Shown here piece after piece: positions 1-64,000 of a DNA stretch of 64,000 nucleotides. Position 1 is the first letter of the stretch. The number at the start of each line of letters is the position of its first letter. The stretch is from NCBI RefSeq assembly GCF_023206215.1, contig NZ_CP065800.1:2356001-2420000 (forward strand), in the 5' to 3' direction. The notes beneath the pieces are model-generated. The model was given only the letters and a program-made list of their open reading frames with translations. It was not told where the DNA came from and ran no database searches. Made by a program: the position numbers and the translations under genes. The stretch comes from Butyrivibrio fibrisolvens (GTDB lineage Bacteria > Bacillota > Clostridia > Lachnospirales > Lachnospiraceae).

Positions 1-2
1 AA

Positions 3-386
3 GAGATTACTCCAAGGTTTTATTTTTATGATAATGGTCTCTTGTCATTGTTTCTGGTAGATAAGCCATCTGCATTTTTGGAAAATGCAGTAGCAGTATA
101 CTTAAAGCGCAGATATGGTGAAGAAGTTTATTATTATAAATCCTCTAAAACAGGAATAGATATTGATTTCTTCCTTCCTGATGAAAACTGTGCTATTCAG
201 GTTGCATACAGTTTAGAAGCAGCAGAAGATAGAGAAACAAAAAGTCTTACCTCTTTCGCTGAAAAAACTATAGGAGTGCAGCGACTTATAATAGTGACTA
301 ATGAGGAAGAACGAACAATTACCAAAGATGGTCGTACGATTGAAGTAATACCTGCTTATAAATTTATATTGGGGAAAGCAATCTGA
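3..386 (+). CDS. C-terminal part of an AAA ATPase with DUF4143 domain (5' end outside window)
   Basis: The frame is open from the left edge and ends at a TGA, so this is the 3' part of a longer gene. The visible 128 residues begin with RFYFYDNGLLS, a hallmark of the DUF4143 C-terminal domain of bacterial AAA ATPases (kFYFxDxGLL). They continue with an LENAVAVYLKRRYG segment and a D-x-D...Q strand resembling the restriction-endonuclease-like fold of this domain. The cellular role of the family is not established. The internal TTG at 42 is not a credible start because conserved DUF4143 residues lie upstream of it in the same frame. The Walker motifs would lie outside the window. Confidence 0.8.
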   Translation, partial: EITPRFYFYDNGLLSLFLVDKPSAFLENAVAVYLKRRYGEEVYYYKSSKTGIDIDFFLPDENCAIQVAYSLEAAEDRETKSLTSFAEKTIGVQRLIIVTNEEERTITKDGRTIEVIPAYKFILGKAI

Positions 387-547
387 ACGAGCAAGCATAA
401 TCTAAGATCTCGTCCAGTCTTCCATCTGCTTTATTAAGAGCAGATTCAGCCAAGCTAGCAGCTTTTTATCATCGACAGCGCCATGCTTTTAACCTCTTTT
501 TTATTTAGGAAAGATTTCATAAAGATTTCACACAAGAAGTAAAAATA

Positions 548-626
548 AGCAGCCCTTAAAGCAATCCCAAAGCAACCCTTATGTAAAACATTAGAGTTGC
601 TTTAGGGTTGCCTTGGGGCTGCTTTT
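548..626 (+). terminator. Large imperfect hairpin with T-tail
   Basis: Two complementary arms of about 33 bases (5' arm AAGCAGCCC...AGCAACCCT, 3' arm GTTGCTTTAGGGTTGC...GGGGCTGCTTTT) surround an A/T-rich loop of about a dozen bases. The 3' arm runs into TTTT, so it could terminate transcription from the left. The rest of the 387-631 spacer shows no recognisable gene. The hairpin abuts the broken ATPase copy at 632, so it may equally mark a rearrangement boundary. Confidence 0.5.
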
Positions 627-631
627 CCATA

Positions 632-982
632 TTTATAGACGAAGTCACACTTATAAGCGAGTTAATTGATTCGGCATCCATATTGTCGGATGTCTATGCT
701 ATGACAGGTATGAAGATCATTCTTTCAGGAACGGATTCCCTGGGACTTCTGTTATCAACAGACGACGAGCTATATGACAGATCTTATACTATTCATATTA
801 TGTTAATACCATTTAGAGACAATGAAACAGTCAGAAGATATATTGATACAGCTATTACAAGGAATATTCAGCATAGGCTTGCATGTTACAGATCAGATAA
901 ACATTTCAGACATCTTATAGATCTGTATGAAAATGGAGAGTTGACAGGTGCTATCAATAGAATAATTGAGCAAGAAATGTGA
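632..982 (+). pseudogene. Remnant of an AAA ATPase (DUF4143 type), internally deleted
   Basis: The frame begins in the middle of an ATPase core with Walker B-like FIDEVTLISE and continues MKIILSGTDSLGLLLSTDDE, typical of the sensor region of DUF4143-type ATPases. It then jumps to RYIDTAITRNIQHRL...ELTGAINRIIEQ, which in full-length relatives lies well downstream. The N-terminal Walker A region is absent and there is no convincing start or ribosome site; the in-frame TTG at 608 lies in the hairpin. I read it as a decayed copy of the family seen at 3-386. The fragment boundaries rest on memory of the family, not on an alignment. Confidence 0.65.
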
Positions 983-1263
983 GCCAGTCATCGAAATCGC
1001 TATTTATACTTTCATTATGGAGTCTATTCCTAAAAATATTAATAGGAATAATAATATAAACGTAAAACTCAGTATAAACAGGTAGCAAGAATTGTATTTT
1101 TGATAAAAAGATATGTGAAGTATCAGAATAATTTGATAAGATATTATAAATATACTATAATTAGTTTAGATATTCACACTATAAGGATAAAGTAAATCTG
1201 TGCTATAAGTGAAATGCAGTAATGCTAGCCTATCTATTTTAGGAAAAGATCTAAGTACCATCT

Positions 1264-2331
1264 ATGTTCTCAGTTTGGATATATTCCGAAGCATCAGTAA
1301 TTATTTATTTTAGTCCAAGTAATAAAAATGTTATTAAGACACTAATATTTGACAAAGTAGATGTATCAAACATAATATACACTCGTTTTACTATAATCAG
1401 AAAACTCGAGCTTGATAACAATATGAATAATAAAGTAAATGGAGAGCTAGTTAGAATAAAAGAAGGAATATTACGTTTTTCATCCGAGATTTCTCCGGAG
1501 TTAAATACTCAATTAAGATTTCTGGATATGTATGGTCATACTATTGACCTTAAAAATCCGAAATCCTTTTCTGAGAAAATATCCTGGCTTAAGATAAATG
1601 AATATTCAAAAAGCGACTTAGTCGCGAAATGCTCTGATAAATATACAGTTAGGGATTATGTGATAAAGTGCGGTCTTGGTACGTGCCTTAATGAACTAAT
1701 AGGAGCTTATAAAAACGTTACTGATGTTCCGTGGGAAGATTTACCAGATTCGTTTGTTTTGAAATGGAATTTTGGTAGTGGCTATAATTTCATCTGTCCT
1801 GATAAGACTAAAGTAGACCTGTGGCAAAAAGCAGACCTGTTAAATGAATGGGGGAAAAAGAAGTATTGGAGAGTGTACTCTGAATTGCAATACAAAAACA
1901 GATCTAAGTATTTATTGTGTGAGAAGTATCTCCTTCCTGCTCGAGGACATAGTTTACTGGATTATAAAATTTATTGTTTTTCTGGATTACCAAAGGCAAT
2001 TTTAATAATAGATAGAGAAGATTCGGAACAGATAAAAGCGTCTTTTATGACAGTTGAGTGGGATAAAATTGAAGGAAAACTTGAGAGATACAAAAGCTTT
2101 GAGAACCCTGAAAAGCCTATTAATCTTAAGCAGATGGTTGAAGCCGCATCGATACTTAGCAAAGGATTTCCTTTTGTGAGAGTGGATTTTTACGATACAG
2201 ATCATGGGGCAATTTTCGGGGAGATGACATTTACTCCGCATGGTGGAATCTATCCATCTGAGACACCTAGAGAAGTAATGGACATGGGTGAGCTTTTGAT
2301 AATCGATAATTATCTAAGGAATAGACAATGA
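1264..2331 (+). CDS. TupA-like ATP-grasp protein 1
   Basis: This is a member of the TupA-like ATP-grasp family (PF14305 type), named after TupA, which is needed for teichuronopeptide synthesis in an alkaliphilic Bacillus. Recognisable blocks in order are LKNPKSFSEKISWLK, the CSDKYTVRDYV region, LPDSFVLKWNFGSGYN (the nucleotide-binding strand), LLDYKIYCFSGLPK, and FPFVRVDFYD...FGEMTFTPHGG with the metal-binding acidic residues. The family is expected to form an amide or ester bond to a carbohydrate using ATP. It is the first of three paralogues in this locus (also 3497 and 4521). The start is uncertain: no good ribosome site precedes 1264, and the ATG at 1423 would remove 53 residues outside the family core. 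The stop overlaps the next start (ATGA-type coupling). Confidence 0.8.
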   Translation: MFSVWIYSEASVIIYFSPSNKNVIKTLIFDKVDVSNIIYTRFTIIRKLELDNNMNNKVNGELVRIKEGILRFSSEISPELNTQLRFLDMYGHTIDLKNPKSFSEKISWLKINEYSKSDLVAKCSDKYTVRDYVIKCGLGTCLNELIGAYKNVTDVPWEDLPDSFVLKWNFGSGYNFICPDKTKVDLWQKADLLNEWGKKKYWRVYSELQYKNRSKYLLCEKYLLPARGHSLLDYKIYCFSGLPKAILIIDREDSEQIKASFMTVEWDKIEGKLERYKSFENPEKPINLKQMVEAASILSKGFPFVRVDFYDTDHGAIFGEMTFTPHGGIYPSETPREVMDMGELLIIDNYLRNRQ

Positions 2332-3477
2332 ATATATTATTCTTTTCTGCTGATAATGATGCATCTTCTGGAGCATTTTTGAGTATGGCAACTTTGTGTG
2401 AGTCGTTAAATATGTTCAATGTATCATCGACTGTTATCCTTCCGTGTAAAGGAGATGGTCAGCGAATACTTAGTCAAAAAGGCATTAATTATAAATATAT
2501 CAAATCATTTAATTGGGTGTATTCAGTGGAACAGCAAAAAGATTCTTTAGCAGCAATTAAAGTTCCAGTAAAGAAATTACTAAATTTCATTTCAATTACT
2601 AAAGTTTTCTATTTTATAAAAAAACACAAAATTGATATAGTCCACATAAATGCCAGTGATACATACATTGGCGCTTATGCTGCAAAAATGTGTAAGGTGC
2701 CACTGATATGGCATGTGAGAGAGTTCATAACCGAGGATCATGGAGCGCAGTTTTGGGATGAAAAAAGAAGTTATAACACAATTTGTAGTGCAGATTACGT
2801 GATACCTGTATCAAATGCAGTTGCTAATAAGATTCGCTTATATAACAATAAGGCTTCAATACGTGTAATATACAACGGAATAGATCCTAAATTATTCAGT
2901 AATAACAGAAAAATCTTAGAAAAAAAAATTAACGACAATTTCTATTGTAGGACGTATATGCGATGGGAAAGGACAAAAGGAATTTATAGATGCAATCGCT
3001 GATTTAAGAAGAAAAATGGATATAAAGGCTTTTATTATTGGTAGAGGTATACAAGACTATGTTAGTTATTTGAAAGAGTATGCAAAAAATAAAGGCCTTG
3101 AGAACACTCTTGAATTCGTAGGTTATGTTGAGAATGTTCAAGATTGGTATTTGAAATCAGACATTGTAGTAATGGCTTCCAGAGCAGAAGCATTTGGGAG
3201 AGTTACAGTTGAAGCTATGATGAGTGGGTGCTTAGTTGTAGGGGCAGATAGTGGAGGAACATCTGAGATTATTACTGATGGGATAACTGGAATTCTATAT
3301 GTTGCAGGTGTTAAAGACGATTTGCAAAACAAAGTGGAATATGCAGTAAGAAATAAAGAATCATCAAGACGCATCGCTGAAAACGGAAGAGTAATTGCTG
3401 AAGTAAATTATTCTACGTCAAAAAATGTTAATGAAATTTTTAATGTATACAATAATGCTTTGGGTAAGTCATCTTAA
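2328..3477 (+). pseudogene. GT4 glycosyltransferase split by a +1 frameshift in a nine-A run
   Basis: The first frame (2328-3002) encodes the N-terminal Rossmann half of a family 4 glycosyltransferase (MNILFFSADNDASSGA..., then IDIVHINASDTYIGAYAAK and RVIYNGID). The second frame (open across 2929-3477) encodes the C-terminal half: SIVGRICDGKGQKEFIDAI, then AFGRVTVEAMMSGCLVVGADSGGTSEII, which contains the donor-binding E-x7-E motif. The frames join exactly at the A9 run 2920-2928: with eight A's the reading is continuous into TISIVGRICDGKG. The gene is therefore interrupted by one base, through mutation, phase variation or sequencing error. It sits between two ATP-grasp genes and overlaps the first by 4 bases. 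Confidence 0.85.
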
Positions 3478-3496
3478 TGAAAGGACAAATAAGATA

Positions 3497-4519
3497 ATGG
3501 GATTAAAGCAGTTCATAGTTAATCGGATACGTAGAGGATTTTCAATTAAAGTCGGAAGCAGAAGCATACTCATAAATGTTAAAAGGAATAAAAAAAGCAA
3601 AGCTGAGCATAGTGCATTTAGGGAGGCAAGGTTTCGAAATGATTTCCGCTTTAATTTTTTTCTTGACGATAACCTTGATGAGTCAGTAAAAAGGATTATC
3701 ATATCACAATTATTCTATCAGAATGTTGGCTACTACCCAAATATCGACAGCCCTAAAACTTTTTCAGAAAAAGTACTGTGGCTTAAATTGTACTATGACA
3801 ATCCTTTGATAAAGAGGGCGTGTGACAAGGTTGAGATGAAGAAATACGTAGAGGAAGTGTTGGGACCAGGGCATACAGTTCCTTTACTAGAAGTTTATTC
3901 TTCAGTATTTGACATTGATTTAGATAGATTGCCAAATAGTTTTGTTTTAAAAGTAAACTGGGCATCTGGGTTCAATATAATAGTTAAAGATAAGCAAAAT
4001 ACAGACATAGATTATATTAGAGCAGCTTTAGAACGGTGGACTTTGCCGTGGAATAATAGCTACTATGGCTCTTTTAATAGAGGGTATAAAGCAGTTAAAC
4101 CCACTATTTTTGCTGAGAAATACTTAGAACTTTCCGACCCGGCCATAGAATATAAAGCCTTCTGCATAAATGGCAAAATGAGGTTCTGTCTTTTGGAGAT
4201 TGATTATTTTGGAAAGAATCCTAAACGAGCATACTATGATGCTAATGGCGAAGAAGTACCATTTCAGTTTGGAAATATTCCCAAAGTAGAATTGGACAAA
4301 CTGCCAGAAAATTATAGAAAGATGATTAATATGGCTGAAAAACTAGCTGAACCATTTCCGTATGTCCGCGTAGACTTTTACGAAAGTAATGGGAAACTGT
4401 ATGTTGGTGAATTGACTTTTTATTCAGGAAGTGGGTTCAGCGTGTTAAAGCCGGAAGAATGGGACAAAATATTAGGTGAAGAACTTGACATCAGTTCATA
4501 TATGATTAATGGAGGATAA
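3497..4519 (+). CDS. TupA-like ATP-grasp protein 2
   Basis: This is the second TupA-like ATP-grasp paralogue. Blocks: SPKTFSEKVLWLKLYYDNPLIKR, CDKVEMKKYVEEVLG, LPNSFVLKVNWASGFN, IFAEKYLE, EYKAFCINGKMRF, and FPYVRVDFYESNGKLYVGELTFYSGSGF. I chose the ATG at 3497, preceded by AAAGG, because the longer frame from 3425 runs backwards into the glycosyltransferase coding sequence and adds 24 unrelated residues. The first about 50 residues are basic. The likely role is ATP-dependent ligation of an amino acid or acid group onto a cell-surface polymer; the exact substrate cannot be inferred. It is probably co-transcribed with its neighbours. Confidence 0.8.
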   Translation: MGLKQFIVNRIRRGFSIKVGSRSILINVKRNKKSKAEHSAFREARFRNDFRFNFFLDDNLDESVKRIIISQLFYQNVGYYPNIDSPKTFSEKVLWLKLYYDNPLIKRACDKVEMKKYVEEVLGPGHTVPLLEVYSSVFDIDLDRLPNSFVLKVNWASGFNIIVKDKQNTDIDYIRAALERWTLPWNNSYYGSFNRGYKAVKPTIFAEKYLELSDPAIEYKAFCINGKMRFCLLEIDYFGKNPKRAYYDANGEEVPFQFGNIPKVELDKLPENYRKMINMAEKLAEPFPYVRVDFYESNGKLYVGELTFYSGSGFSVLKPEEWDKILGEELDISSYMINGG

Positions 4520-4520
4520 T

Positions 4521-5519
4521 TTGAAAAAAAGAGTGTTTGATATCATCAAGCATATATTTAATTATATGGGATTTGAAATCACTAGAAAAAAGTGCGTTCA
4601 AAAAAGCAACAAACTGCCGTTTTCACAGACAATATATGTTCCAAGATGGAGATTGAAAAATTACTATGCATTGAAAGAGTTTGGAGAACCTATTAAGAGG
4701 TGGTTTATTGAACAGAAATACTATTATTGTTTGGGAGAGTTCCCAGATTTAGATAACCCAAAGACATTCAATGAGAAAATACATTGGCTGAATCTGCATT
4801 ATCATAATCCATTAATAACAAAATGTTGCGATAAGTATGAAATGAAAACATACGTTAAGGAAAGAATAGGAGAAGGTTATACCATAGATGTAATTAAGAA
4901 ATACGATAGCCCTTCTGAAATATCATTTGCTGAACTTCCGGATAAGTTTGCTATTAAAGTTAACTGGGGAGATGGCCCTGAGTTTTCTGAAGTTGTTGAA
5001 AATAAAGCGGCTGCAAATGAGGCGAGGATTAAAGCAAAAATGAGTAATGCTATTCAGCCATGGAATAATTTGTTTTATTCACATTTCTTTTGGGGATATC
5101 AAAATGTCAATCCGTGTATTTTTGTTGAAAAGTATATTGAACATGGTTCAGAGGATATAGTGGATTATAAAATTCATTGTTTTAATGGTACTCCCAAAAT
5201 AGTTTTAGTGTGTGAGAATCGAACCGCCGCAAAAATGAACAAAACATTTCTAGATATGGAATGGAATGTTCTACCTTGCTATAGAGAAGATGGTGAAGTG
5301 AACCCTAATGTAATAAAACCTAATAATTTTGACGAGATGATAGATGTTGCTAAGAAGCTATCTGCACCTTTCCCATTTGTAAGAATAGATCTGTATAACA
5401 ACAATTCAAGGATTTGCGTTGGTGAGATGACATTCCATCCGGGGTGTGGCTTTGAAAAATTTATTCCTGATGAATGGAATAGAATTGTTGGAGATATGTT
5501 GGTTCTACCAGAAATATAG
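4521..5519 (+). CDS. TupA-like ATP-grasp protein 3
   Basis: This is the third TupA-like ATP-grasp paralogue. Blocks: DLDNPKTFNEKIHWLNLHYHNPLI, CCDKYEMKTYVKERIGEGY, LPDKFAIKVNWGDGPEFS, CIFVEKYIEHG, DYKIHCFNGTPKIVLV, and FPFVRIDLYNNNSRICVGEMTFHPGCGFEKF. The TTG at 4521 has a GGAGG site 5 bases upstream. An ATG at 4509 in the same frame has no ribosome site and overlaps the upstream gene, so I prefer the TTG. The three paralogues have diverged considerably, which argues for distinct substrates rather than recent duplication. Confidence 0.8.
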   Translation: MKKRVFDIIKHIFNYMGFEITRKKCVQKSNKLPFSQTIYVPRWRLKNYYALKEFGEPIKRWFIEQKYYYCLGEFPDLDNPKTFNEKIHWLNLHYHNPLITKCCDKYEMKTYVKERIGEGYTIDVIKKYDSPSEISFAELPDKFAIKVNWGDGPEFSEVVENKAAANEARIKAKMSNAIQPWNNLFYSHFFWGYQNVNPCIFVEKYIEHGSEDIVDYKIHCFNGTPKIVLVCENRTAAKMNKTFLDMEWNVLPCYREDGEVNPNVIKPNNFDEMIDVAKKLSAPFPFVRIDLYNNNSRICVGEMTFHPGCGFEKFIPDEWNRIVGDMLVLPEI

Positions 5520-5559
5520 AAGTAGACTCTAATATAGTATATTTGAATGGAGGAATAGA

Positions 5560-6606
5560 ATGCGTGTGGTTGTTCTTGCAGGAGGAACTAGTACAGAGCG
5601 AGAGGTTTCGATTATTTCCGGTAAAGAGATATATAATGCTCTGAAAAGAAAAGGTCATAAAGTCATTTTATTAGATGTATCTACTGGAGTAAGTTTTGAC
5701 AAAGATCTAACCGTGAATTGTGATTTTAAAACGTTGTTTGATCGGGATATTAACTGGGAATATGTTATAGATCAGACTTGTTATAACGGGGACAATAATT
5801 ATAATGCTGTTGGCTATTTTGGGAGCAATGTTCTTTCAATATGTCAAGAAGCAGATATTGTATTTATCGCTCTTCATGGCGAAAATGGTGAGAATGGTAA
5901 AATACAGGCCTGTTTTGATTTGTTGGGGATAAAGTATACAGGAACAGATTATATTAGTTCTGCATTGTCTATGGATAAAGGGATAACAAAGGATATTTTT
6001 TTAAGTAATGGCATTATGTCTCCAGAAGGCTTTCGCTTGAAAAAGGAATATTTAGAGCGGATAGACGTAATTCAAAAAATGATTTTTGATAATAATGTTG
6101 GCTTTCCGTGTGTTGTAAAGACTTCATGTGGTGGAAGTAGCATAGGCGTAACTATTGTGCAAAAATCTTCTGACTTGATTGAAGCAGTTTCAGAGACTTT
6201 TAAATATGGGGATGAAATAATCATTGAACGTTTTATTCCCGGCAGAGAGTTTTCAATTGGAGTTATAGAAGGAGATGCACTTCCTATAGTTGAAATAGAA
6301 CCTAAAGAAGGTTTCTATGATTATACAAATAAATACAAAGCTGGTGCTACAGTTGAAACCTGTCCTGCAAATCTTGATACCTGTAGTTCAGAGAAAATGA
6401 AGGAAATAGCACAAAAGGCATTCGCCGCTCTTCGTCTAAAAAAATATGCAAGATTTGATTTTAGAATGGAGGCTAATACAGGAACAATATATTGCTTAGA
6501 AGGTAATACCCTGCCAGGAATGACGCCAACTTCACTTATACCTCAAGAAGCACAGGCCGTGGGAATAACCTTTGATGACCTATGTGAGAAAATCATGAGT
6601 TTATAA
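5560..6606 (+). CDS. ddl: D-alanine--D-alanine ligase homologue
   Basis: This ATP-grasp ligase would join two D-alanines for peptidoglycan or a related dipeptide. It starts with the Ddl signature VVVLAGGTSTEREVSIISG. Further motifs are ALHGENGENGKIQ, CVVKTSCGGSSIGV (ATP-binding loop), IIIERFIPGREFSIGVI, FYDYTNKYKAG (omega loop), ARFDFRMEANTGTIYCLEGNTLPGMTPTSLIPQ (metal ligands and C-terminal signature). The tyrosines in the omega loop favour D-Ala-D-Ala over D-Ala-D-Lac activity, judging from known Ddl enzymes. At 348 residues it is near normal length. The GGAGG ribosome site is good. Its position after three other ATP-grasp genes and before an exporter suggests a dedicated role in surface-polymer peptide synthesis rather than the housekeeping copy, but this is inference. 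Confidence 0.85.
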   Translation: MRVVVLAGGTSTEREVSIISGKEIYNALKRKGHKVILLDVSTGVSFDKDLTVNCDFKTLFDRDINWEYVIDQTCYNGDNNYNAVGYFGSNVLSICQEADIVFIALHGENGENGKIQACFDLLGIKYTGTDYISSALSMDKGITKDIFLSNGIMSPEGFRLKKEYLERIDVIQKMIFDNNVGFPCVVKTSCGGSSIGVTIVQKSSDLIEAVSETFKYGDEIIIERFIPGREFSIGVIEGDALPIVEIEPKEGFYDYTNKYKAGATVETCPANLDTCSSEKMKEIAQKAFAALRLKKYARFDFRMEANTGTIYCLEGNTLPGMTPTSLIPQEAQAVGITFDDLCEKIMSL

Positions 6607-6683
6607 AAGATTGCTGATCCTGATTATAATCACTTTAGATTTATGGATTTTGAAAGAACGTGTTATTTAAAGAGAGAAAGATA

Positions 6684-7781
6684 ATGCTCAGATTATTGAC
6701 TATTTCAATGTTCATAGTACCAGGGCTTTTTTCAGTTATAATACATGGTTATCTTCGACATGGAGAGATTTCCAGAAGGAAGAAATTGGCTCTATTTGTG
6801 CTGTACCTTTGCATAACAAACGCCATTTCTTTTTCTGTATCATATCTAAGAGGTGTAAAGGGATTCAGATTTAGTGACATGACATTGTCTTACAGACTAA
6901 AGTACATCTCGCTTGGTATTGTGCTTGGATTTGTAGTTCCGTTTATCGTATGTCTTTTTACAGAAGATGCTATTACTATAGGCGGATTTATAAGATATGG
7001 TAAGAGAACAGGTAGAGATATTAAGAAATACATGGCATATGCCATATGGTCTGCCAAAGCTTCTCTTGGAGCTGAAGTGGCAAGTTCATATCTTAACTGG
7101 CTGTGGTGGCTTATAGAGCCTTTTTGTATGATGCTTATATATACTGTTATATTCGGTTATGTTTTTAAAGCCAAAGAAGATTACTTTCCTATATTCATAT
7201 TTACCGGTATCACCATGTGGGGATTCTTTTCAAGGACTATCAATGGAAGTATCGATACGGTAAGAAATGGTAAGGATATCATTACTAAAGTTTATATGCC
7301 TAAATATATACTTCTTTTATCAAAGATGTTTGTTAATGGTTTTAAGATGCTGGTGTCATTTGGTGTCATCGCAGCTATGATGATAGTATTCAGGGTGCCA
7401 CTTAGCATATATATTCTTTTTGCACCTATTATTCTTTTGGTATTGTTTCTTTTTACCTTTGGAGTAGGGAGTATCATGATGCACTACGGAGTGTATGTCA
7501 ATGACCTTGGCTATATTACTGGAATTGTGCTTCAGATGCTCATGTATTTATCTGGTGTGTTCTACTCTGTTTCGAAGAGATTCCCGGAGCCATTTGGCGA
7601 TATTGTTGAGAGTTTTAATCCTGTGGCGCTTTTCATGTCTAGTATGAGGAATTGCATTCTTTATGGGCAGATGCCGGCGTTTGGCCTATTAGGAGTTTGG
7701 GCATTTATATCATTGGTATTGTCCGCTCTTGGTATATTTACAGTTTATAGTAATGAGAATTCCTATGTGAAAGTTATCTGA
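6684..7781 (+). CDS. ABC-2 type exporter permease (Wzm/TagG-like) with N-terminal extension
   Basis: This is an integral membrane permease of a polysaccharide or teichoic-acid ABC exporter. The C-terminal about 260 residues show the ABC-2 pattern: an amphipathic WSAKASLGAEVASSYLNWLWWLIEPF entry helix, several membrane spans and the NPVALFMSSMRNCILYG segment near the end. About 100 N-terminal residues add roughly three extra hydrophobic helices (MLRLLTISMFIVPGLFSVIIHGYL..., LALFVLYLCITNAISF, ISLGIVLGFVVPFIVCLF) not present in ordinary TagG proteins. I chose the ATG at 6684 over the TTG at 6660. It pairs with the ATP-binding protein at 7850. Confidence 0.85.
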   Translation: MLRLLTISMFIVPGLFSVIIHGYLRHGEISRRKKLALFVLYLCITNAISFSVSYLRGVKGFRFSDMTLSYRLKYISLGIVLGFVVPFIVCLFTEDAITIGGFIRYGKRTGRDIKKYMAYAIWSAKASLGAEVASSYLNWLWWLIEPFCMMLIYTVIFGYVFKAKEDYFPIFIFTGITMWGFFSRTINGSIDTVRNGKDIITKVYMPKYILLLSKMFVNGFKMLVSFGVIAAMMIVFRVPLSIYILFAPIILLVLFLFTFGVGSIMMHYGVYVNDLGYITGIVLQMLMYLSGVFYSVSKRFPEPFGDIVESFNPVALFMSSMRNCILYGQMPAFGLLGVWAFISLVLSALGIFTVYSNENSYVKVI

Positions 7782-7849
7782 AACTTGATGAAAGTAGCTG
7801 CTGTAACGACTTGTTTCTTTGTTTTTATTTTAGATATGAGGGCGCTTGG

Positions 7850-8581
7850 ATGGCTAAGGAATATGCTGTTGAAGTTAAAGATGTTAGTATAAGTTACCGT
7901 ATTTTGAATAATATTTCTATCAGGAGTTCTCTTTTTCACAAGAAGACTAGGGACGAGGTCTTTGAAGCAGTCAAAGGGGTCTCTTTTACTGTTGAGAAGG
8001 GAGGCATTCTTGGTATTATCGGTAAGAATGGAAGCGGAAAGTCAACGCTTCTTCGGTCTATAGCGGGAGTATTCTCTCCGAACTTTGGGACTATAGATCT
8101 GCATGGGCATTCTGTCTCTCTTATGGCGCTTGGGGTTGGATTTAAGCCTCTTTTGACGGGGAGAGCCAATATCATGCTGTCTGGACTTCTTCTTGGTTTT
8201 AAACAAAAGGAGATTGAAGCTAGGATGGATGAGATAATAGAGTTTGCAGAGCTTGGTGACTTTATAGATAGACCTGTCAGAACTTATTCCAGTGGTATGC
8301 ATTCTAAGCTTGCCTTTGCTATTACAGCTATGCTGGAGACAGATATTATGCTGGTCGACGAGGTACTGTCTGTAGGTGATGAGAGATTTAAGAAAAAGAG
8401 TCTTGCCAAGATGAAGGAGCTGATTATGGATGATGACAGGACAGTTATCATCGTGTCCCATAATATTGATACTTTAAAAGAATTGTGCGATAAGGTTATG
8501 TGGATGCATGATGGGGAAATCAGGGAGATGGGAGAGCCTACAGAGGTTTTGGAGCATTATGCGGAGTTTATGAGCACTTGA
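7850..8581 (+). CDS. ABC transporter ATP-binding protein (Wzt/TagH-like)
   Basis: This is the cytosolic ATPase that powers export of a surface polysaccharide with the permease just upstream. Walker A is GIIGKNGSGKST (about residue 55), the signature is the shortened YSSGMHSKLAFA seen in Wzt/TagH proteins (about residue 146), Walker B is IMLVDEVLSVGD and the H-loop is VIIVSHN. There is no C-terminal carbohydrate-binding extension, so the cargo is unlikely to be recognised by a Wzt cap domain. The ATG at 7850 fits the family start; the longer frame from 7811 adds 13 residues without support. Confidence 0.9.
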   Translation: MAKEYAVEVKDVSISYRILNNISIRSSLFHKKTRDEVFEAVKGVSFTVEKGGILGIIGKNGSGKSTLLRSIAGVFSPNFGTIDLHGHSVSLMALGVGFKPLLTGRANIMLSGLLLGFKQKEIEARMDEIIEFAELGDFIDRPVRTYSSGMHSKLAFAITAMLETDIMLVDEVLSVGDERFKKKSLAKMKELIMDDDRTVIIVSHNIDTLKELCDKVMWMHDGEIREMGEPTEVLEHYAEFMST

Positions 8582-8624
8582 GGTTGAGGTGGGACATTGA
8601 TTATTAAAAAATCATAAGGTCCAT

Positions 8625-9482
8625 ATGAATATAATTAGTACTTGCCCTCATGCCCTGATTGAACACAAATCCAGCGTAGACTATAATGTAAGTATGCAGA
8701 TATTGCGCTACATGGTCTATATTTTGGATGACTATGAGAGGCGTGAGGAGAAGAGGGTGCCGGATATTAGTAAGCTTAAAGGCTTTAAGTATCCGCCTGT
8801 TTTTCCGATTGTGTATTACAATGGTGAAAGTAGCTGGACTGCAGACAAGACGTTGAAGAGCAGAGTGGCACTAATTGACATTTTTAGACCATATATTCCG
8901 GATTATGAATATCATTTAGTCAATACTGCTGATCACGGGAACGAAGAGCTTATTAAGAAGAATGATGGGTTATCACTTCTCATGATTCTTAATAAGATAA
9001 GGAATACAGATGAGTTTAGTTCGCTGAATCTGCCCAAAGACTATTTGGACAATCTATCTGCCAATGCACCTCAAGATGTACTTGACGTTCTTGCCAGAGT
9101 AGTTGCTGTACTACTAAGGAAGCATCGTGTTTCAGAGGATGAGGTTCAGGACTTTGTAAGTCAGATAAAGGAGCGTCATATGAGTGATTTATTTGCTAAC
9201 TTTAAAGCTACTGTCAATGTTCAGGAAGAGCGTAGGATTGGACGAGAACAAGGCCTTGGCATTGGTGAGGAAATAAAACTCATCAAGCTGGTCTGCGGTA
9301 AGATTGGCCTTGGTCAGTCTATTGAACAGATAGCGACTGACCTGCTTGAGGATGAGGAACATATTAAACGTATCAGCCAAATTGCTTCAAAGTATGCACC
9401 GGATTATAATGCTGACAAGATATATGAAGAACTATATAATTTTGATCAAAAACAAAAGTCAGAATTTATAAAAGTTCAGTAG
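8625..9482 (+). CDS. Rpn-family (PD-(D/E)XK, Transposase_31-like) protein, N-terminally truncated
   Basis: The protein resembles Rpn recombination-promoting nucleases. It has the LIEHKSSVDYNVSMQILRYMVYI core with the E-x-K catalytic strand, then YPPVFPIVYYNGESSWTA typical of the family, and a C-terminal helical repeat region. Family members normally begin about 60-80 residues earlier with a segment carrying the first catalytic acidic residue. Here the coding frame starts almost at EHKS, so it is shortened and probably inactive as a nuclease. An AAGG site precedes the ATG at 8625, so it may still be translated. The C-terminal part contains an EQGLGIGEEIK segment. Confidence 0.7.
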   Translation: MNIISTCPHALIEHKSSVDYNVSMQILRYMVYILDDYERREEKRVPDISKLKGFKYPPVFPIVYYNGESSWTADKTLKSRVALIDIFRPYIPDYEYHLVNTADHGNEELIKKNDGLSLLMILNKIRNTDEFSSLNLPKDYLDNLSANAPQDVLDVLARVVAVLLRKHRVSEDEVQDFVSQIKERHMSDLFANFKATVNVQEERRIGREQGLGIGEEIKLIKLVCGKIGLGQSIEQIATDLLEDEEHIKRISQIASKYAPDYNADKIYEELYNFDQKQKSEFIKVQ

Positions 9483-9511
9483 TAGCACTACGTGACTGAA
9501 TAACAAGGAGC

Positions 9512-9556
9512 AACTCCTGATGTAAGGTATGAAATCACCTTCGTCAGGAGTTTTTT
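9512..9556 (+). terminator. Rho-independent terminator after the Rpn gene
   Basis: The arms AACTCCTGATG and CGTCAGGAGTT pair around a 20-base loop and are followed by TTTTTT. Confidence 0.85.
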
Positions 9557-9592
9557 ATATTTACAGATATCAGGAAACAACTTGTTGAAAAG

Positions 9593-9696
9593 TATAAAAA
9601 AGTATAAAATATTAATGTAAGTATAAAAATGTATAAAAACCATAAAAGAAATCATAAAGTATATAAAAAACTATAAAAGCAATCATGAAGTATAAA
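9593..9696 (+). repeat. Helically phased (T/C)ATAAA array upstream of AAA ATPase
   Basis: Units of TATAAA or CATAAA begin at 9593, 9603, 9622, 9632, 9641, 9653, 9662, 9672 and 9691, with a degenerate CATGAA at 9684. Most spacings are 9-10 bases or twice that, close to one helical turn. The array lies just upstream of the ATPase gene at 9728, whose own ribosome site is AAAAAGGAG. A similar array precedes the related ATPase at 44437. It could be intrinsically curved DNA or a cooperative operator. Confidence 0.6.
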
Positions 9697-9727
9697 ATCA
9701 CCAAGTGATCAAAAAGGAGAGGATATC

Positions 9728-10792
9728 ATGCAAAACCCTTTTACCACTACATTCAGTAAAGTGCCAAATTACACATATATACCTACAGAGCAGGAGATGG
9801 AGATAATCGATAATTTTAGATACGATAATCCATCTGAGTCTGTATACAAGATAACAGGGGTAAGAGGCTCTGGTAAAACTGTACTGCTTGCCAAGATAGA
9901 GGAAGAATTATCTTCAGATGACTGGAAGAAAGAAGGCTGGATAGTGTGCCGTCTGACTCCTGCCAGAGATATGCTCAAGCAATTAGCATCATTCATGTAT
10001 AAAGAAAAAATAATAAAAGATAAACCCAAGAGTGTAAGTATGAATGTATCCGGAAGTGTTCTTGGTGCCGGAGGCAGTATAGGCGTTACGAAAGAAAAGA
10101 ATAGTGAGTTTTTTGATATAGGCGTAGAACTTGATGATATGCTTGCAAAGCTAACCTCTCAAGGTAAGAAAATCCTTATTGGAATTGATGAAGTTTCAAA
10201 GACACCTGATATGATAGTCTTTGCATCAGAGTATGGTAAGTGGTTAAGAGCCGGATATTCAATATATCTTGTATGTACCGGACTTTATGAGAATATCGAG
10301 CAGCTGAGTAATGTTAAGAATCTCACGTTCTTTAGAAGGGCTACAACCATTAAGACAGCCCCTCTAAACAATATAAAAATGTCTGAAATGTATAAGGATA
10401 AGCTTAACGTAGATCTTTCTAAAGCTAAAGAACTTGCAGCAATCACAAAAGGATATCCATATGCATTTCAGGAACTTGGAGTTTTGTATTTTCGGAATGG
10501 AGATAAAGAAGAATTTGAGGATATCGTAGGGCAACTTAAGTCAGAACTGTATGCATATGCATATGAGAAGATCTGGGAAGAAATGTCAGAAGGCGACAGA
10601 GAATTGGCAATTCTCATTAGAAATAAATCCGAGTATAAGAGAGATGAAGTAATGAAGATGATGGAAAAAGTCGGCAATTATTCCGTTTATCGTGATAGAC
10701 TTATTAAAAGGGGAATAGTTAATACAAGACATTCATACATTGGTCTTGCATTGCCGTACTTTGGTGAATATATAAAAGAATACTGTATTTGA
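9728..10792 (+). CDS. AAA-family ATP-binding protein
   Basis: This is a cytosolic P-loop ATPase. Walker A is GVRGSGKTVL (about residue 44), Walker B is KILIGIDEVSK (about residue 150), followed by a sensor-like YLVCTGLYENIEQL. A helical lid follows, with a predicted winged-helix C-terminus (EYKRDEVMKMMEKVGNYSVYRDRLIKRGIV). A glycine-rich SGSVLGAGGSIGV stretch between the Walker motifs is shared with the paralogue at 44437 (SVSVLGIGGGISGGSV). The family function is not known; such ATPases are often multicopy in Lachnospiraceae. It stands alone between two terminators behind a phased A/T array, suggesting independent, perhaps self-governed expression. Confidence 0.8.
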   Translation: MQNPFTTTFSKVPNYTYIPTEQEMEIIDNFRYDNPSESVYKITGVRGSGKTVLLAKIEEELSSDDWKKEGWIVCRLTPARDMLKQLASFMYKEKIIKDKPKSVSMNVSGSVLGAGGSIGVTKEKNSEFFDIGVELDDMLAKLTSQGKKILIGIDEVSKTPDMIVFASEYGKWLRAGYSIYLVCTGLYENIEQLSNVKNLTFFRRATTIKTAPLNNIKMSEMYKDKLNVDLSKAKELAAITKGYPYAFQELGVLYFRNGDKEEFEDIVGQLKSELYAYAYEKIWEEMSEGDRELAILIRNKSEYKRDEVMKMMEKVGNYSVYRDRLIKRGIVNTRHSYIGLALPYFGEYIKEYCI

Positions 10793-10848
10793 AATGGTAT
10801 TGTAAATGGCAAGTAGTTTTCCATAAATTCTTGTTTAACAGAAAGTTA

Positions 10849-10894
10849 AACTCCTAATGCCCTGCGCGCAATTGCAGCACGTTAGGAGTTTTTA
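10849..10894 (+). terminator. Terminator after the AAA ATPase gene
   Basis: AACTCCTAATGC and the matching GCACGTTAGGAGTT arm form a stem with a GC-rich loop and a following T-run. The arm sequence closely resembles the terminator at 9512-9556, so the two terminators around this ATPase gene have near-identical stems. Confidence 0.8.
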
Positions 10895-10905
10895 TATGCA
10901 AGATC

Positions 10906-11421
10906 TTAATTTTCGCTAGTCCTTACCAATATATCGCGTAGTAGATCGATAACTACAAGCTGCATGTCTTCAGGTAGCATATGATAGTAGAAAATCAGTT
11001 CTTTGTCGAAGGTGCTAAGCTCTTTTGCGAGTGTATGCTTGGACTTGTTGTTCATTGACAGCAGGAACTCATTGTGTATGTCCGACATCTTCCTGATTAC
11101 TTCCACATAATCACTTGGTGGTTTCTTCTCGTTGACTGGATCCATAAATAGCTCATCATCTAGAGATAGAATCTCAGGGTCTAAATCGGGATCGTTTTCA
11201 GGATTAAGGGGTATTAATGACAGGCGGATGAGCTTTTCAATTGGAACATTATACATTTTGCCGATCTTGTAGAATGCATCCGCAGGTGGAGTGAGTCTCG
11301 TATTCTCGTAGTGGGAGTATGTGGCTCTTGTATCGCCTAGCTTATTGGCTACATCCTTTTGCTTTAGCCCTTTGGATTCTCTTAATAGCCTTAAATAAAC
11401 TGAAAATCTTGTTTCTGACAT
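10906..11421 (-). CDS. XRE-family transcriptional regulator
   Basis: The N-terminal 65 residues form a Cro/CI helix-turn-helix (FSVYLRLLRESKGLKQKDVANKLGDTRATYSHYENTRLTPPADAFYKIGKMYNV). The remaining about 105 residues are acidic and helical and not recognised; they may sense a ligand or dimerise. The ribosome site AGGTGG precedes the ATG. It is the only minus-strand gene between 1 and 20 kb and is divergent from the secreted-protein gene at 11903. It is therefore a reasonable candidate to control that gene or itself, although the palindromes lie 240-420 bases from its start. Confidence 0.85.
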   Translation of the reverse strand: MSETRFSVYLRLLRESKGLKQKDVANKLGDTRATYSHYENTRLTPPADAFYKIGKMYNVPIEKLIRLSLIPLNPENDPDLDPEILSLDDELFMDPVNEKKPPSDYVEVIRKMSDIHNEFLLSMNNKSKHTLAKELSTFDKELIFYYHMLPEDMQLVVIDLLRDILVRTSEN

Positions 11422-11660
11422 GTTTTTTCCACCTAAATCATAAATAGTAAAAATTACTTCCTGAACATAGATTTCAGAAAAACGTACTAATTACGTGGTA
11501 TATAGTTCTATGAATAGAAGCCTAAATATAAACTTATTTTGAAATTGACAGATACCAGCTAAATCAGATCTGCAATATTCAAAACCTAGTTAAAATGGGA
11601 TATTGGGAGCTTTTAGAACAATAAAATTCTACCATGATACAGAAAATTGAAATGACCAAA

Positions 11661-11791
11661 GATATTAATAATATCATATGTAATTTATAAGATAAAATGA
11701 TTAACTTTAAAAGTTATCATCCGATAAAAATAGATGTAACGGTAAAGATATTCTAAATATCAAAATAAGGTTGATTAATATTCAGAATATC
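11661..11791. promoter_or_regulatory. Three operator-like inverted repeats (GATATT-N3-AATATC)
   Basis: Two perfect sites, GATATTAATAATATC (11661-11675) and GATATTCTAAATATC (11747-11761), and one with a single mismatch, AATATTCAGAATATC (11777-11791), sit in the 480-base divergent spacer. Starts are 86 and 30 bases apart. They look like binding sites for a dimeric regulator, possibly the XRE protein at 10906-11421. The rest of the 11422-11902 spacer is A/T-rich with no gene. Confidence 0.55.
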
Positions 11792-11812
11792 GTAAAATAT
11801 AAGTATGCGGTT

Positions 11813-11845
11813 ATCATAATTACTTATTGTGAAAGTAAGTATGAT
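11813..11845. promoter_or_regulatory. 33-base inverted repeat upstream of the secreted-protein gene
   Basis: ATCATAATTACTT and AAGTAAGTATGAT pair at 12 of 13 positions around a 7-base loop, ending about 57 bases before the ATG at 11903. It could be an operator or a leader hairpin. Confidence 0.45.
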
Positions 11846-11902
11846 GCATCGCTTATATTATCCCCAACCTAAACGTTTAATGTTGAAAGGAGAAAAGACG
11901 AT

Positions 11903-12670
11903 ATGAACATGAAGTTCGTAAAGAGATTCCTTGCTGTATCCATGGCAGCAACGATCATGGTAGTACCTATGGTGGCTAGTGCTAATGATCCTGCTAGTGA
12001 TCCTGCTGGTGTTATTACTGGGTCAGAGCAGGATGGTTCTGTTCCTTCTGATAAGAAAGATGAGGAGCAAGCAGTTCCAAATCCTTCTGATAAGAAAGAT
12101 GAGGAGCCAGCAGATCAGACAACACAGAAGACAACACAGAAGACCAAGACAGCAGAGCAGACCACTCAGGCTACACAGTCAACTCAGACAGAGCAGGAGT
12201 CAGCAGGAGAGAAGCTCAATAAGACTATGGCTGAGAAGACAGCAGCAAGTACATCTGCAGTTGTTGGCGGCGTAACTCTTAAAACTAATGTAGCAGGAAC
12301 CGTTGATGTTACAAATTCCAAGACATTTAAGGCGTTCGTACTTACATCAACTAACGGCAAGACTGCAGGCGACAAGCAGACAGTATTCTCAAAGACTGCC
12401 CAAGAATCTCCTATGGCATTTGATTCAGCTAATGCAGCTGCAGCAGCTATCGGCGGAACAGTAGTTGGTGATGCTATTAATGCTGATATCACACTTAAGA
12501 ACGGCGGAACAGCTAAGGCTGTCCTTAAAGAAGCTCCTACTGGAACCGTTAAGGTTATCCAGGTAGCTGATGGCGGTGATACAACAGTTCTTGATGCTAC
12601 TGTTGATGGAACAGTTGTTTCTTTCACACCTTCTAACGGACATTTCACATATTTCATAGTAGTAATCTGA
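11903..12670 (+). CDS. Secreted Thr/Gln-rich protein of unknown function
   Basis: A clear signal peptide (residues 1-27, KFVKRFLAVSMAATIMVVPMVASA) is followed by a low-complexity stalk. The stalk has two copies of PSDKKDEE and a T/Q/K-rich stretch (TTQKTTQKTKTAEQTTQATQ) to about residue 105. The last about 145 residues look folded and end in FTPSNGHFTYFIVVI. No sortase motif, no C-terminal membrane span and no recognised catalytic motif were seen. The ribosome site AAAGGAG is strong. It is monocistronic, with its own terminator and an unusually elaborate upstream region. A role at the cell surface is likely; function unknown. Confidence 0.75.
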   Translation: MNMKFVKRFLAVSMAATIMVVPMVASANDPASDPAGVITGSEQDGSVPSDKKDEEQAVPNPSDKKDEEPADQTTQKTTQKTKTAEQTTQATQSTQTEQESAGEKLNKTMAEKTAASTSAVVGGVTLKTNVAGTVDVTNSKTFKAFVLTSTNGKTAGDKQTVFSKTAQESPMAFDSANAAAAAIGGTVVGDAINADITLKNGGTAKAVLKEAPTGTVKVIQVADGGDTTVLDATVDGTVVSFTPSNGHFTYFIVVI

Positions 12671-12683
12671 TCACATAAGGCAC

Positions 12684-12721
12684 AATGCGGGGCAGTATCG
12701 CAAGCTGCTCCGCATTTTTTT
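12684..12721 (+). terminator. Terminator after the secreted-protein gene
   Basis: AATGCGGGGCAG pairs with CTGCTCCGCATT around a 9-base loop and is followed by a run of seven T's. Confidence 0.9.
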
Positions 12722-12822
12722 AGCAATACTGATAGAATATATATGTTTCAAGAGGTACTTTGATCCAGCGTACTATATGAGTTTTATTATTATGCAAAAA
12801 AGCTCCGTGAAAGGGAAAGTCC

Positions 12823-14595
12823 TTGAGAACAAATCTTAAATCCAGACGATTTCTTGTTTTTATATCTATTATCATCCTGTGTATATGTTTTGGCGGATTA
12901 GGTGGTATCTACAGTTTCTGGGCCTATCCGGATGAGTTTGGCTACTGGTCACCTGCTGCAAGACTTAGCGGATATGACTGGTCGCAGGTGACATCTATCG
13001 GTTCGTACTATTCTTATGGGTACAGCCTGATTTTATATATAATCTTTAATATTTTCAAAAACGCAGTAACAGCATACAGAGCAGCAATAGTCATTAACTT
13101 TGCTTTGAGCATTGCTGCTGTATGGATCATATATTTTTTTATAAGCGATATTAGGAATATACATAGTGAAGGTAGGGCTCTGAGCGCTGCTGCGATAATA
13201 AGTGCATCTGCTGTAATGTATCCGGCATGGTCTTTATATTCGCAGAGCACTATGTCAGAGAGTCTTATATTGTTTTTATTTGTACTTGTTTCTTTTTTGA
13301 TGTACAGATTTTTGAAAAAACCAGGTATCATCGGCGGACTTGCACTTGCTGCATGCTCGATGTATGCATATCTTGTCCATATGAGAATGATAGGAACTGT
13401 TATAGCGATAATACTGACACTTCTTGTATGGGCGCTTAGCTGCGGCAATCGCAGGATTAGGATAGGGATACTATCTTTTATAGCAGTAACTATAGTTGTA
13501 TTTGTAGTAAGCTTTGTGATCAAAAGTCACATAGTTTCTGAGGTTTATACTTTTCAGTCCAAAGAGACTATCAATTGGAATGATTATAACGGTCAATTGC
13601 CCAAGATATTGAAGATTTTTTCCCTCCAAGGGATGAAATACATGTTTGAAAATATCTCTGGTAAAGTCCTTTATATAAGCCTTGCTTCATATGGCCTGGG
13701 AATATGGGGGATAGGTGCGATAACATCCCTTTTTGTAAAGGGTATCAGATCACTGAAAAATAGAGGATCTGGGAGCCGTGCTTTGTTTGAAGTATATATA
13801 TTTCTGGCTGTATTTGCACAGATTGGTGTAGCTCTTGTGTATCTGATAGATTCTCCATCTCCTGATAATACAAGGCTTGATCTGCTGCTCCATGGAAGAT
13901 ATACGGATATGCTGATTCCGGTGCTGTTTATATATGGAATATATGCAATGTATTATGCAGGGCATCCGGTGATCATCACAGGCATTATATCTGCGGCAGA
14001 CGTACTATTAAGTCTTCCTATATTGGGGGTTATCAGTAGGAACAATACCGGAATGAGTGAGTTGCAGGGATTTACTATGGCCGGAGTCAGCTACATGCTA
14101 TCGCCATCTGATAGCGATTCAAAGGCTTTTCTCATAAGGGCAGTTTTATTTGGAATAGTTATTTCTTGGGGTGTATGCTTTATAGTTCTAATGGCTCGCA
14201 TGACTAATGAATCGGTGATACTGGCAGGTATTATCATGGTTCAGCTGGTATTGTCGGTGATAACCTGCAATAAGTATATGTATTCGATACAGCCTTATGT
14301 ATATACAGATGTACAGCTGACAAGGAAAGTCGAAAAGCTTCAAAACGAGGATCCTGGCAGGCAGATAATACATATCTTTAAAGGTGGGATTCCTTATATA
14401 GAAGTTGTTCAGTTTGGCTTAAGGGATAAAACAATTGATGTTATTGATGCTGAAGTAGAGGATGTTAATATAGATTCCTTACCTGATGGAGCAATAATCA
14501 TAACAGATGCGGATACACCTTTAGATGGTGAGCTTTGCAATAGATATGATACTCCTATCTATTATGGACATCTGAAATTATATTTTAATGAATGA
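12823..14595 (+). CDS. GT-C type multi-spanning membrane glycosyltransferase (ArnT/PMT-like)
   Basis: This is a 590-residue protein with roughly a dozen hydrophobic segments. The first extracytoplasmic loop holds AYPDEFGYWSPAARL; an acidic pair in this position is the catalytic hallmark of GT-C transferases (GT39/GT83 type), which use polyprenyl-phosphate sugars outside the membrane. The C-terminal about 120 residues form a soluble domain. The start is a TTG with a GGGAAAG site. The downstream GT2 at 15358, a polyprenyl-phosphate-sugar synthase type, could supply its donor. The acceptor is unknown. It heads the second glycan locus, which extends to 20838. Confidence 0.7.
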   Translation: MRTNLKSRRFLVFISIIILCICFGGLGGIYSFWAYPDEFGYWSPAARLSGYDWSQVTSIGSYYSYGYSLILYIIFNIFKNAVTAYRAAIVINFALSIAAVWIIYFFISDIRNIHSEGRALSAAAIISASAVMYPAWSLYSQSTMSESLILFLFVLVSFLMYRFLKKPGIIGGLALAACSMYAYLVHMRMIGTVIAIILTLLVWALSCGNRRIRIGILSFIAVTIVVFVVSFVIKSHIVSEVYTFQSKETINWNDYNGQLPKILKIFSLQGMKYMFENISGKVLYISLASYGLGIWGIGAITSLFVKGIRSLKNRGSGSRALFEVYIFLAVFAQIGVALVYLIDSPSPDNTRLDLLLHGRYTDMLIPVLFIYGIYAMYYAGHPVIITGIISAADVLLSLPILGVISRNNTGMSELQGFTMAGVSYMLSPSDSDSKAFLIRAVLFGIVISWGVCFIVLMARMTNESVILAGIIMVQLVLSVITCNKYMYSIQPYVYTDVQLTRKVEKLQNEDPGRQIIHIFKGGIPYIEVVQFGLRDKTIDVIDAEVEDVNIDSLPDGAIIITDADTPLDGELCNRYDTPIYYGHLKLYFNE

Positions 14596-14638
14596 TTTTG
14601 GGTAAAAATATGAAGCGCCTAAATAAAGGAGTAGTACC

Positions 14639-15304
14639 ATGAACATATATATTATGAAGATAAAAAATTTCATATTACTATTGATGATCATGTGCATAGT
14701 TCTTTCTTCAATATCTATGAGTGTTATGTCATATGCTGCCATAAGTGGTGATGTAAATACGATAGTTTCGCAGACTTACGCATTTGAAGAGCCGTCTATG
14801 GATTCTGAGAAGATAAGGGAATTAAATATTGGAGATTCTGTTTTTGTAACAGGGCAGGAGGGTGATTTCTATATCATCTACTACAAAGAAATGACTCAGT
14901 ATGTTCCTAAATATGCTATAGATGGAACTGATGCGCCGGCTTCTGTTACCGGGGTATCTGTTAATCCTGATGCTGCATCTCTTGCATCATCCGCAAGGAA
15001 AGCTAGAGAAGAAAGTGACAAAGCCTTGCACGAAGAGTTCAAGCAGCAGGAAGCATATAATGAAATACTCGAAGATACGCTGGAGCAGGAGAGGAAGGCT
15101 AAGCGGAATACCGTGATATGGATAACTGTAATGGTGTTCCTGTGTGTATGCATGATTGCAGTCAGTGTACTTGCTGTAATTGGCAATAAGAATGATCAAG
15201 AGGATATAGCTCAAAACGGTGAAAACAAAGCTGGTAATTCTATAGAAGGTAAAACTGAAGATAATAAACTTGAAGATAGTAAATCTAAAGAAAATATATT
15301 ATAA
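14639..15304 (+). CDS. SH3-like domain membrane protein
   Basis: The N-terminal signal or anchor helix (NFILLLMIMCIVLSSISMSVMSYA) is followed by a bacterial SH3-like domain, about residues 35-97 (TIVSQTYAFEEPSMDSEKIRELNIGDSVFVTGQEGDFYIIYY). Then come a charged helical stretch, a second membrane helix (VIWITVMVFLCVCMIAVSVLAVIG) and a hydrophilic, repeat-rich Lys/Glu/Asn tail. SH3b domains often bind peptidoglycan, so a wall-associated role within the polysaccharide locus is plausible. A ribosome site AAAGGAG lies 8 bases before the ATG. Confidence 0.7.
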   Translation: MNIYIMKIKNFILLLMIMCIVLSSISMSVMSYAAISGDVNTIVSQTYAFEEPSMDSEKIRELNIGDSVFVTGQEGDFYIIYYKEMTQYVPKYAIDGTDAPASVTGVSVNPDAASLASSARKAREESDKALHEEFKQQEAYNEILEDTLEQERKAKRNTVIWITVMVFLCVCMIAVSVLAVIGNKNDQEDIAQNGENKAGNSIEGKTEDNKLEDSKSKENIL

Positions 15305-15357
15305 GAAGATGTTAACAAAAGATTGTAACGATAATTCATAGGAGCCTGGTCATCCAT

Positions 15358-16350
15358 ATGAAACTGATAATTCAGATTCCATGTTTCAATGAACAGAATA
15401 CTCTTATCACAACTCTTGATGACCTTCCCAAGGAGCTTGATGGCATTGATAAGATTGAATACCTGATCATCAATGACGGAAGTTCTGATAAGACTACGCA
15501 GGTTGCCAGAGACTGGGGAGTTGATTATATCGTTAATTTCACCCAGAACAAGGGACTTGCAAAGGGCTTCATGACAGGGCTTGATGTATGTCTGGAAAAT
15601 GGTGCTGATATAATCGTCAATACCGATGCTGACAATCAGTATTGCGGTGATGATATTGCAAGGCTCATAGAACCAATCCTCGAGGGGCGTGCTGACATCG
15701 TGATTGGTGAAAGACCAATCGAAGAGAATGAGAATTTTTCTTTTCTCAAGAAAAAATTGCAGCGCCTCGGCTCCTGGGCTGTACGTCAGGCATCAAAGAC
15801 TACGATTCCGGATGCTCCGTCGGGCTTTAGAGCTTTTTCCAGAGAAGCGGCACTAAAACTAAATGTTGTAAATGACTATACCTATACGCTGGAAACAATA
15901 GTGCAGGCGGGAAGAGAGAAGATTCCGATAGTATCAGTGCCTATAAGGGTCAATCCAACCCTAAGGCCATCAAGGCTTGCCCATACTATGTGGGGTTATG
16001 TCAGAACTTCAATGCTCACTATATTAAGAGCGTATCTTATTTATAAACCTTTAAAATTCTTCCAGTTTTTGTCTTTGTTCCCAATCATACCTGGACTTAT
16101 AGTATGGATCAGGTTCATATATCTATTTATTAAGTATGGTGGAGCCGGACATGTACAGTCTCTGATACTGGGGTGTACCTTGATCATAATAGGTGCTATG
16201 TGTCAGATGATAGGAATACTGGGTGATACGATAACTGCTAATCGCAAGATACTTCAGGATACTCAGTATCACACCAGAAAGATGTATTATGACGGCGTCA
16301 AACAGGCTGATATAACTGAGCATGAGAAATGTAGGATCTATTACAGGTAG
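15358..16350 (+). CDS. Family 2 glycosyltransferase (dolichyl-phosphate-mannose-synthase-like)
   Basis: The protein is a GT2 fold of the DPM-synthase subfamily: PCFNEQNTL at the N-terminus, INDGSSDKT, NTDADNQYCGDDI (DXD-type metal site) and PSGFRAFSREA acceptor loop. Two C-terminal membrane helices (about residues 230-290) anchor it. Such enzymes load a sugar onto a polyprenyl phosphate at the inner membrane face. This fits donor supply for the GT-C protein at 12823, which is an inference from gene neighbourhood. It starts at an ATG preceded by AGGAGCC. Confidence 0.85.
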   Translation: MKLIIQIPCFNEQNTLITTLDDLPKELDGIDKIEYLIINDGSSDKTTQVARDWGVDYIVNFTQNKGLAKGFMTGLDVCLENGADIIVNTDADNQYCGDDIARLIEPILEGRADIVIGERPIEENENFSFLKKKLQRLGSWAVRQASKTTIPDAPSGFRAFSREAALKLNVVNDYTYTLETIVQAGREKIPIVSVPIRVNPTLRPSRLAHTMWGYVRTSMLTILRAYLIYKPLKFFQFLSLFPIIPGLIVWIRFIYLFIKYGGAGHVQSLILGCTLIIIGAMCQMIGILGDTITANRKILQDTQYHTRKMYYDGVKQADITEHEKCRIYYR

Positions 16351-16449
16351 ATGCCTGTGAGTCAATAATATGATTTATTGAACGTATATTCCAGAAACAC
16401 GCATTTATTGCGTGTTCGTAGTTCAAAAATGTATATATGATTTGTCCAG

Positions 16450-17544
16450 ATGGATAGGGGCACAATAGTAGTTTTTGATGAGGCGCGTATGATACCTTCT
16501 CGCCTGACAGAGATTCTAAGAGGACGTAAAGTAATATATATTACAGTCAAGAATGCTGATTATATTAGGACTCTCCAGTTTAGAAGAGTCCTTTTGGAAT
16601 GCGCTTTGGAGAGTCTTGTGATATCTTCTGAGAAGGCTGGTCCTATATCAAGAGTATTCGATTTGAGGCGCAGACTAAAGTCTATAGATCTTTCCTATTA
16701 TGATGTGATAATAGTAGGATTCCTCCCGCAACTTATCTGGAAGTATATCAGAAAAAAGGCCGGAAGACAGGAACGATTAGATAGACCTGTGTTTGTAGCG
16801 GATTTTTTCTTATCTTTATATGACACTATAGTTCTTGATAGGAAGTATATAGGTACTGGTAATCCGCTATCAAGATATCTTGAATCTCTAGACAGGAAGG
16901 TGCTTGAAGACGCGGATTATGTACTTACGGATACCGAAGCTGATGCTGATTTCTTCGGATCAGAAATTCTTGGATATAGGCGCAGCGATATAGAACCTTT
17001 TTACTTAGAAGCAGAGTCATCTATCTATAAAGCGTCCCCTGAAGATGAAAAGACGTATTTGGCCACAGAAGAAGCTGAATATCTTCAGGATAAGAGAACT
17101 TTTGAAGTGCTGTATTTTGGCACAGGACTTCCTTTGCAGGGAATAGATGTTGTTATAGAAGCATATCTGATTCTTGCAAGAAAGTATGAAGGCAGGGACA
17201 TCCGGATGACTTATATAGGAGGACTTGATGATGCCTTACAACATATAGTCGAAAGATATTCGTGTATAGATATAATGCCATGGCTTTCTCAGGAAGAACT
17301 GGCAGCAAGGATAAGGAGAGCGGATCTGTGTCTTGCAGGGCATTTTGCATATGGCGATGGCAAGCAGGATCGCACTATCCCTGGCAAGGCATTCATATAC
17401 GAAGCTATGAACAAGAAGATGATCCTTGGAGATTCCAGGGCTAATCATGAGATCTTTATAGAGGATGAGAATCACCATTTTGTTCGAAGGGGAGATTCGG
17501 AAGCGCTGTCTAAAGCTATCGAGACTTTTGGGTGGAAGCAGTAA
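16450..17544 (+). CDS. GT4-like glycosyltransferase
   Basis: This is a two-domain GT-B protein. The C-terminal half carries VLYFGTGLPLQGIDVVIEAY, RMTYIGG, IDIMPWLSQEELAARIRRADLCLAGHFAYGDGKQDRTIPGKAFIYEAMNKK and a FVRRGD near the end, all typical positions for nucleotide-sugar binding in GT4 proteins. The N-terminal half is more divergent. The donor cannot be identified. It lies in the 12.8-20.8 kb glycan locus, 99 bases after the previous gene, with a small AACACGC/GCGTGTT hairpin in the gap. Confidence 0.7.
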   Translation: MDRGTIVVFDEARMIPSRLTEILRGRKVIYITVKNADYIRTLQFRRVLLECALESLVISSEKAGPISRVFDLRRRLKSIDLSYYDVIIVGFLPQLIWKYIRKKAGRQERLDRPVFVADFFLSLYDTIVLDRKYIGTGNPLSRYLESLDRKVLEDADYVLTDTEADADFFGSEILGYRRSDIEPFYLEAESSIYKASPEDEKTYLATEEAEYLQDKRTFEVLYFGTGLPLQGIDVVIEAYLILARKYEGRDIRMTYIGGLDDALQHIVERYSCIDIMPWLSQEELAARIRRADLCLAGHFAYGDGKQDRTIPGKAFIYEAMNKKMILGDSRANHEIFIEDENHHFVRRGDSEALSKAIETFGWKQ

Positions 17545-17673
17545 TTTAACAGCGCTGTCTGGGCGTGGATTTTTTCCTGACACCTTTCCGCTTAGGCAGA
17601 GCAAAGCCTTTGGTGATGCTGCACTGTCTAAGTAGGAAGGCTGAGTTATTTTCTGATATTACTGAGGTTCGAT

Positions 17674-18834
17674 ATGGGAGTGAAGGTATCTGTAATAGTT
17701 CCTGTATATAATGCTAAAGCCTATCTTGACAGGTGTATGCAGCACCTTTTGTCGCAGACCCTGTCTGAAATAGAGATCATCCTTGTAGATGATGGATCGA
17801 CAGATGACTCGCTATCCATATGCAGAAATTATGCGGCGAATGCTAAGAAGATAGGCGGCGCTGTCATTAAAGTGATACATCAGTCCAATCAAGGTCCGGC
17901 AGCAGCCCGCAATGCAGGTCTTTTCTGCGCAGCAGGTAAGTGGATAGCTTTTGTTGATCCGGATGATTATGTATCACCTGATTACTGCAGGGCTTCTTAC
18001 GAGTACGCAGAGACGACGGATGCAGATATTGTCATGTTTGATGCAGTCAGAGAAAAAGAGCCTCTTGTCCTTGCAGATGATAGTATGATCATTGAAGCGC
18101 AGGATCATATCATGAATCTTAGATGCGCTATTCTATATCCTTATATGCTGCGTTATAGTACTAATCTGCATATTAAAGATCAGTATCAGTCCACCCATAA
18201 AAGCGATATCGCAATAGCGGCCCCTTGGAATAAGCTTTATAAAAAGAGCTTTCTTAATGACAATAATCTGATTTTCCCGGAACAGCTTAAGACACTTGAT
18301 GATATGACATTCAACTATCTTGCTTTCGGATGCTCTCCCAAAGTAGCATACCTTCATAGGAAGCTGTATCATTACTGTTTCAATAAAAAATCTATAACCA
18401 ATAAATATGACCCGGATAGGATCCAAAAAGATCTGGAAGTATTCAAGATGATAGGAGATGACATCAGAAGTGTAAAAAGCGGAGGAAAGAGTCATGATTT
18501 CGAAAAAAGTTATGATAATAATGAGTTAGTGGAGAAATCAGATAATTGTGATGAATCTTTATACATTGCTTACTATGCACGTGTTATCAAGTCTTTTGCA
18601 ATATTATGTCGGTTATGCTTTTTTAGTCCAATGAGTCCTTATGACCTGATACAAAAGCTTAGAATTGCAAGAAATACGATGAATATGAAAGAGTACGCAG
18701 AAGCTTTTGACAATATTGATATTAAAGTACTTGAGCCAAGGCTTAAAGCTGTAGTATTTGTTGCAAGGATGAAGAGCCCATTTGGGTTATATATGCTTCA
18801 TGTAATGCAGAGTACACTTCAAAGAATACTTTGA
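17674..18834 (+). CDS. Family 2 glycosyltransferase
   Basis: The protein has a GT-A fold with the full motif set: VSVIVPVYNAKAYLDRCMQHLLSQTL, ILVDDGSTDDS, QSNQGPAAARNAGL and FVDPDDYVSPDY (DXD equivalent), and an APWNKLYKKSFL acceptor-side segment. After about residue 250 the sequence is helical and specific to this protein. It belongs to the CpsJ/EpsJ-like soluble GT2 group that adds sugars to lipid-linked intermediates at the membrane. It is flanked by gaps of about 130 and 170 bases, the second holding a diverged copy of the 96-base repeat. Confidence 0.85.
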   Translation: MGVKVSVIVPVYNAKAYLDRCMQHLLSQTLSEIEIILVDDGSTDDSLSICRNYAANAKKIGGAVIKVIHQSNQGPAAARNAGLFCAAGKWIAFVDPDDYVSPDYCRASYEYAETTDADIVMFDAVREKEPLVLADDSMIIEAQDHIMNLRCAILYPYMLRYSTNLHIKDQYQSTHKSDIAIAAPWNKLYKKSFLNDNNLIFPEQLKTLDDMTFNYLAFGCSPKVAYLHRKLYHYCFNKKSITNKYDPDRIQKDLEVFKMIGDDIRSVKSGGKSHDFEKSYDNNELVEKSDNCDESLYIAYYARVIKSFAILCRLCFFSPMSPYDLIQKLRIARNTMNMKEYAEAFDNIDIKVLEPRLKAVVFVARMKSPFGLYMLHVMQSTLQRIL

Positions 18835-18884
18835 TCCTACAATTTATCTTGAAATATACTGAACAGCATTTTGCACTGCGAGTA

Positions 18885-18980
18885 AAGTTTGAAAATGTCC
18901 TGTTTTAAAAACTAAATTGGTATCGCAAGTTACACGAATTTGAACTATCAGTCACTTTCTTTGCTTGCGGTAATAGGGTT
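18885..18980 (+). repeat. Diverged copy of the 96-base structured repeat (copy D)
   Basis: It aligns without gaps to the copies at 39490, 39586 and 44064, at roughly 70 per cent identity by eye. The TATCGCAAGT arm still pairs fully, with two G-U pairs, to GCTTGCGGTA. Like copy B it ends shortly before a gene start (19006). Confidence 0.7.
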
Positions 18981-19005
18981 ATAGTGAAAAAATTAGAGGT
19001 TTGCC

Positions 19006-20838
19006 ATGAATCTTCAGACTATTCTGCATCCATCAACGGATATATGTAATGAACCGGAGCTATACTTCCACACAGATGATATCTTCGATCTGTATGATGG
19101 CTATTTCAATCTTTTCTATATAGAAAAACACAAAAAGTATACATTCATAGATTCGCTTGAACTGGTCCTTAAATGTTCGGGCTACGATGTGCTGGAACTT
19201 ATGCACGACAGGGAAGTGATAAGGAGCATAGATCTAAAGAAGGACATGGACGCTGGAAGCGGTATCATAGAAGGTCGCTTTGCATACCCATATACACAGT
19301 ATGACAAGGGAGTATTCTGGTTCAGGCTTAGGCGATGCTTGGGAAAAACTTTGCGCTCAGCCATAACATATGTTGAGGGTTTTTATGAAGGGCGTAGTAG
19401 CCGTATGCGTAATCCGGTGAATCTAGGCCTTAACATATGTACTTACAAGCGTGAGCAGTATGTCCTTCGTAACATGAAGTCTTTAATAAGATGGATGGAA
19501 GGTGATCGGACAGAAGCCTCCAATGTTTTGGGTATAGAACCCGGTTTCAAAGGCAATAATAGTTCTATGACTGAGTCTGATACTCCTGAGGCTTCCGGGC
19601 ATATTCATGTTTTTATCATAGATAATGGCAAGTCTCTTGGAGATTGTAAGGAGTTTACGGATCTCGTAGCATCTACCAATAATATAGAAGTTATTCCTAA
19701 TGATAATACCGGCGGTGCCGGAGGATTTAGCCGTGGCATGATAGAAGCAATGAATAGGAGAGAAGAGCTGTCACTGACTCACCTTCTAATGATGGATGAT
19801 GATGCTGTTTTTGATCCGGATCTTTTTACAAGGCTTTATGGTTTTCTTTCTTTTTTGAAAAAAGAATATGCAATGATATCTGTAGGCGGAGCTCTTTTTC
19901 GTGAAGATTATAGATATATACAGCACGCGGCAGGAGAATGGTTTGAGAATTTCAGGATAGTTAATGAGCATCCTCTTGTTGATATGAGAAGCTATGAGAA
20001 TGCTGCGGCGACCTGGATGACTGGAACCGAGCATGAGAGGGACAGGTACGGCGCCTGGTGGTGTTGCTGCTATCCTATGGAAGTGATCACAAGGGACAAC
20101 TTGCCATTGCCATTGTTCGTACATCACGATGATATCCAGTTTGGAATGAAGCTGGCTGAGCGTAATGGGGTGGTATTTCTAAATGGTATTAATGTATGGC
20201 ATCAGGGGTTTGAACTTTCCTTTACCGGAGTCAAGCAGTATTACAATACGAGGAATGAACTTATATCCATGAAGATGTTCTATCCGGATACATCTTTGAA
20301 GGCAGTGAAGATACGCCTTATTAAACGGATCATTGGATCTCTAATATGCATGCGTTATGGTGATATCGAACTTATCTATAAGGCGGTCATAGACTATATG
20401 AAAGGTATACAGTGGCTGAGGGATACAGATATTGAAGCTCTGCATAAAGAGGTATCTGAGATTTATAAAACTATTGTGCCTTTTAAGCCTATTTGTGATC
20501 TTAATATAAGTGACAGGCATAGACTTGAACTTGAGAAGATGGCAGCCAGATACAATGAAGTGATAACACCGGATCAGCTAAGGGAATACTATGACCATAA
20601 AAAGTATGAATCCGGTATATGGAAGATGATATCGATAAATGGCTGGCTTCTTCCCGCATATAGGAGTACAAGTATAGTCACTCCCCTGGACTCTCCCTGG
20701 AAGCCCTATAGGAGAAGATATGTAATCCTCTACCAGCCCGCGGATAGGAAGTGTGCTGTGATGCGTAGAGATTATAAATGGCTTTGGCGTAGTATAAAAT
20801 ATTGCATATGGATAATGATAAGATTTCGTTTACTATAA
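19006..20838 (+). CDS. GlfT2-like galactofuranosyltransferase family glycosyltransferase
   Basis: This is a 610-residue GT2 enzyme with an N-terminal beta-rich domain. The GT-A core includes NLGLNICTYKREQYVLRNMKSL, DNTGGAGGFSRGM and LMMDDDAVFDPDLF (DDD metal site). Then come WWCCCYPMEV and LPLFVHHDDIQFGMKLAERNG, with the His-Asp-Asp and downstream His expected for GlfT2-type polymerases. The C-terminal about 200 residues are helical. GlfT2 homologues build galactofuranose or related polymers, so this is the best candidate polymerising transferase of the locus. Sugar identity is not provable from sequence. Confidence 0.8.
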   Translation: MNLQTILHPSTDICNEPELYFHTDDIFDLYDGYFNLFYIEKHKKYTFIDSLELVLKCSGYDVLELMHDREVIRSIDLKKDMDAGSGIIEGRFAYPYTQYDKGVFWFRLRRCLGKTLRSAITYVEGFYEGRSSRMRNPVNLGLNICTYKREQYVLRNMKSLIRWMEGDRTEASNVLGIEPGFKGNNSSMTESDTPEASGHIHVFIIDNGKSLGDCKEFTDLVASTNNIEVIPNDNTGGAGGFSRGMIEAMNRREELSLTHLLMMDDDAVFDPDLFTRLYGFLSFLKKEYAMISVGGALFREDYRYIQHAAGEWFENFRIVNEHPLVDMRSYENAAATWMTGTEHERDRYGAWWCCCYPMEVITRDNLPLPLFVHHDDIQFGMKLAERNGVVFLNGINVWHQGFELSFTGVKQYYNTRNELISMKMFYPDTSLKAVKIRLIKRIIGSLICMRYGDIELIYKAVIDYMKGIQWLRDTDIEALHKEVSEIYKTIVPFKPICDLNISDRHRLELEKMAARYNEVITPDQLREYYDHKKYESGIWKMISINGWLLPAYRSTSIVTPLDSPWKPYRRRYVILYQPADRKCAVMRRDYKWLWRSIKYCIWIMIRFRLL

Positions 20839-20840
20839 CT

Positions 20841-20870
20841 CAAAGCGGTCTGCCTTGGCAGACCGCTTTG
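20841..20870. terminator. Perfect 14-base-pair palindrome between convergent genes
   Basis: CAAAGCGGTCTGCC and GGCAGACCGCTTTG pair perfectly around a TT loop. There is no T-run on either side. It lies between the plus-strand glycosyltransferase and the minus-strand brnA, so a bidirectional terminator is the simplest reading. Confidence 0.6.
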
Positions 20871-20887
20871 AACAAGTTACGTAGATA

Positions 20888-21127
20888 TTATTTCCAGGTT
20901 AATTCCAATTTTTTATTAGATGTAGCACAATCGACAAGATACAGATTGATCAATGTCTGATAGGGAATTCCGGATGCAGAAGATTGTGTTTTAAAATAAT
21001 CAAGTGCATCTACATCTATGTTCATAGTGATTTTTTTATGCAATCTTTTTGCATATGGATTTCTTATTGCTTTGCTAAAGTCGAACTCTTTTTCTAAAAA
21101 TTCATCATCATCATCTATCTTTTTCAT
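20888..21127 (-). CDS. brnA: BrnA-type antitoxin
   Basis: The protein is 79 residues long. The C-terminal part (ITMNIDVDALDYFKTQSSASGIPYQTLINLYLVDCA) is a ribbon-helix-helix of the BrnA/CopG antitoxin type. The N-terminal acidic segment (MKKIDDDDEFLEKEFDFSKAI) probably wraps the toxin. Its ATG overlaps the stop codon of brnT by four bases, so the pair is translationally coupled. Antitoxins of this family usually repress their own promoter. Confidence 0.85.
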   Translation of the reverse strand: MKKIDDDDEFLEKEFDFSKAIRNPYAKRLHKKITMNIDVDALDYFKTQSSASGIPYQTLINLYLVDCATSNKKLELTWK

Positions 21128-21417
21128 ATGTATCGACTCCTTTCATAGCCTTCGCGTTCTCTAGTGGTTGCATTACGTGAAGATATAATTCTGATTGTAT
21201 TCTTACTTCTGATACAATGAACAACTATAAGAACATTACCACGTTTACTGACTCCGAGAATCCTAAAACGTTCTTCGGTATCGGAGTGGTTGTCATCAAA
21301 TTCGCAAAGGGCATATGTATCATAGAATACAGTCTTGGCTTCTTCAAAAGAAACGCCATGTTTTTTCTTGTTTATTTCGTTTTTGTTCTCGTCCCATTCA
21401 AAACTTAATTCTTCCAT
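21124..21417 (-). CDS. brnT: BrnT-type ribonuclease toxin
   Basis: The protein begins MEELSFEWDENKNEINKKKHGVSFEEAKTVFYD and ends TIRIISSRNATTREREGYE, the opening and closing signatures of BrnT toxins (RelE-like fold RNases that block translation). I set the start at 21417 rather than the upstream ATG at 21432, because a good promoter lies exactly between them and would not transcribe the upstream ATG. The resulting mRNA would be nearly leaderless. The usual charged residues in the C-terminal helix are retained, so activity is plausible. Confidence 0.85.
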   Translation of the reverse strand: MEELSFEWDENKNEINKKKHGVSFEEAKTVFYDTYALCEFDDNHSDTEERFRILGVSKRGNVLIVVHCIRSKNTIRIISSRNATTREREGYERSRYI

Positions 21418-21423
21418 ACATAT

Positions 21424-21452
21424 ATTATACATACATAGTCAATACTTTTCAA
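21424..21452 (-). promoter_or_regulatory. Promoter of brnTA
   Basis: On the minus strand, TTGAAA, a 17-base spacer and TATAAT form a near-consensus sigma-70 promoter. The -10 box ends 7 bases before the brnT ATG. A/T palindromic sequence around it (TATGTATAATATATG) could be the BrnA operator. Confidence 0.6.
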
Positions 21453-21621
21453 GTATAGAGAAAGCAAACGGACATTGACGTTTGACCGTATATGTGATAC
21501 TTTAAATATAATACGTTGAAGCGTTAAAGTGAAAAAGAAAATCTTTTTCCAAAAGAATCTTCTTCATATATGTTTTTCGCGCATCATCAAATATTATGAG
21601 GTCAAAGGGGGACCACAGGCT

Positions 21622-23256
21622 ATGCCAGTTACAGAACTTCTTGAAAGAAATGCAAAATTATACCCGGACGAGATCGCTCTTGTAGAGCTTAATCCGGAGA
21701 TGGCCGATACCAGACGTATATCCTGGAAAGAGTATGATCTTATAGAGCCAACAAGGTTTGAGCCTTACAGAAGACAGATCACATGGAAGGTCTTTGATGA
21801 GAAGGCCAATAGATTTGCCAATCTGCTTCTTAGTAGAGGCATTAAGAAAAATGATAAAGTTGCGATCATAATGTACAACTGTCTTGAGTGGCTTCCTGTT
21901 TATTTCGGCGTGTTAAAAACAGGTGCTATAGCAGTCCCTTTCAATTTCAGATACGATGCAGAAGAGATCTTGTATTGTACAGAGCTTGCAGAAGTTGACA
22001 TTATAGTATTCGGACCTGAATTCATAGGACGTATAGAGTCATATGCAGAGCGCCTTTCAAAAGGACGTCTTCTTTTCTATGTAGGTGATAATTGTCCGAG
22101 TTTTGCAGAGAGTTATAGAGAGCTTGTTGCTGACTGTTCTTCTAAGTCGCCGCATCTTCCTCTTACAGATGATGACTTTGCTGCAATCTATTTTTCATCA
22201 GGAACAACAGGTTTTCCTAAGGCAATCCTTCATAAGCATCTGAGCCTGTCGCAGGCAGCAGAGATGGAAGCAAGGCACCATGGAACGGGAAGAGATGATG
22301 TCTTTTTATGTATACCTCCTCTATACCATACAGGAGCCAAGTTCCACTGGATGGGAAGCTTGTTTGCAGGCAGCAGAGCTGTGCTTTTAAAAGGTGCTAC
22401 GCCAGAAGTTATATTATCTGCAGTATCTAGCGAGAAGTGTACGATCGTATGGCTGCTGGTTCCGTGGGCACAGGATATTCTGGATGCTCTTGACAGTGGC
22501 AGACTTAGCCTTGATGATTATGATCTTGACCAGTGGAGGCTTATGCATATCGGAGCACAGCCTGTTCCGCCATCACTTATCAAAAGATGGCTTGAATATT
22601 TTCCTGATCATCAGTATGATACTAATTACGGCCTTTCTGAGTCTACCGGCCCCGGATGCGTACATCTTGGAGTTGAGAACGTCGATAAGGTTGGCGCTAT
22701 CGGCATACCCGGATATCGCTGGGAGTGCAAGATAGTTGATGAAGATGATGAAGAAGTGGACAAGGGTGATGTCGGAGAACTGTGTGTCAAAGGGCCCGGC
22801 GTTATGACCTGTTATTATAATAATCCGGAAGAGACTGCCAAGATCTTAAAAGATGGCTGGCTCTATACGGGTGATATGGCTATGCAGGATGAGGACGGAT
22901 TTTATTTTCTTGTAGATCGCAAGAAGGATGTAATAGTCAGTGGCGGAGAGAATATTTATCCTGTTCAGATTGAGAATTTCATTAGAACTTTCGATAAAGT
23001 CAAGGATGTAGCAGTTATCGGAATTCCTGATCCAAGACTTGGAGAAAAAACTGCTGCCATAATTGAAGTAAAAGATGGTATGATATGTACAGAAGAAGAA
23101 ATCAATGAGTATTGCATGGGTCTTCCAAGATATAAGAGACCTAAAACCATTTTCTTCGAAGAAATACCACGTAATGCCACAGGCAAGATAGAAAAACCAA
23201 AGCTTAGAAAGATGCATGGCGCTGAGAATCTTGTCGCTATGGAGAATAGGAGCTGA
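21622..23256 (+). CDS. Class I acyl-CoA synthetase / fatty-acid ligase (ANL family)
   Basis: This enzyme would activate a carboxylic acid as acyl-AMP and transfer it to CoA. Motifs: YFSSGTTGFPKA (P-loop, about residue 190), YGLSESTGPG (A5), LYTGDMAMQDEDGFYFLVDRKKDVIVSGGENIYP (A7-A8 hinge) and PRNATGKIEKPKLR (catalytic Lys). Start set at the ATG giving MPVTELLERNAKLYPDEIALVE, the normal family beginning; the longer frame from 21529 adds 31 residues without family support. An insertion near residues 30-45 (SWKEYDLIEPTRFEPYRRQITWK) looks like a local duplication of the ITWKVFD strand. Substrate unknown, probably a medium or long chain acid. Confidence 0.85.
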   Translation: MPVTELLERNAKLYPDEIALVELNPEMADTRRISWKEYDLIEPTRFEPYRRQITWKVFDEKANRFANLLLSRGIKKNDKVAIIMYNCLEWLPVYFGVLKTGAIAVPFNFRYDAEEILYCTELAEVDIIVFGPEFIGRIESYAERLSKGRLLFYVGDNCPSFAESYRELVADCSSKSPHLPLTDDDFAAIYFSSGTTGFPKAILHKHLSLSQAAEMEARHHGTGRDDVFLCIPPLYHTGAKFHWMGSLFAGSRAVLLKGATPEVILSAVSSEKCTIVWLLVPWAQDILDALDSGRLSLDDYDLDQWRLMHIGAQPVPPSLIKRWLEYFPDHQYDTNYGLSESTGPGCVHLGVENVDKVGAIGIPGYRWECKIVDEDDEEVDKGDVGELCVKGPGVMTCYYNNPEETAKILKDGWLYTGDMAMQDEDGFYFLVDRKKDVIVSGGENIYPVQIENFIRTFDKVKDVAVIGIPDPRLGEKTAAIIEVKDGMICTEEEINEYCMGLPRYKRPKTIFFEEIPRNATGKIEKPKLRKMHGAENLVAMENRS

Positions 23257-23354
23257 TAGAACTTATATCCGGTCTTATACTAGAAGATCAGGATAGTTGT
23301 AGATAGTTTTGAATTTACCTATTTTGCCTGATGATGACCTGAAGGAAGACAGTT

Positions 23355-23684
23355 ATGACACACAAGGAAGCAGAGCGGTGTATTCCCTCTTTTTTTGACG
23401 AATCTATTGAAAATCTGGAACTTGCTGAGTTCTTGGAGCATATCGACAGTTGTCCTGATTGCAGAGAAGAGCTTACTATACAATTTCTGGTAGGTAGGGG
23501 CCTTCAGAGCCTTAGTATGGGCGATGAATTCAACCTTGCTGGAGAACTTGACAAAAAGCTATTAAAGGCGCATGCTCGTCTGAACAGGCTCTACAGACTC
23601 GAAAGATTTTCATGGATCCTGCGAGCAATAGTAGTGGCAGAAACCGTGGCACTTTTTATGCTCACGCTTCGTATTTTGTTTTAA
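23355..23684 (+). CDS. Zinc-finger anti-sigma-like membrane protein
   Basis: This small protein has a zf-HC2-type motif (EHIDSCPDCREEL, His-x3-Cys-x2-Cys, about residues 33-45) and a C-terminal membrane helix (ILRAIVVAETVALFMLTLRIL). That architecture is that of anti-sigma factors such as RsiW, but no sigma factor gene is adjacent. It may instead regulate a neighbouring protein. It ends 32 bases before the kinase gene. Confidence 0.65.
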   Translation: MTHKEAERCIPSFFDESIENLELAEFLEHIDSCPDCREELTIQFLVGRGLQSLSMGDEFNLAGELDKKLLKAHARLNRLYRLERFSWILRAIVVAETVALFMLTLRILF

Positions 23685-23716
23685 CCCCTAAGGGTACGAA
23701 AGGAATTAAGGTAAAT

Positions 23717-24658
23717 ATGGGTATTGTTGTAATTGGCGCTGTTTTTGTTGATATTAAGGGCTATCCTTCCATGCAGTATATTGCCGGTGGGAGAAATGTA
23801 GGTAATGTAGTACAGGTACATGGAGGAGTAAGCCGTAACATAGCAGAGGATATAGCCAATGTTGAGTTAAGACCCACATTTGTAGGACTTGTTGACGAGA
23901 CAGGTATCGGCATTGATGTTGTTGATAAGCTCAAAAACCATAAGGTCAACACCAAATATATCAGGAAAGTCAAGGACGGACTTGGCTCATGGCTTGCTAT
24001 ATTTGATAACTCAGGTGATGTTGTTGCATCGATCTCCAAGCGCCCCGATCTAAGCGAGATCGCAAGAATCCTCGATGAACAGGGTGATGAGATCTTCAAA
24101 GATGCCGACAGTATCATCATTGAGTTCGATATGGAAAAAGATATTCTTAAAAGAGTTTTTGCTCTTGCACAAAAGTATGACAAGAAGGTATATGCTGTAG
24201 TTTCGAATATGACTATAGCAGTAGAAAGGCGAGATCTTCTGAAGAACTGTGCATGCTTTGTCTGCAATCAGCAAGAAGCCGGAATATTCTTTTCTGATGT
24301 ATATGATGATATGGATCCGGAGCAGCTGCGTGAGATCCTTGTATGCAAGCTCAAGGCTTCTCAGATTCCGAAGATGGTAATAACTCTCGGAGAGCTGGGC
24401 TCTGTATATGCTACTTGTGACGGTGAATCCGGATATGTTAAGTCCAGGCAGGTTGTAGTTACAGATACTACCGGTGCAGGCGATTCCTTCTTTGCAGGTG
24501 TAGCCATCGGTCTTACATATGGCAAGAGTTTCAGAGAATCCTGCGAGATAGGAACAAGACTTGCAGCATCTGTTATTGCTACCAAAGAGAATGTATGCCC
24601 GAGATTCCTTCCGGAAGAGTTTGGAATTGATGCATCGAAGATCAAGGATTTTGAATGA
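23717..24658 (+). CDS. PfkB-family carbohydrate kinase
   Basis: This is a ribokinase-fold sugar or nucleoside kinase. The N-terminal GG region (YIAGGRNVGNVVQVHGGVSRNIAEDI) and the C-terminal DTTGAGDSFFAGVAIGL signature with the catalytic Asp (about residue 250) are intact, at 313 residues. The true start is the ATG at 23717, preceded by AAGG; the longer frame overlaps the previous gene. Substrate cannot be inferred; pseudouridine, adenosine or a hexose are all possible in this family. Confidence 0.85.
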   Translation: MGIVVIGAVFVDIKGYPSMQYIAGGRNVGNVVQVHGGVSRNIAEDIANVELRPTFVGLVDETGIGIDVVDKLKNHKVNTKYIRKVKDGLGSWLAIFDNSGDVVASISKRPDLSEIARILDEQGDEIFKDADSIIIEFDMEKDILKRVFALAQKYDKKVYAVVSNMTIAVERRDLLKNCACFVCNQQEAGIFFSDVYDDMDPEQLREILVCKLKASQIPKMVITLGELGSVYATCDGESGYVKSRQVVVTDTTGAGDSFFAGVAIGLTYGKSFRESCEIGTRLAASVIATKENVCPRFLPEEFGIDASKIKDFE

Positions 24659-24719
24659 TTTCAGGATTTATGATGATATTTATAAGGTTCATAGGATAAT
24701 AATAAGACCGTTCATGACA

Positions 24720-24765
24720 GAAAAAGCTATTTTGAAGGAAAAACTTCAAAGTAGCTTTTTCTTTT
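24720..24765 (+). terminator. Terminator after the PfkB gene
   Basis: GAAAAAGCTATTTTGAAG pairs with CTTCAAAGTAGCTTTTTC around a short loop and ends in a T-rich tract. Confidence 0.85.
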
Positions 24766-24927
24766 ATGGGAAAAAGGTATGATAATTCATATGTCTTCCG
24801 GCATCTTGCAGAACTAGTGCAATAATTCTTAACACAAATGCTTCTTAAATGTTAATTTTGATTGGTGGACTCATACTTATTAGAGCAATAAAATTATGTT
24901 AAAATAAATTGCAAAGGTGGGATTAGT

Positions 24928-26025
24928 ATGAGAAAACACTATTTGGACAACATTCGCTGGACTACTGTCGTTATCGTTGTGATCTATCATGTGTTTTATA
25001 TGTATAACGCTGAGGGCGTTCTTGGTGGTCTTGGAAAGATCACAGATCTGCCGGTTCAGTACTACGACATATATCAGTATCTGGTCTATCCATGGTTTAT
25101 GCCGGTTCTTTTCGTGGTTTCCGGAATAAGTGCCAGACTGTCTTTGGATTCACATTCGGATAAGGAGTTCATAAAGTCCAGATCTTTAAAACTACTGGTA
25201 CCATCAACTATAGGTCTTTTTGTATTTCAATTCATTCAAGGGTATGTGAGCATGTCGCTTGGAGGCGGATTTGAAGGACTTGCGTCAGCGGGAGTTCCCA
25301 AACCGGTTATCTATCTGATAATGGTTGCCTCCGGAAGCGGAGTGCTCTGGTACATGCATCTTCTGTGGATATACTGCGTGTTACTGGTGGTTATAAGAAA
25401 GATCGAAAAAGGAAAGCTATTGGCTGCCGGTGCTAAGACTCCTCTGTGGCTGATCGCACTGTTTGTTTTTCCAATCTGGGGAGCAGCGCAGATTCTTAAT
25501 ACTCCTATTGTTTCAGTTTACAGAATTGCATTTTATTTTGTTTTCTTTATGCTTGGTTATTTCGTGTTTTCAAATGATGAAGTGATCGAAAAACTGAAGA
25601 AGATAGCAGTACCTTTGATAGTGGCAGCAGTGGCTATATGTGTTGTATTCGCGGTTATGAATTTCGGCGATAATTATGCGGACAAGCCAATCAACAGAGG
25701 CTTCTTATATGCGCTTGATGCGTATGTGGGATCGCTGGCAATGCTGGCGGGTATGGCACGCTTTGGGGACTTTTCAGGATCTTTTTCCAAATGGATGTCA
25801 GATCACAGCTTCGGACTATATGTATTCCATTACCTTGGAATATCTACTGTTGCTCTTATATTTGCAAAAACGGGGCTTTTGCCTGCGCCTGCATGCTACA
25901 TTTTAAGTCTTGCAGCGGGATTTCTTTTCGGATATGGCCTGTATGCCATCATTTCACGAATACCGTTTTTCAGATGGGCAGTGCTGGGAATTAAGAGGGG
26001 AGGAACCATCATGACGAAGTCATGA
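24928..26025 (+). CDS. Acyltransferase family 3 membrane protein
   Basis: The protein has about ten membrane spans and the signature start HYLDNIRWTTVVIVVIYHVFYMY with the catalytic His of the OafA/NodX family, and a FVVSGISARLS second segment. These enzymes move acetyl or other acyl groups onto exported sugars or lipids. The ribosome site AAAGGTGG is good. A paralogous acyltransferase lies at 33688. It appears to share a transcript with the regulator at 26103. Confidence 0.8.
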   Translation: MRKHYLDNIRWTTVVIVVIYHVFYMYNAEGVLGGLGKITDLPVQYYDIYQYLVYPWFMPVLFVVSGISARLSLDSHSDKEFIKSRSLKLLVPSTIGLFVFQFIQGYVSMSLGGGFEGLASAGVPKPVIYLIMVASGSGVLWYMHLLWIYCVLLVVIRKIEKGKLLAAGAKTPLWLIALFVFPIWGAAQILNTPIVSVYRIAFYFVFFMLGYFVFSNDEVIEKLKKIAVPLIVAAVAICVVFAVMNFGDNYADKPINRGFLYALDAYVGSLAMLAGMARFGDFSGSFSKWMSDHSFGLYVFHYLGISTVALIFAKTGLLPAPACYILSLAAGFLFGYGLYAIISRIPFFRWAVLGIKRGGTIMTKS

Positions 26026-26102
26026 TTTGGAATGGTTCCGACCGATATGGCAGGACTTTTGAGCAGTCCTGCCATTACATAATATACGAGGAGAAATAAA
26101 CC

Positions 26103-26522
26103 ATGTTCAAGGATAATCTGGTTCAGTTGCGAAAATTCTCACAGATGACTCAGGAGGATGTTGCAGAAAAGCTCGGAGTCACAAGGCAATCCGTTGCCAA
26201 ATGGGAAGCCGGAGAGAGCATTCCTGATCTTGATAAATGCAAGCAGCTTGCGGATATTTTTGGAGTCTCTTTAGATGACCTTGCCAATTACGAGCCGGAG
26301 GACAATATGGGATTCGCTGTTCCGCCTAAGGGCAAGCACCTCTTTGGCCTTGTAACAGTGGGAGAAAAGGGCCAGATAGTGATTCCGGTCAAGGCCAGAA
26401 AGCTGTTTGATATCTCTCCCGGGGATCAACTGGTTGTTCTCGGAGATGAAGGACAGGGAATTGCCTTAGTCAAATCTGAAAGCTTTTTGGCTTTAGCCGG
26501 TATGATTGAAAAACTGAAGTGA
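26103..26522 (+). CDS. XRE-AbrB two-domain DNA-binding regulator
   Basis: Residues 1-62 are a Cro/CI helix-turn-helix (LVQLRKFSQMTQEDVAEKLGVTRQSVAKWEAGESIPDL). Residues 78-125 are an AbrB/SpoVT swapped-hairpin domain (FGLVTVGEKGQIVIPVKARKLFDISPGDQLVVLGD). Both are DNA-binding folds, giving one small protein two potential reading heads. It follows the acyltransferase by 77 bases with a GAGGAG site and may control that gene or the GNAT after it. Confidence 0.85.
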   Translation: MFKDNLVQLRKFSQMTQEDVAEKLGVTRQSVAKWEAGESIPDLDKCKQLADIFGVSLDDLANYEPEDNMGFAVPPKGKHLFGLVTVGEKGQIVIPVKARKLFDISPGDQLVVLGDEGQGIALVKSESFLALAGMIEKLK

Positions 26523-26595
26523 CTCACAGAACTGTTCCCATCGACTCCCCTATTGATATACAGTATGAGCTTAAATGAACCATGCGAGGATGCCT

Positions 26596-27072
26596 ATGCC
26601 TAAATACAGAGAAATGACAGCGTCTGACAATGCAGCAGTTGCAGCGCTTGTAAGAGATAACCTGAAAAAATTTAATCTTGATATTCCCGGAACGGTATAT
26701 TTCGATGAGGGACTAGACCACCTTAGTGATTATTATGGCAATGATGAGCGAAGGTACTACGTCATTGAAGACGATAATGGTGAAGTCATTGGTGGAATAG
26801 GATATGATAGATTTGAACCGATGAAAGATACCGCTGAACTGCAAAAACTATATCTTACAGATTCGGCAAAAGGTTCCGGACTTGGCTACGAAATGATAGA
26901 TTTCATTGAAGATAAGATGCGAGAAGCAGGTTACAAAGCTTCATATCTGGAGACTCATAATAACCTTCAGGCCGCTATCCATATCTATGAAAAGAAAGGT
27001 TATAAAGAGATAGTGCGTCCTAAAGAGGTGGTTCATAGTACCATGAACAGATTTTTTATGAAAAATCTGTAG
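26596..27072 (+). CDS. GNAT family N-acetyltransferase
   Basis: The protein has a GNAT fold: YVIEDDNGEVIGGIGYDRF strand, TAELQKLYLTDSAKGSGLGYEMIDFIED (acetyl-CoA pyrophosphate loop, here SAKGSGLG) and AIHIYEKKGYKEI at the end. The ATG at 26596 has GCGAGG six bases upstream; ATGs at 26575 and 26590 are in frame but poorly spaced. Substrate unknown. Confidence 0.8.
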   Translation: MPKYREMTASDNAAVAALVRDNLKKFNLDIPGTVYFDEGLDHLSDYYGNDERRYYVIEDDNGEVIGGIGYDRFEPMKDTAELQKLYLTDSAKGSGLGYEMIDFIEDKMREAGYKASYLETHNNLQAAIHIYEKKGYKEIVRPKEVVHSTMNRFFMKNL

Positions 27073-27098
27073 ACCCCTAATCTGGTATAGCACTGCTT

Positions 27099-27219
27099 GT
27101 GGTCTCGGATAATTCTGCATCAGGAGCAAATCTTCAGCCGCTGAAATATAGGATCGTTACTGATAGTAGTGAAGTAGATGCTCTTAATTCCTTAACCAGA
27201 TGGGCCAAGATGCTGAACA
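27099..27219 (+). pseudogene. Nitroreductase internal fragment
   Basis: The reading SDNSASGANLQPLKYRIV followed by LTRWAKML matches the S-A-x-N-x-QP-L-K FMN-binding segment of the nitroreductase family, but the enzyme head and tail are missing. It is followed by unrelated sequence and a terminator. Confidence 0.55.
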
Positions 27220-27254
27220 AAAATTTAACCCTTTTTACCATTAAATTGACATTA

Positions 27255-27289
27255 AAAGATACCGATAAAATAATCGGTATCTTTTTTTT
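27255..27289 (+). terminator. Terminator before the GT2 cluster
   Basis: AAAGATACCGAT pairs with ATCGGTATCTTT around an AAAATA loop with a long T-run. It isolates the pathway that begins at 27372. Confidence 0.9.
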
Positions 27290-27371
27290 ATCTCGAAATT
27301 ATTTATAAATAGGCTGGGATTTGTCATTTTCTCATCGGCGTTTTTATGCGATTTAGGTTAAGGAGGCATAG

Positions 27372-28460
27372 ATGTTTGATGTATCTGTAATTGTACCCAT
27401 GTATAACGCGAGGAAGTATATCGTAGACTGTGTTAACGGACTCCTTAGGCAGAGTCTTGATAGTGTTGAGGTTATTATAGTAAATGACTGCTCGAGTGAT
27501 GACAGCATGAAGCTTTGCAAAAAGCACTTTGGCAACAATGAGAGAGTACAGCTTATTGACCAGCCCAGGAATATGGGACCGGGAGCAGCAAGAAATGCAG
27601 GCATCGCCGTGGCCAGAGGAGAATACATCGCCTTTGCAGACAGTGACGATGCGGTAAGGCCAGATGCGTACAAAGCCATGTACGATGCAGCAAAAGAGGC
27701 TGATGCCGACGTTATTCATGTGACGGGAGCGCTGATACAGACAGTAGATGATGCTCCTGATAATTTAGGTATGCTTACAGATGATAAGCTTTACAGAGTT
27801 ACTCTCGATGAGGGAGACAGACCTGATAAGCTCACAATCCTTTCTGATAATGTAGAAGACAGGCTAAAAGAGTGGCATTTGCACCACATTCACTGGAGTA
27901 TATGGAATAAGCTCTACAGGCGCAGCTTTATTGAGGACAATAATCTTCGGTTTGGTGATACCAAGATGGCTGAAGATCAGGTTTTTTGCCTGGGGTGTCT
28001 TTTAAAAGCCAGGAAATATGCCAAGCTTCCGGGTGAGTGGTATCTGTACCGCATAGGAGGCGCGTCTCTAACAAGAGGTCAGAAGCAGGTTAAGACGCTT
28101 ATAAATGCGCTTACAACGCAGATGAAGATTACAAAGCTTATCGATGATACTGTAAAAGGCGTTCCATACCTTGAAAGTAACAAGAGCAAAATAGATGAGA
28201 TCAAAACCTATGTTCTAAATCTTTTAGAGTCCTCATATATCCAGCCTGCCTGCGGGAAAATCGGTGCAAAAGAGCTGTATGAATGCAAAGAGCTAAAGGA
28301 ACTGTTTAATAATAACTTTGGCGATCTTTCTGATTTTGCACTATTTGAGTTTTTAAATTCCCATGACGATGTTAAAGATGTTATTGACGTCAATGAGATG
28401 CTTAATATTCCGTCATTTTGGAAGAGCAGAAAAGAAGCTGAGGAAAAAGGAGCACAGTAA
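27372..28460 (+). CDS. Family 2 glycosyltransferase, first gene of the GH3/acyltransferase cluster
   Basis: GT-A enzyme motifs: VSVIVPMYNARKYIVDCVNGLLRQSL, IIVNDCSSDDS, QPRNMGPGAARNAGIAVARGEYIAFADSDDAVRPD (DSDD metal site) and HWSIWNKLYRRSFI. It is closely related to the enzyme at 38321 and to the N-terminal domain of the next protein. The stop and the next ATG overlap by one base, so the two are coupled. AAGGAGG lies eight bases before the ATG. Donor and acceptor unknown. Confidence 0.85.
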   Translation: MFDVSVIVPMYNARKYIVDCVNGLLRQSLDSVEVIIVNDCSSDDSMKLCKKHFGNNERVQLIDQPRNMGPGAARNAGIAVARGEYIAFADSDDAVRPDAYKAMYDAAKEADADVIHVTGALIQTVDDAPDNLGMLTDDKLYRVTLDEGDRPDKLTILSDNVEDRLKEWHLHHIHWSIWNKLYRRSFIEDNNLRFGDTKMAEDQVFCLGCLLKARKYAKLPGEWYLYRIGGASLTRGQKQVKTLINALTTQMKITKLIDDTVKGVPYLESNKSKIDEIKTYVLNLLESSYIQPACGKIGAKELYECKELKELFNNNFGDLSDFALFEFLNSHDDVKDVIDVNEMLNIPSFWKSRKEAEEKGAQ

Positions 28461-31030
28461 TGGGTGAAAAAGAATATCTGGTATCGGTTATAACACCGTT
28501 TCATAACACGAAGATAGAATTCTTTAAAAGAGGCTATGATTCCTTAAAGAGGCAGACACTTGGCTTTAAGAACATTGAGTGGGTGGTTGTTGTCCATAAT
28601 TCTGATGATTCATATGCTGATGCGGTACAAAAGCTCACCAAAGAAGATGACAATGTCAAAATATATATCCTGAATAATGACAAGAGGACACCGTCCAGCC
28701 CCAGAAACTATGCGCTTACAAAGGCACAGGGCAAATATATCGCTTTTCTTGATTCTGACGACTTTTTTACTGATGATGGTCTTAAGGAAGTTGTTGAAGG
28801 CATGGAGGAAACCGAGGCAGATATTGCAAGTTTCAGAGCAGAGACCCTTCCTGAGGATGAGACTGTCATTCAGGCAATTGATACAAGAGCAAGGTTTGAT
28901 CAGACGGTTCATATGCTTGAGTTCAAAAAGGGCGATGAAAAGCTCAATGACCTTATATATGCAGGTGGCCTTACTATCTGGAGTAAGCTCATAAGACGGG
29001 ATTTTCTGAGTAAATACAATATCGGCTTTTCCCTGGACATGAAATATGGCGAAGATGTCTGCTTTAGCATGGAATGTCTTGGTAAAGCCAAAAAGATCAT
29101 AATACTTCCTCAGACAATTGTATATGTGTACTTTATGAACCACGGCTCTCTTGCGCAGGATATGAACCACACACCCGAGAGCCTTTTAAAGCTTGCAAGT
29201 GACTTTGCAAACATTTTTGATGTGACTGTAAAGGGAGGCTTTAAGCTTGAAAAACTCGCGTGGCCAGTCCTTGGTTATCTTGCCGAGATGATGGCGATAA
29301 CACCTGGTCTTGACGATGAGTTTAGGAAAAGAATATACAACCTTATGCACAAATATTTTGGTATCTTAGGTCCTCTTGAGCCTGATGCCAAGTTCTTTAA
29401 TGCCCAGATGGCTGAACATTTCATGAAGCGTGCCCGCATGATAATTCTCGGAGAAGAAGATAATGATGAAATGGCGAAAAGTTCGCTCCTTCCAATACTT
29501 CTTGCAAATGCAGATACAGAATACGGGCAAAGGTATGGTTTTGGAAGTATACACAAGGTGGTGGATTACCAAAAGAAGGTGCCTCTTTCTGATTACAGTA
29601 TGTACAGGCCGCTTATTAAGCTTATGACCCGAATAGGAGAGAGTAACCTGATCTGCAAGGAGAAGGTAGTTGCCTATTCAAGTAAGCTGTGTCCTGACGG
29701 TGGAGAATTTCTGGTGCCTCAGACTGCGCCATTTGTTTCTGTATATCAGAATGTGCTGATTGAGGAGCTTAAAGCGGCCAGATACTCGACATTCCTAGCA
29801 ATAGAGAGTGCAGGAGAATCAGGGACTATCCGCTTTAATGATGGCGCACTACTTCATTCAGTTGCTGATACAGTTCTTGCTGGTATCAGGAAATCTGATA
29901 TCTATAATTCGCATGCTAGAAGTACTGAAAATAAGTATGGAACTATCACAGCGCCAGAGAGCGTATTATTTAAAAATCCCGGCGAGGATTTAAGATATGC
30001 AAAGCTTTTATTTGCGCTCGCAGACCCTGATGTCTCACAGATCATCGTGCCATTTACCGTAAATATCCTTGATATGGTGAGGTTCCTTAAGTGTATGTGG
30101 GAGATGCTTGTAGAGGATATTGCAAGCGGAAGAGTATCTGAAGTATCAGGTCTTGCTGAAGGCAGAAGGAAAGAGCTTTCAAAACTTTTGAAACCTTCAA
30201 AAAGGCGAGCAAAAGAGCTTAGAACAATTTTTGAACAGGGGTTTGAAAATGTATTGCCCAAAATCTGGAAAAATCTTGATCTTATAATTTCAGCAGGCTC
30301 CGGCGAAAATGCTGTTTATTCAAGGCAGATCATGAAGTATATAGGGAGCGTACCACTTGACTATGGCTATCTTGGCATTGCCGAGGGCATTATAGGAAAA
30401 GTATCTGCTCCCGGAGAAAATACCTATATCATTATGGAAAAAGATTCATTCCTTGAGTTTTTGCCGGAGGATTCAGATAAAGACAAGACATTTATAGCGT
30501 CAGAACTCGAGATATCCAAGCACTACGAAGTCATCATTTCGAACATGGCAGGACTTTACCGCTACAGAAGCGGAATCATAGTTGAAGCCACAAAGATACA
30601 GGACGGTCAGACCTATGTGCGCTACTGTTATGACAGAAAGGATGTAGTTACTGTTAGTGGTGTATCCATAAATACACTGTCACTCAGGCAGGCTGGTAAG
30701 AAGATAGATGAAGAAGCCGGTATGATAACTTACGATTATTGTCTATTTGCAAATGATAAAAAGAACTGCTTCGAACTCTTCTTAAAACCTGAAAAAGAGG
30801 GCAATTATAGTGCAAAGCTTGTTCAGGAGATTGCAGAAAAGGAGCTTTCAAAGGTGATACCGTCATATGGAAGAGCAAGAAAAGCTGGCAAGATTGATAA
30901 GATCAGGATCCATTTCCTTCCTTCAGCAGATGCTGACATTGTGAAGGGAAAAGCTCCAAAGCCAATCAGGATAATACACGCATCTTCTGATGAGAAGCTC
31001 TTTAAAACCTACAGGTTATACGAGGTATAG
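28460..31030 (+). CDS. GT2 glycosyltransferase fused to a GH3-like acyl-adenylate/amide synthetase domain
   Basis: Residues 1 to about 330 are a GT2 domain (VSVITPFHNTKIEFFKRGYDSLKRQTL, TPSSPRNYALTKAQGKYIAFLDSDDFFTDD). From about residue 338 the sequence follows the GH3 family of acyl-acid-amido synthetases: NADTEYGQRYGFGSI, KKVPLSDYSMYRPLI, a P-loop position reading SSKLCPDGGEFLVPQ, YLGIAEGIIG, SFLEFLPED and MAGLYRYRSGIIV. Active GH3 enzymes carry SSGT in the P-loop and a G-D after RYR; here these are SSKL and SGI, so adenylation may be lost or altered. Both domains are cytosolic. At 856 residues this is an unusual fusion and probably a central enzyme of the pathway. Confidence 0.7.
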   Translation: MGEKEYLVSVITPFHNTKIEFFKRGYDSLKRQTLGFKNIEWVVVVHNSDDSYADAVQKLTKEDDNVKIYILNNDKRTPSSPRNYALTKAQGKYIAFLDSDDFFTDDGLKEVVEGMEETEADIASFRAETLPEDETVIQAIDTRARFDQTVHMLEFKKGDEKLNDLIYAGGLTIWSKLIRRDFLSKYNIGFSLDMKYGEDVCFSMECLGKAKKIIILPQTIVYVYFMNHGSLAQDMNHTPESLLKLASDFANIFDVTVKGGFKLEKLAWPVLGYLAEMMAITPGLDDEFRKRIYNLMHKYFGILGPLEPDAKFFNAQMAEHFMKRARMIILGEEDNDEMAKSSLLPILLANADTEYGQRYGFGSIHKVVDYQKKVPLSDYSMYRPLIKLMTRIGESNLICKEKVVAYSSKLCPDGGEFLVPQTAPFVSVYQNVLIEELKAARYSTFLAIESAGESGTIRFNDGALLHSVADTVLAGIRKSDIYNSHARSTENKYGTITAPESVLFKNPGEDLRYAKLLFALADPDVSQIIVPFTVNILDMVRFLKCMWEMLVEDIASGRVSEVSGLAEGRRKELSKLLKPSKRRAKELRTIFEQGFENVLPKIWKNLDLIISAGSGENAVYSRQIMKYIGSVPLDYGYLGIAEGIIGKVSAPGENTYIIMEKDSFLEFLPEDSDKDKTFIASELEISKHYEVIISNMAGLYRYRSGIIVEATKIQDGQTYVRYCYDRKDVVTVSGVSINTLSLRQAGKKIDEEAGMITYDYCLFANDKKNCFELFLKPEKEGNYSAKLVQEIAEKELSKVIPSYGRARKAGKIDKIRIHFLPSADADIVKGKAPKPIRIIHASSDEKLFKTYRLYEV

Positions 31031-31042
31031 GAGGAACTTAAA

Positions 31043-32338
31043 GTGGAATTATCAAGGATAATCTCGGGCGAGATGTATTTCTATTTTGACGGGGCTTATT
31101 GTGGAATGAGGCAGGAACTGACATTTGATGAGGATATTGACGGGAATGTATTAAAAGAAGCACTTCTAAAGACTCAAAAGGTGCATCCATATTTAAAGTG
31201 GACCATCGAAGAAAAGGATGGCGAATTCTTCTATAAAGATACAGATACGGATACGACCCTGATTGAAGGGAATAAGGACATAGTACTTGGAACAGATGAA
31301 TTTGATGGTCATCTTATCGGCTTTTTGTACTATGGTAACAAGCTTCGTATGGATCTTTATCATGGCCTTACTGACGGTGTCTCATCAAAGAGGATAATGG
31401 AGACTTTGCTGTATCACTATTTTTCCATCAAGGATGGATGTGAGTACAAGGCAGATAACATTTTGATAAAAGAAGCTGATGAAAAGTGCGGATATTTTGA
31501 CGAGCCTTATGAAAAGGAAATCCCGCCTTTTACCCCAAATGATACACCTTTTGCTGCTCCGCCTGAAGATGAGATCTTCAGATTCTCAGAGCACGAAGAG
31601 GCTGATGCCAAAAGCTATGTCCAGTGCATCAGGATATCTGACAAGGATTTCATGAGTTTTGTAAAAGAAAATGATTCGTCACCTGCAGCAGCTTTTGCAG
31701 TGCTCATGAGCCAGACTATCCAGAAAATGTATCCAGACAATAAAAAGCAGGTCAAGATCAATGTGCCGATCAACCTAAGAAGCGTTCTTGGAGTTGACTA
31801 TACATTTAGAAATACAACAGGCGATGTGGCAATCTACTATGACCCTGATAAGCTTTTTAAGCTGGATATCAAGGACCAGTGCAAAGCTATGCGCACAAGT
31901 CTTAAAGAAAAGATGGCTCGTGATAACCTTCTGTCTGTAGCAAAATCGCAGGTCGATTTTCTTGGTATGTCAAAAGGCTATAAGGGCTACGACGCCAAGT
32001 ATGATATGTACAGCAGTATTCCGCTCCCACCATCAGACTCGATTTTTATCAGCTATATCGGGAAACTTAATGCTGATTCATACGATAAGCATATAACAGA
32101 TTTTTCGCTTATTAGCGGAGCCAGAGACGGAATAGTATTTAATATCTGTGACTGCGGCGGTGATTTTGTTCTGACATCCATGAAAAAGGGATCACTAAAA
32201 GGTTTTTCTGATGCATTTTGTGAACATCTTAAAACTTATGGGCTTGATGCCAGGGTGATGCCTGAAAAAGAAATAAAGCTTAAATATGTAGCGCTTAGAG
32301 AAAGACTTTCTCTTAAGGGAAAAAGATTATATGACTGA
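31043..32338 (+). CDS. Condensation-domain-like acyltransferase 1
   Basis: This 431-residue protein has a chloramphenicol-acetyltransferase-like fold, as in NRPS condensation domains, PapA proteins and alcohol acetyltransferases. The active-site motif HxxxDG is present as YHGLTDGVS (about residue 112). Later blocks include KVHPYLKWTIEE early, INVPINLRSVLG in the middle and SDSIFISYIGKL near the end. Such enzymes transfer an activated acyl group to a hydroxyl or amine. The start is a GTG with AGGAGG upstream. It overlaps the next gene by one base. Confidence 0.75.
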   Translation: MELSRIISGEMYFYFDGAYCGMRQELTFDEDIDGNVLKEALLKTQKVHPYLKWTIEEKDGEFFYKDTDTDTTLIEGNKDIVLGTDEFDGHLIGFLYYGNKLRMDLYHGLTDGVSSKRIMETLLYHYFSIKDGCEYKADNILIKEADEKCGYFDEPYEKEIPPFTPNDTPFAAPPEDEIFRFSEHEEADAKSYVQCIRISDKDFMSFVKENDSSPAAAFAVLMSQTIQKMYPDNKKQVKINVPINLRSVLGVDYTFRNTTGDVAIYYDPDKLFKLDIKDQCKAMRTSLKEKMARDNLLSVAKSQVDFLGMSKGYKGYDAKYDMYSSIPLPPSDSIFISYIGKLNADSYDKHITDFSLISGARDGIVFNICDCGGDFVLTSMKKGSLKGFSDAFCEHLKTYGLDARVMPEKEIKLKYVALRERLSLKGKRLYD

Positions 32339-33675
32339 TGTCTTTGATACATAAATTGTGTGCGGAGGAAATAGTCATGAGTACAGATATTGGAACAAAC
32401 AATAAGATGTTCCTGTTTTTATCAAGTGGAGGAAAGGCAGCAGTAATTGAGTACCGCTACCGTCTGACAGAGGATATATCCTATGATGCGCTTCTTGAAG
32501 CGACAAAGGATGCGGTAGAATCTTTTCCATACTTTGGTCTTAAGCCTGTAGTTGATAGGGAGGGAAAACTCGTCATGGAAGATAATGACGCTCCTATGCC
32601 TGTTTTTAAAAAGGACGACAGATTAAGAAATTTAGGATCAGAGGATACTTATAGATATCTGTTTCGTGTTCTCTACGGCGATGATGAGATCTATATTGAA
32701 GCATCCCATGGCATTGGCGATGGAAGAGGTATCATGGCCTTTTCACAGACGCTTATCTATTACTATCTTGTTCATACAGGAAAGACTATAGACACAGAAG
32801 GAATGATCTATACCAAGGCTGACCTGTCTGATAAGACTTTGACAGATCATCTTCTTGAGCGCATATCAGAGATAACACCGGAAAATAATGTAGAAGAGAC
32901 TTCTGTATCAAAAATCTTCTGTCCTACAGAAGAGAAGGTTATGAGCGGAACGCCATATACTAAGCGCCTTGTGCTTAGCTGGGATTTTAAAAAGCTGATG
33001 GATAAGATAAAACCTCTTGGCGCATCTCCTCTTACTTTTTTCCATGACCTTATATCAGGCACCATGTACGAGTATTATGACGTAAAAGATGCGACTGTAG
33101 TAGCAGATGTCCCTGTAGATGTAAGAGAAAAGCTGGGAAGCCGCGCACAGTCCAACTTTACCGTTAACATAAGCATACCGATTACAAGGGATATTATAGG
33201 AAAAGGAAGAGAAGAGCGTTACAAGTCGCTCAGAGATAAGCTTGGTGAAAAGACTAAGATAGAATATCTTGCCTATACCATGAAGGGCACTGCACAGTTC
33301 CTTACCATGATCGAACAGATTTCTCTAAGAGATGAAGCCATGCTACAGATGATGGAGAGTAAAGCTTCAAGTACGCAGGAACCTATGAGGAGCTATCTTC
33401 TGTCCAATATTGGTCTTATGAAGCTTCCTAAGGACATGATGCAATATGTAAAGGACTTTGATATCTATTTTACCAATCTTGAAGCCTCTCCTGTATTTAC
33501 AATGCTGACCTTTGGAGGAAAAGGAATGGTAATAGTCGGACAGAACTTTGAAGAGACGGGCCTTATCGATACTGTATATTCAAAGCTAAAGGCTATGGAT
33601 GTTGACGCAGATCTCAGGGACTATGGCCGATTTAAGATGGATGATGCAAATGTTAAGGGGTTTTTTTATTTATAA
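32338..33675 (+). CDS. Condensation-domain-like acyltransferase 2
   Basis: This is a paralogue of the preceding gene with the HxxxDG motif as SHGIGDGRG (about residue 123), ADVPVDVREKLGSR and YLLSNIGLMKLPKDM. Having two adjacent HxxxDG enzymes suggests two acylations or two different acceptors. The start overlaps the previous stop. An internal ATG at 32377 has a better GGAGG site and could be the real start, which would remove 13 residues. Confidence 0.75.
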   Translation: MSLIHKLCAEEIVMSTDIGTNNKMFLFLSSGGKAAVIEYRYRLTEDISYDALLEATKDAVESFPYFGLKPVVDREGKLVMEDNDAPMPVFKKDDRLRNLGSEDTYRYLFRVLYGDDEIYIEASHGIGDGRGIMAFSQTLIYYYLVHTGKTIDTEGMIYTKADLSDKTLTDHLLERISEITPENNVEETSVSKIFCPTEEKVMSGTPYTKRLVLSWDFKKLMDKIKPLGASPLTFFHDLISGTMYEYYDVKDATVVADVPVDVREKLGSRAQSNFTVNISIPITRDIIGKGREERYKSLRDKLGEKTKIEYLAYTMKGTAQFLTMIEQISLRDEAMLQMMESKASSTQEPMRSYLLSNIGLMKLPKDMMQYVKDFDIYFTNLEASPVFTMLTFGGKGMVIVGQNFEETGLIDTVYSKLKAMDVDADLRDYGRFKMDDANVKGFFYL

Positions 33676-33687
33676 CAGAGTAAATAT

Positions 33688-34767
33688 ATGAATAAGAGAG
33701 AAAATGGACTCGATCTGTTGAGAATCATTGCAGCGTATCTGGTTGTCTCGTTGCATGTCTGTACATTTGAAAGAAATCTGGTGTCAGACCTTGGAGAGCT
33801 TAATTTCAACTATCATTATTTTATGTTTATAAGGCAGATAACAACAAGTGCAGTAATTGTTTTTATCATGCTTTCCGGAGCGTTTGTTCTTAAGGCATCA
33901 TCCACAAAGGACATTGGCACATTCTATAAAAAAACCTGGAAAAAGCTTGGTATTCCGACAGTTATTTTTTCATTTTTTTACTGGCTGTTTAATGCGTTTG
34001 TTTATTGGAAAACAGGAATTTATGGATTGGCATATGGAATAGAAGATCTGACGTATCCTCAGGCTCTATTGTTCCAGGGAATAAGCTTTTTGAAAGGTAT
34101 ACCTTCTGAGCATATGTGGTATATGTATACGCTCATCGGATTATATCTTATGGCTCCTTTTGTTGCTCTTGGCAAGGAGAAGACAGGAGAAGCCGGCTTT
34201 AAAAAAATAGCATTTATAGTCTGCATCTGGGGCATAATCGATGCACTTGTAAATCCATCATCCCTTTTTTGGGGAATTGGCTATTGCGCACAGCTTCTTG
34301 GTGTATTCATGATGGGATATGTCGTTCATGAATGGGCGCTTGAAAGAAAAGGAAAAAATGGACTCGGATGTTTTCTTATTGTTCTTGCAACAGTCATAAC
34401 AGCTGTTGAGTATATTATTTTTCTGGCGATCAGGGATAATAGTACCTTGTTTAGTTATGTTACACCAATGGCCCCATATAACCTGATACTTGTGATCGCA
34501 TCCCTGGTTTATGTTGCCGGCTTTACCATCATTGATATAAAAAAGGACTTTGGATATCTTTCTCTTCTGACTTTCTGGGTTTATCTTCTTCATCCTGCAA
34601 TAATGATGGTATTATTTCTCATCGAGGAAGCTGCCTTCAAGGTTCCATATCTGGAAATTGGAAACTCAAGTCCGTTCCTTATTGGCACCGGTAATTCTAT
34701 TCTGGTATATGTTCTTTCTTTTGTCTTTGGACATGTGATCGAAAAATGTTCTTCAGGTAAAAAATAA
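33688..34767 (+). CDS. Acyltransferase family 3 membrane protein
   Basis: This polytopic membrane protein begins NGLDLLRIIAAYLVVSLHVC with the conserved Arg and His of OafA-type acyltransferases, followed by IMLSGAFVLK. About ten spans are visible, ending in a basic tail. It is 12 bases after the condensation-type gene and probably acylates an intermediate at the membrane, before or after flipping by the ABC exporter encoded next. Acyl donor and acceptor unknown. Confidence 0.8.
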   Translation: MNKRENGLDLLRIIAAYLVVSLHVCTFERNLVSDLGELNFNYHYFMFIRQITTSAVIVFIMLSGAFVLKASSTKDIGTFYKKTWKKLGIPTVIFSFFYWLFNAFVYWKTGIYGLAYGIEDLTYPQALLFQGISFLKGIPSEHMWYMYTLIGLYLMAPFVALGKEKTGEAGFKKIAFIVCIWGIIDALVNPSSLFWGIGYCAQLLGVFMMGYVVHEWALERKGKNGLGCFLIVLATVITAVEYIIFLAIRDNSTLFSYVTPMAPYNLILVIASLVYVAGFTIIDIKKDFGYLSLLTFWVYLLHPAIMMVLFLIEEAAFKVPYLEIGNSSPFLIGTGNSILVYVLSFVFGHVIEKCSSGKK

Positions 34768-34782
34768 AGAGGAAACAAGAGC

Positions 34783-36543
34783 ATGAAAAAAATAGCAGAG
34801 CTCCTTTCATTCAAAGAGTATATGTATATGCTTATCTGCGTCTGTTTGATCGTGGGGCAGGTATTTTTTGAAATAAAGATTCCTAACGTGATGGGAGAAC
34901 TAACTGATCTTGTCTATTCTGGAAAAGCAGATATTTCAGAGGAGATAAAATATGGAATCATAATGTTTGCATATGCTGGTTTGTCGCTTGTTTTTTCATT
35001 CCTTGTGGCTTATCTGGTTGCAAAAGTAGGAGCTGCGCTTGACAGAAGGGTGCGTAGACAGACTTTTACGAAGATCATAGATTTTTCGCTAAAGGAAGTT
35101 GGCGACTTTGGTACATCAAGCCTTATAGCCAGATGTACTACTGATATATATCAGATTCAGAATTTTTTTGTAAATGGTTTTCAGCCGCTAATTAAATCAC
35201 CGATAATGATCATCTGGGTTACTGCGCAGATCTCGGGCGCCAATGTCTATTACAGGAGTGCCACGATTACAGCGGTGGCCATACTTGTTGCGGTTTTGTC
35301 AGCTATTGCAATACTGGTTCTTCCAATAGTAAATAAGGCACAGTATGCCAAAGATGAACTTATTCGCATTGACAGGGAGCATCTGGATGGCATACGTGTA
35401 GTCCATGCATACAATGGCTATGAGAAGCAAAAAGAAAGATTTGAAGAGGCAAATAAGAGGATAACAGATCTTCTTCTTCGCTATGATAAGTCTTCAGCAC
35501 TATTTGCACCATTTTCTAATATGGTTATGTATTCACTTACTGTCATCATATACATAATGGGCGCATATATTGTTGCAGACTCAGCCAAGAGCCTGCGTTC
35601 AAGCGTCAGCAATGAAATGATCGTCTTTGTGTCGATGCTTTCTATGCTTATTAGCAGTTGTATATATCTGATCATTATTATGGTTCTTTTGCCTAATGCA
35701 TCTGTTTCGCTTAAGCGTATTGCACAGGTTTTAAATAAAAAGACCATGATTATGGATCCGGAGGAGGCATTTGCAAAAGATCCTGCAATATGCGGAACTC
35801 TGGAATTCAGAAATGTTAGCTTTATGTATCCTGGAAGCCGTGAATATGCTATCAGAGACATATCCTTCAGGATGGAAAAGGGCGAGACTGTTGCGATTGT
35901 TGGAGGTACAGGCAGTGGCAAGACGACACTTTTAAATCTCATACCAAGGCTGTATGAAGCGACAGAAGGAGAAATTTTAGTTGACGGCGTTGATATTAAG
36001 AAGATGAAGCTTAAGGATCTTCGAAATATCTTTGGCTATGTTCCGCAAAAGAGCTTCCTTTTTTCCGGAACGATCGTTTCAAACATTGATTTTGGCGACA
36101 ATGGTAAGTTGAAAAAGACTATTGAGGAGATAGTAAAAGCGTCAAAGCTTGGAAAAGCAGATGAGTTTATAAGAGCAAAGGAAGGCGGGTATAATGCGCA
36201 TGTTGAGGAGGGCGGTTCGAACTTCTCTGGTGGACAGAGGCAGAGACTTACAATCTCAAGAGCTATCTGCCGCGATCCTGAGATATTCCTCTTTGATGAT
36301 TCCTTCTCTGCTCTTGATTATAAGACTGACAAGACTGTGCGAGAGGGACTTAAGGAAACTCTTTCCGGTGCTTCGGTACTGATGGTTGCACAGAGAATAT
36401 CCACTATCAGAAGCGCAGACAGGATTATCGTCCTTGATAATGGAAGAATGGTCGGAATGGGTACTCATGATGAGCTTATGACAAGCTGTAATGTATATCG
36501 TGAGATTGTCCTTTCACAGACGGATACGGAGGCGACCGGATGA
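34783..36543 (+). CDS. Heterodimeric ABC exporter subunit with degenerate ATP site
   Basis: This type IV (B-family) half transporter has six membrane helices, then an ATPase with Walker A GGTGSGKTT, Q-loop YVPQKS, signature NFSGGQRQRLTISRA and Walker B IFLFDDSFSALD. The residue after Walker B is Asp rather than the catalytic Glu, and the switch is AQRIST instead of AHRIST. This subunit therefore supplies the intact signature to its partner and has a non-hydrolysing site of its own. Its stop overlaps the next ATG (ATGA). It probably exports the acylated product of the cluster. Confidence 0.85.
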   Translation: MKKIAELLSFKEYMYMLICVCLIVGQVFFEIKIPNVMGELTDLVYSGKADISEEIKYGIIMFAYAGLSLVFSFLVAYLVAKVGAALDRRVRRQTFTKIIDFSLKEVGDFGTSSLIARCTTDIYQIQNFFVNGFQPLIKSPIMIIWVTAQISGANVYYRSATITAVAILVAVLSAIAILVLPIVNKAQYAKDELIRIDREHLDGIRVVHAYNGYEKQKERFEEANKRITDLLLRYDKSSALFAPFSNMVMYSLTVIIYIMGAYIVADSAKSLRSSVSNEMIVFVSMLSMLISSCIYLIIIMVLLPNASVSLKRIAQVLNKKTMIMDPEEAFAKDPAICGTLEFRNVSFMYPGSREYAIRDISFRMEKGETVAIVGGTGSGKTTLLNLIPRLYEATEGEILVDGVDIKKMKLKDLRNIFGYVPQKSFLFSGTIVSNIDFGDNGKLKKTIEEIVKASKLGKADEFIRAKEGGYNAHVEEGGSNFSGGQRQRLTISRAICRDPEIFLFDDSFSALDYKTDKTVREGLKETLSGASVLMVAQRISTIRSADRIIVLDNGRMVGMGTHDELMTSCNVYREIVLSQTDTEATG

Positions 36544-38276
36544 AGAATAATATATTTTCTAAGATCGCAGTATTCGGGCAAAAATATAAAACATATTTTG
36601 TTGCAGGCATCGTACTTGGAAGCATAGGATCTCTTTTAAACGTAGTGATCCCGAACATGATTAAAAATATAGCTGCGCTAATTTCGCAGAGCCTTTATAC
36701 AAATGTGATGGACTTTGATGCGATAAGAGTTGTTGCCATAAAGACAGCGGTAGTTATTATCATAAGCTTCATAGCAAGCTACTTTGGTGCATGGTGTCTT
36801 ACCATTGCAGGACAGAATATGGTAAAAGATCTTCGAAGTGCCCTGAATGATAAAACAGACCGTGTTAAGATGAACTATTTTGACACAACAGCTCTTGGAG
36901 ATACGGTGAGCAGAATGACTGATGACTGCGATGCATTTTCGGCGGCTATATCTTCCAACCTTGGTAAGGCAGTATTCTCACTTATCATAGTGTTGGGCTG
37001 TCTTATTGTGACTTTTGTTATAAATCCGCTTTTGGCATTTTGCTCTATTGCCAGCATTTTACTTGGACTTTTTATCAATGCCTCTTTTGCAAAGATGGGG
37101 ACAAACGCTATCAAAGAACAGAGAAGGCTTCTTGGCAATATGAATGGAATGATAAATGAGTCGATCACCGGCCATATGCTTATCAAAGCCTTTAATGGAG
37201 AGGAAGAAGTCCTTGGGCAGTTTGATGAAAAAAATCAGGATCTTAGCAGAGCACTTTTTAAATCGCAGTTTTTTATCAGCGTGCTTACTCCTTTCATGGA
37301 TTTTGTAAGTAACTTTACATACGTTGTAGTCTGCCTTGTGAGCGGAATCATGATCATCCTTGGGAAGATGCAGATAGAGACGATTGTTGCATTTATTTTG
37401 TATATCAAGATGGTCACATCGAACCTCACACAGATAATACAGGCACTTGGAAGTATTCAGCCGGGAATTGCGTGCGGTGAGAGAATAATGGAATACCTTG
37501 AACTTGAGGAAGAGACAGATGAAGGCAGGGAGAATGTGTCCAAGACTGAAGGCGATGTTGTCTTTAGGAATGTGCGCTTTGGCTATGTTGAGGGACAGAT
37601 CGTATTAAAGGACTTTAGTGCACACATTAAGCCTGGAATGAAGGTTGCGATTGTCGGACCAACCGGCGCGGGAAAGTCTACACTCATTAACCTTCTGATG
37701 CGCTTTTATGAGCTTAATTCAGGCTCTATCATTGTAGATGGCGTGCCTATAAAGGATATTCCAAGATCAAAGCTTCATGATCTTTTTGCGATGGTGCTTC
37801 AGGAGACCTGGACCTTTAAAGGAAGCATAAGAGAAAACATTGTCTATTCCACTAAAAATGTTGATGATGAGGAGCTGGAAGGTGTTATTGAAAGAGCAGG
37901 GATAAAGTTCCTTGTTGATGCAATGCCGGATGGCGTAGATACTGTTTTGTCAGAAACTGCTAATGTATCTTCAGGACAAAAGCAGCTTATAACAATAGCA
38001 AGAGCAATGCTTAAGAATTCACCGATAATGATCCTTGATGAGGCTACATCATCGGTAGATACAAGAACAGAAAAGCTTATACAGAAGGCAATTGATGATA
38101 TGACTAAAGGGCATACTAGTTTTGTTATCGCACACAGACTTTCAACAATTAAAAATGCTGATGTCATCTTTGTTCTTAAGGACGGTGACATAGTTGAGAC
38201 TGGAAATCACGAGGAGCTTTTAGATGCCGGAGGCTTTTATAGTGAGCTTTACAAGGCAGGTATTGATGCTACATAA
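36540..38276 (+). CDS. Heterodimeric ABC exporter subunit with consensus ATP site
   Basis: This is the partner of the preceding half transporter. Six helices are followed by Walker A GPTGAGKST, Walker B IMILDEATSSVD with the catalytic Glu, and switch AHRLST. Its signature is the weakened VSSGQKQLITIARA. The complementary defects in the two subunits leave exactly one canonical hydrolysis site per dimer, as in TM287/288- and BmrCD-type exporters. Cargo is probably an amphipathic or lipid-linked product, by context. Confidence 0.88.
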   Translation: MKNNIFSKIAVFGQKYKTYFVAGIVLGSIGSLLNVVIPNMIKNIAALISQSLYTNVMDFDAIRVVAIKTAVVIIISFIASYFGAWCLTIAGQNMVKDLRSALNDKTDRVKMNYFDTTALGDTVSRMTDDCDAFSAAISSNLGKAVFSLIIVLGCLIVTFVINPLLAFCSIASILLGLFINASFAKMGTNAIKEQRRLLGNMNGMINESITGHMLIKAFNGEEEVLGQFDEKNQDLSRALFKSQFFISVLTPFMDFVSNFTYVVVCLVSGIMIILGKMQIETIVAFILYIKMVTSNLTQIIQALGSIQPGIACGERIMEYLELEEETDEGRENVSKTEGDVVFRNVRFGYVEGQIVLKDFSAHIKPGMKVAIVGPTGAGKSTLINLLMRFYELNSGSIIVDGVPIKDIPRSKLHDLFAMVLQETWTFKGSIRENIVYSTKNVDDEELEGVIERAGIKFLVDAMPDGVDTVLSETANVSSGQKQLITIARAMLKNSPIMILDEATSSVDTRTEKLIQKAIDDMTKGHTSFVIAHRLSTIKNADVIFVLKDGDIVETGNHEELLDAGGFYSELYKAGIDAT

Positions 38277-38320
38277 CAGCTTTTTTGAAAGGTCTTTTCA
38301 CAAGTTAAGGAGGATGCAAT

Positions 38321-39406
38321 ATGCCAGCTATTTCTGTTATCATGCCAATGTACAAAGCCAAAAAGACGGCAATGTACAGTATAGATGCACTTTTGAACCA
38401 GACCTTTAAGGATATAGAGGTACTGGTTGTGGATGACTGCTCTCCGGATGATTCCTATGTAGTTGTTAAGGAGCATTATAAGGATGAACCAAGGGTTGTC
38501 CTTATCAGGCAGGATATAAATCAGGGTCCTGCTGAAGCCAGAAACAGGGCTTTTGAAGAAGCAAAGGGCGAATACGTCACCTTCCTTGACAGCGACGATG
38601 GAATTATAAAAGAGGGCCTTGAGAAGATGTACGAGGCAGCTAAGAAGTTTGATGCTGATGTAGTGCATACTACAGGATGTTTTTTTCCTGTGCATAAGCC
38701 GGATGTTATGGATATCATGTCTGTTCCAAAGGAAAACTACCTTCCCCAGGACAAGGATAAGGACATACCGGGTGAAGCGACTCTTCTTACGCAGGATTTC
38801 GGAGTAAGGCTTTCCAACTGGCTAAATGGCACCTACAACGGAAATGTATGGGGCAAGATGATTAAAAAGAGCTTTATCATGGACAACAATATCCGCTTTG
38901 CATCTATCAAGATGTCAGAGGATGTTCTGTTTTCCTTTGAATGCCTTATGCGTGCAGGCAAGTATGTGATACTTCCATACAAGTGCATAATCTACAGAAT
39001 GATAGGAGAGAGCCTGTCAAGGGGCAGGAAGGATGTATCTTACATGCTTAAGCTTCTTGAAGCTACATTCAGTGGTAATGACAAGTTCACGGAAAAGATG
39101 AATGAGATTCCATATTTTAAAGATAATCCTGAAGATAAGGAAAAGGTACTTAAGTATGTGAATGATGTCATGGATATGATCTATCTTGTTCCGGCATTTC
39201 AGTCGGTTGGGGAAGATAAGCTGCTATGTGACGATCGAACTTCTGAGCTTTTTATTGAGCACTTTGGGAACCAGGCACAGTTTGCTCTAAGATACTTCTT
39301 CATGAAAAATGCAAAGGAGCCGCCGGCACCTTCTTATCTTATCGATGATATCACCTATGAGGGCTTAAATGCGCAGCTTGAGATGTACAAGCAGAGCCTT
39401 AAGTGA
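38321..39406 (+). CDS. Family 2 glycosyltransferase
   Basis: GT-A motifs: ISVIMPMYKAKKTAMYSIDALLNQTFKDIEVLVVDDCSPDDS, NQGPAEARNRAFEEAKGEYVTFLDSDDGI and NGNVWGKMIKKSFI. It is a close paralogue of the enzyme at 27372, so the cluster has three related GT2 domains. AAGGAGG precedes the ATG. The gene's last codons and following bases are partly repeated just downstream (39425-39484). Its sugar specificity is unknown. Confidence 0.85.
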   Translation: MPAISVIMPMYKAKKTAMYSIDALLNQTFKDIEVLVVDDCSPDDSYVVVKEHYKDEPRVVLIRQDINQGPAEARNRAFEEAKGEYVTFLDSDDGIIKEGLEKMYEAAKKFDADVVHTTGCFFPVHKPDVMDIMSVPKENYLPQDKDKDIPGEATLLTQDFGVRLSNWLNGTYNGNVWGKMIKKSFIMDNNIRFASIKMSEDVLFSFECLMRAGKYVILPYKCIIYRMIGESLSRGRKDVSYMLKLLEATFSGNDKFTEKMNEIPYFKDNPEDKEKVLKYVNDVMDMIYLVPAFQSVGEDKLLCDDRTSELFIEHFGNQAQFALRYFFMKNAKEPPAPSYLIDDITYEGLNAQLEMYKQSLK

Positions 39407-39424
39407 TGATCTTGGGGTTTGGGA

Positions 39425-39484
39425 GAATACGCAGCTTGAGATGCGCTGGCTAAGCTGTAAGTGATGATTCTTTGATTTGTGGAG
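39425..39484 (+). repeat. Partial tandem duplication of the GT2 gene 3' end
   Basis: GCGCAGCTTGAGATG...GTAAGTGATGAT at the gene end (39367-39424) recurs as ACGCAGCTTGAGATGCGCTGG...GTAAGTGATGAT, with drift. It is a vestigial about 60-base duplication directly before the 96-base repeats. Confidence 0.6.
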
Positions 39485-39489
39485 AAAAC

Positions 39490-39585
39490 AAGTTTGAAAG
39501 TGTTCCACTTTCAAACGCGAATTGGTGTCACGAGCTCCACCAATATCGAACCATTAGTCACTCGTTTCACTCGTGACATGAGGTT
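39490..39585 (+). repeat. 96-base structured repeat, copy A
   Basis: It begins AAGTTTGAAAGTG with a perfect GTTTGAAAGTG/CACTTTCAAAC hairpin. The TGTCACGAGC arm pairs with ACTCGTGACA at 9 of 10 positions. Relative to copies B and C one G-C pair is replaced by A-T on both arms. Confidence 0.8.
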
Positions 39586-39681
39586 AAGTTTGAAAGTGTT
39601 CCACTTTCAAACCCAAATTGGTGTCGCGAGCTCCACTAATTTGAACCATTAGTCACTCGCTTTGCTCGCGACATGAGGTTA
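39586..39681 (+). repeat. 96-base structured repeat, copy B, in tandem with copy A
   Basis: The TGTCGCGAGC/GCTCGCGACA arms are perfect, and AAATTGGTG pairs with CACTAATTT through one G-U. The copy ends in ATGAGGTTAAAA and the next gene's ATG at 39686 follows at once, so its GAGGTT may serve as ribosome site. Confidence 0.8.
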
Positions 39682-39685
39682 AAAT

Positions 39686-41551
39686 ATGGAGATAATAAAA
39701 ATGTTAAGTGGTAACGAAATGATGATCGCGCTTGAGGGGCGTCTTGATACAACCACCTCGCCGCTTCTTCGAGAGCAGATAGCACAGATACCACCGGAAG
39801 TTGAAAAGGTCAAGTTTGACTTTAAGGATCTTAACTACATATCTTCAGCAGGACTTCGTGAGATACTTGTCTGCAGAAAGAAATTCAGCGGCGATAAGAT
39901 GAAGGTAGTCAATGTGTCTCAAGAGATATATGATATTTTTGCGACAACTGGTTTTGATCAGATCATTCCGCTTGAAACAACTAAAGATGATATCTCAACA
40001 TATATGAACCTGTCCTTTAAGGCTTTTTTGGCCAAAAAGGTTGAAAATACTCCGGATGCTGTTGCTCTTGTTGATGACAGGGGAGAGTTTTCCTGGAAAG
40101 ACATAGATATTTATTCACAGATAATCGCTGAGGGTCTTGCCAATAAGGGAATAAAAAAAGGAACTCATGTAGCTTTGTGCGGTGTCAATTCCGTAAACTG
40201 GGTTCTTACTTTTTTTGCCATCCAAAAGCTTGGTGCTATGGCTCAGCTCCTTAATTTCAATATGAGTGCTGCAGATGTTGCTAAGGTTGCTACAATCGGC
40301 GATATCACTCATTTTTGCTATGGAAGTATGCCTGAGATGCAGGATCAGGAAGCATTTATTGACGAGCTCAAAAAATCAGGCTGTCCTTTATGCGAGTTTA
40401 TCTCCATTAGAAATGACAGACAGGATATACGGGAAAGAAGAGATGAATATGAGGCAATCAGGTACAAATTTCAGGACTTTGTAGAGGCTGACTGGCCATG
40501 TGTCACCATATTTACTTCCGGTTCTACAGGAAAGCCCAAAGGCGTTCTTTTATCCGCCTACAATATTCTGAATGCAGCCAATACTAACTATAAGGATCAG
40601 ACACTTACTAATAAGGACAGAACCTGCCTTATACTTCCGCTGTTTCATATATTTGGTCTTGTAGCAGGTCTTTTTGCAAATGCAATAGCAGGCTCGACTC
40701 TGTATTTTCCAAGTAACATAAGGACTGGTACTATTCTGGAACTTATTGATAAGGAGAAGTGCACATTTTTCCATTCAGTCCCGACCATGCTCATTGCGCT
40801 CATCAATAATAAGGACTTTACAAAAGATAAACTTTCGTCTGTTCGCTGTACCATCATTTCAGGTGCGGCGGCAACCAAGGCACAGATCCTGATGTTCAAG
40901 GAAAATCTTCCCAATGACCACTTTATGTCATCCTATGGTCTTAGTGAGATGGCACCTGTATCCATCTCAACTTATGGCGACAGCGACGAGCATCTGCTTA
41001 CTACTGTAGGTAAGCCTGTTGACAATATTCAGGTTCAGATACGAGACCTTGAAACCGGCGAAAAATGCGCTACCGGCACATCCGGAGAGATACTTGTACA
41101 GGGATTTAATCTGATGACAGGATATTATAAGACTGATATAGAAAGTCAGTCTATCGATGATATGGGATGGCTTCATACAGGTGACCTTGGCTTTTTGGAT
41201 GAAGAGGGCTATCTTCATCTTTCAGGAAGGCTTAAAGAGCTTATCATAAGGGGCGGTGAGAATATCATGCCGCAGGAGATTGAAGCAGCGATATCTTCAC
41301 TTGACGTTGTTAATAACGTCAAAGTCATCGGCGTTCCAAGCGAGTTCTTTGGAGAAGAAGTCTGCGCGTGCATTAAGGTTAAAGAGGGCAAAGAGTTTGA
41401 CCAGGAAGCTGTTAAGATTGAACTTTCAAAGAAACTGGCCAAATATAAGATTCCAAGCTATTTCGTAGTTTATAACGACTTTCCTATGCTTGGTACAGGT
41501 AAGATAGATGTTGTGAGTCTTAAAAAGGATGTATTAGAAAAACTAAAGTAA
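39686..41551 (+). CDS. STAS domain fused to an acyl-activating (AMP-binding) enzyme
   Basis: Residues 1 to about 105 form a STAS domain like anti-sigma-factor antagonists (MIALEGRLDTTTSPLLREQI, VKFDFKDLNYISSAGLREILVCRKKF) with the Ser-Ser-Ala-Gly motif where SpoIIAA is phosphorylated. Residues 110-621 are an ANL adenylating enzyme: FTSGSTGKPKGVLLSAYN, SSYGLSEMAPVS, WLHTGDLGFLDEEGYLHLSGRLKELIIRGGENIMP and FPMLGTGKIDVVSLKK. It probably supplies acyl-CoA or acyl-AMP to the acyltransferases upstream. STAS domains can bind acyl carrier protein or be controlled by phosphorylation, so the fusion may gate activity. Confidence 0.8.
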   Translation: MEIIKMLSGNEMMIALEGRLDTTTSPLLREQIAQIPPEVEKVKFDFKDLNYISSAGLREILVCRKKFSGDKMKVVNVSQEIYDIFATTGFDQIIPLETTKDDISTYMNLSFKAFLAKKVENTPDAVALVDDRGEFSWKDIDIYSQIIAEGLANKGIKKGTHVALCGVNSVNWVLTFFAIQKLGAMAQLLNFNMSAADVAKVATIGDITHFCYGSMPEMQDQEAFIDELKKSGCPLCEFISIRNDRQDIRERRDEYEAIRYKFQDFVEADWPCVTIFTSGSTGKPKGVLLSAYNILNAANTNYKDQTLTNKDRTCLILPLFHIFGLVAGLFANAIAGSTLYFPSNIRTGTILELIDKEKCTFFHSVPTMLIALINNKDFTKDKLSSVRCTIISGAAATKAQILMFKENLPNDHFMSSYGLSEMAPVSISTYGDSDEHLLTTVGKPVDNIQVQIRDLETGEKCATGTSGEILVQGFNLMTGYYKTDIESQSIDDMGWLHTGDLGFLDEEGYLHLSGRLKELIIRGGENIMPQEIEAAISSLDVVNNVKVIGVPSEFFGEEVCACIKVKEGKEFDQEAVKIELSKKLAKYKIPSYFVVYNDFPMLGTGKIDVVSLKKDVLEKLK

Positions 41552-41582
41552 GATCTAATGTTTATGAAGAGGGTATAGTTTC

Positions 41583-43670
41583 ATGCAATTAATAGATTCT
41601 TTTCCCACCCAAAAGATCGGAGATCTTGAGTACAGGAGTGGACGTATATTCCCATTTGGAGCATCCATAGTAGATGGTGGAGTTAATTTTAGTATTTTTT
41701 CAAAGGAAGCAGTGTCCTGTACTTTGGTCTTATATCACCATGGTCAGGATAAACCCTTTGTTGAGATACCTTTTCCTGAGGAATACAGGATAGGTAATGT
41801 ATATTCAATGATGGTTTTCGGACTTAATATCGAAACTATCGAGTATGGATACCGTTTTGACGGACCTTATAGCCCTATGGATGGACTTAGATTTGATAAA
41901 GATAAGGTTCTTCTTGATCCTTATGCCAAGTCCGTATCAGGTCGAAGTGTTTGGGGAAGGAAAGATAATGGGGATAAGCTAAAGCCCCTGCGTGGTCAGA
42001 TAATACGCGAAGATTATGATTGGGAAGGGGACAAGCCCCTTGAGATTCCTGAAAAGGATCTTGTTATCTATGAACTTCATGTTAGGAGTTTTACCAGGGA
42101 TGATTCAAGTGGGGTTAGGCATCCGGGGACTTTTGCCGGTCTTACGGAGAAAATCCCATACTTAAAAGAGCTGGGCGTTAACTGCGTAGAGTTGATGCCG
42201 GTATTTGAATTTGATGAATTTGAAAACTCAAGGGAAGTTGGTGGCAGGACTCTGTACAACTACTGGGGCTATTCAACAGTATGCTTTTTTGCCCCCAAAG
42301 CAGGTTTTGCTGCATCGGCGCCTTTTGGTATGGAAGCGGATGAACTAAAACACTTAATAAAGAAATTTCATCAAAATGGTATAGAAGTAATACTCGATGT
42401 TGTTTTTAATCATACAGCAGAGGGCAATGAAAATGGGCCTTATATCTCATATAGAGGTATAGATAACAGAACCTATTATCTGCTGACCCCGGATGGCTGG
42501 TATTACAATTTCAGTGGCTGTGGTAATACCATGAACTGTAATAATCCTGTTACCCGCGACATGGTTTTAGATGCCCTCAGATACTGGGTTTCTGCATATC
42601 ATGTGGACGGTTTTAGATTCGATCTTGCATCCATTCTGTCAAGGGATGAAGCTGGCGCCCCTATGGTTTATCCGCCACTTCTTGAAAGGATAGCCAATGA
42701 TGCCGTACTTGGTAAGAGTCTTCTTATAGCCGAAGCCTGGGATGCAGGTGGTTTATATCAGGTTGGAAGTTTTCCTGCATTTGGACGTTTTTCGGAATGG
42801 AATGGTAAATATCGCGACTGCTTAAGGCATTTTATTAAAGGAAGCGGAGAGTCAGCTCCTGAGCTTTACAGACGAATAAGAGGATCAGATGATTTATATC
42901 GCTTCAGAGGACCCAGAGCATCTATAAATTTTGTGACCTGCCATGACGGCTTTACTCTTTATGACCTTGTTTCGTACAATGAAAAGCATAATGAAGCCAA
43001 TGGCGAGAACAATAATGACGGATGCAATGACAACGAAAGCTGGAACTGCGGTGTAGAAGGAGATACAAAGGATCCTCAAATTATTGATCTTAGAAAACGT
43101 CAGATGAAAAATATGTTGACGATCCTTCTGACAAGCAGGGGAATTCCTATGCTTCTGTCCGGAGATGAGTTTGCCAATACCCAGTGGGGTAATAATAATG
43201 CCTATTGTCAGGATAGTGAGATTTCATATATTATCTGGTCACTTTTTGATAAGAACAAGGACCTGTTTGAGTATGTGAAGAACCTTGTGGCACTTAGGAA
43301 TGAGTACCCGGTTATAAGAGAAAATTCTTTTGATCTTGGAAATAATGGGACCGGCTATCCGGAACTTTCTTTCCATTCTGCCAAGCCATGGCAGCTTGAT
43401 GAGGGCGCATCAAATCTGTGCTTTTCATATATGTATGCCCAGGATCATGCAAGGGCAGGAACTAAAAAAGATGCGTTTATATATGTTGCAGTTAATGCAT
43501 ATTGGGAAGATGTATACTACGAACTTCCAATAATTCCTCAGGGAATGAAATGGCATTTAAGACTAAGTAGTAGCGGAGATGTATATTCAAAAGGTAAAGA
43601 AAAGACTTTGGGTGATCAGGGCAGTTTTATGCTTGGCGCAAGGTCTACACTTGTACTGATTGCTAAATGA
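41583..43670 (+). CDS. glgX: Glycogen debranching enzyme GlgX (isoamylase-type, GH13)
   Basis: This 695-residue enzyme hydrolyses alpha-1,6 branches in glycogen. An N-terminal CBM48-like domain (SGRIFPFGASIVDGGVNFSIFSKEAVSCTLVLYH) precedes the GH13 barrel: VFNHTAEG, VDGFRFDLASILSRD with the nucleophile Asp (about 345), LLIAEAWDAGG with the acid/base Glu (about 385) and FVTCHDGFTLYD (Asp about 455). The NNDGCNDNESWNCGVEGDT loop is typical of GlgX. It follows the STAS-ligase gene by 31 bases but is metabolically separate from it, so co-transcription may be incidental. Confidence 0.9.
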   Translation: MQLIDSFPTQKIGDLEYRSGRIFPFGASIVDGGVNFSIFSKEAVSCTLVLYHHGQDKPFVEIPFPEEYRIGNVYSMMVFGLNIETIEYGYRFDGPYSPMDGLRFDKDKVLLDPYAKSVSGRSVWGRKDNGDKLKPLRGQIIREDYDWEGDKPLEIPEKDLVIYELHVRSFTRDDSSGVRHPGTFAGLTEKIPYLKELGVNCVELMPVFEFDEFENSREVGGRTLYNYWGYSTVCFFAPKAGFAASAPFGMEADELKHLIKKFHQNGIEVILDVVFNHTAEGNENGPYISYRGIDNRTYYLLTPDGWYYNFSGCGNTMNCNNPVTRDMVLDALRYWVSAYHVDGFRFDLASILSRDEAGAPMVYPPLLERIANDAVLGKSLLIAEAWDAGGLYQVGSFPAFGRFSEWNGKYRDCLRHFIKGSGESAPELYRRIRGSDDLYRFRGPRASINFVTCHDGFTLYDLVSYNEKHNEANGENNNDGCNDNESWNCGVEGDTKDPQIIDLRKRQMKNMLTILLTSRGIPMLLSGDEFANTQWGNNNAYCQDSEISYIIWSLFDKNKDLFEYVKNLVALRNEYPVIRENSFDLGNNGTGYPELSFHSAKPWQLDEGASNLCFSYMYAQDHARAGTKKDAFIYVAVNAYWEDVYYELPIIPQGMKWHLRLSSSGDVYSKGKEKTLGDQGSFMLGARSTLVLIAK

Positions 43671-43722
43671 GCGATTGATATATATGTCGATAAGCTCGAA
43701 GAGATTTGAATTAAGATTTTGA

Positions 43723-43763
43723 GAGTCGTGTGCAGAAAATATACTGTAACACGGCTCTTTTTT
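43723..43763 (+). terminator. Terminator after glgX
   Basis: GAGTCGTGT pairs with ACACGGCTC (one G-U) followed by six T's. Confidence 0.85.
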
Positions 43764-43821
43764 GTTATAGTATTACTATATGTAAAGAGAATAAGCTAAA
43801 AAGTTTTTAGGAGCTTTATAC

Positions 43822-43934
43822 ATGGAATATATACATCTTCACATGCATTTTTAAATCGTGAAGGAAGACCTATCCGAATGAAAGATGAGAAGCCAGAGCT
43901 TTTTGAGGCACTTAGCAGTTTGGTATCTGCATAA
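43822..43934 (+). pseudogene. Gene remnants: a head reading MEYIHLHMHF and an unrelated C-terminal piece
   Basis: TAGGAG followed by an ATG at 43822 opens MEYIHLHMHF then stops. The HLHMH start resembles the PHP-domain beginning of DNA polymerase III alpha proteins, but ten residues prove little. In another frame from 43848 runs FLNREGRPIRMKDEKPELFEALSSLVSA to a stop at 43934, apparently the tail of a different, unrecognised protein. Neither can be a functional gene. Confidence 0.4.
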
Positions 43935-43955
43935 CACTATATGGGAGGAAAAGCA

Positions 43956-44009
43956 ATGCTTTATGACTTGGTAAAAGAAAACAGGGGATGGAACGGTAAT
44001 AATTTTTAA
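43956..44009 (+). pseudogene. Orphan gene head resembling a nitroreductase start
   Basis: GGGAGGAAAAGCA precedes an ATG that encodes MLYDLVKENRG, like the first residues of nitroreductase family proteins, followed by WNGNNF and a stop. The ribosome site is excellent but only 17 codons remain. From 44010 to 44063 no feature was recognised. Confidence 0.45.
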
Positions 44010-44063
44010 TAACAACAAGCTGCATGGTATAGCTGTTTTGACGGGTATTCAATTCTGGAGATC

Positions 44064-44161
44064 AAGTTTGAAAGTGTTCCACTTTCAAACCCAAATTGGT
44101 GTCGCGAGCTCCACCAATTTGAACCATTAGTCACTCGCTTTGCTCGCGACATGAGGTTAAA
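44064..44161 (+). repeat. 96-base structured repeat, copy C
   Basis: It is nearly identical to copy B, with perfect GTTTGAAAGTG/CACTTTCAAAC, CAAATTGGTG/CACCAATTTG and TGTCGCGAGC/GCTCGCGACA arms. The second and third pairs interleave. It ends in ATGAGGTTAA, but the following ATG opens only two more codons before a stop. Confidence 0.8.
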
Positions 44162-44254
44162 AGATGTTACTTTAGAGATTGAGCAAAAGAAATAAGGGAT
44201 TAGAGTGTTGGATTTTCAATTTGCTTAGCATAATACATGAAATTGTCATTGATG

Positions 44255-44380
44255 TATAAAACTCATCTGATTACATAAAAACATCATCCTAACATAAAGT
44301 GCATAAAAAGGCTGCAAGTACATAAAATTCATAAAACAGATATATTGACATATTTGACATAATTGTATAAAAAGCATAAA
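44255..44380 (+). repeat. Helically phased (T/C)ATAAA array upstream of the second AAA ATPase
   Basis: Units begin at 44255, 44274, 44293, 44302, 44321, 44330, 44366 and 44375. The gaps are 19, 19, 9, 19, 9, 36 and 9 bases, all near multiples of 9.4. It parallels the array at 9593-9696 and lies 57 bases before the ATPase start. Between 44162 and 44254 nothing else was recognised. Confidence 0.6.
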
Positions 44381-44436
44381 ATTAAATATAGATAATAATT
44401 GATTGTCAATTACACTTATGGAAAGGAAGTATTATC

Positions 44437-45591
44437 ATGTTTTCTAATCCATTTTCACCTATTTTTGGTGGCAAACCGGATGTGTTTTTTGGTCGAGACA
44501 GAATCCTTGGTCTTTTTGACCTTGCCATGGTCGATTCTGGAAGCGATGAGCGAGCGATATTTATAACTGGAACACGAGGTTGTGGTAAGACTGCTTTATT
44601 AGAGCAATTATCTATAAGAGCTAGTAAGAAAAACAGAAGAGTCATAGATCTTGGTCCGGAAAATACTATTGAGCAACTGATGCATGAATTAAGCGGGTAC
44701 GATGAGGTGACCAATACTATTAGTCCTCAGGCTAGTGTCAGCGTGCTTGGAATTGGCGGTGGAATCAGCGGAGGATCTGTCTCTAAAACTAAGCGTATTG
44801 GCAGAGAACTTCTTCAGCCTATTCTTCTGGATGCATGTGCTAAGTCCAAACAAGGTTTACTTGTTACAGTGGATGAAATTCAAAAGGTTCCAATTGAAGA
44901 TGTCTCATCTCTTTGTAATGCCTTTCAGATGGCTTCACGAAAAGGATATGATATCATGCTTGCGGTTGCAGGCCTTCCTTACGCATATGGAAATATTACG
45001 AGGCATGAAGGCTGTACGTATCTTAGACGCGCATCACATGAAGAAATCGGATTATTTACCTGGGATGAAGCTGAAGATGCTCTTAAAAAAGTGTTCTCCG
45101 GTATCAAAGGACTACAGATAGATAATACCTTTTTGAATAGAATTAACGAGAGCAGTTTTGGACACCCATATATTATGCAACTTCTTGGTTATCACCTGAT
45201 CTTGCAGGTCAATAATCATAACCCGGATAAAAAGCATACTGTAACTGAAGATGAGCTGTTGGAAGCTGAGAAGAATGCGCTATTTGCATATGAACAGAGA
45301 GCACTTGTTCCTCTTTTTGAAGAGCTTCCGGAAAATGAGAAACAATACCTGATAAAAATGTCTTTGTGCATGAGGGATGATCGTCTTAGCTCAACGTCTG
45401 AAATAGCTAAAGCTTTGGGAGTATCTCAAAGTAAACTTAGCAGAAACAGGGCGTATCTTATTGATCACGGTATTATTGCTGCTGCAGAGCGCGGTAAAGT
45501 CATGTTTTGCATTCCATACCTTTCTGACTTTGTAAAAAAAGATAGAGGCGTGACCAAAACGATAGATGTTGTTAGACAACGAAGGGTTTAA
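44437..45591 (+). CDS. AAA-family ATP-binding protein with C-terminal helix-turn-helix
   Basis: This paralogue of the ATPase at 9728 has Walker A GTRGCGKTALL (about residue 46), a glycine-rich SVSVLGIGGGISGGSV stretch, Walker B LLVTVDEIQK (about residue 141), a sensor AVAGLPYAYGN and GHPYIMQLLGYHL. Residues 325-355 (STSEIAKALGVSQSKLSRNRAYLIDHGII) are a clear winged helix-turn-helix that could bind DNA. The ribosome site GGAAAGG is good. The function of the family is unknown. The stop codon lies inside the large palindrome 45588-45656. Confidence 0.8.
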   Translation: MFSNPFSPIFGGKPDVFFGRDRILGLFDLAMVDSGSDERAIFITGTRGCGKTALLEQLSIRASKKNRRVIDLGPENTIEQLMHELSGYDEVTNTISPQASVSVLGIGGGISGGSVSKTKRIGRELLQPILLDACAKSKQGLLVTVDEIQKVPIEDVSSLCNAFQMASRKGYDIMLAVAGLPYAYGNITRHEGCTYLRRASHEEIGLFTWDEAEDALKKVFSGIKGLQIDNTFLNRINESSFGHPYIMQLLGYHLILQVNNHNPDKKHTVTEDELLEAEKNALFAYEQRALVPLFEELPENEKQYLIKMSLCMRDDRLSSTSEIAKALGVSQSKLSRNRAYLIDHGIIAAAERGKVMFCIPYLSDFVKKDRGVTKTIDVVRQRRV

Positions 45592-45656
45592 CACGCCGTG
45601 AGCAATTCATCCCCCACCTCTATAGGTGGTGGGATTTCTTGCTCACGGCGTGTTAA
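45588..45656. other. Large two-tier palindrome (possible terminator or IS200/IS605-type end)
   Basis: TTAACACGCCGTGAGCAA and its exact reverse complement (18 base pairs) enclose a second hairpin, CCCCACCTCTATAGGTGGTGGG-like (about 45611-45633). There is no T-run on the plus strand. The nested hairpin, with its CCCACC...GGTGGGATTTCTTGC look, resembles ends of IS200/IS605 elements, but no transposase is adjacent. Confidence 0.55.
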
Positions 45657-45703
45657 AAAGTCATACCATTTTTATAGAAAGATGTAAGGAGGAACTAGTT
45701 GAA

Positions 45704-46474
45704 ATGGCATCAAGTGAAAAAGAACTTGCTGCTCTCAAAGAAGGTAAAGGCTTAATAACTTGTTACGACACATCCTGGGATAATATGCCTTACTCACTTC
45801 TTGAGACTACCCTTAACACAAGAGACCTTGGCGGCTACAGGATCGATGGCACAGGCAGACTCACGAAGTATGGCCGTGTGATAAGAAGTGACGTTGCCAA
45901 TTACCCTTCGGAAAAAGATATTAAGTTCCTGAAAGACAATGGCATCACCAACATTATCGATATGAGGAACAGCGAAGAAAAGAAACTCAAACCTCACGGC
46001 CTTGCGAATCTGGAAGGCTTTGATTATCATGATATCCCAATCGAAGAAGGAAGCGGTATCCCGGAAAGCGTAGAGGTTGTGCCGGATAGCTACTACAAGA
46101 TCGCTCATTCTGAGAACCTTGCAAAGGTATTTAAGACTATTGCAAACGCCAAAACAAATGTAATGTTCAACTGCAGCGCCGGAAAAGACAGATCAGGCGT
46201 AACTTCAGCACTTTTATTATGGCTGTGCGGAGTCAGGAAAAGCGATATCGTCTACGATTATATGAGAACAAAGCTCAATAACGAAGAGCGATTCAAACAG
46301 ATTCACGAAAACTTTCCTGAAATCGACATGAACATCGTTATACCTAACGAGAACAATATGTACAGATTCTTCGAACTTATCGAAGAAAGCCATGGTACCG
46401 TTCAGGAATTATTTGAAAATATCGGGATTGATGCGGAGTTTCAGGCTAAAATAGTTACTAAGATGTGTAGATAG
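45704..46474 (+). CDS. Tyrosine/serine protein phosphatase (Y_phosphatase3 family)
   Basis: This is a cysteine-based phosphatase of about 256 residues. The family signature LNTRDLGGYRIDGTGRLTKYGRVIRSD opens the domain and the CX5R loop is NCSAGKDRSGVTSALLLWL with the nucleophile Cys (about residue 157). A D-x-R earlier (NIIDMRNSEEK) is also typical. Start at the ATG with GGAGG 10 bases upstream; the longer frame from 45626 reads out of the palindrome. Relatives remove phosphate from tyrosine or from phosphoinositides; the substrate here is unknown. Confidence 0.85.
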   Translation: MASSEKELAALKEGKGLITCYDTSWDNMPYSLLETTLNTRDLGGYRIDGTGRLTKYGRVIRSDVANYPSEKDIKFLKDNGITNIIDMRNSEEKKLKPHGLANLEGFDYHDIPIEEGSGIPESVEVVPDSYYKIAHSENLAKVFKTIANAKTNVMFNCSAGKDRSGVTSALLLWLCGVRKSDIVYDYMRTKLNNEERFKQIHENFPEIDMNIVIPNENNMYRFFELIEESHGTVQELFENIGIDAEFQAKIVTKMCR

Positions 46475-46488
46475 AAAATATTATTATA

Positions 46489-46531
46489 AACTTCCAGATT
46501 GGGTTAAAACATTCAGATCTGGAAGTTTTTT
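46489..46531 (+). terminator. Terminator after the phosphatase gene
   Basis: AACTTCCAGAT pairs with ATCTGGAAGTT and is followed by T's. Downstream, 46532-46750 holds a perfect 16-base palindrome AGATATTTAAATATCT (46573-46588) and no gene. Confidence 0.85.
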
Positions 46532-46750
46532 AGTATTCTTGTAAATTAGATGATGACTTTTTGGAGATAAACAGATATTTAAATATCTATTTAGATAAAG
46601 GTAAAAATGCCATTTTAGATACATTTAAAAACGTGTGAATGCGCTAAAACATTGAATAATGCAAAAATTAGATATGGCATTATTTGAGAAAAGCGTTATA
46701 CTTAATTTTGATTTAGATAAGGTATTTTTCTCTGAAAGGAGCATATTTAA

Positions 46751-46879
46751 ATGAGCAAAATGAAACTTAAAAAAATAACTATTCGGAATTTCAAGTCGTT
46801 ATATGACGTTCTTACCGATATAGGAAAAACGTCTCTTCTTACACCAAAGCCTCGGAAGCCTAGTAAGACAACTGCGTAA
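46751..46879 (+). pseudogene. Short ORF resembling the head of a RecF/OLD-like AAA protein
   Basis: GAAAGGAG precedes an ATG opening MSKMKLKKITIRNFKSL, which is how many RecF/SMC-like ATPases begin (KKITIRNFKSL). The Walker A region does not follow and the frame ends after 42 codons with a basic tail. I read it as a truncated gene that keeps its translation signals. It could also be a genuine short protein. Confidence 0.45.
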
Positions 46880-46899
46880 TTACTGAAAGGATATAAAGT

Positions 46900-47412
46900 G
46901 TGAAAAAAGAATACAACTGCGGATTTACTAATGACAACAAATGGTTCAGATACAGGGCAGCAGCCATAATCGTAGAGGGGGACTCTGTTCTTTTTGCAGG
47001 TAATTCAATAGACGATTATTACTACTCAATTGGCGGCGGAGTACACATGGGCGAAACTGCAGAGGATGCTGTAAAGAGAGAAGTATTTGAAGAAACAGGC
47101 GTTCATTATGAGATTGATCGCCTGGCTATTATTCATGAGAACTTCTTTGATGAAAATCAAGGCGGCCTTAAGGGTCTTGATTGTCACGAACTTGCATTAT
47201 ATTTCCTTATGAAGCCGCGTGGAACCAAAGAGCTCAACAGCCACAGCACAACTCAGGGAGTCGAAGAGAAGATGCACTGGCTGCCTATAGCTGACCTTGA
47301 CCAATATAAGTCTTTTCCCATATTCATGAAAGACTATCTTCAGTCAGAGCATCACGGTATAGAACATATCATAACCGATGAAAGGAACGACAAAGTAATA
47401 TGGGAGAAGTAA
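46900..47412 (+). CDS. NUDIX hydrolase
   Basis: The Nudix box GGGVHMGETAEDAVKREVFEETGV (about residues 44-66) is complete, with the REVxEE metal ligands. The protein is 170 residues and starts at a GTG behind GAAAGG. It hydrolyses a nucleoside diphosphate linked to another moiety; the substrate is not identifiable. The next small ORF overlaps its end by 13 bases. Confidence 0.85.
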   Translation: MKKEYNCGFTNDNKWFRYRAAAIIVEGDSVLFAGNSIDDYYYSIGGGVHMGETAEDAVKREVFEETGVHYEIDRLAIIHENFFDENQGGLKGLDCHELALYFLMKPRGTKELNSHSTTQGVEEKMHWLPIADLDQYKSFPIFMKDYLQSEHHGIEHIITDERNDKVIWEK

Positions 47413-47630
47413 TAGAAGTTAACCTCATATTCCAAAGTGAGATACATGATAGTCTGTTACAGATCCTTCTGGAGTTCATCAATCCAGAATATTATCCGGA
47501 ATCGTTCGAAGCAATGGATGACTGGACTTATAGCAATCTTGTAACCATAGATGGTATAGAAAACATTGATAAGTATATCTCGGACAAAATAGTCACAATC
47601 AAAATGCATAGAATGTTCACATGGATTTAA
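47400..47630 (+). CDS. Small hypothetical protein
   Basis: The 76-codon frame overlaps the NUDIX gene end by 13 bases. It reads MGEVIEVNLIFQSEIHDSLLQILLEFINPEYYPESFEAMDD..., acidic and probably helical. No family recognised and no strong ribosome site. The overlap suggests coupling, or the tail of a once longer gene. Confidence 0.4.
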   Translation: MGEVIEVNLIFQSEIHDSLLQILLEFINPEYYPESFEAMDDWTYSNLVTIDGIENIDKYISDKIVTIKMHRMFTWI

Positions 47631-47725
47631 TCCTAGATGTTCTCTTCACAAATCGGTTTATGTAAAATTATATACCTGTTTTCCCAAAATGATACAAAAA
47701 CAAAAGTATACGAAAATAAGATAAA

Positions 47726-47745
47726 ATATGTACATTAGTACATAT
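47726..47745. promoter_or_regulatory. Perfect palindrome in an A/T-rich spacer
   Basis: ATATGTAC and GTACATAT flank ATTA. It may be an operator for the downstream short ORF or the zinc-ribbon gene. No other feature was seen in 47631-47778. Confidence 0.35.
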
Positions 47746-47778
47746 TTATTTTTTGAAAAAATATGACAGAATAAAGAA

Positions 47779-47916
47779 GTGGCAGATCTTGATAAGAACA
47801 GAACGTTAAGACAGATATGTACATCCTGTGCAGGTGTTCTTGAAGAGCTTTTGCAAAAGGGTCAGCATCAGGATGCTATGGGTAAGGGTAGACTCATTAT
47901 CCATCTTGAAGATTGA
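47779..47916 (+). pseudogene. Short unrecognised ORF, probably a gene tail
   Basis: A GTG-led frame reads VADLDKNRTLRQICTSCAGVLEELLQKGQ..., 45 residues, ending just before the zinc-ribbon gene. It has no ribosome site. It resembles the C-terminal piece of a longer protein, but the family was not recognised. Confidence 0.3.
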
Positions 47917-47936
47917 ACAACGAAGGGAGTATGACT

Positions 47937-49229
47937 ATGGGAGATGTACTTAATTTTAAATGTCCATGTTGTGGCGCAAAGCTTACTTTTAGCGGCAAGA
48001 CTGAAGAGATGACCTGCGAATACTGCGATGCCAGTTTTTCCATAGAGCAGGCCAAGGCAGCTCAGGAAGCTGAGGAGCAGGACGCTGCATCATCAAGCAT
48101 GACCTGGACTACAACAGAAAAGCTCCTTATACAGGATGAAAATGGTAAAGTAAAAGGCTACCGCTGTCCATCATGTAGCGCCGAGATGGTGGCTGATGAT
48201 AACACAGCAGCTACAGAATGCCCATATTGCGGCAATCAGGCGATAATACCTGAGTCTTTCTCAGGACTCTATAAGCCGGATTATGTTGTGCCTTTTTCTG
48301 TTGATAAGGAAAGTGCCAAAGGAAAGCTTAAGGACTTTGTCAAAGGCAAAAAGCTACTGCCAAAATCATTTACATCAGGTAACAGGATCGAAAATATCAC
48401 AGGACTTTATGTTCCCTTCTGGCTTTACAGCTGCAAGGCAGATGGTACTGTGACTTTTGAAGGCGTGAAGAAATCAACTAGAGAAGATGCCAGATACACA
48501 TATGAGAAGAAGGATTTCTACAGAGTCAGAAGAAGCGGAGAGATGACCTTTGAGAAAATCCCGGTTGATGCTTCAAGCAAGATGGATGCCACCGTTATGG
48601 AATCTTTAGAGCCTTTTGACATGACTAAAGCTGTGAAGTATGATGCTGCCTATTTTAGCGGCTACCTTGCAGACAGATATGACATTGCCGAGAAAGATGC
48701 CAGACCAAGAGCTAATGAGCGTGTAAAAAATACCTTCAGAGATAAGATGCGCGAGCAGGTATCAGGTTATGATACAGTTGATGCCAAAGCAGAAAATATA
48801 AATCTGACTGATGCCAAAGCTGAATATGCCATGCTCCCTGTATGGATGATGACCACCAAATATGAAGGCACCTCTTACACCTTCGGAATAAACGGACAGA
48901 CAGGAGAAATGGTTGGAAGCCTTCCTGTAGATAAAGGTCTTTACTGGCTTAGATTCGTTATCGGCATGGCAGTTTCTTTTGCCATAATACTTCTTTTGAT
49001 CCTCTTATTTGGAAAAAGTGGCATAACAATAAAAGGAGCTGTTATCGATCTTGTGATATCAGCCATCATTGGATTTATTTATGTATCCATTTTAAAAGGC
49101 GGTATGAGCAATGTTCAAAAGAGCAGAGCTGCCGCAAGATACATGAATGATTCTTCTTACAAAAAAGGTAAAGCTGTTGATATCTTTATGTATAGCAAAA
49201 CGGAGAAGAAGGAAAAGCCAAAGCAGTAG
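47937..49229 (+). CDS. Zinc-ribbon membrane protein
   Basis: Two zinc ribbons open the protein: FKCPCCGAKLTFSGKTEEMTCEYCDASFS (Cys 9, 12, 27, 30) and YRCPSCSAEMVADD...ECPYCGNQ. A central domain with repeated aromatic and charged segments follows (LYVPFWLYSCKADGTVTFEGVKKS, then AEYAMLPVWMMTTKYEGTSYTFGINGQTGEMVG). Two membrane helices lie near residues 345-400 and a Lys-rich tail closes it. Such proteins are annotated as TFIIB-type zinc-ribbon proteins of unknown role in Firmicutes. I prefer the ATG at 47937, with AGGGAG 8 bases upstream, over the one at 47931. Confidence 0.75.
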   Translation: MGDVLNFKCPCCGAKLTFSGKTEEMTCEYCDASFSIEQAKAAQEAEEQDAASSSMTWTTTEKLLIQDENGKVKGYRCPSCSAEMVADDNTAATECPYCGNQAIIPESFSGLYKPDYVVPFSVDKESAKGKLKDFVKGKKLLPKSFTSGNRIENITGLYVPFWLYSCKADGTVTFEGVKKSTREDARYTYEKKDFYRVRRSGEMTFEKIPVDASSKMDATVMESLEPFDMTKAVKYDAAYFSGYLADRYDIAEKDARPRANERVKNTFRDKMREQVSGYDTVDAKAENINLTDAKAEYAMLPVWMMTTKYEGTSYTFGINGQTGEMVGSLPVDKGLYWLRFVIGMAVSFAIILLLILLFGKSGITIKGAVIDLVISAIIGFIYVSILKGGMSNVQKSRAAARYMNDSSYKKGKAVDIFMYSKTEKKEKPKQ

Positions 49230-49254
49230 TAATTTAAAAAGATTAAGAAAAGTA

Positions 49255-49295
49255 GAGGCTTTCTGAGGATTATTCTTCAGAAAGTCTCTTTTTTT
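49255..49295 (+). terminator. Terminator after the zinc-ribbon gene
   Basis: GAGGCTTTCTGA pairs with TCAGAAAGTCTC followed by seven T's. Its 3' half is contained in the 52-base direct repeat. Confidence 0.9.
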
Positions 49296-49323
49296 CAGTG
49301 TTCGGATATAGTATCATCAAAGA
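49272..49323 (+). repeat. 52-base direct repeat, left copy
   Basis: It is identical to 50260-50311. It starts ATTCTTCAGAAAGTCTC and ends GTATCATCAAAGA. The two copies bracket the nitrilase-family gene. Confidence 0.9.
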
Positions 49324-49375
49324 TATATCGATATAGTATTCCCGAATAATTTACTATGAAAGTGGGAGAAAAGCT

Positions 49376-50140
49376 ATGATGATCGCCTTGGCAGCCGTTG
49401 GTTTTAGGAACGGCGATATTACATACAACAAAGAGAAGATTAAAACTGTAATCCGCGACCACGGGTACATGCAAGCCGACCTTGTCTTATTCGGTGAGAC
49501 CTTTTTACAAGGTTTTGATTCGCTTTCATGGAACTATGATAGTGATAAGAGCATTGCTGTCAAAATGAATGATCCGATTATCGATGAGATAAGGAAAACT
49601 GCAAAAGAATACTCCGTTGCAGTGTCCTTTGGTTATATTGAGAAAACAGAGGGCAGTTTGTTCAGTAGTCAGTTGACCGTGGACAAAGACGGGGAGATCC
49701 TCGATAATTTCCGCAGGGTTTCTGTTGGATGGAAGGAACCAGTAGCCGATTTGCAATACAAAGAGGGAGATGGTTTTCACACATTCTTATTTGAGGATAA
49801 GAATTTTGCAGTAGGTTTATGCGGAGATCTCTGGGATGATGTATATGTTGAACAGATGAAGGAACTAAATGCAGATATCGTTCTCTGGCCAGTTTACACG
49901 GATTTCAATTATGAAGAATGGAATAAAACCATTAAATACGAGTACGCTGAACAGTCTGTGCACTTTGGCCATGATGTATGTCTTGTAAATTCGGTATGTC
50001 TGGACAGAGAAGGATCTGAGATAGCCAAAGGTGGGGCAGCTTATTTTCAGGACGGTAGAATTAAATGCCAAACACCTGCCGGGGAAGAAAGTATTCTTTA
50101 TGTTCCGGTTAGTTCAAATGCAAAGGGCATTGAACCATAA
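49376..50140 (+). CDS. Carbon-nitrogen hydrolase (nitrilase family)
   Basis: The protein has the nitrilase catalytic triad pattern: Glu in LVLFGETFLQGFDS (about residue 41), a basic segment at DNFRRVSVGWKEP for the Lys, and the nucleophile Cys in VGLCGDLWDD (about residue 147). The length of 254 is normal. Relatives hydrolyse amides such as omega-amidates. It is bracketed by a perfect 52-base direct repeat, suggesting it arrived or was duplicated as a unit. Confidence 0.8.
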   Translation: MMIALAAVGFRNGDITYNKEKIKTVIRDHGYMQADLVLFGETFLQGFDSLSWNYDSDKSIAVKMNDPIIDEIRKTAKEYSVAVSFGYIEKTEGSLFSSQLTVDKDGEILDNFRRVSVGWKEPVADLQYKEGDGFHTFLFEDKNFAVGLCGDLWDDVYVEQMKELNADIVLWPVYTDFNYEEWNKTIKYEYAEQSVHFGHDVCLVNSVCLDREGSEIAKGGAAYFQDGRIKCQTPAGEESILYVPVSSNAKGIEP

Positions 50141-50178
50141 TATACGAATATAACAGAGATAAGTTATTGTGCTTATAG

Positions 50179-50216
50179 CGTCCCCATAATGTATAAAAAT
50201 TTGAGTTATGGGGACG
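50179..50216. repeat. REP-like palindrome
   Basis: CGTCCCCATAA and TTATGGGGACG pair perfectly across a 16-base A/T-rich loop. The GGGGACGTTACCGTTTGATT look recalls REP-type elements in Firmicutes. No partner copies in this window. Confidence 0.4.
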
Positions 50217-50259
50217 TTACCGTTTGATTATTTCCGTTTGCCGAGATTTTCTAAGAATG

Positions 50260-50311
50260 ATTCTTCAGAAAGTCTCTTTTTTTCAGTGTTCGGATATAGT
50301 ATCATCAAAGA
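50260..50311 (+). repeat. 52-base direct repeat, right copy
   Basis: It is identical to 49272-49323, including the 3' arm and T-run of the upstream terminator, but here without the matching 5' arm. Thus it no longer forms the same hairpin. Confidence 0.9.
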
Positions 50312-50415
50312 AATAACTCATCGAAGTCTTGACCCAGCCCTAAGGGCATACCGTAACATAACAATAAACAAGAAAGCTGACTGGCAGCAGTGATAATTAT
50401 TATGGAGGTATACTA

Positions 50416-50937
50416 ATGGGAACTGTTATTAGGGAAAAAGAAAACATGCAGCAGATTTATTCTGATGAGGCTAATAGATATGACTGCATAGGATGTGCAA
50501 TAGTCAAAGGAGAGCTTACTCCACCAGGCGGAACAATCTATGAAAGCCGTAATATTGTACTTGCAGCTGATCCTGAAGTTCCGATACCGGGCTTTTTAAT
50601 AATAACAGGAAGAAGGCACGTAAACTCTTTTTCTATGTTGTATAAAGAAGAGTGGATGGAGATAGGTGAAGTTATTTCAAAAACAGAGAGAGTTATCAAG
50701 AATCTCGGACTTGCTCAGGAGATCACTCTGGTTCAGGAGGAGCGATCTAAGCATTTTCACATCTGGATATTCCCGACTAAGGATTGGATGATAGAAAAGT
50801 TTGGAAGAGGAGTCAGCTGTCTCAGAGATATTTCAAGATATGCTATGGAAAATGCGACTGGGAGCGACTGGGAAGAAGTTGAAGAGGCAGTAAGAGAAGT
50901 AAGAGCAGAATTTTATAAGGGGAATTATGAATACTAA
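50416..50937 (+). CDS. HIT-like protein with an altered histidine triad
   Basis: The N-terminal CIGCAIVKGELTPPGGTIYES and the IPGFLIITGRRHVNSFSML strand follow the HIT fold, and the active-site segment reads KHFHIWIFP. The usual pattern is H-x-H-x-H; the third position here is Trp, so hydrolysis of dinucleotides may be changed or lost. GalT also lacks the third His, having Gln instead. A GGAGG site precedes the ATG. The protein is 173 residues. Confidence 0.65.
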   Translation: MGTVIREKENMQQIYSDEANRYDCIGCAIVKGELTPPGGTIYESRNIVLAADPEVPIPGFLIITGRRHVNSFSMLYKEEWMEIGEVISKTERVIKNLGLAQEITLVQEERSKHFHIWIFPTKDWMIEKFGRGVSCLRDISRYAMENATGSDWEEVEEAVREVRAEFYKGNYEY

Positions 50938-50993
50938 AAATATTACTATTGATCATAAAGATATAGATTCATGTAACATTGATTTTAAAATGA

Positions 50994-51245
50994 GTGATAA
51001 GGCTATCAAACTTCCTGAGTTCCCAGACACCATCAAACGGAATGACCGATCAGGTGATGCACGTGTTCGGTGCTAGAGTTGAAAGTGAGGGCACTATCAA
51101 GGACGTTGATGAAGTTGCAGATAAAGTTGCAGATAAAGTATGGATGCCTGTTAGTGAAGTTAAAGAACTTCTTAAAAATAACGAGACCAAAGATGGCATC
51201 GCTATACTTGCTATACTATTTGCATTGGAATTCTACGAAAGATAA
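50994..51245 (+). pseudogene. NUDIX ADP-ribose pyrophosphatase-like tail
   Basis: TPSNGMTDQVMHVFGARVESEG and DKVWMPVSEVKELLKNNETKDGIAILAILFALEFYE match the C-terminal third of ADP-ribose pyrophosphatase-type NUDIX proteins, but no Nudix box precedes it. An in-frame repeat gives VADKVADKV. A short frame starting at 50927 behind AAGGGG runs into this region in another register (stop at 51076), so the segment is a relic with a shifted head. Confidence 0.5.
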
Positions 51246-51335
51246 TAGACATATTCTTATGATTATGATCAGCAGGTAAATAGTCTGATCAAAAGTCATA
51301 AAAAAGATATTAGTATTTTTTTAGGAGAGAAAGAT

Positions 51336-51881
51336 TTGTTAGAAGTAAAAGAAAAGAATTTAGACAGAAGAGAGTGGTATAACGACACACAACGCGACTT
51401 TAAATACATGTACCAAAAGGATGAATATTTCGAAGGTGGAGTAGGACTTATTACATTTACTGGATTAACTGAGCCTGAGATGGTGGATAGTCCCAAAGGA
51501 GAGCTTTGTATAGCAGATAATGGGTATCAGTGGCTTGAACTTGCACCTAAAGGCGGTAACTATGTGATCACCTCAATGTTCCGCGAAGGTGAGATTTTCC
51601 AGCACTACATTGATATTACTCTTAGAAATGATATAGCTGAAAATGGCGATGCAAAATTCTACGACTTATTCCTTGACGTAGTTGTATCTGAAGATGGCAG
51701 GCCCCAGACTATAGACCAAAACGAACTTGAAGAAGCTTATAATGATGGCGTCATCAATAAGGAAGAACTCGAACTTGCAAGAAAGGTAGCAGGCGACGTA
51801 CTGGAACTTTTGGACAAGAATAAAGAGATGCTCGAGCAGAAAATCATAGAATATCGCAGGATATTAAGTGAGAGTCTTTGA
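51336..51881 (+). CDS. DUF402 family protein
   Basis: The sequence follows DUF402 (YgaC-like) proteins, a small beta-barrel fold thought to act on RNA or nucleotides: YFEGGVGLITFTGLTEPEMVDSPKGELCIADNGYQWLELAPKGG and YIDITLRNDIAENGDAKFYDLFLDVVV. The last 60 residues are a charged helix. The start is a TTG with AGGAGAG 7 bases upstream. Function unknown in this family outside a nucleoside-diphosphatase case. Confidence 0.7.
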   Translation: MLEVKEKNLDRREWYNDTQRDFKYMYQKDEYFEGGVGLITFTGLTEPEMVDSPKGELCIADNGYQWLELAPKGGNYVITSMFREGEIFQHYIDITLRNDIAENGDAKFYDLFLDVVVSEDGRPQTIDQNELEEAYNDGVINKEELELARKVAGDVLELLDKNKEMLEQKIIEYRRILSESL

Positions 51882-51929
51882 TATTTTTCAAGTTGTGAAT
51901 GGGAGGTTCTAACTAATCATGAAACCATT

Positions 51930-52094
51930 TCTAACTATTCATCATCTAATACAGGAATATATTCACTTCTTTCTACAATCTTCGAGGGATTTGGAAAGAC
52001 TACGTTAGTTGGAACATTAAGTGCTGTATGGGCGATATCAATGGTTCTAACGGCTTTAATAATATTCATAAAATGTATATTAGAAAATCGATGA
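51930..52094 (+). pseudogene. Fragment of a small membrane protein tail
   Basis: An open frame without start reads LLSTIFEGFGKTTLVGTLSAV and then a hydrophobic helix WAISMVLTALIIFIKCI to a stop at 52094. No family recognised. Confidence 0.3.
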
Positions 52095-52126
52095 TGTATA
52101 TATGTTTTTGATGACGGAGGTGCATA

Positions 52127-52681
52127 ATGATTCTACTTATTAACGCTTGCGTAAAAGAAAACTCAAGAACTAAAAGAATTGCAGATAAACTTCTTGAAAA
52201 GCTGGATGGCGAAGTTTTAGAAGTAAAACTTGAAGACATCTCTTTCCCTAAGACAGATGAAAAATTCCTTGCTTATAGAGATGATTGCATTGCAAGATGC
52301 GACTTCACAGACGAGTATTTCGACCTTGCCAAGAACTTCGCAAAGGCGGAAAAGATCGTAATCGCCGCACCATATTATGACTTATCATTCCCAGCATCAC
52401 TTAAACAGTACATCGAGCATATCAACGTACTTGGTATAACCTTCGAATACACAGACGAAGGCTACCCCAAGCCTCTTTGCAAAGCTGATAAGCTCTACTA
52501 TGTCACAACAGCAGGCGGAGCTTACGTTCCGGAAGAATTTGGATATGGCTATATAAAAGCTCTCGCCCAGAATTTTTATGGAATAAAAGATTGCGAGAAG
52601 ATTCAGGCTGTTGGACTCGATGTAGTAGGCGCGGATGTTGAGGCGATAGTTAGCGAGTGTATAGATAAAATTAATATTTGA
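52127..52681 (+). CDS. NAD(P)H-dependent FMN oxidoreductase (flavodoxin-like)
   Basis: This is a flavodoxin-fold quinone or azo reductase of the AcpD/NQO1 group: ILLINACVKENSRTKRIADKLLEKL (phosphate loop), AEKIVIAAPYYDLSFPASLKQYIEHI and KLYYVTTAGGAYVPEEFGYGYIKALAQNFYG. The length of 184 is typical. It starts at an ATG behind GACGGAGG. It may reduce quinones or protect from electrophiles. Confidence 0.8.
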   Translation: MILLINACVKENSRTKRIADKLLEKLDGEVLEVKLEDISFPKTDEKFLAYRDDCIARCDFTDEYFDLAKNFAKAEKIVIAAPYYDLSFPASLKQYIEHINVLGITFEYTDEGYPKPLCKADKLYYVTTAGGAYVPEEFGYGYIKALAQNFYGIKDCEKIQAVGLDVVGADVEAIVSECIDKINI

Positions 52682-52766
52682 CTTTGCCCTTGGGGCATAC
52701 ATTAGACTTATGATTGTCATCTGAGTGACATGAGCGATAATGAATAGACATAAGGAGATTATTTGT

Positions 52767-53561
52767 ATGAAAATGGGAAGCAGCAACGACCGCGACGCAG
52801 TAAAGGCTCAGTACGCATCATCCAAAAGCCTTGATATCAGATTAAACTTCCACAATATGTATTCAACCAACAAGATGGGCTTTGGCCCCTGGCTTGTAGA
52901 GGGTTATGAGATAAAAGAAGGCATGAAAGTTCTTGAACTTGGCACCGGCACAGGTAGCATGTGGACCGGACATGACGACCTCATTGCAAAGTGCGATAAG
53001 CTTGTCCTTTCTGACTTTTCAGAAGGCATGCTCGATACTGCCAAAAATAACGTTGGAGAGCGTGACAACGTAGAATACAAACAGATCGACGTCCAGAATA
53101 TACCTTTTGAAGATAATTCTTTTGATATAGTAATCGCCAACATGATGCTCTATCACGTGTCTGACATAAATAAAGCTGTCAGCGAGATACGAAGAGTCCT
53201 TAAAAACGACGGCATCTTCTACAGTGCTACATACGGTGAGCACAATTTCAACGACATCATTGCTGAGTGGTTTGGACTTTTCGGCGAAAGCTATGATCCT
53301 AACCACCTCTTCACCCTCCAGAACGGAGGCGAAGTTCTGGGCAGAGAATTTGCCGATATAGAAGTGCGCCGCTACGAGGATTCACTCCATGTAACTAATA
53401 TTGACGACCTTGCAGATTACCTTCAGAGTCTCAAGGCTCTTCACGGCATCGGCACTATGGAAAGAGATGAGATTCTTAAGATGCTGAAACTTCATGAAGA
53501 AGACGGCGCCATCAACCTGCAGAAAGAATACGGCACTTTTGTAGCTCGCGGCGCGAAATAA
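52767..53561 (+). CDS. Class I SAM-dependent methyltransferase
   Basis: A Rossmann methyltransferase of UbiE-like type: motif I VLELGTGTGSMWTGHDD (about residue 48), SDFSEGMLDTAKNN, IDVQNIPFEDNSFDIVIANMMLYHVSD and IRRVLKNDGIFYSATYGEHNF. The start at 52767 has AAGGAG 9 bases upstream; an ATG at 52740 is in frame but without site. Substrate unknown. Its 3' end runs directly into a truncated T-box. Confidence 0.8.
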   Translation: MKMGSSNDRDAVKAQYASSKSLDIRLNFHNMYSTNKMGFGPWLVEGYEIKEGMKVLELGTGTGSMWTGHDDLIAKCDKLVLSDFSEGMLDTAKNNVGERDNVEYKQIDVQNIPFEDNSFDIVIANMMLYHVSDINKAVSEIRRVLKNDGIFYSATYGEHNFNDIIAEWFGLFGESYDPNHLFTLQNGGEVLGREFADIEVRRYEDSLHVTNIDDLADYLQSLKALHGIGTMERDEILKMLKLHEEDGAINLQKEYGTFVARGAK

Positions 53562-53587
53562 TCCATATCGCGAGATATGAGTGAATT

Positions 53588-53657
53588 AGGGTGGTATCAC
53601 GAAGCTTATTAGCTCTCGTCCCTGAATTATATTCAGAGAGGAGGGCTATTTTTTTAT
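53588..53657 (+). promoter_or_regulatory. 3' part of a T-box leader (antiterminator sequence and terminator), truncated
   Basis: AGGGTGGTATCACG is the conserved T-box sequence that pairs with an uncharged tRNA end. It is followed by a terminator stem (TAGCTCTCGTCCCTGAA with TTCAGAGAGGAGGGCTA) and eight T's. The upstream Stem I with the specifier codon is missing, because the methyltransferase gene ends only 26 bases earlier. It now most likely acts as that gene's terminator. Confidence 0.75.
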
Positions 53658-53707
53658 TAATTTTTATAACTGTAAGTTTAGTGATCTTAACCTAAGGAGG
53701 AAATGAG

Positions 53708-53772
53708 ATGAATAGAAATATTTTGATCGGAGGAGCATGACCCTACGCCAATGGCTCATTACACATCGGAAA
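53708..53772 (+). pseudogene. metG: Methionyl-tRNA synthetase head with a stop at the conserved Trp
   Basis: AAGGAGG precedes an ATG that reads MNRNILIGGA, stop (TGA), PYANGSLHIGK. Intact MetRS begins ILIGGAWPYANGSLHIGH, so the Trp codon TGG has become TGA and the rest of the gene is gone. Confidence 0.75.
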
Positions 53773-53847
53773 ACAATACCATTTTATGAAAAATTTGGTT
53801 TTCAGCAATATGAAAACTATTCAGCAATGGTAATAAAGAATTTTTGA
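53773..53847 (+). pseudogene. GNAT acetyltransferase tail
   Basis: TIPFYEKFGFQQYENYSAMVIKNF is the closing strand-helix segment of a GNAT protein, fused directly to the MetRS head by the rearrangement. Confidence 0.6.
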
Positions 53848-53890
53848 TGATAGGCTAAGACAAATTAGAACTTGATGGTGGGACAACAAA

Positions 53891-54322
53891 ATGATTAGAG
53901 TTATGAAGAACATTGACTTAGAACAATGTGGCATGATTTATGCAAAAGCATTCCCCATGGAACATTGGGGAATAGATTGGACAGCAGAAAATGCAACAGA
54001 ATATCTTCGCGATTTTTTTGAACAGAAAAGATTTGTTGGATATGTTTATGAAGAAAATGATGAAGTGTTAGGTTGTATATTCGCACTTTGTAAGATTTCC
54101 GGAAGCAAAGAAGAGATATACATTAATGAGATGGCGGTACTTCCCGAACGACAAGGGCATGGAATAGGTAAACAACTATTAAATGCGGTTAAAAATTACA
54201 GTAAAGAAAAAGGACTTGCAGGCATTGTTCTTTATACAAGCGAGTATGCACCAGCGGCTAAGTTTTACGAAAAGAACGGATTTAAGTTATCAACTGGAAC
54301 AATATGTATGTATTGCGAATAA
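53891..54322 (+). CDS. GNAT family N-acetyltransferase
   Basis: This is an intact 143-residue GNAT: GYVYEENDEVLGCIFALCKI, YINEMAVLPERQGHGIGKQLLNAV (R-x-x-G-x-G/A loop) and PAAKFYEKNGFKLSTGTICMYCE. GGTGGG lies 9 bases before the ATG. Substrate unknown. Confidence 0.85.
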   Translation: MIRVMKNIDLEQCGMIYAKAFPMEHWGIDWTAENATEYLRDFFEQKRFVGYVYEENDEVLGCIFALCKISGSKEEIYINEMAVLPERQGHGIGKQLLNAVKNYSKEKGLAGIVLYTSEYAPAAKFYEKNGFKLSTGTICMYCE

Positions 54323-54361
54323 TTGAAAAGAGAAAAGCATAAAGGACATTAAAACTGATCT

Positions 54362-54400
54362 GCGGGCGTAGGGATAAGAATCCTTATGCCCACTTTTTTT
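54362..54400 (+). terminator. Terminator before the TetR gene
   Basis: GGGCGTAGGGAT pairs with ATCCTTATGCCC (two G-U pairs) followed by seven T's. Confidence 0.88.
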
Positions 54401-54402
54401 GG

Positions 54403-54449
54403 TTGACAAAACTAACAATGTTAGTATAATAATAACTAACATTGTTAGT
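54403..54449 (+). promoter_or_regulatory. TetR promoter with two palindromic operators
   Basis: TTGACA (54403), a 16-base spacer and TATAAT (54425) form a strong promoter. The spacer is filled by ACTAACAATGTTAGT (54411-54425) and the start region by ACTAACATTGTTAGT (54435-54449), both perfect 15-base palindromes. Binding of the TetR protein would block polymerase, giving tight autorepression. Confidence 0.85.
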
Positions 54450-54469
54450 AAAATGGGATGGGAGTAAAT

Positions 54470-55036
54470 ATGCCAAGAACAGGATTGTCTAAGGAAGAAA
54501 TAATAGAAAAAGCTGCTGAATTAGCAAATGAAAAGGGTCTACAATATTTGACCGTTACAACGCTTTCGGATTATTTAGGTATCAAAAAACCCTCTTTATA
54601 TAACCACGTAAAGACGATAGATGATGTGCATCGTAAGCTTATGATTTATGGTTGGAAGAAGGTTTCCGAGGAGGTTGTGGCAGGAATTGATTCGGATGAT
54701 CCAAAAGAAAACATCGCGAATTTCGGAAGGGCATTTCATAAGTTTGCTTTGGAGAATCCCGGCGTATTCGAGGCAATGCTTTGGTATAACAAGTATTTGG
54801 ATGAGTCCTTACTTGAAGCTACAGAAGGTTTGTATTCATTTTTCTTTAGGCAGACAGATAGCATGGGAATTGAAAGAGATGTGGCCAATCATCTGCTTAG
54901 AACCTACAGAGCTTTCCTTGAGGGGTTTGTTATGCTTCAGATCCACAATTCTTTTGGCAATCCGATTTCTATTGATGAAAGCCTGGAGATATCAATGAAT
55001 GTACTGATAGCAGGTATGGATCAGTATAGACGATGA
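54470..55036 (+). CDS. TetR family regulator
   Basis: The N-terminal helix-turn-helix is complete: GLSKEEIIEKAAELANEKGLQYLTVTTLSDYLGIKKPSLYNHVKTIDDV. The rest is the TetR WHG-type ligand domain (ENPGVFEAMLWYN...LLRTYRAFLEGFVMLQIHNSFG). I prefer the ATG at 54470 with GGGAG upstream; 54458 is in frame. Its likely operators lie directly in its promoter. The broken GNAT just after it is probably in its operon. Confidence 0.88.
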   Translation: MPRTGLSKEEIIEKAAELANEKGLQYLTVTTLSDYLGIKKPSLYNHVKTIDDVHRKLMIYGWKKVSEEVVAGIDSDDPKENIANFGRAFHKFALENPGVFEAMLWYNKYLDESLLEATEGLYSFFFRQTDSMGIERDVANHLLRTYRAFLEGFVMLQIHNSFGNPISIDESLEISMNVLIAGMDQYRR

Positions 55037-55059
55037 GTGAATTAGTGGGGAGTCTTAAG

Positions 55060-55511
55060 ATGAGTTTACAGTTATTAAAGGCAAGTACTTCTGATGCTCT
55101 TTCATTGAACGGTATATCGAAGCGCGCATTTGACAGTGATGTATTGATTGGTGCGGAATCACCGGGAGGACCTCCCGGATATATGTCATTACAATTTCAT
55201 ACGAAAATGGCACGGCAGGGGCATTTGTATAAATTGACAGATGATAGACTCATTGTTGGCGGAGCAATCCTTTTTTGGAAAACGATGTTTTGAATGTTGG
55301 TAGGATATTCGTTGCACCGGAGTATTTTCGAAAGGGGTATGGGCTCTTTATTATGCGAGAAGTGGAGAATATGTTTCCGGAAGTAAGAGAGTATACACTG
55401 GATACTCCTATTTGGAATGTCAGGACAAATAGTTTTTATTTAAAGCTTGGCTATAAAGAAATAAAGCGCGATAAGGAGTTTGTGTTTTATTCAAAACATG
55501 TAGGACACTGA
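55060..55511 (+). pseudogene. GNAT acetyltransferase split by a frameshift in a T6 run
   Basis: The first frame ends in DRLIVGGAILFWKTMF and the second continues ENDVLNVGRIFVAPEYFRKGYGLFIMREVENMFP...NSFYLKLGYKEIKRD. With seven instead of six T's at 55271-55276 the reading is continuous (GGAILFLENDVLNVGRIFV). All GNAT elements are otherwise present. GGGGAG precedes the ATG. Confidence 0.75.
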
Positions 55512-55621
55512 TATTAGTTATAGAAAAGGGCCAGTACAGTTTGATCAGAAAGGACAGAGTGTCTTTTTTGATGAAATTATATTAAATCAGTGAAAAACAG
55601 ACCTAAATCAGTGTGATTTGA

Positions 55622-55825
55622 GAGCTGCTAGGGTATGATCTTCCGGAGGGCGCAGATGCATCATTTTTCCTGTGCAGAGAGCTGATCCCGGGATATCTTG
55701 ATGGCATCACAGGGGTATATCAGACTCCTAAGGGATACTATGTCGAAGATGCAGATGTTGAGGAGTTTGACAAGACATTCCCTCCGAAGGAGAAATTAAA
55801 GCTTCCCGGACAGATTTTTGATTAA
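55622..55825 (+). pseudogene. Unrecognised gene tail
   Basis: The frame is open directly after a stop with no start. It reads ELLGYDLPEGADASFFLCRE, then PGYLDGITGVYQTPKGYYVEDADVEEF..., and ends in KLKLPGQIFD. It has the composition of a real protein but no recognised family. Other parts of 55512-55897 hold no gene. Confidence 0.4.
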
Positions 55826-55897
55826 CAATTGGAGAATTAAGATGGAAACAGATAGAATAAGGATTTATTGAGATCTGAATGGAAGGAATAATATTAT

Positions 55898-56410
55898 ATG
55901 GAAATTTTGCTTGTTGACAAACATAACTTCACACGCGATTCATTGAAAGACTTTCAGCGATATCAGGAAGTGAAGAATGTGTATCGTCTGCATGATGGGA
56001 AAATGATATTGGTTTACAACCCTTTCACCGAGGATTGGGATGCTACACGCCGCCTGCAAAAAGCTGAGGATATTCTCAGTGGGAAATATGTGACATACTG
56101 TGCGTTTGAGGAAAACTGTGTGGTTGGCGAGATTATGCTGATCCCCCAGCTAAATAAAGGGCGACTGATCATAGAAAGCTTTCACGTGTCCACGGATTAC
56201 CGCCGTCGTGGAATTGGTAGATTCCTGCTTGAAGCTGCCAGACAGGAAGCCCTAAAGAGAGGAGCGCATGCTTTGTATGCATCCTGTTGTTCTTCTGAGG
56301 AAACGATAAACTTCTATTCCGCTATGGGTTTTTGTCTCAGTTCTGACCCAATTTCATCTTATGTGGAAGATGAGCCATATGATCTTCAGATGGAATGTAT
56401 TATTAAGTAA
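55898..56410 (+). CDS. GNAT family N-acetyltransferase
   Basis: This 170-residue GNAT has YCAFEENCVVGEIMLIPQ, LIIESFHVSTDYRRRGIGRFLLEAARQEALKRGAHALYASCC and ETINFYSAMGFCL. The R-R-R-G-I-G loop binds acetyl-CoA. It is somewhat like streptothricin acetyltransferases, but this cannot be confirmed. The ribosome site is GAAGGAA. Confidence 0.8.
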   Translation: MEILLVDKHNFTRDSLKDFQRYQEVKNVYRLHDGKMILVYNPFTEDWDATRRLQKAEDILSGKYVTYCAFEENCVVGEIMLIPQLNKGRLIIESFHVSTDYRRRGIGRFLLEAARQEALKRGAHALYASCCSSEETINFYSAMGFCLSSDPISSYVEDEPYDLQMECIIK

Positions 56411-56444
56411 GAGCATAAAATCATGAGAATAGTGGGTGACTTAA

Positions 56445-56654
56445 TTGAAATATATGTATATCATAATGACATGCGCCCACAGTCCTATCTATAATCCTGG
56501 TTGGCTTTGTGGAAGAATTGATGCCTTTTCTATGTTTGGGGCTGACAACGCACTTGTGGATCAGATTTATGTTGGGGTTACAATTGTTGTAGCAATTGTC
56601 TATTGCATTTACCTTGGAAAGATCAAAGAGGATGTAAAAAAGAATGAGAACTGA
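56445..56654 (+). CDS. Small membrane protein
   Basis: The 69-codon frame starts at TTG and has one clear C-terminal membrane helix (VDQIYVGVTIVVAIVYCIYLGKI) with a charged tail. It overlaps the next gene by 11 bases. The N-terminus reads MKYMYIIMTCAHSPIYNPGWLCGRIDAFSM. No family recognised; it may be a real small protein or a relic. Confidence 0.45.
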   Translation: MKYMYIIMTCAHSPIYNPGWLCGRIDAFSMFGADNALVDQIYVGVTIVVAIVYCIYLGKIKEDVKKNEN

Positions 56655-57609
56655 TATTAAATTCAAGAACTACACAGATGACAAGTATGATGCATTATGT
56701 GGTTTTCTCATTGCATTAAATGAGAAAGATGATAGCCACATTAACTGGAACTGGGCGAGACTTGAATGGATGATTGAACATCCTGAATTTGATAAGAGCT
56801 TAAAGAACTCCATTGGCCTTTGGATTGTGGATGATAAAATTGTTGGCGCTGCAATTTACGATATGTATTTTGGCGAGGGCTTTTGCGGAGTTCTTCCGGA
56901 GTATAAAGATTTATATCAGGCCGTTCTGGAATATGCCTGCAATGAGCTTAAGGACGATTCCGGTTTTGGAATGGCAATCTGTGATGAAAATCCCACTGAG
57001 ATAGAGATGGTTCAAGAACTGGGATTTAAAATTGCCGATCAGGATGAGATCATAATGGAGAGAAATCTTGATGATGCGCTTGAAGCGAAACTTCCGGACG
57101 GGCTTAAATTCTTTTGCCCGGATCCGATGGAAAATGCTTATGAACTTCAATGGCTCTTCTGGCAGGGATTTGACCATGGAGATGATAAAGTTGAATTCGA
57201 GCGTGAAGAAGAAATCATTCCAAGAATTAGGAAGCATTTTAACAAGGATTTAGGCGTTGCTGCGGTCAATGAAAAGGGAGAAATGGTGGCATGTTGTCTG
57301 CTATGGTATATGGCAGGGACTGACTATGTTTATGTTGAGCCTGTATGTACTATTCCCCCATATAGAGGAAAAGGCGTTGCTAAGGCTGTTATCTTTGAAG
57401 CGCTGGGCAGAGCCAAAAAGCTTGGAGCAAAAAGAGCTTACGTCATTTCCGATATGGAATTCTATGAGAGGCTCGGCTTTAGAAAGAAGTATCATTATTC
57501 ATTTTGGTTTAAGAAGGATGGCGAAAAAGATTATGATAAATTTTCCTGTATAAGAATAAATCCATGTGAAGCGATGAATGGTTATACAAAAAGAACCGGC
57601 GAGCTGTGA
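56644..57609 (+). CDS. GNAT-type acetyltransferase, two-domain
   Basis: This protein is 321 residues, about twice a single GNAT. The C-terminal domain is complete: GVAAVNEKGEMVACCLLWYMAG, YVEPVCTIPPYRGKGVAKAVIFEALGRAKKLGAKRAYVIS and FYERLGFRKKYHYSFW. The N-terminal half (LWIVDDKIVGAAIYDMYFGEG, EMVQELGFKIADQDEIIME) looks like a degenerate GNAT without the CoA loop. Its stop lies inside the terminator stem. Confidence 0.75.
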   Translation: MRTDIKFKNYTDDKYDALCGFLIALNEKDDSHINWNWARLEWMIEHPEFDKSLKNSIGLWIVDDKIVGAAIYDMYFGEGFCGVLPEYKDLYQAVLEYACNELKDDSGFGMAICDENPTEIEMVQELGFKIADQDEIIMERNLDDALEAKLPDGLKFFCPDPMENAYELQWLFWQGFDHGDDKVEFEREEEIIPRIRKHFNKDLGVAAVNEKGEMVACCLLWYMAGTDYVYVEPVCTIPPYRGKGVAKAVIFEALGRAKKLGAKRAYVISDMEFYERLGFRKKYHYSFWFKKDGEKDYDKFSCIRINPCEAMNGYTKRTGEL

Positions 57610-57643
57610 TCATTAAATCTACAGCACCCGGTTCTTGTTTTTT
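57591..57643. terminator. Bidirectional terminator between convergent genes
   Basis: AAGAACCGG pairs with CCGGTTCTT, enclosing an inner GCTGT/ACAGC pair, with a T-run after it and A's before it. It overlaps the GNAT stop. Confidence 0.8.
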
Positions 57644-57651
57644 AGATACAA

Positions 57652-57888
57652 TCAGGCATTTTTAAGTTCTTTATACTTGGAACCAGTAAGAACTTCTGAA
57701 TCTCCGCAGCATGGGCAGAGTATGAACTTCTTTGATGTCCATCCCAGTACCGGGATATAAAAAAGAGTTACATAAGTCTTTTCTCTTGCAAGCGTACGCT
57801 CTACCTGGTGGTGACAGTTGGGGCATACACATCTGCCAAGATCTTTGTCTAATTTGAGTTTCTTTTTTGAACCGTATATTATAACCAT
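57652..57888 (-). CDS. Small zinc-ribbon protein
   Basis: This 78-residue protein has CVCPNCHHQVERT and ILCPCCGDSEVL, a four-cysteine zinc ribbon separated by a hydrophobic strand (TLFYIPVLGW). Proteins of this shape are common and uncharacterised in Firmicutes. It lies 13 bases after the following minus-strand gene and is likely co-transcribed with it. Confidence 0.75.
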   Translation of the reverse strand: MVIIYGSKKKLKLDKDLGRCVCPNCHHQVERTLAREKTYVTLFYIPVLGWTSKKFILCPCCGDSEVLTGSKYKELKNA

Positions 57889-57901
57889 TTATATTCTCTC
57901 C

Positions 57902-58327
57902 TTAAGCTATAAGACTTCCTTCATTCATGCGGCAACGCTTTGCCAGAGTGTCGAGCTCTGTATTGTAGTCAGCTACATTCTGATGCTTTGAGCACTTTGA
58001 AAAATAGAATGTTTCACCCATAACAGTCTCAACAGCTACAGCCTTAAAACTGTAGTCATAAGAACCATAAAAACAATTGGAGCTGTAGACATTGGTGATG
58101 TCCTTGATCGGAAGGATTACTAAGGACTTTTTAAAGTCTCCATAGTGACAGACATAATTAGCAGTGATCATGACATTGGCTTTTGCAAGATGCATAGCGC
58201 CGGCCCCTTGTGCTTCTGTAAGGAATGAACTTAGAAGCTCCTTGCCACGGCCATTTTCGAGAGCTTTATAAACGGCAGCAGCATTTTTCTCCTTGTCCAT
58301 GTTAAATACTTTTTCAAACTTTGGCAT
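57902..58327 (-). CDS. Hypothetical cytosolic protein
   Basis: The start is set at the ATG giving MPKFEKVFNMDKEKNAAAVYKALENG because AGGAGG lies 6 bases upstream; the longer frame from 58456 adds 43 residues without support. The protein has 141 residues, with a beta-rich centre (SLVILPIKDITNVYSSNCFYGSYDYSFKAVAVETVMGETFYFSKC), somewhat like PH-type domains. Function unknown. Confidence 0.65.
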   Translation of the reverse strand: MPKFEKVFNMDKEKNAAAVYKALENGRGKELLSSFLTEAQGAGAMHLAKANVMITANYVCHYGDFKKSLVILPIKDITNVYSSNCFYGSYDYSFKAVAVETVMGETFYFSKCSKHQNVADYNTELDTLAKRCRMNEGSLIA

Positions 58328-58516
58328 GTTACTCCTCCTAAAACTTATTATTACTAATCTATTGCCCCCCTTTGGGCATAGACTAGCATTATAGCATGTA
58401 TTATTCATCCCAGCAATTAAACTATATAAAGAGTTACCGTTGTGTATAAAAGTCAAAGAATGTATAGTTAATAAAGCTGTTAAAAAAGCTAGTCTAAAAA
58501 GGATGTGTGATTCTAT

Positions 58517-59887
58517 ATGATTTTGGAAAAAATATATGAACTTAAGTACTGGGATGAAGTTTCACATACAACGCTTAATCCAAATGGTCCGGGAGCAGTG
58601 AGAATACACCTTGTACCGCCTAAGTTCTTTTGGCATAAAAATGTTCCTTCCGTATGTATTCTGAATGGAAATTATATCCTGCCTCTGGGAGAGTCTCAGG
58701 CAATCCTTCTGACAGAGTTCATACGTCATGTGAATGAATTCGGTGAAGGAGCTATGAGTGATGAACAGTTAAAGGAAATCCTGGAAGATACCTATAGCTG
58801 TGTCAGGAAAGTATATCCGAGAGTTCCAAAGGATATCATTGTTGCAGATTTAGATGAGCTTGTGGGAGTCATAGAAGATGTGGCATTGACAGGTTATACT
58901 GATGCTGACATCCCCCTTATGTCAATAGGAGAGTATGCGCCCTATATGCTTGCTCCTCACAGGATGGATCTTATGGTCAGTGCTATGACTAGGGATGGCA
59001 GATGGAACTGTAATCAGAAATGCTCGTACTGTTATGCAGCAGGCCAGTTGGCTTCATCTCAGGAGGAGCTATCTACAGATGACTGGAAAGAAATAATAGA
59101 TGACTGCTATGATGCAGGAATCCCTCAGCTTACCTTCACGGGAGGTGAGCCGACTATGAGACAGGATCTGTTTGAGCTGATTGCTTATGCAAGATGGTTT
59201 GTTACAAGACTTAATACCAACGGTATTAATCTTACGCCTGATTATTGCAAAGGGCTTCGAAAGACAGATCTAGACAATGTCCAGATTACTTTTTATTCAT
59301 ATGAAAAAAGTATACACGAATCTCTTACAGGTGTTTCGTGTTTCGAAAAGACAGTAGATGGAATCAAAAATGCTATAAATGCCGGGCTGTCTGTAAGTAT
59401 CAATACGCCTTTATGTTCTCTTAATTCTGATTATGTGAAGACACTTCAGTTTCTTCATGAACTAGGGGTTATCTATGTTACTTGTTCGGGAATGATTCCG
59501 TCAGGCAATGCTATAAGACAGGATCAGCAAGATGATCAGCTTACGAAGGAAGAGCTTACAAGCATATTACAAAAAGCTGCCGATTACTGCAGAGATAACG
59601 ATATGGAGATACAGTTCACATCTCCCGGTCAGGTCTTGGAAGATGATCTTAGGAAGATAGGACTTAATGTTCCGTCTTGCGGAGCGTGTCTTAGCAATAT
59701 GGCGGTGACTCCAGGTGGTAAGGTTGTATCCTGTCAGAGCGCCCTTTCAAGCCCGGTTCTTGGTGATATGCTTGAAGATCCCTGGGACAAGATCTGGAAT
59801 AGCAGAAGGTGCAGAGCTATAAGGAATGAGTCTGCCAAGATGATGCAGAAATGTCCATTACAAGAGGTGAATAGTATTGAGTTATAG
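58517..59887 (+). CDS. Radical SAM/SPASM maturase-like enzyme
   Basis: The protein has a CxxxCxxC iron-sulphur motif in RWNCNQKCSYCYAAGQ (about residue 165), TFTGGEPTMRQDLFELI, and a SPASM-type C-terminus (CGACLSNMAVTPGGKVVSCQS, ending with KCPLQEV). About 160 residues precede the core, possibly including a peptide-recognition segment (LPLGESQAILLTEFIRHVNEFGEG). SPASM enzymes typically modify peptides or proteins. Its stop overlaps the start of the Cys-Ala-tailed membrane protein by 11 bases, so that protein is the obvious substrate candidate. Start at the ATG at 58517. Confidence 0.85.
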   Translation: MILEKIYELKYWDEVSHTTLNPNGPGAVRIHLVPPKFFWHKNVPSVCILNGNYILPLGESQAILLTEFIRHVNEFGEGAMSDEQLKEILEDTYSCVRKVYPRVPKDIIVADLDELVGVIEDVALTGYTDADIPLMSIGEYAPYMLAPHRMDLMVSAMTRDGRWNCNQKCSYCYAAGQLASSQEELSTDDWKEIIDDCYDAGIPQLTFTGGEPTMRQDLFELIAYARWFVTRLNTNGINLTPDYCKGLRKTDLDNVQITFYSYEKSIHESLTGVSCFEKTVDGIKNAINAGLSVSINTPLCSLNSDYVKTLQFLHELGVIYVTCSGMIPSGNAIRQDQQDDQLTKEELTSILQKAADYCRDNDMEIQFTSPGQVLEDDLRKIGLNVPSCGACLSNMAVTPGGKVVSCQSALSSPVLGDMLEDPWDKIWNSRRCRAIRNESAKMMQKCPLQEVNSIEL

Positions 59888-61151
59888 AAAAAGTAGATAT
59901 CCAAAGAGAAAGCCTATTAAAATAAGACGCATCAGGAAAAGAAGAAATAGAATAGTAAAAAATGTTTTGAAGATAATAATTCCATTTTTGTTATTATATT
60001 GTTTTTTTGTATTTTGTATTGTGCTGATAAACGGATCAGATGGTAATGGCAATAATACAGGCAATAACATAGATAGTAGCGTAGCTATAGAGAATTCTGA
60101 TCGTCCTAACGGGGACTATATTTTTGATAATGAATACAATATAGGGTACAGGGCATATGATAGAGGTTCGGATCATATTGATGTATCGGATTATAAAGGT
60201 GATCATCGTGATGAAATCCTTGATTATGTCATTGAGATAAGTCCTGATATGAAAGACGGATCACTCTATATGACTTACAGCATACGCTGGCTTGTGCTGG
60301 ATTCTTATGACGATGAACTTACATGGGTTAAGGTAGGTATACCAAATAAATACACAGAAGATATAAAAGCATTAAGCGATAATATTGATTCTATATATTA
60401 TATAGAGAACTCTGGTGATTATGTGCGTATAGATTTTGATGACTCCTATAGAGAAGGGGATGTAGTAGAATTTTCTTTTTCTATACATGCGCACAGGCTC
60501 TATACTGATAGCGGAGCATTTAGGCATTATAGCTATACTCCGGGGTGGTTTGATGAAATAGACGTGGACCGCGTAATGGTTATATGGGATATTCATGACA
60601 ATTCCAAGACCTCCAATATTGTATGTGAAAATACGAATATTAAAGAGGAAGACGGGATGATCTTCTTTACGAGATCGCTTGAAGCAGGACGCCGTTTTGA
60701 GATAAGTATAGATCTGCCGGAAAAAGATTTTGAAGTAAGTGATTCCTATAACGAAGAGCTTAAGGATTATTCTGATGATATAGGATTTTTATTAATATTT
60801 ATAATGTTGATAGCAGTGCTTTCACTTTCGCTTTCAAGTTTTATTTTTGAAATAAAGGCAATAATATGGTCTATGGATGCATATATAAAAGGAAGATCTG
60901 TAAAAAGAATGCCCAGGAAGACGTTTTCTGATTATATGAAACAATATAGAAGAGATCATATAATGGAGTATGAAAAGACTTTATCTAATCGAAGATCCGG
61001 GCATTATGGCAGCTACAGAGGCGGAGGAGGCTGTGCATGCGCCTGCGCATGTGCTTGTGCAGGCGGTGGCCGGGCAGGCTGCAGTACCAAGGATTTTTAT
61101 GGTACAATGTTAGATACAAAGCAGATTCACAGAATTATTGCAAGATCATGA
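59877..61151 (+). CDS. Membrane protein with a cytosolic Cys-Ala repeat tail
   Basis: The first 27 residues are strongly basic, then a membrane helix (VLKIIIPFLLLYCFFVFCIVLI). An extracellular domain follows (DGSLYMTYSIRWLVLDSYDDELTWVKVGIPN..., resembling DUF2207-type domains) to about residue 300. A second membrane helix (IGFLLIFIMLIAVLSLSLSSF) leads into a cytosolic tail. The tail carries GGGG then five Cys-Ala repeats, GGGRAGC and STKDF; cysteines are at 386, 388, 390, 392, 394 and 402. By the positive-inside rule the tail faces the cytosol, where the radical SAM enzyme would act. The start is a TTG with AGAGGTGA upstream. Confidence 0.8.
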   Translation: MSYRKSRYPKRKPIKIRRIRKRRNRIVKNVLKIIIPFLLLYCFFVFCIVLINGSDGNGNNTGNNIDSSVAIENSDRPNGDYIFDNEYNIGYRAYDRGSDHIDVSDYKGDHRDEILDYVIEISPDMKDGSLYMTYSIRWLVLDSYDDELTWVKVGIPNKYTEDIKALSDNIDSIYYIENSGDYVRIDFDDSYREGDVVEFSFSIHAHRLYTDSGAFRHYSYTPGWFDEIDVDRVMVIWDIHDNSKTSNIVCENTNIKEEDGMIFFTRSLEAGRRFEISIDLPEKDFEVSDSYNEELKDYSDDIGFLLIFIMLIAVLSLSLSSFIFEIKAIIWSMDAYIKGRSVKRMPRKTFSDYMKQYRRDHIMEYEKTLSNRRSGHYGSYRGGGGCACACACACAGGGRAGCSTKDFYGTMLDTKQIHRIIARS

Positions 61152-61258
61152 TGAATAAGCATTCTGACTTGCTGATTTAAGATCAAAGGTGAACACGTCG
61201 TCAACCTTGTTCATCATCGGATATAACTTCCGGTAACATTTATAGAAAGAGGACTAAT

Positions 61259-64000
61259 ATGGCATCAAAACTTTTACTTGTCGATGGACACAGTATTCTT
61301 AACAGGGCCTTTTATGGTATGCCTGATCTGACCAATTCCGAAGGTCTTCATACCAATGCGGTTATTGGCTTTTTAAATATTTTCTTCAAACTTCTTGATG
61401 AGGAGAATCCTGACTACGTAGTCGTTGCCTTTGATACTAGTGCGCCTACATTCAGACATAATATATTCAAAGAGTATAAGGGAACCCGTAAACCTATGCC
61501 GGCAGAGCTCCATGAGCAGGTGCCGCTTCTTAAAGAGGTTCTTGATACTATGGGCGTAAGGCGTTATGAAGAGCCGGGACTTGAAGCAGATGACATCCTT
61601 GGAACACTTGCAAAAAGAGCAGAATCTCAGGGTATGATCGTAACGCTTGTATCAGGAGATAGAGACCTTCTGCAGATAGCAAGTGACAATATCCTTATAG
61701 CTAACCCTAAGACTAAGGGCGGACAGACAACTGTAGAGAGGTATCACACCCAGGAAGTTATAGATGAATGGGGCGTAACTCCTGAGAAGTTCGTAGAACT
61801 TAAGGCTCTTATGGGAGATTCATCTGATAATATCCCCGGAGTTCCTAAAGTTGGACCTAAGACTGCCAAGGAACTCATGCAGACTTATGGCTCTATAGCA
61901 GGTATCTATGAGCATGTAGAAGAGATCACCAAGAATGCTATAAGAGAGTCACTTAAGGCCAATAAAGAAAGCTGCGACCTTTCATATACTCTGGCTCTTA
62001 TCAAGACGGATGCAGACTTTGAACTTCCATGGGACAGTGCAAAACGTGTTAACTATTTAAATGAAAATGCATACAAAGAGTATAAGAGGCTTGGCTTTAA
62101 GAGACTCTTATCCAAGTTCTCTCAGGAAATTGTTGATAAGGCTTTTGCAAGTGTTGGAGAATCGGGTAATACGAATGCTGTTGATGCAGCTTTTAATGCA
62201 GCTTCCAATGCAGTATCTAATGCAGCTGATCCTAATGGAATCGCTTCAAATGGAGAGGCTATTAAGGGTGCAGCTTTGGACGGAGTATCTGTTGATAAGG
62301 CATCTGCAGGGGCTGTTGCTGATACAAGTAATTTAAATACTAAGTCTTCATCTACCGGTAATATAGAAGAAGCTGGTGATAATCAGGATGAGATTATTAT
62401 AAATCTCCTTAAACAGGTTCCGCAGCAGATAGAAGCTATATCAGTTACTTCATTTGACGAAGCAGAAGATATTATAAGAAAAGCGAAAGAGTATGCTGCA
62501 GGTAATAATGACAGATTTATAGGCTATAGCGTCATAGAAGATTCCAAAGATCCTGATGATTTCATCGGTCTTGGCATATCCTACGAGAATTGCAAAGCAT
62601 ATTTCTTAAGGCATACAGAGAAGTTTACTTTAGAATACGCAGGTAAGGTTCTTGAAGATCTGTCCAAGGATTGCAGACTTACAACTTTTGATATTAAGAA
62701 TACCTACCATCTTTTTACCCCATATGAAATTGACCATAAGAAGGAAAAAGGTGATTTTGATATACTTATAGGCGCTTACCTTCTTAATCCCTTAAAGGAC
62801 GACTACACTCCTGAAGATATAGCAGGAGAGCATCTTGGAAGGATGATGAGAAGCTATAAGGAGCGCTTTGGTAAGAGCAGCCTTAAAGAACTTATAGAGG
62901 TTCCACAGCAGATGACACTGGATCTTGGAATACCTATGCCTGCTGATGATGATTCTGCCAAGAAGTCTTCCAAGAAGTCCAAGAAGGCCCTGGAGCCTCA
63001 GATCCTTCCGGAAGATGCTCTTAAACAGATCGTTGAGTATGCTGCAGAAATTGCCAATACATCACTACTCGCAGCGCCGATTATTGAGAAGAAGCTTGCG
63101 AATACCAAGATGCTTGATCTTATGAATGATATTGAGATGCCGCTTTCTTTTGTCTTATATTCTATGGAAAAAGAAGGTATCATCTGCAGGCGCGATGCTC
63201 TTAAAGAGTATGGAGATCAGCTCACAGGAAGAATAGCAGAGCTTGAGTGCAATATTTATAAAGAGGCAGGAGAAGAGTTCAATATCAATTCTCCCAAGCA
63301 GCTTGGAGTTATACTTTTTGAAAAGCTTGGATATGAAGGCGGCAAGAAGACCAAGACCGGATATTCTACATCAGCTGACGTACTTGATAAGCTTGCACCG
63401 GAGCACCCTTTTGTCAAGGATATCCTTGAATACAGAGCACTTACCAAGCTTAAGAGTACCTATGCAGACGGCCTTGCAGACTATATCGAATCCGACAACA
63501 GGATTCATACAGTATTCAATCAGACGATAACTGCAACAGGAAGAATCTCATCTTCTGAGCCTAACCTTCAGAATATTCCTATGCGTACAGAACTGGGACG
63601 AGCTATTCGTAAGGTATTCGTTCCCAAGGATGGGTACGTATTTGCAGATGCCGATTACAGCCAGGTAGAGCTTAGAATCCTTGCAGATATGTGCGCTGAT
63701 GAGGGACTTCTTGAAGATTACAGATCAGGCAAGGATATACACAGAGCAACAGCTTCCAAGGTATTCCATACTCCTTTTGAAGAGGTTACTGACACTCAGA
63801 GACGTAATGCCAAGGCGGTTAACTTCGGTATCGTATACGGCATCAGTGTGTTCGGTCTTGCCAATGATCTTGGTATAAGCCGCGAAGAAGCCAAGGGATA
63901 TATGGAAGAGTATTTCAAGACATACCCTGGAGTTAAGGCTTATCAGGAAGCTTCTGTTGCATATGCCAAGGATCATGGATATAGTATCACGACATTTGGA
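61259..64000 (+). CDS. polA: DNA polymerase I (3' end outside window)
   Basis: The 5' nuclease domain (LLLVDGHSILNRAFYGMP..., GDRDLLQIASDN) and polymerase motifs A (DADYSQVELRI) and B (RRNAKAVNFGIVYGIS) are intact. An Ala/Asn/Ser-rich linker of about 80 residues (62150-62390) separates the nuclease from the 3'-5' exonuclease-like region, and a Lys/Ser-rich linker lies near 62950. The exonuclease region lacks the DxE of motif I (it reads FIGYSVIEDSK), so proofreading is probably absent, as in many Gram-positive Pol I enzymes. Start at the ATG behind AGAGGAC. Confidence 0.9.
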   Translation, partial: MASKLLLVDGHSILNRAFYGMPDLTNSEGLHTNAVIGFLNIFFKLLDEENPDYVVVAFDTSAPTFRHNIFKEYKGTRKPMPAELHEQVPLLKEVLDTMGVRRYEEPGLEADDILGTLAKRAESQGMIVTLVSGDRDLLQIASDNILIANPKTKGGQTTVERYHTQEVIDEWGVTPEKFVELKALMGDSSDNIPGVPKVGPKTAKELMQTYGSIAGIYEHVEEITKNAIRESLKANKESCDLSYTLALIKTDADFELPWDSAKRVNYLNENAYKEYKRLGFKRLLSKFSQEIVDKAFASVGESGNTNAVDAAFNAASNAVSNAADPNGIASNGEAIKGAALDGVSVDKASAGAVADTSNLNTKSSSTGNIEEAGDNQDEIIINLLKQVPQQIEAISVTSFDEAEDIIRKAKEYAAGNNDRFIGYSVIEDSKDPDDFIGLGISYENCKAYFLRHTEKFTLEYAGKVLEDLSKDCRLTTFDIKNTYHLFTPYEIDHKKEKGDFDILIGAYLLNPLKDDYTPEDIAGEHLGRMMRSYKERFGKSSLKELIEVPQQMTLDLGIPMPADDDSAKKSSKKSKKALEPQILPEDALKQIVEYAAEIANTSLLAAPIIEKKLANTKMLDLMNDIEMPLSFVLYSMEKEGIICRRDALKEYGDQLTGRIAELECNIYKEAGEEFNINSPKQLGVILFEKLGYEGGKKTKTGYSTSADVLDKLAPEHPFVKDILEYRALTKLKSTYADGLADYIESDNRIHTVFNQTITATGRISSSEPNLQNIPMRTELGRAIRKVFVPKDGYVFADADYSQVELRILADMCADEGLLEDYRSGKDIHRATASKVFHTPFEEVTDTQRRNAKAVNFGIVYGISVFGLANDLGISREEAKGYMEEYFKTYPGVKAYQEASVAYAKDHGYSITTFG

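Follow-up and report, generated by a model that had tools for sequence, protein, structure and literature searches.

A radical SAM enzyme paired with a two-pass membrane protein carrying a conserved Cys-Ala tail in Butyrivibrio fibrisolvens and other anaerobes

The window, a 64,000-nucleotide stretch of the Butyrivibrio fibrisolvens genome, contains a gene for a radical SAM enzyme that overlaps a gene for a two-pass membrane protein with a Cys-rich cytosolic tail. The pairing of the two genes is directly observed, and from it we infer that the enzyme probably modifies the tail, whatever the chemistry involved. Co-occurrence alone is no proof of an enzyme-substrate relation. An enzyme working on the tail is the simplest account, because no other family recurs widely beside it, the enzyme resembles a peptide maturase, and the tail resembles a substrate with multiple modification sites. 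The best reading of the pair is a self-contained two-gene module for post-translational modification.

Organization of the locus

The pair comprises the following features.

58517 to 59887, + strand: radical SAM enzyme with an RRE-like N-terminus and a Twitch/SPASM-like C-terminus, 456 aa, ATG start (ORF, Pfam, model, fold comparison)
59862 to 59869, + strand: possible ribosome-binding site AAGAGGTG for the TTG start of the membrane protein (by eye)
59877 to 61151, + strand: two-pass membrane protein with a Cys-Ala tail, 424 aa, TTG start, putative substrate (ORF, homologues, model)

The ORF coordinates confirm the 11-base overlap of the two genes (59877-59887) described in the sequence-only reading. 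Upstream of the pair lies a divergent gene on the opposite strand (57902-58456, - strand), which shows a GRAM-domain match below threshold (18.5 bits, cut-off 23.6). The downstream gene, starting at 61259, is a DNA polymerase I-like ORF (by eye). Two PqqD-domain ORFs are observed on the second contig of the host genome (G000:C2:61418-61615 and G000:C2:52498-52686; 62.1 and 45.5 bits, respectively), which possibly belong to RiPP clusters of a different kind.

Co-occurrence of the enzyme and the tail

A one-genome-per-species collection was scanned with the tail pattern CACACAGGGRAGC, which gave at least 119 stretches, with 122 tail ORFs among the matches listed. After 23 of these ORFs, with less than 300 bases of upstream sequence in their stretch, had been set aside, the enzyme was found in the same stretch for 98 of the 99 judgeable tail genes among the matches listed: upstream on the same strand in 91 cases, downstream in five and in divergent orientation in two. 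Three of the ORFs set aside were looked up, and all three have the enzyme directly beside them (L023, Gemmiger formicilis ATCC 27749; L067, Hungatella hathewayi WAL-18680; L105). The sole judgeable tail gene lacking the enzyme is a 5'-truncated copy (L034, 3631-4446), which looks like a decaying remnant; a search of its 1.7-Mb genome record yielded no enzyme of this type. With this truncated exception, the prediction that the tail occurs only beside this radical SAM family is borne out in the loci that could be judged.

The search starting from the enzyme used an alignment of 89 enzymes (A1) and one of 94 membrane proteins (A2). With A1, matches at E <= 1e-50 were obtained in five of 196 genomes of the order and in eight of 341 genomes of the class, and the membrane protein is present in each. 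With A2, the same five of 196 genomes were matched in the order. In the class, 14 of 341 genomes were matched at 0.001, the eight enzyme-positive ones with a best E value of 6.1e-28 or lower and six extra ones weakly (2.5e-6 to 5e-4). Of the six weak matches, four are DUF2207-like, one is VWA/FHA-like and one is TPM-like by eye, and none exhibits a Cys-Ala tail.

In ten of the 12 distinct enzyme-positive genomes, a tail could be read at the enzyme locus; one of these is G536, whose membrane gene is in two parts, with the tail-bearing part some 2 kb away. In G420, the contig end truncates the membrane gene next to the enzyme, and a different contig carries a tail gene. In G457, the sequence between the enzyme and the contig end yielded no tail, and a short tail-like match is present on a different contig. 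With regard to the initial 61 genomes, five besides the window's own match the membrane protein at 0.001, and four of these have the enzyme and the tail; the fifth match (G024) is weak (E 5.6e-4), and neither enzyme nor tail was seen in its locus.

The module is sparse, being present in 2.6% of the sampled genomes of the order and 2.3% of those of the class, and many carriers are gut and rumen anaerobes. The pair does recur, and according to database records its distribution is broader than Lachnospiraceae.

The radical SAM enzyme

Four regions of the enzyme are relevant to its function.

58562 to 58891, + strand: RRE-like (PqqD-like) N-terminal region, about aa 16-125, strands followed by three helices (model, fold alignments, weak profile match)
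59009 to 59032, + strand: CX3CX2C motif C165-C169-C172, SAM-binding cluster (89/89 rows of alignment A1)
59414 to 59416, + strand: codon of the invariant Cys300, just past barrel strand 292-298 (89/89 rows; strand from the model)
59678 to 59854, + strand: C-terminal auxiliary-cluster region, with C388, C406 and C446 invariant and C391 and C432 variable (alignment, SkfB alignment)

Membership of the radical SAM superfamily is indicated by the CX3CX2C motif in all 89 rows, by the fold, and by a Radical_SAM match (PF04055) of 77.6 bits against a cut-off of 29.5. Cys300 is a candidate active-site residue. No NCBIfam family cut-off was passed by the enzyme among 25 of 72 families listed.

SPASM domains are characterized by seven C-terminal cysteines and two auxiliary clusters, whereas a Twitch domain comprises a hairpin and one auxiliary cluster, with cysteines before the hairpin, after the hairpin and after the helix. 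The enzyme passes the SPASM cut-off (PF13186, 32.4 bits against 21.5), but the C-terminal domain exhibits only five cysteines, of which C388, C406 and C446 are kept in 89/89 relatives, and the description of its cysteines as SPASM-type is generous. As only three of the five are invariant, a one-cluster Twitch-type site fits better than a two-cluster SPASM site. These three cysteines are placed roughly as in the Twitch layout (model and SkfB alignment), and Twitch-like is the better label.

The structural model of the enzyme (pLDDT 92) has the RiPP maturases SkfB and SuiB as its best fold matches, and both alignments extend into the RRE-like N-terminus. They start at model residues 28 (SkfB) and 18 (SuiB) and exceed the core-only alignment with anSME (283 residues) by 58-81 residues; the structural comparison barely tests the N-terminus. 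The RRE of RiPP maturases is an N-terminal winged helix with three strands and three helices, and the topology predicted by the model comprises strands at 16-57 and helices at 59-75, 82-99 and 105-125. Sequence searches with the N-terminus did not find an RRE; comparison with a PqqD profile gave a weak match (hhalign probability 20%), equalled in 0 of 200 shuffles. Judging from the predicted topology and from where the two alignments start, the N-terminus is probably an RRE. The RiPP-maturase fold of the model, together with this RRE-like topology, makes a peptide substrate likely.

The Cys-Ala tail

The cytosolic tail of the membrane protein reads CACACACACAGGGRAGCSTKDFY and is divided as follows.

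61032 to 61061, + strand: five Cys-Ala units CACACACACA, aa 386-395 (ORF translation)
61062 to 61082, + strand: GGGRAGC, aa 396-402 (ORF translation, homologues)
61083 to 61148, + strand: C-terminal segment STKDFY..., 22 residues STKDFYGTMLDTKQIHRIIARS, aa 403-424, with a short end helix predicted (alignment, tail windows, model)

The array and GGGRAGC together (CACACACACAGGGRAGC, aa 386-402) place six cysteines within 17 residues near the C-terminus, with a strict two-residue period of Cys and Ala in the array. The five units followed by GGGRAGC are thus present as first read, but they do not end the protein, since 22 residues follow. This last segment is possibly a recognition ('follower') segment.

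Of 8000 candidates scored in a search with the membrane protein, 2781 matched at E <= 0.001. Three or more Cys-Ala units followed by GGGRAGC are observed in 118 of the best 120 of these 2781 homologues, the other two having near versions: P0012 has Phe in place of one Cys, and P0032 has two extra residues. Not every array position is therefore needed. In a search with the ectodomain only (residues 95-300), which gave 14 proteins among 331 candidates, the tail is present in 14/14.

Across 133 distinct tail windows, every one of the 13 core positions shows synonymous codon differences in 41 to 72% of pairs. As the motif is written in such mixed synonymous codons, it is no microsatellite. These windows were picked by pattern, so residue invariance within them is by construction except where the pattern is free; at such places, the Cys-Ala unit before the core is kept in 132/133 windows and the Lys of KDFY in 131/133. 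Ectodomains average 33% identity (64 pairs). The retention of the motif despite this divergence, its mixed codons and its tie to one enzyme family argue against chance.

A diverged enzyme subfamily is found in 3 of the 12 enzyme-positive genomes (G457, G528 and G536). Two tails were read for it, CACACACACAVGGRVGCSERGYQ and CACACACACAGGGRVGCSERGYQ, which exhibit the end GGRVGCSERGYQ in place of GGRAGCSxKDFY. As the diverged enzymes come with altered tails, enzyme and tail vary together. The members of the subfamily (L140, L141 and L142, from G457, G536 and G528, respectively) score 534-551 bits and carry a CPLxCxCCYAD motif, and one stop lies within the matched enzyme span in G457 and G528.

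The density of cysteines in the tail could also suit an unmodified metal or cluster site, in which the CxCxCxCxC...C tail would bind Fe-S, Cu or Zn and the enzyme would make or insert the cofactor. We consider this unlikely: the best fold matches of the enzyme are peptide maturases, and no recurring cofactor gene is found nearby. Moreover, Ala and GGGRAGC are kept along with Cys in all 14 ectodomain-selected proteins and in 8 of 10 enzyme-first tails (the other two have Val changes in GGGRAGC, with all array Ala kept), whereas a plain metal site would need neither.

The membrane protein and the gene neighbourhood

The remainder of the membrane protein comprises three predicted regions.

59973 to 60029, + strand: membrane segment 1, aa 33-51, with a basic N-terminus inside (hydrophobicity; model helix 17-56)
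60210 to 60719, + strand: extracytoplasmic beta-domain, aa 112-281 (model, pLDDT mostly about 90 or more; fold comparison; topology)
60780 to 60836, + strand: membrane segment 2, aa 302-320 (hydrophobicity; model helix 298-338)

Both hydrophobic segments were computed on the database copy P0001, which is 99% identical. One early and one late hydrophobic segment are observed in 197/212 proteins of the family, and in 176/212 the residues flanking the last segment are more positive after it than before it, from which the N and C termini are predicted to be inside. The model exhibits a beta ectodomain and two long helices, and the ectodomain fold resembles ribophorin I and the N-domains of M1 aminopeptidases (model fold comparison). 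The tail (372-410) has a pLDDT below 50, as expected of an unstructured substrate.

Broken membrane genes are observed in three loci with the enzyme. In L008 (5019-5979) the gene is in two ORFs and in L038 (6625-7068) only a short tail ORF is found, both being frameshifts or sequencing errors. In L150 (G536, 5663-9953), an 89-aa N-terminal piece lies by the enzyme and the tail-bearing rest about 2 kb away, and the opposite-strand ORFs in between look by eye like an insertion-sequence transposase.

When 1003 ORFs from 132 stretches were clustered, the membrane protein family covered 107 stretches and the enzyme family 93. The third-ranking cluster, with 16 stretches, looks like a chained mixture; judged by recurrence, no third gene family is present in more than 16 of the 132 stretches, and hence no RiPP peptidase or exporter recurs. 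Some RiPP clusters also lack a peptidase or exporter. Two tail-bearing membrane paralogues per enzyme, in tandem or divergent, are observed in L013, L028/L203, L071, L096 and L146.

These data bear on the idea of a true RiPP, in which the tail would be a precursor core, cut off and released, and the membrane protein an oversized leader. A maturase-like enzyme with an RRE-like N-terminus and a Cys-rich, core-like segment are what such a system would have. Nevertheless, this is improbable, as the ectodomain accompanies 96/96 tail ORFs of judgeable length and has its own invariant residues, unlike a disposable leader; no third gene, and hence neither a peptidase nor a transporter, is widely found beside the pair, and the tail would be freed into the cytosol without an exit route. 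The lack of a recurring third gene and the presence of the ectodomain with every judgeable tail instead favour permanent modification, and the modified tail is reasonably likely to be retained on the protein.

Comparison with known systems

In terms of fold, the enzyme resembles SkfB, the sporulation killing factor sactisynthase (PDB 6efn), with 20% identity in the structural alignment. The substrate of SkfB is a short secreted precursor; in contrast, the only widely recurring partner of the window family is a two-pass membrane protein. SuiB, the streptide C-C cyclase (PDB 5v1t and 5v1s), is a fold match with 16% identity, and its substrate is also a short precursor. SuiB has two auxiliary clusters (PMC6231123). 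CteB, a thioether synthase maturing SCIFF/ranthipeptides (PDB 5why and 5wgg), resembles the present system in being clostridial and in having a Cys-rich substrate, as the tail here is proposed to be, and was aligned with the enzyme model over the core only. SCIFF precursors carry six cysteines within roughly 45 residues and have a dedicated maturase family. An open auxiliary site of CteB binds a substrate Cys (PMC6231123), and the wide spread of SCIFF has been read as an argument against an antimicrobial role (PMC8326336). Two other kinds of radical SAM maturase are QhpD and the anaerobic sulfatase-maturating enzymes (anSME), the latter being aligned over the core only (145-456). To our knowledge, their substrates are not membrane proteins bearing a repeated motif.

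Unlike the short precursors of sactipeptide and ranthipeptide RiPP systems, the partner here is a membrane protein of 424 aa, predicted to cross the membrane twice and to have a folded ectodomain. In the poly-cyclopropylglycine pathway TvgA/TvgB, a radical SAM enzyme acts repeatedly on a TVGG motif (PMC9062424). This and other repeat-motif pathways share the many-fold action on a repeated motif that we propose for the window pair; TvgA/TvgB differs in having a peptide precursor and transporter genes.

The membrane protein is reminiscent of DUF2207 (PF09972), with its extracytoplasmic N-terminal beta region, TM segment and low-complexity C-terminal tail. Weak matches to DUF2207 are observed in 23/94 family members at E <= 0.1 (best 0.0021), and the window protein itself has no DUF2207 Pfam match. 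Alignment with five DUF2207-like proteins (L157-L160) by hhalign gave 92.8% over 60 columns. These five differ in that their open frames span 603-660 aa, their cytosolic parts are larger and they lack a Cys-Ala tail; three have a Gly-rich end (...GGGGAF). L159 (1132-5741) exhibits tandem DUF2207-like membrane proteins with Gly runs as C-termini (GGSSGGGGGGGGGGAF), a layout resembling the Gly-rich linker preceding the Cys-Ala block.

Proposed modification of the tail

Under the preferred reading, the membrane protein would be made with its tail in the cytosol, where the anaerobic radical SAM enzyme would grip it, probably via the RRE-like domain. The Cys-Ala array would then be fed into the active site and hydrogen abstracted from array residues, while a substrate cysteine may be bound at an open site of the auxiliary iron-sulphur cluster. 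The likeliest outcome would be multi-site thioether (sactionine-like) cross-links of the cysteines. The cysteines and the similarity to SkfB point to thioether chemistry, which we propose tentatively, at somewhat less than an even chance. The product would stay on the protein, giving a permanently modified, membrane-tethered cytosolic tail on a protein with an extracytoplasmic domain. It is close to an even call that the array becomes a rigid rod or ribbon, built either of serial thioether rings or of a strand with alternating L and D residues, and that it remains permanently on the cytosolic face as an anchor, a metal/redox site or an element that transduces signals for an extracytoplasmic domain resembling a sensor or adhesin.

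A variant of the same reading, which we regard as quite improbable, is epimerization, in which every second residue (Ala) would be inverted to the D configuration, so that L and D residues alternate along the tail. The strict Cys/Ala period speaks for it, and the invariant extra cysteine C300 adjoins the barrel strand end. A cysteine is critical in radical SAM epimerases; in polytheonamide, the first epimerization is followed by a second one two residues away (PMC8326336).

Inheritance of the pair

Enzyme and ectodomain distances are correlated (r = 0.857, 64 pairs), a value reached in 0 of 2000 permutations. Quick trees of the two have 23 of 62 splits in common; of 25 well-supported splits in the enzyme tree, 2 are contradicted by the ectodomain tree. 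These distances and trees show long co-inheritance, not function. In a more careful tree, built from 72 enzymes, the Coriobacteriia group together in a single clade (100/99), and three changes are required for the Clostridia. The closest relative of the window enzyme is that of a Butyrivibrio record (L071), whereas two others of the same genus, L002 and L003, are far (path 0.34 versus 1.35 and 1.37). This tree pattern is likely to reflect transfer or old paralogy, and MAG contamination may contribute.

Operon neighbours may be linked without acting on each other, yet it is very improbable that the enzyme acts elsewhere and that the tail, as a conserved signal unconnected with it, is co-inherited in an operon, as the linkage survives swapped order, divergent orientation and unrelated flanks, and in judged loci the tail is parted from the enzyme in one truncated copy only.

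Novelty and significance

No specific family was found for the enzyme or the membrane protein in the copies of Pfam and NCBIfam searched, and an open-licence literature search found no report of this pair. A 2022 superfamily survey limited enzyme lengths to 340-450 aa and sought small peptides (PMC9062424); on these settings, it would miss most of the family. What appears to be new here is the partnership of a maturase-like radical SAM enzyme, probably with an RRE, with an integral membrane protein. Genome mining for small precursor peptides would miss the pair. The cultured carriers include G. formicilis ATCC 27749 and H. hathewayi WAL-18680. If the tail is modified, its very regular sequence would make the chemistry easy to read, and radical SAM maturation would reach integral membrane proteins, beyond small peptides and a few soluble enzymes. 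If, in addition, the modification is permanent, the family would represent a class of modified integral membrane proteins, rather than a natural product.
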